This document shows positions 1 through 34,902 of a stretch of 34,902 nt of DNA, piece by piece (positions within the stretch are counted from its first letter, which is position 1; each line of letters begins with the position of its first letter). The DNA comes from Alphaproteobacteria bacterium. GTDB lineage: Bacteria > Pseudomonadota > Alphaproteobacteria > Bin95. A program made the translations under genes and the position numbers. The notes beneath the pieces are model-generated. The model had not been told where the DNA came from. It was given only the letters and a program-made list of their open reading frames with translations, and made no database searches. Location: assembly GCA_026710105.1 (NCBI GenBank), contig JAPORR010000074.1:1-34902 (forward strand), written 5' to 3'.

Positions 1-117
1 AAATGAGAACCGGGCAATATCAACGACTTACGAGATTCAACCGTCGAAGTCAGGAAACGGAGCAAATCCCATGATCGCGCCAATCACTCCCTGCCCGCTC
101 CCGCCGCCTCACCCCCC
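1..117. other. Non-coding left edge
   Basis: No supportable gene, hairpin or repeat was seen in these bases. Together with the doubtful barrel remnant at 118-331 this makes about 300 bases without a confident gene downstream of the acyl-CoA dehydrogenase stop at 306. Confidence 0.4.
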
Positions 118-331
118 CTACCAGCGCAGTGTGGCTTCAATCCCGCCGGAGTGTTCTGGGGCGGCGGTGTCGCTCTCGTGGCGGGTGGCCTTGAGGCCAA
201 AGGTGGGTTTGAGGGCCGCCGCCTCCAGCGTCACGCGATAGGCAGGTAAATGCTTCGGTCAGGACCGGGCTCAGATTGACCCGCACATTCTGTGTGCTGT
301 CATTTTCATCGTTCCAGCAACTTGCGCGCAA
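118..331 (-). pseudogene. Possible C-terminal remnant of an outer-membrane beta-barrel protein
   Basis: On the minus strand a short open stretch (258 down to the TAG at 118-120) reads with alternating polar and hydrophobic residues and ends GGIEATLRW followed by a stop. A terminal aromatic residue after a beta-strand-like segment is what barrel proteins use for insertion by the BAM machinery. The frame is closed upstream by a TGA at 259-261. The residues above it (262-331) are open only in another frame, so any gene here is frameshifted and has lost its body. There is no start signal. This is pattern-based only, and it could be chance coding in a GC-rich spacer. Confidence 0.22.
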
Positions 332-1445
332 TAATCAGGCGCATGATCTCGTTGGTACCTTCAAGAATCTGGTGGACTCTGGTGTCCCGCAAAAGGCGCT
401 CCAGCGGATAGTCCTTGAGATAGCCGTAGCCGCCGTGGAGTTGCAACGCCGCATTGCAGATCTCAAAACCAGCGTCCGTGGCAAAACGTTTCGCCATAGC
501 ACAATAGCGGGTAGCATCCGGGTATCCGGCATCAAGTGCTGCTGCCGCCCGCATCGTCATCAGGCGAGCGGCATCCAGGTCGGTTGCCATGTCTGCCAGC
601 TTGAATTGCAGGGCCTGGAAATCGGCGAGCGGCCGCCCGAAGGCCTTGCGCTCCCGCATATGGGCGATAGCGACCTCCATTGAGGCGCGCGCCGCACCTA
701 TGGAACAGGCGGCGATATTGATCCGGCCTCCGTCCAGACCTGCCATGGCGATCCTGAAGCCGTCACCTTCATTGCCCACACGGTTCGCTACGGGCACCCG
801 GCAGTCGTCGAACAACACCGTTGCGGTCGGCTGCGAATTCCAGCCAAGCTTCTTTTCCTGTGCACCGTAGGAAAGGCCGGACGATGCCGCCTCAATGGCG
901 AGGCAGGTGATGCCGTTTGGCCCCCGGCCGCCCGTGCGCACCATACAGACGATGACGTCGGTCTCGGAAGCCCCGGAGATAAAGGCCTTGGAGCCGTTCA
1001 GGACGTAGTTATCCCCATCGCGCACGGCACGGGTGGTGAGTGCCGCCGCATCTGATCCTGAGCCAGGTTCCGTCAGCGCGTAGCTTGCCAGCATCTCCAT
1101 TGAGCACAGCCCCGGCAGCAGGCGTTCACGCAGAGCAGCGTCGCCGAAACGGTCGATCATCCAGGCGGCCATATTATGGATCGAGATATAAGCCGCCGTG
1201 GATGTGCAGCCAGCGGCCAGCTCCTCGAACACGACAGCGGCGTCCGTTCGCGCCAGACCCGAACCGCCGGCATCCTCGCGCACATAAAGGCCACCGAAAC
1301 CGAGCGCCGCTGCGGCGCGCAATTCCACTTTGGGGAAGATACACTCTGCATCCCAGCGTGCGGCATTGGGCGCAAGCATCTCTTCGGAGAAGCGGCGGGC
1401 CGCCTCTTGGAAGGCCTTCTGGTCTTCGGAAAGCGCAAAATCCAT
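306..1445 (-). CDS. Isobutyryl-CoA dehydrogenase (ACAD8-like)
   Basis: This is an FAD-dependent acyl-CoA dehydrogenase of 379 residues, predicted to oxidise isobutyryl-CoA to methacrylyl-CoA in valine breakdown. The call rests on close resemblance to human ACAD8 as I remember it: [19 protein letters not shown] after the N-terminal helical domain, [11 protein letters not shown] in the flavin-binding strand region, [10 protein letters not shown], and [10 protein letters not shown] near the end. The catalytic base is the Glu at about residue 362 in [12 protein letters not shown]. The start is taken at the ATG whose product begins MDFALSEDQ, the usual family N terminus; an upstream in-frame start at 1484 would add 13 atypical residues and overlap prmC. 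It lies 10 nt after prmC on the same strand, so it may be read with the translation-factor operon. No other valine-degradation gene is next to it. Substrate specificity is inferred from sequence resemblance. Confidence 0.88.
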
Positions 1446-1455
1446 GATCAACCGA

Positions 1456-2262
1456 TCATAGCCGCGATCCGAGAACCATGGCACGTGGAATCCCGCCGAG
1501 GTCGGCGTGAATGTCCTGCACTAGAAACCCTTGTGTCCTGGCAAGCGCCGCAACGGCATTCGCCTGTCCAATCCCCAATTCCAGCACCACAACCCCACCG
1601 GGAGACAGGAGATGTGAGAGATTATGCAGAACAGCACGATAGGCGTCGAGCCCGTCCGCACCACCGTCAAGCGCCAACCGGGGGTCATAGTCCCGGACTT
1701 CCGGCATGAGCGCTGCGATGTCTGCGCTCGGGATGTAGGGTGGGTTCGAGACCACGAGGTCGAACCGGCTTCCCACGGCGCAGCCCCAATCCCCAGCTGC
1801 AACGACGGCCGATAAGCCCTGCAGGTTCTGACGCGCCACCCGGCAGGCGGCAGGAGACCGATCGATGCCAAGTCCCTGCGCTTCCGGCTGCTCGGTCAGC
1901 AAAGCCGCCAGCAGGCAGCCGCTGCCCGTGCCGAGATCCAGCACCGTGCGAAAGGACGGCATGGCGGCCAGTGCCACTTCGACTACAGTCTCGCTATCCG
2001 GGCGGGGATCAAAGACCTCGGGCGCCAGCAAGAACTCACGACTCCAGAATTCCCGCCGACCGACAATACGAGAAACAGGCTCGCGGGCCGCGCGGCGGGC
2101 TACTAAAGCTTCTAAACCAGGGGGCACGCTGTCCGGCCAGTCGGTGAGCGTGGCGGGATCACTCACTTCGATCTGGAGCAGTCTTAATTCGCGGCGAGGC
2201 TCCTCAATGCCGGCGGCCGCCAACCGTTCCGCTAGCCGGATCCAGCTTTGCGCAGCGCTCAC
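1456..2262 (-). CDS. prmC: Peptide chain release factor N5-glutamine methyltransferase
   Basis: PrmC methylates the glutamine of the GGQ motif in release factors RF1 and RF2 using S-adenosylmethionine. The 268-residue product has the expected N-terminal helical domain, then the Rossmann methyltransferase fold with a glycine-rich loop [10 protein letters not shown] at about 109-118 and the NPPY motif at residues 173-176 that holds the substrate glutamine. The start is a GTG whose last two bases fall inside the TGA of prfA (GTGA overlap), so translation is probably coupled to that of its own substrate, RF1. Length and motifs are normal for the family. Confidence 0.95.
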
Positions 2263-3317
2263 GACAATTGCGCAATGCGGGCCGCTTGGTCCTCGGCTGC
2301 AAGCGCTTCTATCAACTCATCCAAATCGCCCTGGACGACACGGTCGAGCTTGTAGAGTGTGAGATTGATGCGATGGTCGGTCACTCGGCCCTGGGGGAAG
2401 TTGTAGGTGCGAATGCGCTGCGAGCGGTCGCCCGTGCCGACCTGGTTGCGACGCTCTGCGGCCCGCTCGGCCTCGGCCTGGGCGCGCTCATACTCATAGA
2501 GACGCGCGCGCAGCACCTTCATCGCTCGCGCGCGGTTTTTGTGCTGGGACTTTTCGTCCTGCTGCTGCACGACAATTCCGGTCGGCAGATGAGTGATACG
2601 GACGGCCGAATCGGTGGTATTCACATGCTGTCCGCCAGCGCCTTGGGAACGGTAGGTATCGACCTTCAGATCCTTCTCGTCGATCTGTACATCGACTTCT
2701 TCCGCTTCCGGCAGCACTGCCACCGTGGCAGCAGAAGTGTGAATCCGGCCCTGACTTTCTGTCTCTGGCACCCGCTGGACACGATGCGTGCCCGACTCGT
2801 ATTTCAGTCGTGCGAACACATCCTTGCCAGAGACCGACATCACCGCTTCCTTGCAACCGCCAAGGGGCGTTTGCGAGAGTGACAACATCTCCACCTTCCA
2901 GCGCCGCAGTTCTGCATAGCGGCGATACATTGCCAGCAGGTCACCAGCGAAGAGCGCTGCCTCATCGCCGCCCGTGCCGGCGCGTACCTCGACGATGGCG
3001 CTGCGCTCGTCCGCTTCGTCGCGCGGCAGCAACAACACCTGCAGAGCTCGTTCAGCCTCTGCCCGGCGATCGCGCAATTCAGGTAATTCCGCGCCGGCTA
3101 ATTCGCCAAGCTCGTCGTCTTCTAGCATCGCCTCAAGATCAGCAGCTTCCTGGTCCAATTCTCGGCGCTTCTCGATAGCCGCCGCCACAGTCGTGAGATC
3201 GGCATATTCCTTCGACAAGGCCGCGAAGTCGCCGGACAGCGCCTCGCCAGTCGAGAGGCGCATGCCGATTTCCGCATGGCGGGCGAGAATAGCGTCAAGC
3301 TTGTCGTCGAGGCTCAT
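2259..3317 (-). CDS. prfA: Peptide chain release factor 1
   Basis: RF1 recognises UAA and UAG in the ribosomal A site and triggers peptide release. The 352-residue protein has an N-terminal coiled-helix region (about 1-100), the RAGTGGDEA segment, and the catalytic GGQ at 228-230. The tripeptide anticodon position reads PET (184-186), fitting the RF1 PxT pattern rather than the SPF of RF2. The ATG overlaps the hisS stop (ATGA), and the 3' end overlaps prmC by 4 nt. The pairing with prmC is the classic arrangement of a release factor and its methylase. Confidence 0.96.
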
Positions 3318-4552
3318 GGGGTCAGCGCCGCCGCAAGCTGGTCTATCGGGACTTCCCGTTGTGCTCCGTCCTTCATGTCGCGAAGCGTCGCAACACCTTT
3401 CGCGATTTCATCGTCGCCTAGCAGAACCGCCAATTGGGCGCCGATCCGGTTCGCCTGTTGCATCCGGCGCTTCAGATTGCCGGAGAGGCCCAGATCAACA
3501 GCGATTCCCGCCCGGCGCAATGAATCAGCGAGAGGTAGCGCCGCCTTTTCTGCCGCCGGCCCGACAGGCACGAGCGAGACGACCGGCGGTGCCTCGGGAT
3601 AGTCAGTTGCCAACATAGCCAGCCGTTCGATACCACCGGCCCAGCCGATGCCGGGGGTCAACGGTCCTCCCATCGTCGAGATTAGGCCGTCATAGCGCCC
3701 TCCGGCTATGACTGCCCCCTGCGCACCGAGGGCATCGGTGACGAATTCGAATGCCGTGTGACCGTAATAATCCAGCCCCCGCACAAGGCGGGGATTGCGC
3801 CTGTAGGCAATGCCGAGTGTATCGAGCCCTTCGCAGACTTCAGCGAAGAAATCTGCGGAAAATGCATTCAAGTAGTCGTCATAACGAGGCGCCTCCGCGG
3901 AGATGGCCCTATCGCGTCCGTCCTTGGAATCAAGCAGGCGTAGCGGATTGCGCAGCAGGCGGCTGCGCCCCTCCTCTGAAAGCTCCGACTGGCGGCAGGT
4001 GAAATAGGCCACAAGCGCCTCGCGGTATGCTGTCCGGCTTTCAGCGTCGCCCAGCGTGTTCAACTCAAGGCGGGTAACATCCCGAACCCCCAGCGCATCA
4101 AGCACATGAGCTCCCGCCTGGATCACCTCGATATCCGCGGCGGGCACCGGAACACCTAGCAATTCGATGCCGATCTGGTGGAATTGGCGCAACCGTCCTT
4201 TTTGCGGACGCTCATGACGGAACATCGGCCCGCTATAAAAGTATTTGAGGGGTAATTGTTGTTGGAGGTTGCCGGAGATAAACGCCCTCGCCACGCCTGC
4301 CGTGTTCTCCGGGCGAAGCGTTAGGCTTTCACCGCCTTTGTCGGCAAAGGTGTACATTTCCTTGGTGACAACATCGGAGGTTTCCCCGAGTGTGCGCGCA
4401 AAGACATCCGTGAATTCGAAGATCGGCGTCGCCACGCTGCGATAGTTGAACAGGAACGCCACCCGCCGCGCCGTTTTCTCCACATGATGGTGGCGCGCCC
4501 AGGCTTCCGGTAGCAGATCTTGGGTGCCGCGAACGGCGCGTAGTTTCGCCAT
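3314..4552 (-). CDS. hisS: Histidyl-tRNA synthetase
   Basis: This class II synthetase charges tRNA(His). The 412-residue protein opens with the family signature RGTQDLLP (8-15). It has TLRPENTAG (about 78-86), the motif 2 arginine stretch [16 protein letters not shown] (about 111-126) and the histidine-specific [15 protein letters not shown] near the middle. A C-terminal anticodon-binding domain follows (about 325-412). It overlaps prfA by ATGA and ispG by TGATG, so it sits inside a coupled run of genes. Length is normal. Confidence 0.96.
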
Positions 4553-5667
4553 CAGGCTGCCGATTGGGTTCGCTCGGCTTCGATTTCTTGGGCTTTTTCC
4601 TCGATCAACCCAACCAGGTGATCCACAATATCGGTGTTCTGGATGCGGTGATGTGGTAAGCCGGCCACATAGACCATATGTGTGCCCTTGCCACCGCCGG
4701 TAATGCCGATATCCGTTTCGCGCGCCTCTCCGGGTCCATTGACGACACAGCCGATGACCGAAACCGTCATCGGCGTCGTGATATGAGCAAGTCGTTCCTC
4801 CAGCACCGACACCGTCTCAATGACTTCGAATTGCTGTCGGGCACAGGACGGGCAGGACACGATGTTGACGCCGCGATGGCGCAGGCCGAGGGATTTGAGA
4901 ATTTCGAAGCCGGCACGCACTTCCTCATCCGGATTTGCCGACAACGAGACCCGCATGGTATCGCCGATGCCTGCCCAGAGCAAAGCCCCCAGGCCGATGG
5001 ACGACTTTACTGTTCCTGTGCGCAGGCCACCGGCCTCGGTGATACCGATATGCAGCGGGTAGTCGCAGGTTTCAGCAAGTCCCTGGTAAGCTGCCACAGC
5101 CAGGAAGATGTCGGACGCCTTGACGCTGATCTTGAACTCGAAGAAATCGTTGTCTTCCAGAATGCGGGCATGTTCGAGGGCACTCTCGACCAGCGCTTCA
5201 GGGCAAGGCTCGGCATATTTCTCGAGCAAATGGCGCTCGAGACTGCCAGCATTCACGCCGATTCGCATAGAACAACCGTGATCCTTAGCAGCCTGCACGA
5301 CTTCACGTACGCGCACAGGGGAGCCGATATTGCCGGGATTTATGCGCAGGCAGGCGGCCCCAGCTTTCGCTGCTTCGATAGCCCGCTGGTAGTGAAAATG
5401 GATGTCTGCGACGATGGGGACGCCGACCTCGGGCACGATCTGCGCAAGAGCTGCCGTGCTTTCCTCGTCCGGACAGGAGATGCGCACGATATCGGCGCCG
5501 GCCAGGGTAGCCGAGCGCACCTGTGCGATGGTCGCAGCGACGTCGCTGGTCAGCGTATTGGTCATAGTCTGAACGCTGATGGGTGCATCGCCACCCACCT
5601 CGACCGTCCCGACCCGAATTTTCCGCGACTTGCGGCGATAAACGTCACGATAGGGACGAATACTCAT
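4552..5667 (-). CDS. ispG: 4-hydroxy-3-methylbut-2-en-1-yl diphosphate synthase
   Basis: IspG (GcpE) converts 2-C-methyl-D-erythritol 2,4-cyclodiphosphate to HMBPP in the MEP isoprenoid pathway using a [4Fe-4S] cluster. The 371-residue product is a short bacterial form with a TIM barrel followed by the cluster domain. The cluster ligands are visible as Cys272 and Cys275 (SCPSC), Cys307 ([11 protein letters not shown]) and Glu314, matching the spacing of the E. coli enzyme. The stop codon overlaps the hisS start. The gene follows a rodZ-like gene by 57 nt, as in E. coli rodZ-ispG-hisS. Confidence 0.96.
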
Positions 5668-5724
5668 GAAGCACCTTCCAAGCCTGTCCTTGCGAGTCTG
5701 CTTCCTGTCCCGGGAGAGGGCTAG

Positions 5725-6723
5725 TCAGCCTCCTGCCCGACCCTGCAACAGTAAGTCGCGATCAATCGGGATATCGCGCATGACAGCACCGACGGGACCG
5801 AGAGGAGCAACTGCATCGCCATCGACCGTGATCTCCAATCCACCGGCATTGCCTAGACTCAGCACTAGTCCCCGCCCGGCTGGCGGTCGGTAGAGTTCAC
5901 CAGTACTCAGCATTCGTTCCGCCAGCACCTCACCTGTCTCGACGGATCGCAGTTCTATGTATGTGGGTTCGAGGGCGTAGAACACAATACCCTCGGACGC
6001 CGCCCGCTCACGCGCGGAAGCCTCCCCGGGGGCCGGCGCGGCAACAGCCGGTAGCCCTGGTGTTACTTGATGCACAAGCCGATTTGTGGCCTGATTCGCG
6101 GCATCGCCCGAATCGGCAGCCAGGACCGGGGCGCGCTCCCTCTGCACGACACGTTGTACTGGGGTTGCAACGAATACAGGCGACGCACGCTCCGCAGGCG
6201 TCAACTCCATCAGCAGGCGGTCCGGCATGGTTGCCACGACCCGTTCATCGCGTAGCCGCTCGACGCTGAAATAATACCAGCCCGCATAGACTGCGATCGC
6301 TAGGAGTACCGAAGCACCAATCAGGGCGCCGCTGGGCAGGGATCGGTCGCCCTCAGGCAAGGGCGGTAATGGTGTATCTGGTCCAGGCTTCGATTCAAGC
6401 GCCGTTTCCACCAGGGTCAGTACCCGTTCCGGGTCTGCCTCTAGATGGACGGCGTAACTGCGAAGAAAAGCCCGCGCATAAACGGAATTCGGCAGCGACC
6501 GCCAATCATCGTCTTCAATTGCCTTGAGATAGGCCGCACGGATACGCAATGCCTGCGAGACATGAACAAGCGTTTCATGCCGCGTTTCCCGGCGCCGGCG
6601 CAAAAAAGCGCCTACGGTCTCCTCGCTGTGAGGTCCATATTCTTCAGATGACGAATCACGCCGCCCTCTCGCCCGGATGCGGATTGCACGTAGCCGCGCA
6701 TGCCAACCATCTGAACTTTGCAT
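5725..6723 (-). CDS. RodZ-like membrane protein with N-terminal helix-turn-helix
   Basis: The 332-residue protein has the RodZ layout. A cytoplasmic HTH_25-type domain covers about residues 36-103 (ETVGAFLRRRRETRHETL, then YLKAIEDDDW). A proline-rich linker and one membrane helix at about 132-152 come next. A variable periplasmic stretch leads to a C-terminal beta-rich DUF4115-like domain (about 248-330). RodZ links the MreB cytoskeleton to the cell-wall elongation machinery, and that role is inferred here. The position upstream of ispG-hisS matches the E. coli order. The start is supported by an AGGAG-AGGAAG purine run 11-20 nt upstream. The first 33 residues are arginine-rich and longer than usual; a later start is possible. 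Confidence 0.82.
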   Translation of the reverse strand: MQSSDGWHARLRAIRIRARGRRDSSSEEYGPHSEETVGAFLRRRRETRHETLVHVSQALRIRAAYLKAIEDDDWRSLPNSVYARAFLRSYAVHLEADPERVLTLVETALESKPGPDTPLPPLPEGDRSLPSGALIGASVLLAIAVYAGWYYFSVERLRDERVVATMPDRLLMELTPAERASPVFVATPVQRVVQRERAPVLAADSGDAANQATNRLVHQVTPGLPAVAAPAPGEASARERAASEGIVFYALEPTYIELRSVETGEVLAERMLSTGELYRPPAGRGLVLSLGNAGGLEITVDGDAVAPLGPVGAVMRDIPIDRDLLLQGRAGG

Positions 6724-6753
6724 AGGTACACGAACTTCCTCTCCTGTAGGTGA

Positions 6754-6783
6754 ACTATGTCAGATAAACCATTGATAGATCAA
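6754..6783 (-). promoter_or_regulatory. Possible sigma-70-type promoter for rodZ-like/ispG/hisS run
   Basis: In the 75-nt gap between ptsP and the rodZ-like gene the minus strand reads TTGATC, an 18-nt spacer, then CATAGT, about 30 nt before the ATG. Each box matches 4 of 6 consensus bases. This is the only notable gap within the minus-strand run, so a promoter is plausible, but the match is weak. Confidence 0.28.
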
Positions 6784-6798
6784 GCGGGGAATCGACAT

Positions 6799-9060
6799 TC
6801 AGAGTGGAATTTCATGGTCGAGCGCATAAGCGCGAAGTTTATCCCGCACCGTGTGATCCGGGAGGGTCGCAAGGGAACGCACATAATCGGCGAGCGGCGC
6901 CACCTCGGTGGCGCGCAACATAGCCTTGACGGGGCCGACCGAAGCGGGTGCTACTGACAGCTTGCGGAATCCAAGGCCGACTAGCGCCATCGCCTCCAGC
7001 ACGCCTCCAGCCATTTCTCCACAGAAAGTGAGGGGTTGGTTTGCGCCCTCGGCACTATCCACGATATGAGCGAAGAAGGCTAGGACCGCTGGCGAAAGTA
7101 GATCGTAACGGGTCGCCATCTTTGGATTCGTGCGGTCAGCCGCAAAAAAGAACTGCAGCAGGTCGTTGCTTCCGACGGAAATGAAATCTGTCAGCCGCAA
7201 CAGCGCTGGCATTTGCCACACGAGCGCCGGCACCTCAAGCATCGCGCCTGCGTGAACCGCGGCCGGGCCACCCCGCCCGCGCCGCCTCTCTCGATCGATC
7301 TCCGCATACAAGATCGTCCTAGCACGCGCGAATTCGGAGACTTCGGCCACCATCGGAAACATGACATGCAGGTCGCGCCCACCAGCAGCCCGCACCATGG
7401 CACGAAGCTGCTGGCGCAACATTTGTGGCCGGTCGAGCATCAATCGGAGTGCTCGCCACCCCATGGCCGGATTCTCTTCCTCGGCAAGCCGCCAATAAGG
7501 CAGAACCTTGTCGCCGCCGATATCTAGCGTACGAAAGACCAGCGGGCGGCCTTCTGCGAGATCCAGCGCCCGTCTGTAAAGCCGTTGCTGATCTTCTACA
7601 TCAGGGAAACGAGATCGGACCATGAATGGAATCTCAGTCCGATAGAGACCGACGCCATCAGCACCCACCGCGGTGACTTGTCGGATGTCGATCAAGAGAC
7701 CCGCATTGATACTGAGCGACACCTCCACGCCATCCGCCGAACGTGCCGCCTTGTCCCTGAGCACGGCGAACTGCGCACGGCGTTCCTCCCGCGCATGCAT
7801 GGCGTGACGGAAATTCTGCTCAACCTCAATGCCAGGCCGGATGAACACTTGCCCGTTCTCACCGTCCACCGCAACTCGATCGCCGCTTTCGACTATGGCA
7901 GGAAGGTCCTTCAAGTCGCCGAGGACCGGAATATCGAGTGCCCTAGCGACTATGACGACATGCGCCGTGTGCGAACCTTCTTCCAGCAGCAGGGCGCGCA
8001 GCTTTTCGCGGGGATAGTCAAGTAACTCCGCCGGCCCCATATGCCTGGTGATCAGAACTGCATCAGCGGGAAGCGCCTCTTTCCGCATTCCGCCCGCCTC
8101 GCCAACCAGATGCTCAAGCAAGCGGTGGCTGAGGTCGTCGAGGTCGTGCAAGCGTTCGCGAAAGAAGGGGTCGTGCATCTGCCGCATACGGGCCCGCATC
8201 TGCTCCTGGATTCGCGCCACGGCGCCCTCAGCGCTCAATCCGCTGCGCACCGCCTCGTGAATCCGCGACAGCCAACCCCGGTCTTCGGCAAACATCCGGT
8301 AGGCCTGCAACACCTCCCGGTGCTCGCCCTCCCCGGCAAGGTCGGCTGCATGGAAGCGGTCGTCTAGGGCGCGGTGCATCTCTTCCAGCGCCCGGTCCAC
8401 TCGTCCGATCTCTGCAGCAGCGTCTCCGCCCGACACCATGCTCTGCACCGGTAGCCTGACTTCGTGCATATAGGCTGTGCCAAGTGTGACGCCGGCATTC
8501 AGAACCCTGCCCTCCAGACGCACCGGGCGCAGGTCTTCGCCGATATTGTTGTCGCCTGGCGGCTCATGTGACGCGGCAACCTCCGCGACTAGCATTGCCA
8601 CTGTCTGCAACGCATCGACCTCGTCCCTAGCGTAGAGTCGAGGCCGAACATTCTGCACGGTCAACACACCCACGACCAAGCCTCCGCGCAGCAGCGGCAC
8701 GCCGACAAAGGAATGAAAGGCCTCCTCGCCGGTCTCGGGCCGGTGGGCGAAATTCTCATGTGCCGCTGCTTCGGGTAGGTTGACCGGCTGTGCCCTCTCG
8801 GCGACTAGGCCGACCAGACCCTCGCCGACCGTGAGGGTCGTGTTGTGGACCGCTTCAGCATTAAGGCCCATGGTCGCTGTCAGCAGCAAACGGTTCTGGC
8901 CATGGCGAATGTAGATTGAGCAGACCTCCGCCCCCATCGCATCCGCGATTTCCGCGGTTATCCCGTCCAAGCGGTCCTGCCTGTCCACGACCGTCGCCGC
9001 TACCTCGCGGACCCGCCGCAATAGCAAGCGCGAAGCGTCCGGGCGTATGGGCTGCGTCAC
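6799..9060 (-). CDS. ptsP: Phosphoenolpyruvate-protein phosphotransferase of the nitrogen PTS (EI-Ntr)
   Basis: PtsP takes phosphate from PEP and passes it to NPr and EIIA-Ntr, a regulatory relay for nitrogen, potassium and carbon status. The 753-residue protein has an N-terminal GAF domain (about 25-165), the HPr-binding helical domain (about 180-330) and the phosphohistidine domain with active His367 in HTAHVVIVARALDIP. The PEP-binding barrel follows, with LYRTEIPFM, RTLDIGGDK, SVGSNDLLQ and FCGEMAG holding the catalytic Cys. The phosphohistidine loop reads GSHTAH instead of the common GGxTSH. The start is a GTG overlapping the stop of the upstream nitronate monooxygenase gene (GTGA). ptsP near lysC is common in alphaproteobacteria. 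Confidence 0.94.
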   Translation of the reverse strand: MTQPIRPDASRLLLRRVREVAATVVDRQDRLDGITAEIADAMGAEVCSIYIRHGQNRLLLTATMGLNAEAVHNTTLTVGEGLVGLVAERAQPVNLPEAAAHENFAHRPETGEEAFHSFVGVPLLRGGLVVGVLTVQNVRPRLYARDEVDALQTVAMLVAEVAASHEPPGDNNIGEDLRPVRLEGRVLNAGVTLGTAYMHEVRLPVQSMVSGGDAAAEIGRVDRALEEMHRALDDRFHAADLAGEGEHREVLQAYRMFAEDRGWLSRIHEAVRSGLSAEGAVARIQEQMRARMRQMHDPFFRERLHDLDDLSHRLLEHLVGEAGGMRKEALPADAVLITRHMGPAELLDYPREKLRALLLEEGSHTAHVVIVARALDIPVLGDLKDLPAIVESGDRVAVDGENGQVFIRPGIEVEQNFRHAMHAREERRAQFAVLRDKAARSADGVEVSLSINAGLLIDIRQVTAVGADGVGLYRTEIPFMVRSRFPDVEDQQRLYRRALDLAEGRPLVFRTLDIGGDKVLPYWRLAEEENPAMGWRALRLMLDRPQMLRQQLRAMVRAAGGRDLHVMFPMVAEVSEFARARTILYAEIDRERRRGRGGPAAVHAGAMLEVPALVWQMPALLRLTDFISVGSNDLLQFFFAADRTNPKMATRYDLLSPAVLAFFAHIVDSAEGANQPLTFCGEMAGGVLEAMALVGLGFRKLSVAPASVGPVKAMLRATEVAPLADYVRSLATLPDHTVRDKLRAYALDHEIPL

Positions 9061-10073
9061 GAGCAGCTCCGTTCCGCTAGCATGGCGAGCGCCTGCGCAC
9101 GCAACTCGTCGAGTATGGCGGAGACCGGCTCAATCTGTTTCACCATGCCAACACTCTGCCCTGCCATCAACGAGCCGGTCTCCACATCCCCCTCGATCAC
9201 GGCACGCCGCAGGGCGCCTGCCCAGAAATGCTCAATCTCGAGCTGGGCTTCCTTGAGGTCGAGTTCGCCAGCTCGGTGGCGAGCGATTACCCCATGCTGG
9301 AACGCGCCGAATCGGCGCGAAGCCTCGTTGGCAAGCGCGCGCACGGGTACCACCGGGAAGCGTGGGTCTACCTGCTGTGATAGAACGGCGTCACGCGCCT
9401 CGCCGCGCAGGAATGCCTGCTTAAAGCGTGGATGGGCGATGGATTCTTCTGCCGCCGCGAACCGCGTGCCGATCTGGCAACCCGAAGCGCCCATCTCCAA
9501 AAAGGCCAGTACTGCCTCACCCCGCCCGATGCCGCCAGCAACGAATACGGGCACATCGCGGATCTCGGGCAGGATTTCCTGCGCCAGCACGGCCGTCGCG
9601 ACTGGGCCCGTATGCCCGCCTGCCTCCGCACCCTCGATGATCAGCGCGTCGGCCCCGTCCCGCACCAGCTTGCGGGCGAGCGGCAGTGCCGGTGCGAAGC
9701 AGACGAGCTTGGCTCCATGCTCCTTGACCCGGCGCATGACGGCACGGCCAGGCAGCCCTCCCGCCAGCACGACATGACTGACGCCCATCTCGCCGCACAC
9801 ATCAATCAGCGCATCCAGCCTCGGGTGCATGGTGATGAGATTGACGCCAAAGGGCTTCTCGGTCAGTGCCCGGGCACCCGCGATCTCGAGCGCCAACCGG
9901 TCCGGCTCCATCGCGCCGCAGGCGATGACGCCGAACGCCCCCGCTTCGGATATTGCGGAAACGAGAGTCCGCTCTGATACCCAGGTCATCGCGCCGCCCA
10001 TGATGGCGGTCTCGCAACCGAGAAACTCTCTGCCACGTGCCCATAGCCGGCCGAGATGTGCGCCGGCATCCAT
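9057..10073 (-). CDS. Nitronate monooxygenase family FMN enzyme
   Basis: This is a TIM-barrel flavoprotein of about 338 residues in the nitronate monooxygenase / 2-nitropropane dioxygenase / FabK superfamily. Visible features are the N-terminal IMGGAMTWVS segment, the active-site loop IEGAEAGGHTGP, the FMN-phosphate stretch VFVAGGIGRGEAV and GCQIGTRFAA. Family members oxidise alkyl nitronates or reduce enoyl-ACP, and the sequence alone does not separate these. The ATG at 10073 lies 1 nt after the lysC stop. An ATG at 10097 would add 8 residues and overlap lysC by 23 nt. The 3' end overlaps ptsP by GTGA. Its place between lysC and ptsP, two genes often adjacent, is unusual. Confidence 0.85.
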   Translation of the reverse strand: MDAGAHLGRLWARGREFLGCETAIMGGAMTWVSERTLVSAISEAGAFGVIACGAMEPDRLALEIAGARALTEKPFGVNLITMHPRLDALIDVCGEMGVSHVVLAGGLPGRAVMRRVKEHGAKLVCFAPALPLARKLVRDGADALIIEGAEAGGHTGPVATAVLAQEILPEIRDVPVFVAGGIGRGEAVLAFLEMGASGCQIGTRFAAAEESIAHPRFKQAFLRGEARDAVLSQQVDPRFPVVPVRALANEASRRFGAFQHGVIARHRAGELDLKEAQLEIEHFWAGALRRAVIEGDVETGSLMAGQSVGMVKQIEPVSAILDELRAQALAMLAERSCS

Positions 10074-10074
10074 G

Positions 10075-11292
10075 TCAATCGTCGCTGTCGAGTCCATAAG
10101 CCGTATGCAATGCCCGCGCCGCTAATTCCGCATACTCCTCCGCGATCAGCACGCTGACCTTGATCTCGGAGGTGGAGATCACTTCGATATTGATGCCGCG
10201 TGCGGCGAGGCTCGCGAACATTCTCTGCGCGACACCAGCATGGCTACGCATTCCGATACCGACGACCGACACCTTGGCGACATCCGGATCCGGCACCAGG
10301 GAGTCGAAGGTAAGCGAGGCTTCCTTCAACAGAGCCGTGGCACGCGTGAGGTCGGGTTTCGGGACAGTGAAGGTGATATCCGTATGCGAGCCACCGTCGG
10401 CAACATTCTGGACGATCATGTCGACATTGATCTCGGCGTCGGCGAGCGGGCCGAAGATCGCTGCGGCGACGCCCGGACGATCCTCTACGCCCGTCAGAGT
10501 GACCTTGGCGTCCTCGCGCGAGACGGCAACGCCTGTTACCACCTGTTTTTCCACTATCTCATCCTCGCCAACAATCAGGGTCCCCGGTGTCTCATCAAAG
10601 CTGGAGAGCACGCGGAGTCGTACGTTGCGCCGCATCGCCATGGCAACCGATCGCGTTTGCAGGACCTTGGCGCCCTGGCTCGCCATTTCCAGCATTTCCT
10701 CGAACGCGATGCGCTCAATCTTCCGCGCTCTCGGGACTATTCTAGGGTCACAGGTATAAACGCCATCCACATCGGTATAGATGTCGCACCGGTCTGCCTC
10801 CAAGGCCGCTGCCAGTGCCACCGCGGTCGTGTCCGAGCCACCGCGGCCGAGCGTGGTTACGCGTCCCTCCGGGGACAGTCCCTGGAAGCCTGCCACCACG
10901 GCGACCTGCCCAGCCGCCGCTGCCGCACGCAGTGGTCGGCTTTCGATATGTTGGATACGCGCCCTGCCATGTGCGTCGTCCGTACGGATCGGCACTTGCC
11001 AACCGAGGAAAGACCGAGCCGGCACACCCAGTTCCTGCAGAGTGAGTGCCATCAGGCCGCTCGTGACCTGCTCGCCGGTGGCAACCACTGCATCATATTC
11101 AGCCGTGTCGTATAGCGGCGCAACGGCGGCGACTTGCCCAACAAGCTCGTTGGTGACCCCCGACATCGCCGACACCACCACGGCCACCTCATGCCCCGCA
11201 GCAGCTTCACGGGCGATCCGCCCGGCTGCATTGCGGATATGCTCCCGGTCAGCGACGGAAGTGCCGCCGAATTTCAAAACGAGACGAGCCAT
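10075..11292 (-). CDS. lysC: Aspartate kinase
   Basis: It phosphorylates L-aspartate, the first step to lysine, methionine, threonine and diaminopimelate. The protein is 405 residues. The amino-acid kinase domain starts with KFGGTSVAD at about 7-15 and includes TLGRGGSDTTAVALA and YTDVDGVYTCDPR. Two ACT domains occupy about 265-405 (VTLTGVEDRPGVAAAIF and VSVVGIGMRSHAGVAQRMF) and bind the feedback inhibitors, usually lysine and/or threonine. The start is set at the ATG giving MARLVLKFGGTS; the open frame extends 26 codons further up but without family similarity. It heads the minus-strand run and diverges from ubiG with an 84-nt gap. Confidence 0.96.
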   Translation of the reverse strand: MARLVLKFGGTSVADREHIRNAAGRIAREAAAGHEVAVVVSAMSGVTNELVGQVAAVAPLYDTAEYDAVVATGEQVTSGLMALTLQELGVPARSFLGWQVPIRTDDAHGRARIQHIESRPLRAAAAAGQVAVVAGFQGLSPEGRVTTLGRGGSDTTAVALAAALEADRCDIYTDVDGVYTCDPRIVPRARKIERIAFEEMLEMASQGAKVLQTRSVAMAMRRNVRLRVLSSFDETPGTLIVGEDEIVEKQVVTGVAVSREDAKVTLTGVEDRPGVAAAIFGPLADAEINVDMIVQNVADGGSHTDITFTVPKPDLTRATALLKEASLTFDSLVPDPDVAKVSVVGIGMRSHAGVAQRMFASLAARGINIEVISTSEIKVSVLIAEEYAELAARALHTAYGLDSDD

Positions 11293-11376
11293 GAAATACC
11301 CTTCGACCGCCTGCAACTGCTTGCCGCCAGCGGGCGGAGGCAACATATTCCGGCCTCCCGGCTGGAACAAGTTGTG

Positions 11377-12423
11377 ATGACAGAGCCTGGCGCAAGCGTG
11401 GATGTGGAAGAAACCCGACGTTTCGCTGCCATCGCGGATGAGTGGTGGGACCCTGGTGGCAAATTCGCGCCGCTACATGCCATGAACCCAGTCAGGATCG
11501 GCTGGGTGCGCGATCGGATTGCCGACCGCTTCGGGCGTAACCCGCTGGCACCGCGGCCGCTGATGGGGCTCAGTCTGCTGGATGCTGGTTGCGGCGGCGG
11601 CCTCGTCGCGGAGCCGATGGCGCGGCTAGGCGCCACCGTCACTGCGATTGATGCAGAGCCAGAAACCGTGGGCATTGCACGCGCCCATGCCGAGGCGGCC
11701 GGCCTTAGGATCGATTATCGCTGTGCTGCAGTCGACGCGCTTGCTGGCGAACGGTTCGACACTGTTCTCGCACTGGAGCTGGTCGAGCATGTCCCGGATC
11801 TTGGCCGTTTCGTCGGTACGGCAGCAGCCCTGCTCAAACCGGGCGGGCTCATGCTGTTCTCCACCCTGAATCGCACGGTGGCGAGCCTGCTCAAGGCGAA
11901 GATCGGCGCGGAATACCTGCTGCGCTGGCTGCCACCAGGCACCCACAATTTTTCACGCTTCGTGAAGCCCTCCGAGCTGGCCCGCGCCGTCCACGCGGCG
12001 GGTTTGCGCCCAACCGCGGTTTCAGGCATCAGCTATGCACCTCTTTCTGGCGCCTGGTCCCTTACCCGTGACCTTTCAGTGAACTATCTGATGGCTGCAA
12101 TCCTGCCTGCCCTCGGTCTTGCCAGTGACTATGGCGGCCACGAGGCTGGCCCGGTCGAACGCGATGAAACGCCCCCCGACGGGGTTGGCAAGCGGGTGGA
12201 TGCGATGAAGACGCTGCTGCAGAATCACGATCCGCGCCTTTCCAGCGACAGCAGCCGACGCGCGCAGGAAGACCTACCGCAACCGCTCTATGACAGCCTC
12301 GGCTACTATGAGCGCTGGCTGCTGGCTCTCAAGGCCAATATCGTCGAACTCGGCATCCTCAGAGAAGAGGAGATTGCCGAGCGCCTTTCCCGATACGCCG
12401 CAAAGGACATGTCCAACACATGA
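11377..12423 (+). CDS. ubiG: UbiG methyltransferase fused to a nitrile-hydratase-beta-like helical domain
   Basis: Residues 1 to about 242 are UbiG, the SAM-dependent O-methyltransferase that acts twice in ubiquinone synthesis. Visible are FAAIADEWWDPGGKFAPLHAMNPVR, motif I LLDAGCGGGLVAEPMARLGA (68-87), LVEHVPD, NRT, and the usual end DLSVNYLM (232-239). Normal UbiG stops at about this point, near 240-250 residues. Here the frame continues without a stop to 348. The extra segment (about 250-340) reads SDYGGHEAGPVERDE, then DLPQPLYDSLGYYERWLLAL, then GILREEEIAERLSRY. That pattern (DxGGxxxGP, then YxSxYYxxWxxxL and GxxxxEEI) is typical of the N-terminal domain of nitrile hydratase beta subunits. 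An internal ATG at 12091 (Met239) could also start a 110-residue standalone product. The stop overlaps the next gene (ATGA). The UbiG call is firm; the domain assignment of the tail is from memory. Confidence 0.88.
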   Translation: MTEPGASVDVEETRRFAAIADEWWDPGGKFAPLHAMNPVRIGWVRDRIADRFGRNPLAPRPLMGLSLLDAGCGGGLVAEPMARLGATVTAIDAEPETVGIARAHAEAAGLRIDYRCAAVDALAGERFDTVLALELVEHVPDLGRFVGTAAALLKPGGLMLFSTLNRTVASLLKAKIGAEYLLRWLPPGTHNFSRFVKPSELARAVHAAGLRPTAVSGISYAPLSGAWSLTRDLSVNYLMAAILPALGLASDYGGHEAGPVERDETPPDGVGKRVDAMKTLLQNHDPRLSSDSSRRAQEDLPQPLYDSLGYYERWLLALKANIVELGILREEEIAERLSRYAAKDMSNT

Positions 12424-13259
12424 AAACCGGTGTTTTCATTTTCCCGACGGACTACTCTATCGACATTACTGAACTCGCCGTCGCGCTTGAGGAGCGAGGC
12501 TTCGAATCGCTCTTCGTGCCCGAGCACACCCACATCCCGACCAGCCGGCGTTCACCCTTCCCGGCCGGCGGCCCCCTGCAAAAGCGGTATGCGCACACCC
12601 ACGATCCCTTCGTCGCACTTGCCTTCGCGGCGGCTGCGACGGAGACGCTTACCATCGGCACCGGCATATGCTTGCTGGCGCAGCGTGATCCCATCGTCAC
12701 GGCCAAGGTCGTGGCAAGCCTGGATCGGCTTTCTGGGGGGCGTTTCGTGTTCGGCCTTGGCGGTGGCTGGAACGTTGAGGAAATGGAGGATCACGGGGCA
12801 ACCTACCGCACCCGCTTTGCGATCCTGCGCGAGCGCGTGCTAGCGATGAAGAAGCTTTGGACAGAGGACGAAGCTTCCTTCTCCGGGAAGCATGTATCCT
12901 TCGAACCCTGCTGGTCCTGGCCTAAGCCCGTCCAGACGCCCAACCCACCGATTTTGATGGGCGGAGAGACAGATTACACGCTGCGTCGAGTAGTAGACTA
13001 TTGCGACGGCTGGCTGCCGCGGCTGCGGCCAGGCTTTGACCCCAGAGCCGAGATGGATCGGCTGCGCGTCCATGCCGACACCGCCGGGCGGGACATGACT
13101 AGCCTGCAAGTCACGCTCTTCCGCGCGACTCCGGACAAGAAATTGCTCGCCGCCTGCCACGACGCTGGTATTGATCGTGCATTGTTTGAAATACCGGATG
13201 TCAGCCGCGACGACGCACTCAGGCTTCTAGACGATTACGCCCCGCTCGCCGCGCCCTGA
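12420..13259 (+). CDS. LLM-class flavin/F420-dependent oxidoreductase
   Basis: The 279-residue TIM-barrel protein belongs to the bacterial luciferase-like superfamily. It opens MKTGVFIFPTDYSIDI and continues with SLFVPEHTHIPTS, IGTGICLLAQRDP, LDRLSGGRFVFGLGGGWN and PPILMGGE. The length and the PEHTHIP and GGGWN segments resemble the F420-type TIGR03619 subgroup, but use of F420 rather than FMN cannot be proven here. The substrate is unknown. The ATG overlaps the ubiG stop (ATGA), so the two are translationally coupled. About 90 nt separate it from the next LLM gene. Confidence 0.85.
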   Translation: MKTGVFIFPTDYSIDITELAVALEERGFESLFVPEHTHIPTSRRSPFPAGGPLQKRYAHTHDPFVALAFAAAATETLTIGTGICLLAQRDPIVTAKVVASLDRLSGGRFVFGLGGGWNVEEMEDHGATYRTRFAILRERVLAMKKLWTEDEASFSGKHVSFEPCWSWPKPVQTPNPPILMGGETDYTLRRVVDYCDGWLPRLRPGFDPRAEMDRLRVHADTAGRDMTSLQVTLFRATPDKKLLAACHDAGIDRALFEIPDVSRDDALRLLDDYAPLAAP

Positions 13260-13352
13260 TCCCTGGTCGGCGCAGCTGCTTTCTCTGAAAAGATGGGGGA
13301 TCGAAGCGGCGGCGTGCTATGATGCACGTAACAGGTTTCGGGAGGCAGCAAG

Positions 13353-14390
13353 ATGCAGTTTTCCCTATTCGTTCATATGGAACGGGTGACGCCGCAACAG
13401 GATCATGCCGAACTCTACTGCGAGACGCTGGAGCTCTGCCAAATGGCAGACGAAGGTGGTTTCGAGGCCATATGGACAGGCGAACACCACGGCATGGATT
13501 TCACCATCACGCCGAACCCGTTCATCACACTCGCTGATATCGCGAACCGGACAAAGCATGTCCGTCTAGGCACCGGCACCATCGTGGCGCCCTTCTGGCA
13601 CCCGATCAAGCTAGCGGGCGAGGCAGCGCTGGCCGACATCGTGACCGGCGGGCGGTTGGAACTCGGTATCGCGCGCGGCGCCTATAGTTTCGAATATGAG
13701 CGCCTCTCGCCAGGGCTGGACGCTGCCTCGGCAGGGGCCGCGCTGCGTGAGGTGGTGCCCGCCGTGAAAAAACTTTGGCAGGGGGACTATGCGCATAACG
13801 GCAAGCGCTGGCAGTTTCCCAAGACCACCTCTTCTCCGAAACCAGTCCAGAGCCCGCATCCGCCGCTCTGGATCGCCGCCCGCGATCCTGACAGCCATAA
13901 ATTTGCTGTCGCCGAGCACTGCAATGTGCAGGTGACGCCTCTCTGGCAAGGCGATGACGAAGTGGAGCGACTGATGCAGCGCTTCGAGGATGCGTGTGCC
14001 GCTTGTCCGGAGGTCCCACGGCCGCAGATCATGCTGCTGCGCCATACCCATGTCGGCGCGGATGAGAAGGCGGTAGAAGTAGGGGCACAGGCGCTCAGCC
14101 GGTTCTACTGCCATTTCGGCGCCTGGTTCCGCAATGAACGCCCCATCGACCAGGGCATGATTCAGCCGCTCTCGGAAGGGGAGATGGCTAAGCTGGACAT
14201 TTTTTCGCCGGAGAAGATGCGCACTAACAATGTCGTTGGCACGCCGGAAGATGTGATCTTGCGACTCAAAAACTACGAGACGATGGGTTTCGACCAGTAC
14301 AGCCTGTGGATCGATAACGGCATGCCACTTGCCGAGAAACGGAAGTCGCTCCGCCTCTTCATCGACAATGTGATACCCGCCTTCGCATGA
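13353..14390 (+). CDS. LLM-class flavin-dependent oxidoreductase (luciferase-like monooxygenase)
   Basis: The 345-residue protein is a luciferase-like TIM-barrel enzyme of the FMN-dependent type. It shows MQFSLFVHMERV, IWTGEHHGMDF (a GEHH motif common in the family), LGTGTIVAPFWHP, DIVTGGRLELGIARG and a C-terminal VVGTPEDVILRLKNYETMGFDQYSLW. A GGGAGG-like Shine-Dalgarno (cgggaggcagcaag) precedes the ATG. A TATGAT box at 13318-13323 could be a -10 element, but no good -35 is present. It overlaps the following hydrolase by ATGA, which suggests the two act on the same compound. The substrate is unknown. It is not a close copy of the upstream LLM gene. Confidence 0.86.
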   Translation: MQFSLFVHMERVTPQQDHAELYCETLELCQMADEGGFEAIWTGEHHGMDFTITPNPFITLADIANRTKHVRLGTGTIVAPFWHPIKLAGEAALADIVTGGRLELGIARGAYSFEYERLSPGLDAASAGAALREVVPAVKKLWQGDYAHNGKRWQFPKTTSSPKPVQSPHPPLWIAARDPDSHKFAVAEHCNVQVTPLWQGDDEVERLMQRFEDACAACPEVPRPQIMLLRHTHVGADEKAVEVGAQALSRFYCHFGAWFRNERPIDQGMIQPLSEGEMAKLDIFSPEKMRTNNVVGTPEDVILRLKNYETMGFDQYSLWIDNGMPLAEKRKSLRLFIDNVIPAFA

Positions 14391-15142
14391 GCACCCCCGC
14401 CGCCGGGTTGGCGACCATTGTCTTTGTACACGGTGTCGGTCTTGACCGGCGGATGTGGGACGGAGTTGCGTGCTGCCTTGCCGGGCGGCTCCACTGTATC
14501 ACCTTCGACATGCCGTGCCACGGCGAGGCCGCTATGCCGGAGAGCGGGGTCACGTTAGCGACATTCGCCGGGACCTTGGCGGATATTGTGGATGACCTTG
14601 ACAGCGCGCCGGTCGTCGTCGGTTTCTCAATGGGTGCGATGGTAGCACAGCGCTTCGCGATCGACCGGCCGGGCGCTCTCCGGGGGCTGGTGCTGATGAA
14701 CGCCGTGTTCAACCGTGACGCAGACCAGCGCGCTGCCATATTGCAGCGCCTCGCCGCCGCGGAGCATGCTGGCCCAGCAGGTACGGTCGACTCGGCGATC
14801 GAACGCTGGTTCACAGAGGATTTCCGGAGTAACTCGCCAGGACTAGTCGATGCCGTCCGCCGCCGCCTGCTTGCCAATAATCCGGCGGCCTATTTGGCTG
14901 CTTACAGGGTATTCGCCACGGCGGACGCTGCGCTCGCCCGTGAAGCCGCCCGCATCACCTGCCCTACCCTCGTGATGACAGCTGAGCACGACACTAACTC
15001 CACTCCGGCCATGAGCCATGCGCTCGCAGAGACCATCCCATATGCCAGGGCGTTGGTGCTCGGCGACCTCGCTCACGGAGCCCCTATCGAAGCACCCACA
15101 CGCGTTGCCGACGCTATTTTCGAGTTCGTCACGAGGCTTTAG
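14387..15142 (+). CDS. Alpha/beta-fold hydrolase
   Basis: The protein is 251 residues with an alpha/beta hydrolase fold. The oxyanion-side HG motif is FVHGVGLDRRMW (about 13-24). The nucleophile elbow is GFSMGA with Ser81. A likely acid is the Asp in TAEHDTNS (about 205), and the catalytic His is in LAHGAPIE (about 230). The layout is like 3-oxoadipate enol-lactonase and other small-ester or lactone hydrolases. Its ATG overlaps the stop of the upstream LLM monooxygenase. A plausible but unproven idea is that the monooxygenase makes an ester or lactone that this enzyme opens. Confidence 0.85.
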   Translation: MSTPAAGLATIVFVHGVGLDRRMWDGVACCLAGRLHCITFDMPCHGEAAMPESGVTLATFAGTLADIVDDLDSAPVVVGFSMGAMVAQRFAIDRPGALRGLVLMNAVFNRDADQRAAILQRLAAAEHAGPAGTVDSAIERWFTEDFRSNSPGLVDAVRRRLLANNPAAYLAAYRVFATADAALAREAARITCPTLVMTAEHDTNSTPAMSHALAETIPYARALVLGDLAHGAPIEAPTRVADAIFEFVTRL

Positions 15143-15149
15143 CCATGCT

Positions 15150-15170
15150 GGGGTTTTAACCCTTGTTCTG
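15150..15170. terminator. Weak hairpin with T-rich tail between convergent genes
   Basis: The 64-nt space between the convergent alpha/beta hydrolase and pyrC genes contains ggggttttaacccttgtt. This can form a short GGGGT/ACCCT stem (one G-T pair) with a 4-base loop, followed by a T-rich stretch. The stem is short for a terminator, so this is tentative. Confidence 0.22.
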
Positions 15171-15206
15171 CGCAGCTTGCTACGAAACGGCGGACGTTGG
15201 CCAAAA

Positions 15207-16247
15207 TCAATCGGTGGACATCCGTGACTGCCCAATCCGCCATGCCAGCTTCTCGCCAGTGCGGAAAGGCAGGATGGTGTTCCCGCCGGCGGTGATGCAG
15301 CCAGGCACTTCGGTGGGGCAGCGTTCGAGCAGGATGCGCTCCTCGTTCAGGGGTAGGCCATAGAAGGCAGGACCGTTCAGGCTTGCAAAGGCTTCCAACC
15401 TGTCAAGCGCCCCTTCCTCATCGAATACCTCGGCATAGACCTCAAGCGCTGTTGGTGCACAGAAGATGCCGGCGCAACCGCAGGCGCTCTCCTTGTCACC
15501 GACAGCATGGGGCGCGGTGTCCGTGCCGAGGAAAAAGCGCGGGTTACCGGAAACCGCCGCCCGGCGAAGCGCCTCGCGGTGGCAGCGCCGTTTGGCGATT
15601 GGCAGACAATAGAGGTGTGGACGGATTCCGCCCACCAGCAAGTCGTTGCGGTCTATGACAAGATGGTGCGGCGTGATCGTGGCCGCGGTCGGCCCCTCCG
15701 CCTCCTCGACGAACGCGACGCCGTCTGCCGTGGTGATATGTTCGAGCACGATCCGCAGATCCGGGAAGTCGCGCCGAAGCCCAGACAACACCCTCTCCAC
15801 GAACACTGCCTCGCGATCAAACACATCGACTTCGGGGTCTGCCACCTCGCCATGCACCAACAGTGGCTTGCCGAGATCCTGCATGCGTTCAAGTACCGGG
15901 TGCAGGGCTGTGATATTAGTCACGCCGTGAGCAGAGTTGGTAGTCGCATGGGCGGGATAGAGTTTGGCAGCAGTGAAGACCTCCTCCTCCATCACTGCCG
16001 GGTCGAGCTCATCCGTTAGATAGCAGGTCATAAGGGGCTTGAAACCGAGGTCCGGCGGCAGTGCAGCCACGATCTCGTCACGATAGGCACGGGCGCGGGC
16101 ACCGTCCGTCACCGGCGGCGTAAGGTTCGGCATCACGATGGCACGGGCGAATTGCTGCGCCGTGAAAGGCACGACCGCACGCAGCATGTCCCCCTCCCGG
16201 AAATGAACATGCCAGTCGTCTGGACGCCTTATCTCAAACCGGTCCAT
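15207..16247 (-). CDS. pyrC: Dihydroorotase
   Basis: It catalyses the reversible cyclisation of carbamoyl aspartate to dihydroorotate in pyrimidine synthesis. The 346-residue protein is the short E. coli-type (type II) enzyme. The metal-binding DWHVHFREG (His13, His15) lies at the N terminus. The lysine expected to be carboxylated is Lys95 in FTAAKLYPAH. Further ligands are His132 (LLVHGEV) and His170 (LEHITT), and the catalytic Asp is in FLGTDTAPH. All expected residues are present. It diverges from ygfZ across a 49-nt gap and converges on the alpha/beta hydrolase gene. Confidence 0.95.
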   Translation of the reverse strand: MDRFEIRRPDDWHVHFREGDMLRAVVPFTAQQFARAIVMPNLTPPVTDGARARAYRDEIVAALPPDLGFKPLMTCYLTDELDPAVMEEEVFTAAKLYPAHATTNSAHGVTNITALHPVLERMQDLGKPLLVHGEVADPEVDVFDREAVFVERVLSGLRRDFPDLRIVLEHITTADGVAFVEEAEGPTAATITPHHLVIDRNDLLVGGIRPHLYCLPIAKRRCHREALRRAAVSGNPRFFLGTDTAPHAVGDKESACGCAGIFCAPTALEVYAEVFDEEGALDRLEAFASLNGPAFYGLPLNEERILLERCPTEVPGCITAGGNTILPFRTGEKLAWRIGQSRMSTD

Positions 16248-16296
16248 ATTCCTTCATCCCTTGCATATCAGAGCAGGAAAAGCGACAAAGGTAGCC

Positions 16297-17148
16297 ATGA
16301 CTCCTGTCTGTATCCCCTTGTCCCACCGGGGCGTTCTGGCGCTTTCGGGCGAGAACGTCTACGGCTTTCTGCAAGGACTGCTTTCGAATGACACGGAACG
16401 GGTGCGCAGCGGCAGCGCCATTTATGCCGCGCTGCTGACACCGCAGGGCAAGTTCCTGCACGATGTCTTCGTAGTGGAGTGCGAGGGTGTGGTTTATCTC
16501 GATGCCGAGGCGGGCCGGCTGGACGATCTGGCGAAGCGGCTCAGGCGCTACCGGCTCCGAGCGAAGATCGCCATAGAGGATGCAAGCTCCAGATGGAGGG
16601 TCGAAGCAGTGCCGGAGGGTGCGGCACATTTCGGCCTCGCTGGTAGCGGGCCGGGTAAGACCGCACGCTTCGACGGCTGCGTCTCATATATAGACCCGCG
16701 CGATGAACTTTTCGGGGTACGGCTGTTGCGCCAGGCAGAGAGGCCGACGGGCCTGCCAGAAGGCAATTTTGATGACTATGAAGTGCTGCGTTACCGGCTG
16801 GGCGCGCCTGACGGCTCGCGCGATATGCCAATCGGCCAGGCCTTTCTGTTGGAAAGCGGCTTCGAGCAACTGAATGGCGTGGACTGGGAAAAGGGGTGCT
16901 ATGTCGGCCAAGAGGTGACGGCGCGCACCCACTACCGGGGAGCGGTGCGCAGGCGCCTCACCCCGGTGGCTCTGGATAGCCCGATCGCATCGGGCGTGCG
17001 CATAACGGCTGCCGGTCGGTCGGTCGGGGAGATGCGCTCCAGCCGCAACGGGCTCGGCCTCGCGCTGCTGCACCTGGACCGTATCGGCGACGACGTGGAC
17101 CTTGAGGCGGACGGCGCCTGCCTCCGTGTTCTCAAAACCGAGGGCTGA
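16297..17148 (+). CDS. ygfZ: YgfZ/GcvT-type folate-binding protein (Fe-S cluster maintenance)
   Basis: YgfZ proteins bind tetrahydrofolate and help maintain certain Fe-S enzymes such as MiaB. The 283-residue product has the family signature KGCYVGQEVTARTHYRG with Cys201, the conserved cysteine of the KGCYxGQE motif. It also has an N-terminal GcvT-like region (FLQGLLSNDTERV, ALLTPQGKFLHDVFV). The start is taken at the ATG preceded by aaaggtagcc; an in-frame TTG at 16261 would add 12 residues and reach into the pyrC promoter region. The gene converges on the SDR gene with a 16-nt gap. Confidence 0.9.
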   Translation: MTPVCIPLSHRGVLALSGENVYGFLQGLLSNDTERVRSGSAIYAALLTPQGKFLHDVFVVECEGVVYLDAEAGRLDDLAKRLRRYRLRAKIAIEDASSRWRVEAVPEGAAHFGLAGSGPGKTARFDGCVSYIDPRDELFGVRLLRQAERPTGLPEGNFDDYEVLRYRLGAPDGSRDMPIGQAFLLESGFEQLNGVDWEKGCYVGQEVTARTHYRGAVRRRLTPVALDSPIASGVRITAAGRSVGEMRSSRNGLGLALLHLDRIGDDVDLEADGACLRVLKTEG

Positions 17149-17164
17149 GGCCTTGCCAGACAGA

Positions 17165-17941
17165 TCAACTGGTTATCAGCCCACCATCCACATTCCAGGC
17201 TTGCCCGGTGACATTGCGGGAACCTGGCCCGGCCAGAAAGACGCAGAGTTCCGCAATGTCTACCGGGTCGTTGCCGCGACCGATGGGGATCGGAGTCTCC
17301 ATGCTGCGGCGCATCTCCTCAATCGGGATGCCGCGTGCCGCCGAGCGGTCGCGGATAAGCTGCTCGACCAGCGTGGTGAAAGTCACCCCCGGACAGACCG
17401 CATTCACATTAATGTCATAGCGTCCCAATTGCTGGGCGGCGGTCTTGGTGAGCGAGATGACAGCGCCTTTGCTGGCAGCATAAGCGGCGTTGGATGTACC
17501 CCTGAAGCCGCGTCCGGCGATGGAGGCGATATTTATAATACGCCCGCCCCGGCCCTGCGCGATCATCCGCCGCGCAACGCTTTGCAAGCAGAAGAACACG
17601 CCCTTCGCGTTCACCCGGTGGATGCGGTCCCAGTCCGCTTCGGTAAGCTCCATGATATCGGCATGGCGGGTGACCCCCGCATTGTTGACGGCAGCATCGA
17701 GGCCGCCTAAGCCGCCGACGGCAGCGTCCACCATCGCCTCAATGGAGGTAACATCACCGCAATCGGCTTCGATCACGATGGCACCACCGCAGGCTTTAGC
17801 CACATTTGCAGCTGCCACCCTATCAATATCGGCAAGGGCGAGCCGCGCGCCAGCAACTGCGAACGCATGCGCACAAGCCTCGCCGATACCGCTACCCGCT
17901 CCGGTAATCAGAACCGCCTTGTCCTTCGGCATTGCCTTCAT
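17165..17941 (-). CDS. Short-chain dehydrogenase/reductase
   Basis: The classical SDR is 258 residues. It has the cofactor loop TGAGSGIG at 13-20, DADCGDV-like substrate-independent strands, the structural NNAG motif and the catalytic Ser-Tyr-Lys set (IINIASIAG, then AYAASKGAV). The C terminus ends in NVDGGLITS as in 3-oxoacyl-ACP reductase-like and 3-hydroxybutyrate dehydrogenase-like members. After TGAGSGIG, the end of beta-2 reads ALADID, an Asp that favours NAD(H). The substrate cannot be named. Its ATG overlaps the gatB stop (ATGA), so it is read as the last gene of the gatCAB operon. That is an unusual partner. Confidence 0.87.
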
Positions 17942-19377
17942 GTCTCCAGTTTTGCACGTAAAAGCTCATTCACCGTTTTCGGGTTGGCCTTGCCGCTGGT
18001 CGCCTTCATCACTTGCCCGACAAAGAAGCCGAGCAGTTTTGTCTTGCCAGCACGGTATTCAAATGCCTTGTCTGCCTCGCGGGTCAGCAATTCATCTACC
18101 AAGCTCTCGAGCGCGCCTGTATCTGAAATCTGCTTCAGCCCCCGCTCTTCGACGATAGTGGCGGCCGGCCTCCTAGTATTCCACATCGCCTCAAACACCT
18201 CGCGACCCATACGGCCAGACAAAGTGCCGTCGGCCACCAGGTCGATAAGTTCGCCGAGCTCGGCCGCCGGAATGGGGGCTGCCTCAATCTCCAAACCTTC
18301 CTTGTTCAGCCGTCCCAGAAGTTCGCCGGTGACCCAATTGGCGGTCTGCTTGGTATCCCGTCCCATTGCCGCAGACTCGAAATAGTCGGCGCGCGCGCGT
18401 TCCGCTGTCAGCAGGCCAGCATCATAATCGGAGAGGCCAAGGTCTTTGACGAAACGACGCCGACGCGCCTCAGGCAGTTCTGGCATGACGGCGCGGATCC
18501 CATCAATAAAGGCCCCGTCGAGTTCAAGCGGTAATAGGTCCGGATCAGGGAAATAACGATAGTCATGTGCGTCTTCCTTGGTGCGCATGGCGCGGGTCTC
18601 GCCCCGGTCGGGATCGAAGAGCCGCGTCTCCTGCTCAATCCCGCCGCCAGCCTCAATGATCTCCACCTGGCGCCGCCCCTCGACGTCGATGGCCTCTCGG
18701 AGGAAACGGATCGAGTTGAGGTTCTTGATCTCCGTACGCGTGCCGAGCACCGCACCGGGTCGGCGGACAGAAACATTGGCGTCGCAGCGCAACGAGCCCT
18801 CCTGCATATTGCCGTCGCAAGTGCCAAGCCAGCGTAGCAGCGCGCGCAAGCGCGTCAGGAATTCAGCTGCCTCATCGGGGCTCCGGAGGTCGGGTTCGGT
18901 CACGATCTCCATGAGCGCCACACCAGCGCGGTTTAGGTCAATCAGAGTGCGGTCCGGATCACGGTCGTGGATGCTCTTGCCGGCATCCTGCTCCAAGTGG
19001 AGGCGGGTAATCCGTACCGTGCGTTCAGGAATTGCGATCGCCCCGCCGGACACAATGGGCTGCGTATATTGCGAAATCTGATAGCCTTGCGGCAGGTCTG
19101 GGTAGAAATAGTTCTTGCGGTCGAATATCGAGTGGCAGGCAATGGTGCCGCCGAACCCGAGGCCGGTCAGCACCGCCTGTTCTATGCAGGCTTGGTTGAT
19201 GACCGGCAACATGCCTGGCATGGCAGCATCGACCAGACTCACCTGAGTATTGGGGTCCGCGCCAAAAGCGGTTGGCGCTCCTGAAAACAGCTTTGCCGCC
19301 GAGGCCACCTGTGCATGAACCTCAAGCCCAATGGCGTATTCCCACGGCCCTTGCTGGCCTTCGATGAGGGCACTCAC
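17938..19377 (-). CDS. gatB: Asp-tRNA(Asn)/Glu-tRNA(Gln) amidotransferase subunit B
   Basis: GatB is the kinase/tRNA-binding subunit of GatCAB, which converts misacylated Glu-tRNA(Gln) (and in some species Asp-tRNA(Asn)) to the correct form. The 479-residue product has [10 protein letters not shown] at the N terminus, the cradle domain with [21 protein letters not shown], and a C-terminal YqeY-like tail domain (from about 330). The start is a GTG overlapping the gatA stop (GTGA). Full length. Confidence 0.96.
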
Positions 19378-20840
19378 CGCACGAATTCCGGCTCGGCATC
19401 GAAGCCGGCAGCGGCTTCCAACGCCTTGGCCGCGCGCAGCACAGTTGCCTCATCGAACGGGCGGCCGATCAGTTGTAGGCCCAGAGGCAGGCCAGTATGG
19501 TCGAGTCCTGCAGGCACTGAGATCGCCGGCAGCCCGGCAAGGCTTGCCGGCACGGTGAAAATATCATTCAGATACATCGCGATCGGGTCGTCCATCTTCT
19601 CTCCGAGCGGGAAAGCAGCAGTCGGTGCGGTCGGCGTCAGCACAGCATCGATTTTCCCGAACGCTTGCTCGAAATCGCCTGCGATCAGCCGACGTACGCG
19701 CTGTGCTTTGGTATAGTAGGCATCGTAATAGCCGGCGGAGAGTACATAAGTGCCGATCAGCACTCGTCGGCGTACCTCGGCCCCGAAGCCGGCGCGGCGG
19801 GTGTGTGCATACTGCTCCTCAATGGCCCTGGCCGGGGCACGGAGGCCGTAGCGCACGCCGTCATAGCGCGCGAGATTAGAGGACGCTTCCGCAGGCGCTA
19901 TGATGTAATAGGTCGGCAGCGCGTAAGGAGTGTGCGGCAAGGAAATATCCACAATCTCTGCTCCCGCCTCTGCCAGCCAGCGGGCGCCCTCCCGCCAGAG
20001 CACGTCCAGCGCATCCGGCATGCCGTCCACCCGATATTCGAGTGGCACGCCGATCCGCAGGTTCTTTACGCCACTGCCAAGCGCGGCTTCGAAATCCGGC
20101 ACGGGCTCGCGGGCGCTAGTCGAGTCCTTCGGGTCATGGCCGGCCATGGCAGCAAGTAAGATGGCTGCGTCGCGCACATTGCGCGTCATCGGACCGGCTT
20201 GGTCCAGCGACGAGGCGAAGGCGACAATGCCCCAGCGTGAGCAGCGCCCATAGGTGGGCTTGAGACCAACAATGCCGCAAAAAGCCGCTGGCTGGCGGAT
20301 TGAGCCACCCGTGTCGGTGCCGAGTCCGGCTGGCAGGACAGACGCCGCCACCAGCGCCGCAGAGCCACCGGAAGAACCCCCTGGAGCGCGCGGGCGCTGG
20401 TCGCCCTTCGCCTTCCAAGGGTTGGTCGTCGGACCGAAACGCGATGTGGCAGTCGAGGAGCCCATCGCGAATTCATCAAGATTGGTCTTGGCAGCGAGCG
20501 CGGCACCCGCGGCGGTGAGATTGGCTGTCACTGTTGATTCATAAGGTGGCACGAAGCTCTCCAGCATTGCCGAGGAGGCGGTGGTGCGCACACACTCGGT
20601 GCAGAACAAGTCCTTGACGGCAATGGGTACGCCATCCAGCGGCAGGGCTGGTTCACCCGCAGCGCGCCGGCGGTCAGCTGCCCGCGCCGCATCTAGCGCC
20701 CGCTCGGGCATGAGGGTGACGATGGCATTCAGCGCTTCCGCGGCTTCCAGCGCAACTAACCGATCTTCGACCAATTCGACCGCCGAGAATTCACCGCGCG
20801 CAAGGCCCGCACGGATGTCCGCAAGTCCGAGGCGGCGCAT
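19374..20840 (-). CDS. gatA: Asp-tRNA(Asn)/Glu-tRNA(Gln) amidotransferase subunit A
   Basis: GatA is the amidase that releases ammonia from glutamine for GatB. The 488-residue protein carries the amidase-signature triad: Lys76 ([10 protein letters not shown]), the cis-Ser156 (GGSSGGSAA) and the nucleophile Ser180 ([12 protein letters not shown]). The spacing matches the known enzyme. The start is the ATG overlapping the gatC stop as TGATG. A GTG one codon earlier (20843) is equally possible and would give a GTGA overlap. The gene overlaps gatB by 4 nt. Confidence 0.96.
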
Positions 20841-21127
20841 CACTCCACCACTTTCGGCACGGCGAAAAACGCCCCGGCGGTGTCCGGCGCATTGGTGAGG
20901 ATACGGTCAGGATAGCCGCCGTCATCTACCACATCGCGGCGCCAGGGCAAGCTGTGGCCCCCGACTGATGTCATCGGCGCGACATCGGCAGTATCGACCT
21001 CGTTCAGAGTTTCGACCCAGCCCAGGATCGCGCCAAGCTCGGCAGCGAGCGCGTCCGCTTCCTCCCCGGCGATCTCTATGCGGGCGAGCGCAGCGATGCG
21101 CTCGACGGTCGCACGGTCCAACGCCAT
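20840..21127 (-). CDS. gatC: Asp-tRNA(Asn)/Glu-tRNA(Gln) amidotransferase subunit C
   Basis: This is the small subunit that wraps round GatA and stabilises the complex. The product of 95 residues starts [19 protein letters not shown], contains [19 protein letters not shown] and ends with a typical FFAVPKVVE. The internal ATG at 21127 was chosen because the 24 extra residues available upstream are unlike the family. It is the first gene of gatC-gatA-gatB-SDR, divergent from the CoA-transferase gene. Confidence 0.94.
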
Positions 21128-21199
21128 TGGCGCCGCTCCCCCGAAAATACAGCCGCACCGATACTCTGTCCGCAAACAGGCTTCAAGGCGGAGTTCCAT

Positions 21200-21218
21200 G
21201 AGGGCCCCAGTGGCCCTC
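21200..21218. repeat. Perfect inverted repeat in the gatC / CoA-transferase divergent region
   Basis: The bases GAGGGCC at 21200-21206 and GGCCCTC at 21212-21218 form a perfect 7-bp stem with a CCAGT loop. It lies in the 178-nt divergent spacer, about 75 nt upstream of the gatC start, and is followed by C-rich sequence, not a T run. It could be an operator or a 5'-leader hairpin in either transcript. Confidence 0.45.
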
Positions 21219-21282
21219 CCGTTCCGGCTGGACTGCCCCTGTAACGGCAGAGCCGCCGGGTTTATGCTCGAGAGTCAACATC

Positions 21283-21288
21283 TACAAT
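21283..21288 (+). promoter_or_regulatory. Possible -10 box of the CoA-transferase operon
   Basis: TACAAT matches 5 of 6 bases of the -10 consensus and ends 17 nt before the ATG at 21306. The region 17 nt upstream (gtttat) is a poor -35, so the assignment is tentative. Confidence 0.3.
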
Positions 21289-21305
21289 AGAGGGCTGTAT
21301 CGCCT

Positions 21306-22481
21306 ATGCCGAAGCAATGCACCCGGGGGCCGCTCAGCGGTGTCACCGTCATCGATCTCACGCGCGTTCTCGCGGGACCATACAGCACCATGATTCTCGC
21401 CGAACTCGGTGCCCGCGTCATCAAGGTGGAAACGCCTGGCCGCGGTGACGACGCTCGCGAATACGGCCCGTTTGTCAACGGCAAGTCTGCCTATTTTATT
21501 TCTGTCAATCGAGGGAAGGAAAGCATCGCACTCGACCTCAAGGATGATGAAGACCGCGCGGTTTTCGAGGCGCTGCTCGCCGGCGCCGATGTCGTGGCAG
21601 AGAATTTCCGTCCCGGCACCATGGAGAAGCTCGGCTACGGCTGGGACGACCTCAAGGACCGCTACCCGGCACTGATCTACGCCGCCTGCTCCGGCTTCGG
21701 CCATTCCGGTCCGCATTCCAAGCGACCGGCCTACGACATGGTGGTACAGGCGATGGGCGGCATCATGTCGATCACAGGCCAGCCGGGCCAGGAGCCGACC
21801 CGTGTCGGCATGTCCATCGGCGATATCGGTGCCGGATTGTTCACGGCCATCGGTATCGTGACAGCGCTCTACGACCGTACACATACCAACCGGGGCCGCA
21901 AGGTCGACATCGCTATGCTCGATTGCCAAATCGCGCTCTGTGAAAACGCGGTCGCCCGCTACGGCGCGACTGGTGCGGCGCCCGGCCCGCTCGGCGGTCG
22001 ACATCCCTCGATCACGCCCTTCCAAACCTTCCGTACTTTGGACGGCTGGATGGTAGTCGCTGCCGGGAACGATGTTATGTTCCAGCGGTTCTGCGACATT
22101 CTCGACCGCCCCGACCTGAAGGACGACCCGCGCTACGCCTCTAACAAGCTGCGTAATGAAAATCAGGCCAGTTTGGAGGCTCAGATCGAAACCCTGCTCG
22201 CCGCCCGCAGCACGGCCGACTGGCTCGCCATGCTGGACCCGGTGGGCATCCCGGCAAGTGGTATCAACGATATCGCCACCGTGATGGCGCATCCGCAGGT
22301 GGAGCCACGCAATATGGTGGTGGAAGTGGACGACCCGACCGCTGGTCAACTCAAAGTGGCGGGTAATCCGATCAAGCTCTCGGGTTACGACGACCCTGCA
22401 TCCCGGACAACAGCCCCTGATGTCGACCAGGACCGCGGGCCCATTTTAGAAGAACTAGCAGCGCGCGCTGCTTCCGCGTGA
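21306..22481 (+). CDS. Family III (CaiB/BaiF-type) CoA-transferase
   Basis: The enzyme moves CoA between carboxylic acids through an aspartyl-CoA intermediate. The protein of 391 residues shows GVTVIDLTRVLAGPYSTM, the hinge VIKVETPGRGDDAR, VAENFRPGTMEKLG and the catalytic Asp173 in SIGDIGAGLF. A C-terminal region VGIPASGINDIATV and HPQVEPRNMV follows. It opens a three-gene operon and ends 10 nt before an acylase gene. The substrate pair is unknown; members act on carnitine, formyl/oxalyl, succinyl or bile-acid CoA esters. Length is normal. Confidence 0.9.
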   Translation: MPKQCTRGPLSGVTVIDLTRVLAGPYSTMILAELGARVIKVETPGRGDDAREYGPFVNGKSAYFISVNRGKESIALDLKDDEDRAVFEALLAGADVVAENFRPGTMEKLGYGWDDLKDRYPALIYAACSGFGHSGPHSKRPAYDMVVQAMGGIMSITGQPGQEPTRVGMSIGDIGAGLFTAIGIVTALYDRTHTNRGRKVDIAMLDCQIALCENAVARYGATGAAPGPLGGRHPSITPFQTFRTLDGWMVVAAGNDVMFQRFCDILDRPDLKDDPRYASNKLRNENQASLEAQIETLLAARSTADWLAMLDPVGIPASGINDIATVMAHPQVEPRNMVVEVDDPTAGQLKVAGNPIKLSGYDDPASRTTAPDVDQDRGPILEELAARAASA

Positions 22482-22491
22482 GCTGACTACC

Positions 22492-24666
22492 ATGACGGGG
22501 TGGCGACGAGTCCGGCTCTGGACGCTGCGGCTCGGCGCCGCGTTGGCAGTTACGGCAATTGCGGCGGGTGGGACCGGATTGCTCTGGCTGCGCAGCTCGC
22601 TGCCGCAGCTTGACGGCGATCTGCGCCTCCCGGGCCTCGAAGCGCAGGTTCAGATTCTACGTGACCGCTACGGCGTACCGACGATCCGCGCTGGTAATGC
22701 AGCGGACGCAGCGTTTGGCCTCGGATTCGTCCATGCGCAGGACCGGTTTGCGCAAATGGAACTCATGCGGCGTAGCGGGTCCGGACGTATGAGCGAACTT
22801 GTGGGCAGCATAGCACTTGGTTTCGACCGCTATACGCGCGGTCTCGGTCTCCGGCGACAAGCGGAAAGCCAGGCGGCCGCACTTCCGGCGGACCTACGCC
22901 AGGTTGCCGAAGCTTATGCTGCTGGCGTCAATGCTTGGCTCGGAGCACGCAGCGGCGCGCTCCCTTGGGAACTCGCGATCCTGTTCTATGCTCCCGAGCC
23001 TTGGAGCGTTGCTGACTCGATGCTCTGGGGACGACTCATGGCCATCAGCCTGGCAGGCAATTGGCAAGCCGAGGCCATGCGTGCGCAGATGGCGACACGG
23101 TTGACGCCGGAGCAGATAGAAGACTTGTGGCCGCCCGCTGCCGTAGGCGATCCGGTGACCCTGCCGAGCCTCGGCAGCAGCGGCGGTTCTAATGTCTGGG
23201 CTGTCAGTGAGCCGACAGTGCTCGCCAACGATCCGCATCTTGGCTTTACAATCCCGAACACCTGGTATCTGGCACGCATCGAGACACCGGAAAGCGTCCT
23301 AGCAGGCGCCACCACGCCGGGCGTTCCCTTCATGGTGCTCGGGCATAATGGCGCCATCGCCTGGGGGCTGACTACACCCTATATCGACACCGTAGATATC
23401 GTGACGCAGCCGGAGGTCGTCGCGGTCCGGCGCGAGACAGTGATGGTGCGCTGGGATGACAGTGTCGAACTTGAACTGCGTCGAACCCGCAAGGGCATCA
23501 TTGTTTCCGACTTCTCCGATACGCTTCCTAAAGGATGGGCTATCGAAAGCCCGGCCTTCCGGGACGATGACCGCACACCAGAAGCGCTTGGGCGAATGAA
23601 CCGGGCGCAGGATTGGCTAGGGTTCCTTGCGGCTGTTCGCAATTTCCACTCCCCACAGCAGAACATCGTCTATGCGGACAAAACTGGCCGAATCGCCATC
23701 GTCACGCCAGGCCGGACGCCGGATCGGCGTGGCGGCTTCGAGGCATCTGAGGAAACAACCTGGTCGCGCCTCATTCCCTTCGAAGAGCTGCCGCGACGGG
23801 TCGCTCCCCGGTCCGGGCGTATCGTCAATGCCAACAACCGCCTCGTGGACGAGAGCTATCCCTACCATCTCAGTCGTGAATGGAAAGCCCCTTACCGCGC
23901 GACCAGGATTGACCAGCTGCTTGATGCAAAGGCAGATCATGCAGACATCCAGAACGATGCCATGTCGCTGTCAGCGCGCGAATTGCTACCCCTACTGCTC
24001 AAGGCAGCACCGGAGGCACGCCTCCAGGCCTGGGACGGCAATATGGACGGCCAACGGTCGGAGCCGCTCCTTTACATGGCCTGGGTGCGCGAGGCCATAC
24101 GAGCCGTGTTCGCCGACGAGTTGGGACCGCTGTTTGACGACTGGTGGGCCTACCGGCCTCTAGTCCTTCGTCGGGTGCTGCTGAATCGGCCCACCTGGTG
24201 TGACGATATTCTCACGGCGCCGCAGGAGACCTGCAAGGGCAGGCTCGTCCTAGCGCACCGCCGCGCTGTCACTTTCCTCGGGAAGCGTTATGGTCCCACA
24301 CTCCCGCCCTGGGGTGAGGTACACCGGGCACGTTTCTCCCACCCCATCGCCGGACGTATTCCGCTATTGCGCGACCTTCTCAACCGCGAGATCACGACAA
24401 GTGGCGGGCCGACGACAGTGAACCGGGGCGGCGCGCGTTTTCGCGACGAGCATAACCCGTTCCAGCATGCGCATGGCGCCGGCTACAGGGCCATTTACGA
24501 CCTCGACGACCTGGACCAGTCGCGGTTCATCCAGGCAGTCGGACAGTCAGGCAACCCCTTCTCGCCACATTATGATGACCTGATGGAACTCTGGCGGGAT
24601 GGAGCTTATATCACTCTCGAATCGGCAAGGACGCCGGCCCACCGTCTGCTGTTGCAGCCCCGATGA
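22492..24666 (+). CDS. Penicillin/acyl-homoserine-lactone acylase-type Ntn hydrolase
   Basis: The protein is 724 residues and belongs to the penicillin acylase family (peptidase S45), enzymes that hydrolyse amides such as beta-lactam side chains or N-acyl homoserine lactones. An N-terminal hydrophobic segment (about 10-32, after RR at 4-5) should take it to the periplasm or anchor it. The alpha-chain region includes DRYGVPTIRA and FVHAQDRFAQMELMRRSGSGRMSE. The self-cleavage site is GGSNVWAVS, making Ser233 the N-terminal nucleophile of the beta chain after processing; LANDPHLGFTIPNTWY follows. It sits between a CoA-transferase gene (10 nt) and a threonine ammonia-lyase gene (ATGA overlap). 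The natural substrate is unknown. Confidence 0.92.
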   Translation: MTGWRRVRLWTLRLGAALAVTAIAAGGTGLLWLRSSLPQLDGDLRLPGLEAQVQILRDRYGVPTIRAGNAADAAFGLGFVHAQDRFAQMELMRRSGSGRMSELVGSIALGFDRYTRGLGLRRQAESQAAALPADLRQVAEAYAAGVNAWLGARSGALPWELAILFYAPEPWSVADSMLWGRLMAISLAGNWQAEAMRAQMATRLTPEQIEDLWPPAAVGDPVTLPSLGSSGGSNVWAVSEPTVLANDPHLGFTIPNTWYLARIETPESVLAGATTPGVPFMVLGHNGAIAWGLTTPYIDTVDIVTQPEVVAVRRETVMVRWDDSVELELRRTRKGIIVSDFSDTLPKGWAIESPAFRDDDRTPEALGRMNRAQDWLGFLAAVRNFHSPQQNIVYADKTGRIAIVTPGRTPDRRGGFEASEETTWSRLIPFEELPRRVAPRSGRIVNANNRLVDESYPYHLSREWKAPYRATRIDQLLDAKADHADIQNDAMSLSARELLPLLLKAAPEARLQAWDGNMDGQRSEPLLYMAWVREAIRAVFADELGPLFDDWWAYRPLVLRRVLLNRPTWCDDILTAPQETCKGRLVLAHRRAVTFLGKRYGPTLPPWGEVHRARFSHPIAGRIPLLRDLLNREITTSGGPTTVNRGGARFRDEHNPFQHAHGAGYRAIYDLDDLDQSRFIQAVGQSGNPFSPHYDDLMELWRDGAYITLESARTPAHRLLLQPR

Positions 24667-25880
24667 GCATTTCCTTCTCAGACATCGAGGCGGCTGACCG
24701 CTTGCTGGAAGGGCACATCGTGCGCACACCTTTGCTGCGCTCGGAAACATTGAGCGCGATTTCTGGAGCCGAACTCTTCCTGAAATTCGAGAACCGACAA
24801 TACACCGCGTCTTTTAAGGACCGGGGAGCCTATATCTACCTCACCGCACTCGACGAGGCCCAGCGTCAGGCGGGAGTCATTGCACTTTCGGCTGGCAACC
24901 ACGCCCAGGGGGTCGCCTACCACGCCGGACGGATGGGCGTTCCAGCCACCATCGTGATGCCGGAGGCGACGCCGTTCAGCAAGGTCCGGGCGGCAGAGTT
25001 CCTGGGTGCAGAGGTGATCCTGAGAGGCGAAACCATTTCAGAAGGCGAGACATTCATTCACGAGCGCGCGGAGGCGAAGGGCCTCACTTTCGTCCATCCC
25101 TATGACGATACGCGCATCGTTGCCGGCCAGGGGACAGCTGGACTCGAAATGCTGCGTGCCGTGCCCGATCTCGACTTCCTGGTCGCGCCCATCGGCGGCG
25201 GCGGACTCATCGCAGGCATTGCAATCGCCGCAAGGGCGCTCAGCCCGGAGACCCGCGTGATCGGTGTCGAATCATCGGGTTATCCTTCAATGCACCATGC
25301 ACTCAACGGCCTGTCAGCTCCGCCAGGCGGCCCAACCATTGCTGAGGGTATCGCCGTGAAACGGCCAGGCGCGCTCACCCTGCCACTGGTGCGCGCCCTC
25401 GTTGAGGACATTCTACTGGTGGACGAAGCGGCCATTGAGCACAGCGTGCAATTGCTCGCCGAAATCGAGAAGACCGTGGCGGAAGGGGCGGGAGCCGCCG
25501 CGCTCGCTGCCGTGTTGTCTCATCCTGAGCGTTTCCGCGGCGAGCGCGTCGGCCTCGTTATCTCGGGCGGCAATATAGACCCGCGTCTGCTCGCCTCGGT
25601 GCTGATGCGCGGCTTGGTACGGGACGGACGTCTGGTGCGGCTGCGCATTGAGATTCAGGACCAACCGGGCGGACTCGCCCGTGCCACAGCCGCCATCGCC
25701 AAGGCAGGAGGCAATATCGTCGATGTCCAGCATCAACGCTGGTTCGAGGATGTGCCGATCAAGCTCACCGACATTGAAGTCGCGCTCGAAACCCGCGATG
25801 AGGCCCATGTCGGCCATGTGCTCGAAGCCTTGCAGGCGGCAGGCATGCGCGCCGTCCGGCTCAGTTCGCGTTCGGTCTGA
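24663..25880 (+). CDS. Threonine ammonia-lyase with C-terminal ACT domain
   Basis: This PLP enzyme deaminates L-threonine (and often serine) to 2-oxobutyrate. The product of 405 residues has the PLP lysine Lys52 in ASFKDRGAY, the asparagine loop SAGNHAQGVAYHA, the phosphate-binding glycine loop APIGGGGLIAGI and a late VISGGNIDP. A single ACT-like domain (about 325-405, LRIEIQDQPGGLARATAAIA) suggests amino-acid control. It is longer than catabolic TdcB and shorter than classical IlvA, matching the roughly 400-residue group. The ATG overlaps the acylase stop. The last 20 bases overlap the converging AsmA gene. The link to the acylase may be amino-acid recycling, but this is speculative. Confidence 0.92.
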   Translation: MSISFSDIEAADRLLEGHIVRTPLLRSETLSAISGAELFLKFENRQYTASFKDRGAYIYLTALDEAQRQAGVIALSAGNHAQGVAYHAGRMGVPATIVMPEATPFSKVRAAEFLGAEVILRGETISEGETFIHERAEAKGLTFVHPYDDTRIVAGQGTAGLEMLRAVPDLDFLVAPIGGGGLIAGIAIAARALSPETRVIGVESSGYPSMHHALNGLSAPPGGPTIAEGIAVKRPGALTLPLVRALVEDILLVDEAAIEHSVQLLAEIEKTVAEGAGAAALAAVLSHPERFRGERVGLVISGGNIDPRLLASVLMRGLVRDGRLVRLRIEIQDQPGGLARATAAIAKAGGNIVDVQHQRWFEDVPIKLTDIEVALETRDEAHVGHVLEALQAAGMRAVRLSSRSV

Positions 25881-28656
25881 CGAGGCCAGACACACCCTCG
25901 GACAGCAGCAGCGCCTCGATGGCTTCTACCTCCGGCAGCAAGTCAGGACTACCCAACGGGCCAGCCACCGAAAACCCGAACGGCGGCACATTTGGCCGGT
26001 CCGGGAAGGCGAGTTGACCGGCGAGGTCGACTAGACGGTGTTTCAGGTCAATCGTTCCGGAAACGCCAACCTTTCCGTCCACCAGCCTGAAGCCGACGCC
26101 AGTGGGCTGGATGATACCATCCTTGATGCGGGCCTCCATATGGCCTGAAACGAGCGCTCCACTTCCCGAAACAAGAGCCTGCCGCAGCTGACGCAGCAAT
26201 GCAGCAGCGTTCGGCGCTTCATCGAACGCACTTTGTGCGGCAACAGGATCGATGCCGTTCAGCCGTCCACCGGCGAATTCAAGCCGTGCTCTGCCAGCGA
26301 GTGTGGAGACAAGGTCGTAAGGGCTTTGCCCTTCTGCCACGAGGTCGAGGATCATATCGGTCCGCGCGCCGCTAGGACCCCAACTCACGTGTTGCGGAAG
26401 GACAGCGTCATGCAGTTCCAAGTCGAGCCGCGCATACCCCTCAGCAGCCAGATAGCCGCCGTCGAATGCAAGCCGTCCGCCTCGCCACCCGGCGCGCGCC
26501 GTTTTCACCAACCAGGCTTCGGGCGACAGCGAAAGGTCGAGGTCCAGGTCTTGGAGCAACTCGCCGCCAATGCGCAGCGCCTTCGTCCTGAGGTTCAGGT
26601 CCAGGTCGAAGGCGCCGAATTGGCCGGTCTCGAACGGCCGACGCCGCCAGACCGGCACATCTTGGGGCGGTGCGGGAAAATCGAGGCGGTCAGTTGCAAG
26701 CGTGAATGCCACTGCGGGACGTTCACCCTGCAGCGAGAAGAAGCCACTGCCCTGTGTTCGGACCGTGCCGGACCGGATGTTAACATCGGCGAAATCCGCC
26801 CGGTCGCTTCTGGCCGAAACCGCTGCAGTCAAGACCGCAGAATCCGGTTCGTCGGACTGGGCCAGCCCCAGAGGCAACAGGCCTTCCAATGCGATATGTC
26901 CGTGAAAATGCGCCTGCTCGGCGAGTTCGCCCGAGAGTCGTAGCCGCCAGTCGTCGCTGCGCGCCCGGAATTCGAGCGGCAGCAAGTCAGAAAGCCCTTC
27001 GCCACGCCCCCCGAATTCGACCACACCGAGACCACGCGCAGCAACTGGCAGGGCGAAACCGAAAAGGCCGGCGCTTCGGTCGAGATCGGCTGTCCGCCCC
27101 GAAACCTGGAACGAGGTACCCGCACCGCTGAACATGCCGCTCGCCTCACCTGAAAGGCCACCCACATCCTCAAGGGTCAACCGGGACAGGATGATGCTCT
27201 TGTCCTGCTTCAATTCAGCGGCGAGTCGCACCCGAGCCGCAGGAACTCCTAACAAGCGCGTCCGGGAAAGGTCCAGATCCAGCCTGCCCGGCTGAAGGTG
27301 GCGGCCTTGTAAGACCGGCCGATAAGGGTCGAGCGGCAAACCTTCGGTCTTCAAGCGCGCATCAAACCATCCGCTCTGCCGCTGGACCCAGCCTTCTAGA
27401 CGGGCGCCGTCGAGATGTCCGTGAATATGTTCAAGCGCAAAATCGGCGTTCTCAAACCGGGACAGCAAAGCCTCCGGCGCAATGCCAATTCCTGCGAGCT
27501 GTAGCTGAGCCTGCACATCCAGACGGCGTAACCTGGCCTCTTCCACCGTACCGGGGTCGATCCCGAGCCACAGCAACAGGGCACGCAGGTTTCTGGATTT
27601 CAAGGACAAGACTGCGCTCTCATGCCCGTCTCCTGCCATTGCCACCTGCGTTCCGCCCGGCAGCGTGGCGATGAGGCGCTCCATCCAGACTCCGTCCGCG
27701 TCCTGGCGAAACGCCGCTTCGACTTTCCGCACCATCCGCTCGCCAAATTTCACGGCGTCGGCATCCAACGCCAGGCGCAGGCTTGCGTTGGATGCCAGGC
27801 CAGAAAGCTGTAGTAATAGATCTTGCCACTCATCGAACAGCAGCACATGCGTCGCGAGCTGGGCCTCAATCCCGAGCCTGTTCCACCAGTCCGCCCGGAT
27901 CGTGCCGGTGAAGCGCTGATCGGCCACTACGGCATCGATCCCGGTAAACGCCACCTCGTCAGGGCTGAACGCGACTTGGGAGGTCAGTGTGCCATCCCAT
28001 GCCGTTCCGGTGTTCGCGCGCATATCGAGGCGCCCGGAAAAGACAAAACCAGCCGCAGCATCTTCCTCGATCGTCCCGACCGCCGTCGCCTCCACGGCTG
28101 CGTCCTCGACCGAGACGGTAAGCGGCATGTGGCCTCGCCATTTCCCGGCGGAGGCTGCGATCCGAAAGCCGCGTCCTTCCAACGCCACATGCGCTTTCAG
28201 ACGATAGGGTCCTTGCGGCCCTCTGGCCGTCAGCAGTGCCGTCTCTATTGTCACGACCGCATCCCCGAAGATGATGCGGCTATCTTCGATATGGATACGC
28301 CTGATCGATAATGGCGGCAGTGGCCTTATCAGTCCCCGGTCGAAGGTTAACTCGGCACCGGAAAACACCAGTGCCTTGATCTCAAGGCTGCCGGCAAGCA
28401 GGGCCCCAATATCGAGAACCGCCTTCGCCTCTCGCACTCTGATATCGATGGCAGAGACATCGCCCACTGTTATAACAGGCCTCGGCAACAAGTCGAGCCG
28501 GATCGGGCCATCTAGCACAACCGCCCGGCCCAGCGCTTCCTGAAGACGTGGCTCCAGATGCGACCAGTCGAGCGCGCGCGGTCCTTGCCATGCCGCGACT
28601 GCCAAGCCGCCCGCCGTCAGCAGGATAGCGATCACGATAACGGCAAGTCTGCGCAT
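25861..28656 (-). CDS. AsmA-family envelope protein
   Basis: The 931-residue protein starts with an uncleaved-looking membrane helix (about 4-24, LAVIVIAILLTAGGLAVAAW). The AsmA N-terminal motif follows (ALGRAVVLDGPIRLDLLPRPVITVGDV). A long, beta-rich body of repeating hydrophobic patterns leads to a C-terminal AsmA_2-like part (RLNGIDP, GSGALVSGHMEARIKDGII, VGVSGTIDLKHRLVDLAG). AsmA/TamB/YhdP-type proteins are thought to bridge the envelope and affect phospholipid transport to the outer membrane. Its 3' end overlaps the threonine ammonia-lyase gene tail to tail by 20 nt. It diverges from the DUF4169 gene by 36 nt. Confidence 0.88.
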   Translation of the reverse strand: MRRLAVIVIAILLTAGGLAVAAWQGPRALDWSHLEPRLQEALGRAVVLDGPIRLDLLPRPVITVGDVSAIDIRVREAKAVLDIGALLAGSLEIKALVFSGAELTFDRGLIRPLPPLSIRRIHIEDSRIIFGDAVVTIETALLTARGPQGPYRLKAHVALEGRGFRIAASAGKWRGHMPLTVSVEDAAVEATAVGTIEEDAAAGFVFSGRLDMRANTGTAWDGTLTSQVAFSPDEVAFTGIDAVVADQRFTGTIRADWWNRLGIEAQLATHVLLFDEWQDLLLQLSGLASNASLRLALDADAVKFGERMVRKVEAAFRQDADGVWMERLIATLPGGTQVAMAGDGHESAVLSLKSRNLRALLLWLGIDPGTVEEARLRRLDVQAQLQLAGIGIAPEALLSRFENADFALEHIHGHLDGARLEGWVQRQSGWFDARLKTEGLPLDPYRPVLQGRHLQPGRLDLDLSRTRLLGVPAARVRLAAELKQDKSIILSRLTLEDVGGLSGEASGMFSGAGTSFQVSGRTADLDRSAGLFGFALPVAARGLGVVEFGGRGEGLSDLLPLEFRARSDDWRLRLSGELAEQAHFHGHIALEGLLPLGLAQSDEPDSAVLTAAVSARSDRADFADVNIRSGTVRTQGSGFFSLQGERPAVAFTLATDRLDFPAPPQDVPVWRRRPFETGQFGAFDLDLNLRTKALRIGGELLQDLDLDLSLSPEAWLVKTARAGWRGGRLAFDGGYLAAEGYARLDLELHDAVLPQHVSWGPSGARTDMILDLVAEGQSPYDLVSTLAGRARLEFAGGRLNGIDPVAAQSAFDEAPNAAALLRQLRQALVSGSGALVSGHMEARIKDGIIQPTGVGFRLVDGKVGVSGTIDLKHRLVDLAGQLAFPDRPNVPPFGFSVAGPLGSPDLLPEVEAIEALLLSEGVSGLVRPNAN

Positions 28657-28692
28657 TGCGCTCCGGCAGTGATAGGGTCTGGTTTGACGAGA

Positions 28693-28893
28693 ATGCGAAA
28701 TCTACACGAAGCGGACAGACTGTTGGCGGATATCATCAATCTCAACAAAGCCCGGAAGGCGGCAGACCGCGCGCGGCGAAAAGACAAGGCGAAAGAGCGG
28801 CGCGCCCCACAGAACGGATCCCGCCCGGACGCCCGGCGCCGCGAACGGGCACTCGACGGCAAACGTCTCGATCCCCCGCCGGATAGCGTCTAA
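28693..28893 (+). CDS. Small DUF4169-family protein
   Basis: This is a very basic small protein of 66 residues from the ATG at 28693. Its core IINLNKARKAADRARRKDKA and its end RALDGKRLDPPP match the DUF4169 pattern seen in alphaproteobacteria. Typical members begin M-A-D/E-I-I-N-L-N, and here the codon before ADIINLN is a TTG (28723). The true start may therefore be this TTG, giving 56 residues. Neither start has a strong Shine-Dalgarno. The function is unknown; the charge suggests nucleic-acid or ribosome contact, which is inference. Confidence 0.72.
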   Translation: MRNLHEADRLLADIINLNKARKAADRARRKDKAKERRAPQNGSRPDARRRERALDGKRLDPPPDSV

Positions 28894-28996
28894 AGATCTC
28901 GGCGGCCAACACGCCTAGCAATCTTTCCAATTTTTCACTTGATGTGCCCCGCCCGACCGGGTGCCAATTCGGTGGTGCGGGTCTTTGACGAGCATG

Positions 28997-29010
28997 CGGG
29001 GACAACCCCG
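28997..29010. repeat. Small GC hairpin in the SbmA-like gene leader
   Basis: CGGGG and CCCCG flank an ACAA loop as a perfect 5-bp stem, ending 23 nt upstream of the ATG at 29034 and just before the GGAGGA ribosome site. It may tune initiation or be incidental. Confidence 0.3.
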
Positions 29011-29033
29011 ATGATTTCCGGAGGAACAGACAC

Positions 29034-30050
29034 ATGTTTCGATCCTTTTTTGGCAACCGCCGCTGGATGCACTGGTCCCTGCTCGGCAGTATCCTGATTC
29101 TGGGCGTCACCTGGTATAAGGTCCAACTCGATGTACGCATCAACGAATGGTTTGGGGACTTCTACGATACGCTCCAGCAAGCGCTGACTGAACCTGGTTC
29201 CATTACCTTCGATGAATTCCTCAGTAAATGCCTGACATTCGCGGAAATCGCGGCGGTCTACATCGTGATCGCTGTCTTATTAGAATTCTTTGTGCGCCAC
29301 TATGTTTTTCGCTGGCGCACGGCGATGAACGACTACTACATGTTTCATTGGCAGAAATTACGCCATATTGAGGGTGCCGCGCAGCGGGTCCAGGAGGACA
29401 CGATGCGCTTTGCCCGTATTGTCGAGGGGTTGGGCGTTGCCTTCATGCGCTCGGTCATGACGTTGTTCGCATTCCTGCCGCTTCTCTGGGGATTGAGCGC
29501 AAATGTGACGGAATTACCCTGGATCGGTCCGGTCGATCATTCACTTGTCTGGCTTGCGATTATCTCTGCCGCGGCAGGCACCGTGCTGCTGGCGGTTGTC
29601 GGCATCAAGCTGCCGGGCTTGGAATTCAACAACCAGAAGGTCGAAGCGGCTTATCGTAAGGAGCTAGTCTATGGCGAAGACGCACAGGAGCGAGCGGAAC
29701 CCCAGACGGTGCTCGAATTATTCACCGATGTACGCCGCAATTACTTCCGCTTGTTTCTTCATTACATGTATTTTGACATTGCCAAATGGTCCTACCTCCA
29801 GTTCGGCGTCATGGTGCCATACATCATGATGGGTCCGACCATTGTGTCAGGCGTCATCACACTCGGCGTGCTTCAGCAGATCCTGCGTGCCTTCGACCGG
29901 GTCGAGGGATCCTTCCAGTTTCTGGTGAATTCCTGGTCGACAATTGTCGAGCTTATGTCGATCTACAAGCGCCTCAAGGCCTTCGAGAGTGCCATCCTCA
30001 ACCCGTCATCGGACATGGCCGGAGGCGCGCCCGCACATGTCGGAAGCTAA
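29034..30050 (+). CDS. SbmA/BacA-family peptide transporter, N-terminally short
   Basis: The inner-membrane protein is 338 residues and very similar to E. coli SbmA, the proton-driven importer of peptide antibiotics (BacA in rhizobia). Shared blocks are HYVFRWRTAMNDYYM, HIEGAAQRVQEDTMRFA, VGIKLPGLEFNNQ, VEAAYRKELVYGED, NYFRLFLHYMYFDIA and NSWSTIVELMSIYKRLKAFE. At least five hydrophobic segments are visible. E. coli SbmA has about 406 residues. This protein lines up from about residue 80 of SbmA and lacks the first two membrane segments. The start is well supported by GGAGGA 8 nt before the ATG, and no homologous frame was seen upstream, so the short form appears real. It lacks any ATPase domain. 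Confidence 0.9.
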   Translation: MFRSFFGNRRWMHWSLLGSILILGVTWYKVQLDVRINEWFGDFYDTLQQALTEPGSITFDEFLSKCLTFAEIAAVYIVIAVLLEFFVRHYVFRWRTAMNDYYMFHWQKLRHIEGAAQRVQEDTMRFARIVEGLGVAFMRSVMTLFAFLPLLWGLSANVTELPWIGPVDHSLVWLAIISAAAGTVLLAVVGIKLPGLEFNNQKVEAAYRKELVYGEDAQERAEPQTVLELFTDVRRNYFRLFLHYMYFDIAKWSYLQFGVMVPYIMMGPTIVSGVITLGVLQQILRAFDRVEGSFQFLVNSWSTIVELMSIYKRLKAFESAILNPSSDMAGGAPAHVGS

Positions 30051-30116
30051 GCGGCTTGCAGCGAGACAGCGCCTGCGCCATGGTCCGCGCCGCGTCGCAG
30101 TCGGGGAACAGTAAAG

Positions 30117-30452
30117 GTGACAATTACGTTCGAGGATTTTCTGAAAGTCGACATCCGGGTCGGCACCGTGACACGTGCGGAGCCCTATCCGGAAGCGCGC
30201 CGCCCGGCGCTCAAGATCTGGGTCGATTTTGGTCCCGAGATTGGCGAACGCAAGACCTCTGCCCAGCTTACAGCTCACTACGCACCGGAGACACTAATCG
30301 GTCGACAGGTCGCGGGCGTAGTCAATTTCCCAGCGAAGCAGATTGGCAAGTTCATGTCGGAAGTGCTGGTGCTGGGCTTCCCGGATCAGGACGGTGAAGT
30401 CGTTCTGGTTGCCCCGGAGCGCCCGGTCCCTGATGGTGGGCGCATGTTTTGA
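30117..30452 (+). CDS. csaA: CsaA-like tRNA-binding-domain protein
   Basis: The 111-residue protein is a single OB-fold EMAP-II/Arc1p-type tRNA-binding domain: FLKVDIRVGTVTRAEPYPEAR, KIWVDFGPEIGERKTSAQLT, VAGVVNFPAKQIGKFMSEVLVLG. This is the full length of the CsaA family, which has been tied to chaperone and export-related activity and tRNA binding. The start is a GTG in a gtaaaggtg context. The gene is 66 nt after the SbmA-like gene. Confidence 0.9.
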   Translation: MTITFEDFLKVDIRVGTVTRAEPYPEARRPALKIWVDFGPEIGERKTSAQLTAHYAPETLIGRQVAGVVNFPAKQIGKFMSEVLVLGFPDQDGEVVLVAPERPVPDGGRMF

Positions 30453-30550
30453 AGTGGGGTGATGCTTGCGGTGCATCCGGTGGCAACTAGCCCGCTTGTG
30501 TCAGCGACACTAAGGCCGTAGCTTCGCTTGCGGAGGCGAGAGAGGACGCC

Positions 30551-31720
30551 ATGCGGATCAACATAACTGACCGGGACCGCGCCTTCCGCAAAGAGGTGCG
30601 TGGATTCATCCGCGAGCGGCTGCCAAAGAATGTGCGCGACAAGGTCAGGGATGGCAGCCTGTTGGCACGCGAGGAGGTTGTCGGCTGGATGCGCGCTCTG
30701 TCCGAACGCGGCTGGATATGTCCGAATTGGCCGGAAGAGGCCGGCGGTCCGGGCTGGACGCCAGCGCAGAAGTTTATCTTCGAGGAGGAAAGCTACGCCG
30801 CCTGCGCGCCAGGGCCAGTGCCCTTCGGTCCGCAAATGGTGGGCCCTGTACTGCTCGCCTTCGGTACGGAGGCACAGAAGGCGCGCCATCTTCCGGGCAT
30901 CCTCTCCAGCGAGGTTATCTGGTGCCAGGCCTATTCCGAACCAAATTCGGGCTCGGACCTGGCATCGCTCAAGTGCCGTGCAGTACGCGACGGCGATCAT
31001 TACGTGGTTAACGGCCGCAAAGTATGGACAACAAATGCCGACTGGGCCGACTGGTGTTTCGCATTGGTGCGCACGGACAGTTCTGGCAAGAAACAGGACG
31101 GCATCTCCGTCCTGCTGATCGACATGAACCTACCCGGTGTCTCAGTGCGCCCGATTGAGCGCTTCAGCCGCATGTCGGACTTCAACGAGATTGTCCTTGA
31201 TGATGTCCGCGTACCGGTTTCGGAACGAATCTACCATGAAGGCAAGGGCTGGACCTGCGCCAAATACCTGCTTGGGCACGAACGCTCCGGCACGGCTGGG
31301 ATCGGGCTCTGCCGCCAGCGCCTCGACCGGCTAGAGGAAATCGATGATGGGCGGGAGCCGGACTTCTCTCGCCGCATCGCAAAGACAGGCGCGGCGCTTG
31401 AGGACCTGCGATGGTCCTATCTGCGTATGGTGGCGTCTAAGGAGGCGGATGACGAGATCGGCCCAGAGGCCTCGCTACTCAAGATTCGTGGCACCGAAAT
31501 CCAGCAGGACGTGATGGCGCTGCTGATGGAGGCACAGGGCTATTTCGCGCATCCCTTCATTGAGCGCGCGCTCGACCAGGGCTGGAACGAACCCCCTATC
31601 GGGCCGCGCGAGGCGGCGGGCGCCACCGCCTTCTATTTCGATTGGCGCAAAGCCTCTATCTATGGTGGTTCGAACGAAATCCAGCGCAATATCATCGCCA
31701 AAGCCGTTCTCGGCCTCTAG
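30551..31720 (+). CDS. Acyl-CoA dehydrogenase, first of an adjacent pair
   Basis: The 389-residue acyl-CoA dehydrogenase has QAYSEPNSGSDLASL in the flavin-binding middle domain, VNGRKVWTTNADWADW, a GHERSG stretch, and the C-terminal YGGSNEIQRNIIAKAVLGL. At the position of the usual catalytic Glu (YEGT in medium-chain enzymes) it has Gly (YGGS). The base may lie elsewhere, for example the Glu in GHERS, or be supplied by the partner. It is followed 38 nt later by a second family member on the same strand. Such pairs in actinobacteria form alpha2beta2 enzymes acting on steroid side chains; that role here is inference. An agagga site precedes the ATG. Confidence 0.9.
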   Translation: MRINITDRDRAFRKEVRGFIRERLPKNVRDKVRDGSLLAREEVVGWMRALSERGWICPNWPEEAGGPGWTPAQKFIFEEESYAACAPGPVPFGPQMVGPVLLAFGTEAQKARHLPGILSSEVIWCQAYSEPNSGSDLASLKCRAVRDGDHYVVNGRKVWTTNADWADWCFALVRTDSSGKKQDGISVLLIDMNLPGVSVRPIERFSRMSDFNEIVLDDVRVPVSERIYHEGKGWTCAKYLLGHERSGTAGIGLCRQRLDRLEEIDDGREPDFSRRIAKTGAALEDLRWSYLRMVASKEADDEIGPEASLLKIRGTEIQQDVMALLMEAQGYFAHPFIERALDQGWNEPPIGPREAAGATAFYFDWRKASIYGGSNEIQRNIIAKAVLGL

Positions 31721-31758
31721 ACGGCGCGCGAGAACGGAAAGGAACAGGGGACAAGGTC

Positions 31759-32883
31759 ATGGACTTCGACTATTCCGAGGACCAGAAACTCCTGCAGGAG
31801 AGTATGCAGCGCTTCGTGCGCGAGAACTATAGCTTCGAGGCACGGCGCGCATTGGTCGCCACCGAGCAGGGCTATTCCGACGCACATTGGACCCGGTTCG
31901 CGGAGCTCGGTTGGCTCGGCATCCCCTTCCCGGAAGAATACGGTGGTCTGGGCATGTCCGGTGTCGAGACGATGGTGGTCATGGAGGCGATTGGCAGCGG
32001 GCTGGTGGCAGAGCCCTATCTCTCCACTGTGATACTGGGCGGCGGCGCGGTGTCAGCAGCTGGGTCAGACGCGCAGAAGGACGAAATCCTGCCTGCCATC
32101 GCGGAAGGCAGATGTAAACTCGCCTTCGCCTTCGCCGAGCGTCAGGCACGCTACAACCTTCAAGATGTCGAGATGCGCGCCGTGGCCGAGAACGGCAACT
32201 ACAGGCTATCCGGCACCAAGAGTGTCGTGTTCGGCGCGCCGACAGCGGATCGGTTCGTTGTCTCGGCCCGCACGGGCGGCGGTTCGCGGGATGCAGCGGG
32301 CATCACCCTCTTCCTCGTTGCCGCGGATGCGCCCGGACTTTCCGTGCGCAGCTATCCAACGGCAGACGGTCTCCGGGCCGGGGAGGTAATGCTCGACAAC
32401 ACGCCGGCTGAGGGTGTGCTCGGCGAGGTGGATAGCGCGCTCACGACTATTGAGGAGGTCGTGGACCGGGCAATTGCGGCGGTCGCGGCGGAAGCTGTTG
32501 GCCTGATGGGCGCGCTCAATGACATGACGCTCGAATATCTCAAGACGCGCGAGCAGTTCGGCCAGCCCATCGGGCGGTTCCAGGTGCTCCAGCACCGCAT
32601 GGTGGATATGTTTATTGCGCATGAGGAAGCGAAATCGATGGCGATGATGGCAGCCATGCGCATCGACGAGGATGATCCTGGTGTCCGCAAGAAGGCCATG
32701 TCTGCTACTAAGGTGCAGATCGGTAAATCGGCTCGCTTCATCGGCCAGCAATCGATCCAGCTGCATGGCGGCATCGGCATGACCGACGAATATGCCGCAG
32801 GCCACTATTTCAAGCGCCTCACCATGATCGACCGCAGTTTCGGCGACAGCGACTACCATCTCAGGCGTTACGCCGCACTGTAA
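31759..32883 (+). CDS. Acyl-CoA dehydrogenase, second of an adjacent pair
   Basis: The 374-residue protein begins MDFDYSEDQKLLQESMQRFV, a typical family N terminus; upstream in-frame codons were discarded because they lie within the preceding gene. It has PFPEEYGGLGMSGVETMVV, KSVVFGAPTADRFVVSART, EQFGQPIGRFQVLQHRMVDM and LHGGIGMTDEYAAGHYFKR. The end reads YFKRLTMIDRSFGDSDYHLRRYA, without the usual EGTxxIxR block that holds the catalytic Glu. The middle domain lacks the common TEPxxGSD motif, instead showing FAFAERQARYN. Both features fit a partner subunit of a heteromeric acyl-CoA dehydrogenase. The stop is followed directly by foreign-looking DNA. Confidence 0.88.
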   Translation: MDFDYSEDQKLLQESMQRFVRENYSFEARRALVATEQGYSDAHWTRFAELGWLGIPFPEEYGGLGMSGVETMVVMEAIGSGLVAEPYLSTVILGGGAVSAAGSDAQKDEILPAIAEGRCKLAFAFAERQARYNLQDVEMRAVAENGNYRLSGTKSVVFGAPTADRFVVSARTGGGSRDAAGITLFLVAADAPGLSVRSYPTADGLRAGEVMLDNTPAEGVLGEVDSALTTIEEVVDRAIAAVAAEAVGLMGALNDMTLEYLKTREQFGQPIGRFQVLQHRMVDMFIAHEEAKSMAMMAAMRIDEDDPGVRKKAMSATKVQIGKSARFIGQQSIQLHGGIGMTDEYAAGHYFKRLTMIDRSFGDSDYHLRRYAAL

Positions 32884-32891
32884 GCTCAACT

Positions 32892-33221
32892 TTGTGCATT
32901 ATGTTGCGACGCAGAAGGTGTAGTGCATGCCCTTACTACTCTGCATGGGTAACACAGCAGAAATTGAAGCAGTCCGAACATACTGGAACTGTCTTTGGTG
33001 CTATTAACAAGAGACAATTCAAAGCTCTATGCGTTATGGAACCAACATCTGAAATCATCGCGAACTTCAATGACCAAATTGATCCCCTTGATGATCATAT
33101 CAAGAAGAATGTTGCAGAGAGTCGAACCCTAATCCAAACCCGTGACCTTCTTCTGCCGAAGCTCATGTCGGGCGAACTCTGCCTCCAGGAGTCCAAAGCC
33201 GCGGTGAAGGCGGTCGCGTGA
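32892..33221 (+). pseudogene. hsdS: C-terminal remnant of a type I restriction specificity subunit (HsdS)
   Basis: The open frame from about 32892 to the TGA at 33219-33221 encodes about 109 residues. From the YYSAW segment onward it resembles the C-terminal end of HsdS, the DNA-recognition subunit of type I restriction-modification enzymes: SEHTGTVFGAINKRQFKAL, then the conserved-helix end NVAESRTLIQTRDLLLPKLM followed by SGEL. Both target-recognition domains and the first conserved region are missing, so it cannot specify DNA binding. The first 15 or so residues do not look like HsdS. Composition is about 41 % GC over 32941-33120 by hand count, well below neighbouring genes. The remnant starts 8 nt after the acyl-CoA dehydrogenase stop, marking a sharp junction. 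Confidence 0.8.
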
Positions 33222-34902
33222 TGATTCAGGACAAAGATATCCGCCGCCAGCTTCGCTTGGGCGAGGACAGCCGGTGGGAATTCAAGCAGATCGAGTTTCG
33301 CGGTGACACGCCGACCAGCCCGCGCAGAGACGACCTGGCAGACGAACTGGGTGCGTTCGCGAATGCAGACGGCGGCATTGTGCTGTGTGGGGTGGCCGAC
33401 GATGGAGCAATCCGGGGTATATCGCGAGAACAGATGGCAGCCCTGGATCACTTGCTGGTAGAGGTCAGCACCGACACCCTTGAGCCGCCATTGCGCATTG
33501 ACGTCCATCACAGGGAACTAGATGGCAGGGCATTCGTGCTGGTGGCAGTGCCGCGCGGCGAAACTCTGCATGAACGGGGCGGGCAGGCATTCATTCGGGT
33601 TGGCGCAACAAAACGGCGCCTCCGGAGGGACGAGAGCGTGAGGCTGACGCAGAATCGTGCGCAAAACCGCTATCTCTGGTTCGATGAGCGGATCGTGCCC
33701 GAGACTGGCTTTGAGACGCTCAGCGAGCGCCTATGGGAGCCGCTGCTCAGCGTGGCGGGGGCGGCGGATCCGCGGCGTGGATTGCTGAATCTCCGCTTAC
33801 TGGCGCGGGATGAAGCCGGCGTGGATCGTGCCACCGTGGCCGGAGTATTGCTTTGCGCCTCCGCACCACAAGACTGGTTAACGCAAGCTACCATCGCGGC
33901 GGCGCATTATCGCGGATTGGATCGTGCCTCCGGCCAATTGGACGCACAGGAGATCACCGGACCGCTTCCCGCACAGATCGCGGATGCGGTTCAATTCGTC
34001 GTTCGCAATATGCGTGTTTCTGCGCGCAAGACGCCCGAACGGGAGGATGTTTCCCAGTACAGCAAGGCCGCCGTGTTCGAAGCCATAGTCAACGCAGTCG
34101 CGCACCGTGACTACTCCGTGACTTCGCGGAGGATCCGGCTATCCATGTTTAAGGACCGCCTGGAGATCGATTCACCTGGCCACCTGCCCAATAGCATGAC
34201 GATCGAGGGCATGGAGGCTAGTCAGGCCACTCGCAACGAGGTGATCGCATCCGTATTCGGGCGCATTCCTGTCGCCAATGTGGCGGGGGCGGGTCATCGT
34301 AGATATCTGATGGAACGTCGGGGGGACGGCGTGTCGATCATCCGAACAGAAACCCAGGAAGCCACCGGAGTGCCGCCGGAATACGAAGTGGTCGATGAAT
34401 CAAGCCTTGTGCTCCGCATCCCTGCTGCGAAGCTGGAGCTCGTTCCAGCGGACGCGACGATCACGGTGCATTCCAGAGGCGAACCCCTCATCGGCATCGA
34501 GGTTCTAGCGCTCTTTCCTAACAAGACCTGGGTGCGCGCGACAACCGATGAGGCCGGCAATGCGGCTCTTGACCTTTACACAGCGCATATGCCGATGACG
34601 ATTTATGCCTCTGGGGCCGGGTATGCGGCCGGGCTGGAGCGGGCGTGGACACCTAGTCGGGGTGGGTTACTGCTTGAACTCGAACCGCTTGAATCTGGTG
34701 GTGCCATGATTTTTGCCCAGAGCACGGGGCACCTGCCCGGCCTGCGTGGACGGCTGAACCCGATACACGATACCTTCGGCCGAACCTATCTATACGCCGA
34801 CAACATCGCCATCGACGAGGGACGGCAACAACCAGTGCCGTTTCGACCCGGCAAACCGCTTCGACTGACGGACGCCCAGGGTACGGAATTGTCGGTCACC
34901 AT
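33221..34902 (+). CDS. AlbA_2/GHKL-type ATP-binding protein with Ig-like tail (partial)
   Basis: The frame is open from the ATG at 33221 through the window edge (560 codons, no stop), so the gene is incomplete at its 3' end. An N-terminal AlbA_2 (Schlafen AlbA-type) domain covers about 14-125 (EDSRWEFKQIEF, DELGAFANADGGIVLCGVADDG, GQAFIRVGATKRRL). A GHKL/HATPase_c_4-like region follows at about 275-330 (YSKAAVFEAIVNAVAHRDYS, where NAVAHRDY is the ATP-site motif, then LEIDSPGHLPN). From about 411 the sequence turns beta-rich and resembles a carboxypeptidase-regulatory or Ig-like domain (WVRATTDEAGNAALDL). The start overlaps the HsdS remnant stop as TGATG, as in type I restriction operons that carry such a gene between hsdS and hsdR. 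A defence role is inferred from that context. It was read directly from the bases. Confidence 0.85.
   Translation, partial: MIQDKDIRRQLRLGEDSRWEFKQIEFRGDTPTSPRRDDLADELGAFANADGGIVLCGVADDGAIRGISREQMAALDHLLVEVSTDTLEPPLRIDVHHRELDGRAFVLVAVPRGETLHERGGQAFIRVGATKRRLRRDESVRLTQNRAQNRYLWFDERIVPETGFETLSERLWEPLLSVAGAADPRRGLLNLRLLARDEAGVDRATVAGVLLCASAPQDWLTQATIAAAHYRGLDRASGQLDAQEITGPLPAQIADAVQFVVRNMRVSARKTPEREDVSQYSKAAVFEAIVNAVAHRDYSVTSRRIRLSMFKDRLEIDSPGHLPNSMTIEGMEASQATRNEVIASVFGRIPVANVAGAGHRRYLMERRGDGVSIIRTETQEATGVPPEYEVVDESSLVLRIPAAKLELVPADATITVHSRGEPLIGIEVLALFPNKTWVRATTDEAGNAALDLYTAHMPMTIYASGAGYAAGLERAWTPSRGGLLLELEPLESGGAMIFAQSTGHLPGLRGRLNPIHDTFGRTYLYADNIAIDEGRQQPVPFRPGKPLRLTDAQGTELSVT

Follow-up and report, generated by a model that had tools for sequence, protein, structure and literature searches.

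UbiG, a SAM-dependent O-methyltransferase of ubiquinone synthesis, acts on ubiquinone precursors; its substrate is a lipid, and it works at the membrane as a peripheral protein. In nitrile hydratase (NHase), the beta subunit combines an N-terminal helical domain (PF21006) with a C-terminal SH3-like domain (PF02211), and the NHase activator P14K binds the alpha (catalytic) subunit and mediates metal loading (PMC3511329). In an alphaproteobacterial contig of 34,902 nucleotides, hereafter the window, we found a ubiG gene whose frame continues into a domain related to the beta subunits of NHase and thiocyanate hydrolase (SCNase), the latter called ScnB. Both parts are known, and the combination is new: we found it neither in the other genera searched nor in the literature searched, where no paper joined UbiG, nitrile hydratase and fusion. 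That the architecture would be new was also the expectation of an earlier note on this DNA, and it is moreover shared across a genus and maintained by selection.

The fusion gene is free of stop codons over its 348 codons (Table 1) and is the only UbiG match in its source genome at the search threshold. The earlier note had put the end of the UbiG part near residue 242, with the frame running on into a coherent second domain, and both points hold. TIGR01983 (curated cut-off 102.95 bits) matches residues 12-238 over model positions 1-228 of 228 (254.5 bits, E 7e-76). A full-length AlphaFold2 model, built from 54 aligned sequences (mean pLDDT 90), has a UbiG fold up to residue 242 (last strand 236-242), a disordered stretch of linker and arm at 248-257 (pLDDT < 50) and a separate bundle of five confident helices at 269-346. 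The predicted UbiG part matches solved UbiG structures (E 7.6e-22 for 4kdc; TMt 0.82-0.91 for 4kdc and 5dpm, the latter 0.91). Translation beginning internally, at the conserved ATG within VNYLM, was also considered and rejected for want of a convincing ribosome-binding site by eye.

Table 1. Features of the window and of related loci (L numbers; G numbers denote genomes)
Feature	Location	Strand	Basis or remark
Fusion gene	11377..12423	+	348 codons
UbiG domain, residues 1-242	11377..12102	+	TIGR01983 match; fold match to E. coli UbiG 4kdc/5dpm
Linker, residues 243-250	12103..12126	+	differs between species; dN/dS ~0.68; low model confidence
DYGG arm, residues 251-268, DYGGHEAGPVERDETPPD	12127..12180	+	extended N-terminal arm typical of ScnB/NHase beta
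Helical bundle, ScnB / NHase-beta-N domain, residues 269-346	12181..12414	+	PF21006, five helices, fold matches
LLM (luciferase-like) monooxygenase gene	12420..13259	+	PF00296
Tandem of two luciferase-like monooxygenases and alpha/beta hydrolase	12420..15142	+	downstream of fusion gene
lysC (aspartate kinase), divergent from ubiG	10075..11370	-	named from sequence
Free ScnB-like gene and TerC-family gene	L022:4072..5114	+	same pair in L023, L024, L025, L027
TerC-UPF0093 fusion protein gene between two ScnB-like genes	L032:4885..5949	+	G042; one ScnB-like gene in SCNase-like operon
Free ScnB-like genes, family f30	L034:4469..4768; L222:4243..4731; L223:4051..5292	-; +; -	G042, G172, G346
ScnB-type domain and NHase-alpha-type subunit in one frame, family f26	L030:3810..5012; L037:2158..3159; L191:4445..5503	-; +; +	333-400 residues
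Two tandem NHase-beta-N-like genes, NHase alpha gene, accessory-like gene	L227:3480..5492	-	G092

The profile search that the earlier note had proposed for the C-terminal part was significant. PF21006 (gathering cut-off 21.5 bits) matches residues 288-343 in the whole protein (36.9 bits, E 4.3e-9) and scores 40.3 bits (E 3.9e-10) against the last 98 residues alone; it exceeds the cut-off in the six other fused proteins of the genus as well. The match spans the helices, and the DYGG arm upstream of it aligns with homologues. When the domain was modelled alone, its first 30 fold matches in the PDB were all NHase or SCNase beta subunits, with probabilities of about 0.9 or more and E-values that are weak (8e-3 upward), the domain being very small; the top TM-score, 0.71, went to SCNase beta (2dd4). 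In the fusion protein PF02211 has no match (in the source genome it sits on contigs C68 and C98), the NHase beta subunit model TIGR03888 reaches only 30-33.7 bits against a cut-off of 152.2, and the NHase accessory/activator model TIGR03889 gives 15.1 bits against 46.

A profile built from the fused copies and from free copies of the domain, which sister genera encode as separate genes, likewise finds SCNase beta first in the PDB (2dd4_B, 48-143, E 2.1e-7, whole domain) and NHase beta next. Homologues occur in 108 of 385 alphaproteobacterial genomes, a count that takes in ordinary NHase beta. Forty high-scoring loci from outside the family were read; being among the best by score, they are not a random sample. 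In 39 of them the homologue adjoins an NHase-alpha-type (ScnC) gene; an NHase-beta-C-type (ScnA) gene is nearly always present too, and the usual order is ScnB-ScnA-ScnC, with the homologue first. The 40th locus, in G107, holds a free copy. A tree places the fused and free copies in a single clade (100/96) within ScnB, nearest to the operonic ScnBs of the same family plus that of G024 (89/89), and NHase beta falls outside ScnB (100/99); since only 100 columns were available, the inner order is only partly resolved, with many forks. We conclude with high confidence that the domain descends from the ScnB lineage and not from NHase beta proper. The origin given by the earlier note, NHase or SCNase beta, stands as to the beta N-terminal family, and is narrowed to the ScnB lineage, by way of a free paralogue.

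Six other genomes of the genus carry the same full-length gene, 83-86% identical to that of the window and uninterrupted by a stop, and so does an independently binned contig, VXPS01000099, which brings the total to eight fused genes, every ubiG known from the genus (records in the named collection, n=7: JAJEIH, JAJDVH, JAJEAZ, MPNF, JAJECZ, JAJDYL and VXPS). Within the genus, the survey of relatives suggested in the earlier note turned up no stop at the junction. The eighth member of the genus, G007, has no UbiG match in its assembly and is thus uninformative. VXPS01000099.1 (L071) is labelled Chloroflexi; its lysC/ubiG-fusion/LLM order is alphaproteobacterial, its identity is 85%, and the contig is probably wrongly binned or wrongly labelled. 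Averaged over pairs of the eight fused genes, dN/dS comes to 0.154 in UbiG, 0.140 in the C-terminal domain and about 0.68 in the linker: purifying selection acts about equally on the two domains, and the joint can vary freely. With relatives that are named in the collection as metagenome-assembled bins, an assembly or frameshift error, or a read-through confined to one genome, might be suspected; however, the recurrence of one in-frame, stop-free junction in eight genes from several projects, at the identities given above, and the clear codon-level selection signal make an artefact extremely improbable, and the eight copies rule out a single-genome read-through or sequencing error. It is virtually certain that this is a natural fusion, kept by selection in the genus.

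The surroundings of the gene are also conserved. The start of the LLM monooxygenase gene overlaps the stop codon of the fusion by 4 bp (ATGA), an overlap kept in every fused locus checked (L039, L040, L041, L049, L050, L051 and L071). The divergence of lysC and ubiG is found in sister genera with unfused ubiG too (gene order in L042-L047 versus L039-L051).

UbiG matches were surveyed in 60 relatives and in 262 genomes of a class-wide sample of 385 Alphaproteobacteria. Among the matches listed, none outside the genus continues into the C-terminal domain, and those of other genera that extend beyond residue 255 cross a stop codon on the way; on this evidence the fusion appears confined to one genus. 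Open reading frames of fetched loci were assigned with a codon-usage caller. Several long frames were rejected as candidates: an apparent second fusion in G107 (382 residues) is over-extended, the real gene being a free copy of about 97 residues, and the frames in L187, L190 and L196 (with L211, a near relative of L196) are upstream over-extensions without UbiG.

As the earlier note had observed, the window lacks an NHase catalytic subunit: NHase alpha has no match on its contig. Yet the source genome has two NHase-alpha genes elsewhere, one on C68 in a normal NHase cluster with an accessory gene, the other on C98 in a ScnB-ScnA-ScnC-type operon with its own ScnB. This operonic ScnB is a short protein that lacks the DxGG arm and escapes recognition by Pfam. 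Residues D251, G253, G254 and G258 are kept in 7/7 fused copies, 7/7 free copies and 93-100% of operonic ScnBs outside the family, and are absent from the operonic ScnBs of the family to which the window's genus belongs. Similarly, fused and free copies retain every one of the nine positions that do not vary in 46 other ScnBs; the family's operonic ScnBs fully keep one, the other eight being missing in roughly half or all of these copies, and the source genome's own operonic ScnB has lost most of the nine. Wherever a whole SCNase-like gene set was found in a genome with a free or fused copy, its ScnB is armless, and the same pair of armless operonic ScnB and free armed copy occurs in G107, from another family. 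These patterns suggest a division of labour between an armless operonic ScnB and an armed extra copy, though the pairing may go back to a single inherited event. G224, whose operonic ScnB has a divergent arm, lacks an extra copy. Purifying selection acts on the family's operonic ScnB as well (dN/dS 0.17), which is therefore more than a broken subunit in need of a substitute.

In sister genera, the free gene encodes about 100-130 residues, is 42-48% identical to the fused domain and lies far from the unfused ubiG. No free copy was found in genomes of the window's genus, where its place appears to be taken by the domain on UbiG. Tree and gene order together show the fused domain as the probable derivative, via a free paralogue, of a duplicate of the beta-subunit gene of the SCNase-like operon. 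The simplest history we infer is a duplication of ScnB, its escape from the operon and, in the ancestor of the genus, its attachment to ubiG at the 3′ end. In 5/5 genomes of one sister genus (g2), the free ScnB-like gene overlaps or adjoins a TerC-family gene, a type of TerC that was not found in the window's genus. TerC was rejected as a constant neighbour of the free copy, being confined to one genus; beyond g2 and G042, it was beside or between ScnB-like genes in no other locus read. As the free copies do not sit with ScnA and ScnC (they are beside TerC in one genus and elsewhere in others), their coupling to the ScnA/ScnC operon is circumstantial.

Other arrangements of ScnB-like genes were also observed (Table 1). 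Besides the TerC-UPF0093 gene of G042, there is a second free ScnB-like type in family f30, without ScnA or ScnC neighbours; the copy in L034 lies between cupin-like and isochorismatase-like genes. The family f26 frames, with no ScnA/beta-C-like gene within the fetched loci, would each encode an unusual single-chain SCNase-like protein. G092 has a tandem of NHase-beta-N-like genes.

Taking the elements together in one blended judgement, we lean slightly towards a selected fusion of ScnB ancestry that gives UbiG a partner-binding module. The UbiG part would still methylate ubiquinone precursors, and the C-terminal domain would still be a partner-binding module of the ScnB kind, carried or tethered by UbiG. 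As a subunit or a maturation aid, the module would use its DxGG arm and helices to hold ScnC, the catalytic metal subunit in an enzyme of the SCNase/NHase type. Because the family's operonic ScnB has no arm, the UbiG-borne or free copy may supply the missing part, and a potential partner does exist, since catalytic subunits of the NHase and SCNase-like kinds are encoded elsewhere in the source genome. A role in maturation must be taken seriously beside a structural one, since activator proteins of this enzyme class attach to the catalytic subunit and mediate its loading with metal. We regard a continued partnership with an SCNase/NHase-type subunit as a tentative proposal, with somewhat less than an even chance. 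A more specific version, in which a UbiG scaffold docks such a metalloenzyme at the membrane site of ubiquinone synthesis and donates the lost beta arm in trans, is unlikely; if true, it would amount to a subunit shared across pathways.

The domain could instead serve UbiG itself, as an appended helical bundle that helps it to dimerise, stabilises it or docks it to the membrane or to a complex of ubiquinone synthesis, in which case the SCNase/NHase link is gone. The strict retention of the fusion in the genus with loss of the free copy, the place of ubiG as the anchored gene, still at its ancestral position beside lysC, and the peripheral action of UbiG at the membrane would all fit such a role. 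However, a mere appendage would not need all the ScnB hallmark residues that are kept, including the unstructured DxGG arm, and the free copy of sister genera is conserved without UbiG; we consider this explanation rather doubtful. We are similarly sceptical that UbiG is a passive carrier, with a free ScnB paralogue that has a job of its own, such as metal delivery or activation like P14K/P15K, having been joined to ubiG because this was harmless and guaranteed its expression, and with no interaction between the two halves. The linker, flexible and fast-changing with a separately conserved domain on either side, agrees with this, as do the neighbouring TerC gene in one sister genus, the link of TerC proteins to enzyme metalation in Bacillus (PMC10550928), and the binding of P14K to the NHase alpha subunit (PMC3511329). 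Against it, the domain scores below the NHase activator cut-off (15 bits versus 46 for TIGR03889), and a TerC neighbour is confined to one genus and, among the loci read, G042.

The fusion matters because UbiG is a conserved housekeeping enzyme, otherwise without such a C-terminal domain in the searched genomes. Small ScnB/NHase-beta-N proteins occur as free paralogues besides the catalytic operon, and a fusion selected throughout a genus is a lead on the role of such proteins. It also raises a possible link between quinone synthesis and thiocyanate or nitrile metabolism in sponge symbionts. MPNF, which is Alphaproteobacterium bin95, comes from a Mediterranean sponge, Aplysina aerophoba (PMC5649159), and judged by their names the other fusion-bearing bins presumably come from sponges too. 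The nitrile chemistry of a sponge of the genus Aplysina, with a nitrile-hydratase activity of unknown origin (PMC3766881), is background to the fusion that is suggestive only.

Compared with known systems, the fusion protein is like UbiG (TIGR01983; E. coli 4kdc/4kdr/5dpm) in its full profile match, its methyltransferase fold and a position beside lysC that sister genera share, but differs by about 100 added residues that form a second domain, an extension absent among the listed matches of other genera. The activators P14K and P15K (TIGR03889) are likewise small and of a related type, binding the catalytic subunit and helping to load its metal, whereas the fused domain is under their cut-off and has no activator gene order. 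With NHase beta (PF21006 plus PF02211; TIGR03888) it shares the N-terminal helical domain, above the PF21006 cut-off; in contrast, it has no PF02211, scores far under the TIGR03888 cut-off and lies outside the NHase beta branch. ScnB (2dd4 chain B) resembles the domain in the whole-domain profile match, the highest TM-score, the invariant residues and the place in the tree; unlike ScnB, the domain is fused to UbiG, is not followed by ScnA and ScnC genes, and is a paralogue of the operonic ScnB of the same genome.

Follow-up and report, generated by a model that had tools for sequence, protein, structure and literature searches.

In ecoprrI, the prrC gene lies between hsdS and hsdR. PrrC, encoded within a type IC locus, is described as a guardian of restriction-modification (RM): it is a tRNA-Lys anticodon nuclease that becomes active when Stp of phage T4 inhibits EcoPrrI (PMC12707154). 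According to PMC12839542, at least 1017 taxa have Schlafen RNases that are joined to a minimal histidine-kinase domain and a wHTH and are associated with BREX or BREX-related loci, and a type III BREX from a sponge metagenome is described as carrying an inserted gene with a conserved RNase-like Mg-binding triad, for which SLFN13 and SLFN12 structures are cited (PMC8777954). A search of the open-licence literature, with bioRxiv outside its scope, yielded no description of a Schlafen/AlbA_2 gene in type I loci.

The window analysed here comprises 34,902 nt and is the entire contig C131 (JAPORR010000074.1, positions 1-34,902), one of the 246 contigs that make up a genome of 3.35 Mb. We consider it likely that its right end holds a decayed operon of the order hsdM-hsdS-AlbA_2-DUF4411-hsdR, of which a Schlafen-type gene survives whose product would most likely be a latent, ATP-switched RNase (Table 1). 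This reading explains an odd junction as the decay of a definable operon.

Table 1. Features at the right end of the window and in the intact operon L086 (MAG contig labelled Aestuariivita sp.); positions without prefix refer to the window.
Feature	Position	Strand	Basis
Acyl-CoA dehydrogenase, native left neighbour	31759..32883	+	orthologues in same-genus genomes
52-base insertion-sequence end (DDE_5-type transposase family), outer end 32883	32883..32934	+	repeat copies
hsdS 3' fragment, ~95 codons, own stop	32931..33221	+	tblastn; L086 DNA homology
AlbA_2 (Schlafen)-GHKL gene, start ATG 33221 (or GTG 33218)	33218..34902, then C25	+	Pfam, contig overlap
Schlafen AlbA_2 domain, residues 16-135	33263..33622	+	Pfam; triad alignment; L086 model fold
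HATPase_c_4/GHKL ATP-binding domain, residues 305-393	34130..34396	+	Pfam; N-box; fold
Transthyretin-like (carboxypeptidase regulatory-like) beta domain, residues about 409-492	34442..34693	+	L086 model fold
Start of C-terminal beta domain, residues 493-579 including C25	34694..34900	+	no confident structural match
55-base exact overlap with start of contig C25	34848..34902	+	locus continues on C25
L086 hsdM	L086:1135-2694
L086 hsdS	L086:2681-4060
L086 AlbA_2	L086:4057-5799
L086 DUF4411-like ORF	L086:5796-6071
L086 hsdR	from about L086:6070

A preliminary description had placed a sharp junction at 32884, immediately after an acyl-CoA dehydrogenase gene. The dehydrogenase, with its stop codon at 32881-32883, is native: orthologues occur in 5 of 7 other same-genus genomes, with DNA identity of 83-85% up to window position 32882, and comparison with these relatives, proposed as a check on the left boundary, showed that all five lose homology at the stop codon. 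The DNA that follows in four of the five is mutually homologous and unlike the window, while the contig of the fifth ends shortly after; part of the relatives' DNA was found in G000 on C118, near a contig end. Since the first 52 bases past the dehydrogenase are an insertion-sequence (IS) end, the junction with hsdS has to be moved from 32884 to about 32931-32935. The TAA stop of the dehydrogenase and the IS end have one base in common, the last of the stop (32883).

Copies of the 52-base repeat are present in the same genome on C122 (94% identity) and C111 (82%), and in the same-genus genome G006 (C122). A broken transposase adjoins the C111 copy; compared pairwise by tblastx, it matches the transposase of a Rhizobium plasmid (1e-28, two sequences only), and this Rhizobium transposase belongs to DDE_5 (Pfam, E 3.8e-25). 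The inverted ends of this Rhizobium element (L174) match the start of the repeat at 16 of 18 positions; the first link of the repeat to Rhizobium plasmids was weak (E 0.1, 3 records). A complete DDE_5-type insertion sequence, with transposase and two inverted ends, was not found in the window, which keeps one 52-base end. The repeat was also considered as the 3' coding end of a transposase on the + strand, and this was rejected because the transposase lies on the - strand. On C122 of the same genome the repeat directly follows an HNH endonuclease gene, and homology with 5 of 7 relatives stops at the stop codon of that gene. On C111 (L009:7526-9206) the same IS end, with the broken transposase, lies ~12 bases past the stop of a gene encoding an HSDR_N-bearing protein (E 1.8e-6).

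To the right of the IS end the expected HsdS remnant was recovered: C-terminal similarity begins at residue 14 of the ORF ending at 33221, that is, from window position 32931 onwards (tblastn). The stub matched 101 plasmid records (best E 6e-17), with restriction subunit S annotated in 19 of the 20 listed, and it comprises the end of the second recognition domain and the C-terminal helix. The TGATG coupling is also as described, the hsdS stop (33219-33221) overlapping the AlbA_2 ATG (33221-33223). The reported drop in base composition holds for the IS end and the stub, whose GC content of 0.473 lies below that of all 32,600 windows of the same length in 1-32883 (minimum 0.481), but not for the AlbA_2 part in the window (0.611 versus 0.619 for the rest of the window). 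The lowest-GC native stretch of the window contains an SbmA/BacA-family transporter gene (29034-30050; PF05992, E 2.5e-150).

The window stops within the AlbA_2 gene because the contig ends, and its right edge is therefore no biological boundary. The gene is completed on C25 with a stop at C25:108-110, giving 579 open codons across the overlap counted from 33218 and a protein ending in EYRPFEP, compared with EYQPFEP in the closest relative. A 76-codon ORF overlaps this stop as ATGA. The opening ~22 codons of this ORF match the beginning of the DUF4411-like ORF in L086. Residues 28-53 are similar to a central stretch of HsdS, a piece of about 25 residues with weak E-values: the best E among 11 matching plasmid records, 10 of them annotated as subunit S, was 0.02, and positions 130-154 of the Methylase_S profile were matched at E 0.013, which does not reach the cut-off. 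From C25:393-407 onward an ABC-transporter operon follows on the opposite strand that is homologous in the 4 same-genus genomes compared. Thus, the right side up to and into this native operon holds no hsdR, displaced hsdM or integrase, which the preliminary description had suggested looking for, and the absence of hsdM stated there extends from the hsdS fragment to the ABC operon. A functional type I locus, with hsdM, a full-length two-domain hsdS and hsdR, is not present: hsdS is represented only by ~95 codons from its C-terminal end and ~25 from its middle. Insertion of AlbA_2 into a single hsdS does not fit this arrangement, as the C-terminal piece precedes AlbA_2 and the middle piece follows it; such an order could be accounted for by a circular intermediate or by a second hsdS. 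The IS end abutting the hsdS fragment, the break in synteny and the lack of hsdM and hsdR on the right support the proposal that recombination cut into a defence locus.

The order of the lost operon is provided by L086, in which hsdM-hsdS-[TGATG]-AlbA_2-[ATGA]-DUF4411-hsdR follow one another and AlbA_2 is 85% identical to that of the window. The segment from window position 33135, where DNA homology of the stub to the end of the intact hsdS starts, to about C25:170 aligns with L086:3974-5859 at 82% identity across both gene overlaps; this collinear DNA homology identifies the window locus as a remnant of such an operon. The DUF4411-like ORF of L086 matched DUF4411 with an E-value of 1.4e-4, slightly below the cut-off. 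As the same TGATG joins a full-length hsdS to AlbA_2 in L086, the coupling predates the truncation. This makes superfluous the earlier suggestion that the HsdS stub was kept as a leader or partner of the ATP-binding protein, and an evolved leader was rejected as the origin of the arrangement. Judged by the alignment, the coupled hsdS/AlbA_2 is the normal junction of the intact operon after loss of the remainder, and the stub is a remnant. An origin from the type I locus on contig C53 of the same genome was also rejected, the similarity being 84% over only 69 bases and the C53 operon being without AlbA_2. That locus (L011:4645-11758) looks complete; its hsdS and hsdR are separated by genes for an AAA_21 ATPase and a DUF4276 protein.

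The identity of the surviving protein as AlbA_2/GHKL was borne out by both Pfam domains, SLFN_AlbA_2 (PF04326; E 3.5e-16, 60.2 bits versus a curated cut-off of 25.3) and HATPase_c_4 (E 1.8e-18, 66.8 bits versus 26). Residues E16, E21 and D61 align with E205, E210 and D248 of rSLFN13 (hmmsearch to 5yd0; 13-residue offset worked out by hand), the mutation of which lowered activity (PMC5862951). Among long-form proteins, which have a C-terminal extension, E16 is conserved in 35/35, E21 in 34/35 and D61 in 33/35, and the N-box residues E288 and N292 are invariant (35/35). The triad does not set the long form apart, because 26 of 28 short-form proteins carry a triad-like pattern. The orthologue in L086 was modelled with AlphaFold2 (pLDDT 88.9). 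In this model the Schlafen lobe (residues 1-131) resembles SLFN11, 12, 13, 14 and 5 at Z about 9-10 and the SAMD9 tRNase domain at Z 10.1; the GHKL domain (residues 223-406) adopts a histidine-kinase/PDK-like fold, matching the ATPase folds of kinases, and residues 409-492 are transthyretin-like (Z about 11). The last ~90 residues form a confident beta fold (pLDDT 93.7) without a significant match in PDB and Pfam sequence searches; the best Foldseek E-value of 0.28 and the best VIA-align Z of 6.7 over 84 residues do not show that the fold is new. Pfam gave AlbA_2 and HATPase_c_4 only, with neither an ABC-type ATPase nor a HEPN nuclease domain found. None of 4 proteins searched matched NCBIfam, and PADLOC returned only weak pAgo/Aga models, through common domains.

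From these data we propose the following history. A DDE_5-type insertion sequence would have come to sit beside the dehydrogenase stop, and a later deletion would have left 52 terminal bases of the element abutting the end of hsdS, eliminating hsdM and most of hsdS; this order of events is the one we infer. A second break on the right would have fused the DUF4411-like ORF at codon ~22 to the middle piece of hsdS, with loss of hsdR. The AlbA_2/GHKL gene is the only intact survivor, presumably kept under selection. Its product is a putative latent RNase as far as residues and fold indicate, probably acting on tRNA with the ATP-binding part as a switch, and would shut down translation upon phage infection.

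A different reading takes the whole block as a dead relic in which everything is decaying and AlbA_2 is merely the last unbroken part. Both flanks are indeed fragments, breakpoints in other parts of the genome also carry IS ends (C122), and the genome is small (3.35 Mb versus 4.0-5.0 Mb listed for G001-G005). Nevertheless, 579 codons are open and all family-invariant motifs are kept. Pairwise dN/dS versus L086 is 0.11, a value that averages both lineages and is compatible with a recent loss of function; it does not exceed that of other pairs (0.08-0.14), and the window gene compared with seven relatives gave 0.08-0.13. We therefore regard a mere relic as rather unlikely.

Whether the gene depends on a type I system was approached through its relatives. 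The best 80 of 582 confirmed loci on genome contigs, which are related by descent, divide into 52 of the long form and 28 of a shorter relative. In this set, 37 long-form loci are flanked on either side by 2.5 kb or more. A type I gene lies within that distance in 11 of them (L086, L087, L090, L098, L099, L100, L101, L105, L107, L114 and L122), and 26 have none at the threshold used, among them L118 with a weak HsdM-like match at 2.1 kb; no such gene was seen near any of the 28 short-form loci, 17 of which have full flanks. HsdR was detected with queries from C53 and L131, and the hsd queries catch only similar type I families. With 26 of 37 loci lacking a nearby type I gene, linkage to type I systems is frequent without being a defining feature. 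The place of AlbA_2 within type I loci varies: it stands before hsdM, between hsdM and hsdS, or between hsdS and hsdR. In L090 and L101, as in the window, only fragments of hsd genes lie beside AlbA_2. Thus, AlbA_2 often travels in type I loci yet does not need one, which would explain how it could outlive them, and the surviving gene may perhaps be an autonomous anti-phage effector, consistent with the many copies without type I genes.

Close relatives among the best 80 of 582 loci are spread over many phyla. A rapid tree built from 35 proteins places the window in a well-supported group of nine, in which Pseudomonadota, Cyanobacteriota and Verrucomicrobiota are intermingled. Six of the nine are labelled type I, a label also given to the window, to loci with hsd fragments only and to L085; it requires at least 6 changes on this tree, and among 500 shuffles 14 to 21 were equally low. 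A pattern search in viral contigs gave 389 matches, none of which was confirmed as a relative. Many MAG names among the relatives are, we presume, those of sponge-symbiont projects. Sponge symbionts are described as enriched in defence genes (PMC8777954), and sponge microbiomes as having a high prevalence of transposases (PMC5099237).

Several of these loci carry further arrangements. In the type I operon of L098 (4934-6971), HsdS has an N-terminal nucleotidyltransferase (MNT) domain (NTP_transf_2, E 6.4e-6), and the gene ahead of it is of the NTase_sub_bind (HEPN-like) kind (E 4.6e-12), which amounts to a toxin-antitoxin-like pair fused into the specificity subunit; an ORF in L101 (8837-9250) and ORFs of similar size in L087 suggest that this arrangement recurs. 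In L085 (4966-8740), from a MAG that bears the label Prochlorococcaceae, AlbA_2 is immediately preceded by a complete DUF4411 gene (E 1.4e-52) and an RmrA-like gene of the HTH/ImmA type; hsdS is found farther upstream, 4.8 kb away. A 61%-identical AlbA_2 gene in L051 (8672-11782; G005:C251) adjoins an NTase_sub_bind gene (E 1.9e-10); no hsd gene was recognised by eye in its ORF list, and it is perhaps another stripped operon. On C155 of the same genome (L010:1618-3826), a 59%-identical AlbA_2 paralogue stands directly behind a chimeric ORF, near transposase-like remains; this ORF, without a Pfam match, has by eye an ogt-like start and a methylase-like end.

The L086 order also invites the reading of a guard resembling PrrC, in which a Schlafen-type RNase is silenced by the coupled type I enzyme and freed when a phage blocks restriction, the window copy being an orphan. 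AlbA_2 lies between hsdS and hsdR in L086 with overlapping start and stop codons, hsdS is directly upstream of AlbA_2 also in L098 and L105, the Schlafen triad is conserved, and PrrC offers the precedent outlined above. However, 26 of the 37 fully flanked long-form loci among the best 80 of 582 have no type I gene within 2.5 kb, the window copy is intact without one, a nuclease silenced by the restriction enzyme alone should be toxic or soon lost as an orphan, and the position of AlbA_2 within type I loci is not constant. We thus find a guard of this kind unlikely. A broader and more doubtful version would see the Schlafen-type RNase as a recurrent third layer of type I loci that fills the PrrC niche of ecoprrI: the hsdS-coupled protein would sense blocked restriction via its GHKL and beta domains and then destroy tRNA, would have spread across phyla, and orphan copies like that of the window would persist by changing to another trigger. 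Intact loci such as L086 allow a guard of the restriction enzyme to be told apart from a mere fellow traveller, and the retention of AlbA_2 beside broken hsd genes (window, L090, L101) offers a natural experiment that bears on which components of such operons are worth keeping by themselves.

AlbA_2 proteins are elsewhere annotated as DNA-binding or RecG-like. In line with the treatment of Schlafen AlbA_2 as a DNA-binding domain in PMC6299218, the protein might be a regulatory accessory without nuclease function that binds nucleic acid through AlbA_2, has its GHKL part as a regulator and tunes the expression of neighbouring defence genes; the paralogue on C155 and many solitary copies in unrelated contexts would suit such a role. 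Against it, all three acidic residues required for SLFN13 RNase activity are conserved, and no helix-turn-helix is seen in the L086 model, where residues ~383-580 are almost all strands, with one 4-residue helix in 388-580. We consider this role improbable. A promoter scan upstream of the AlbA_2 gene found no promoter-like site, with 0.5 expected.

That the dehydrogenase contig was misjoined to foreign DNA at a repeat is very improbable: the left junction does lie inside a repeat and the assembly is fragmented (246 contigs), but the longest exact word that the junction has in common with the own-genome loci examined is 24 bases, too short for a graph of k ~55 as implied by the 55-base overlap, and the reading frame is unbroken across C131-C25 and ends like those of relatives.

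Compared with described systems, the decayed operon proposed here has several partial counterparts. DIP2311 of Corynebacterium diphtheriae (3LMM, structural genomics) has the same AlbA_2-to-GHKL order and matches the L086 model at Z 22.9 over 356 residues, but with 22% identity and a match that stops at model residue 405, before the beta domains. The Schlafen-HK-wHTH proteins linked to BREX, as described in PMC12839542, likewise have an N-terminal Schlafen domain followed by a histidine-kinase-like ATPase and lie beside a methylation-based defence locus; here, in contrast, the place of the wHTH is taken by a transthyretin-like and a ~90-residue beta domain, and the linkage is to type I RM. By its description in PMC8777954, the gene of the sponge type III BREX is similarly an accessory gene inserted in a defence operon, with BREX there and type I RM here. 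Unlike PrrC and RloC, the window protein has a Schlafen-GHKL-beta-domain architecture, with no ABC/AAA or HEPN domain found, and its restriction genes are gone. The likeness to ecoprrI/prrC resides in L086, whose accessory gene, with a proposed nuclease role, lies between hsdS and hsdR with overlapping codons, a position that the window, where hsdR is absent, does not display. In such type I loci a cross-phylum Schlafen-GHKL protein with an unusual C-terminus occupies the position that PrrC holds in ecoprrI.
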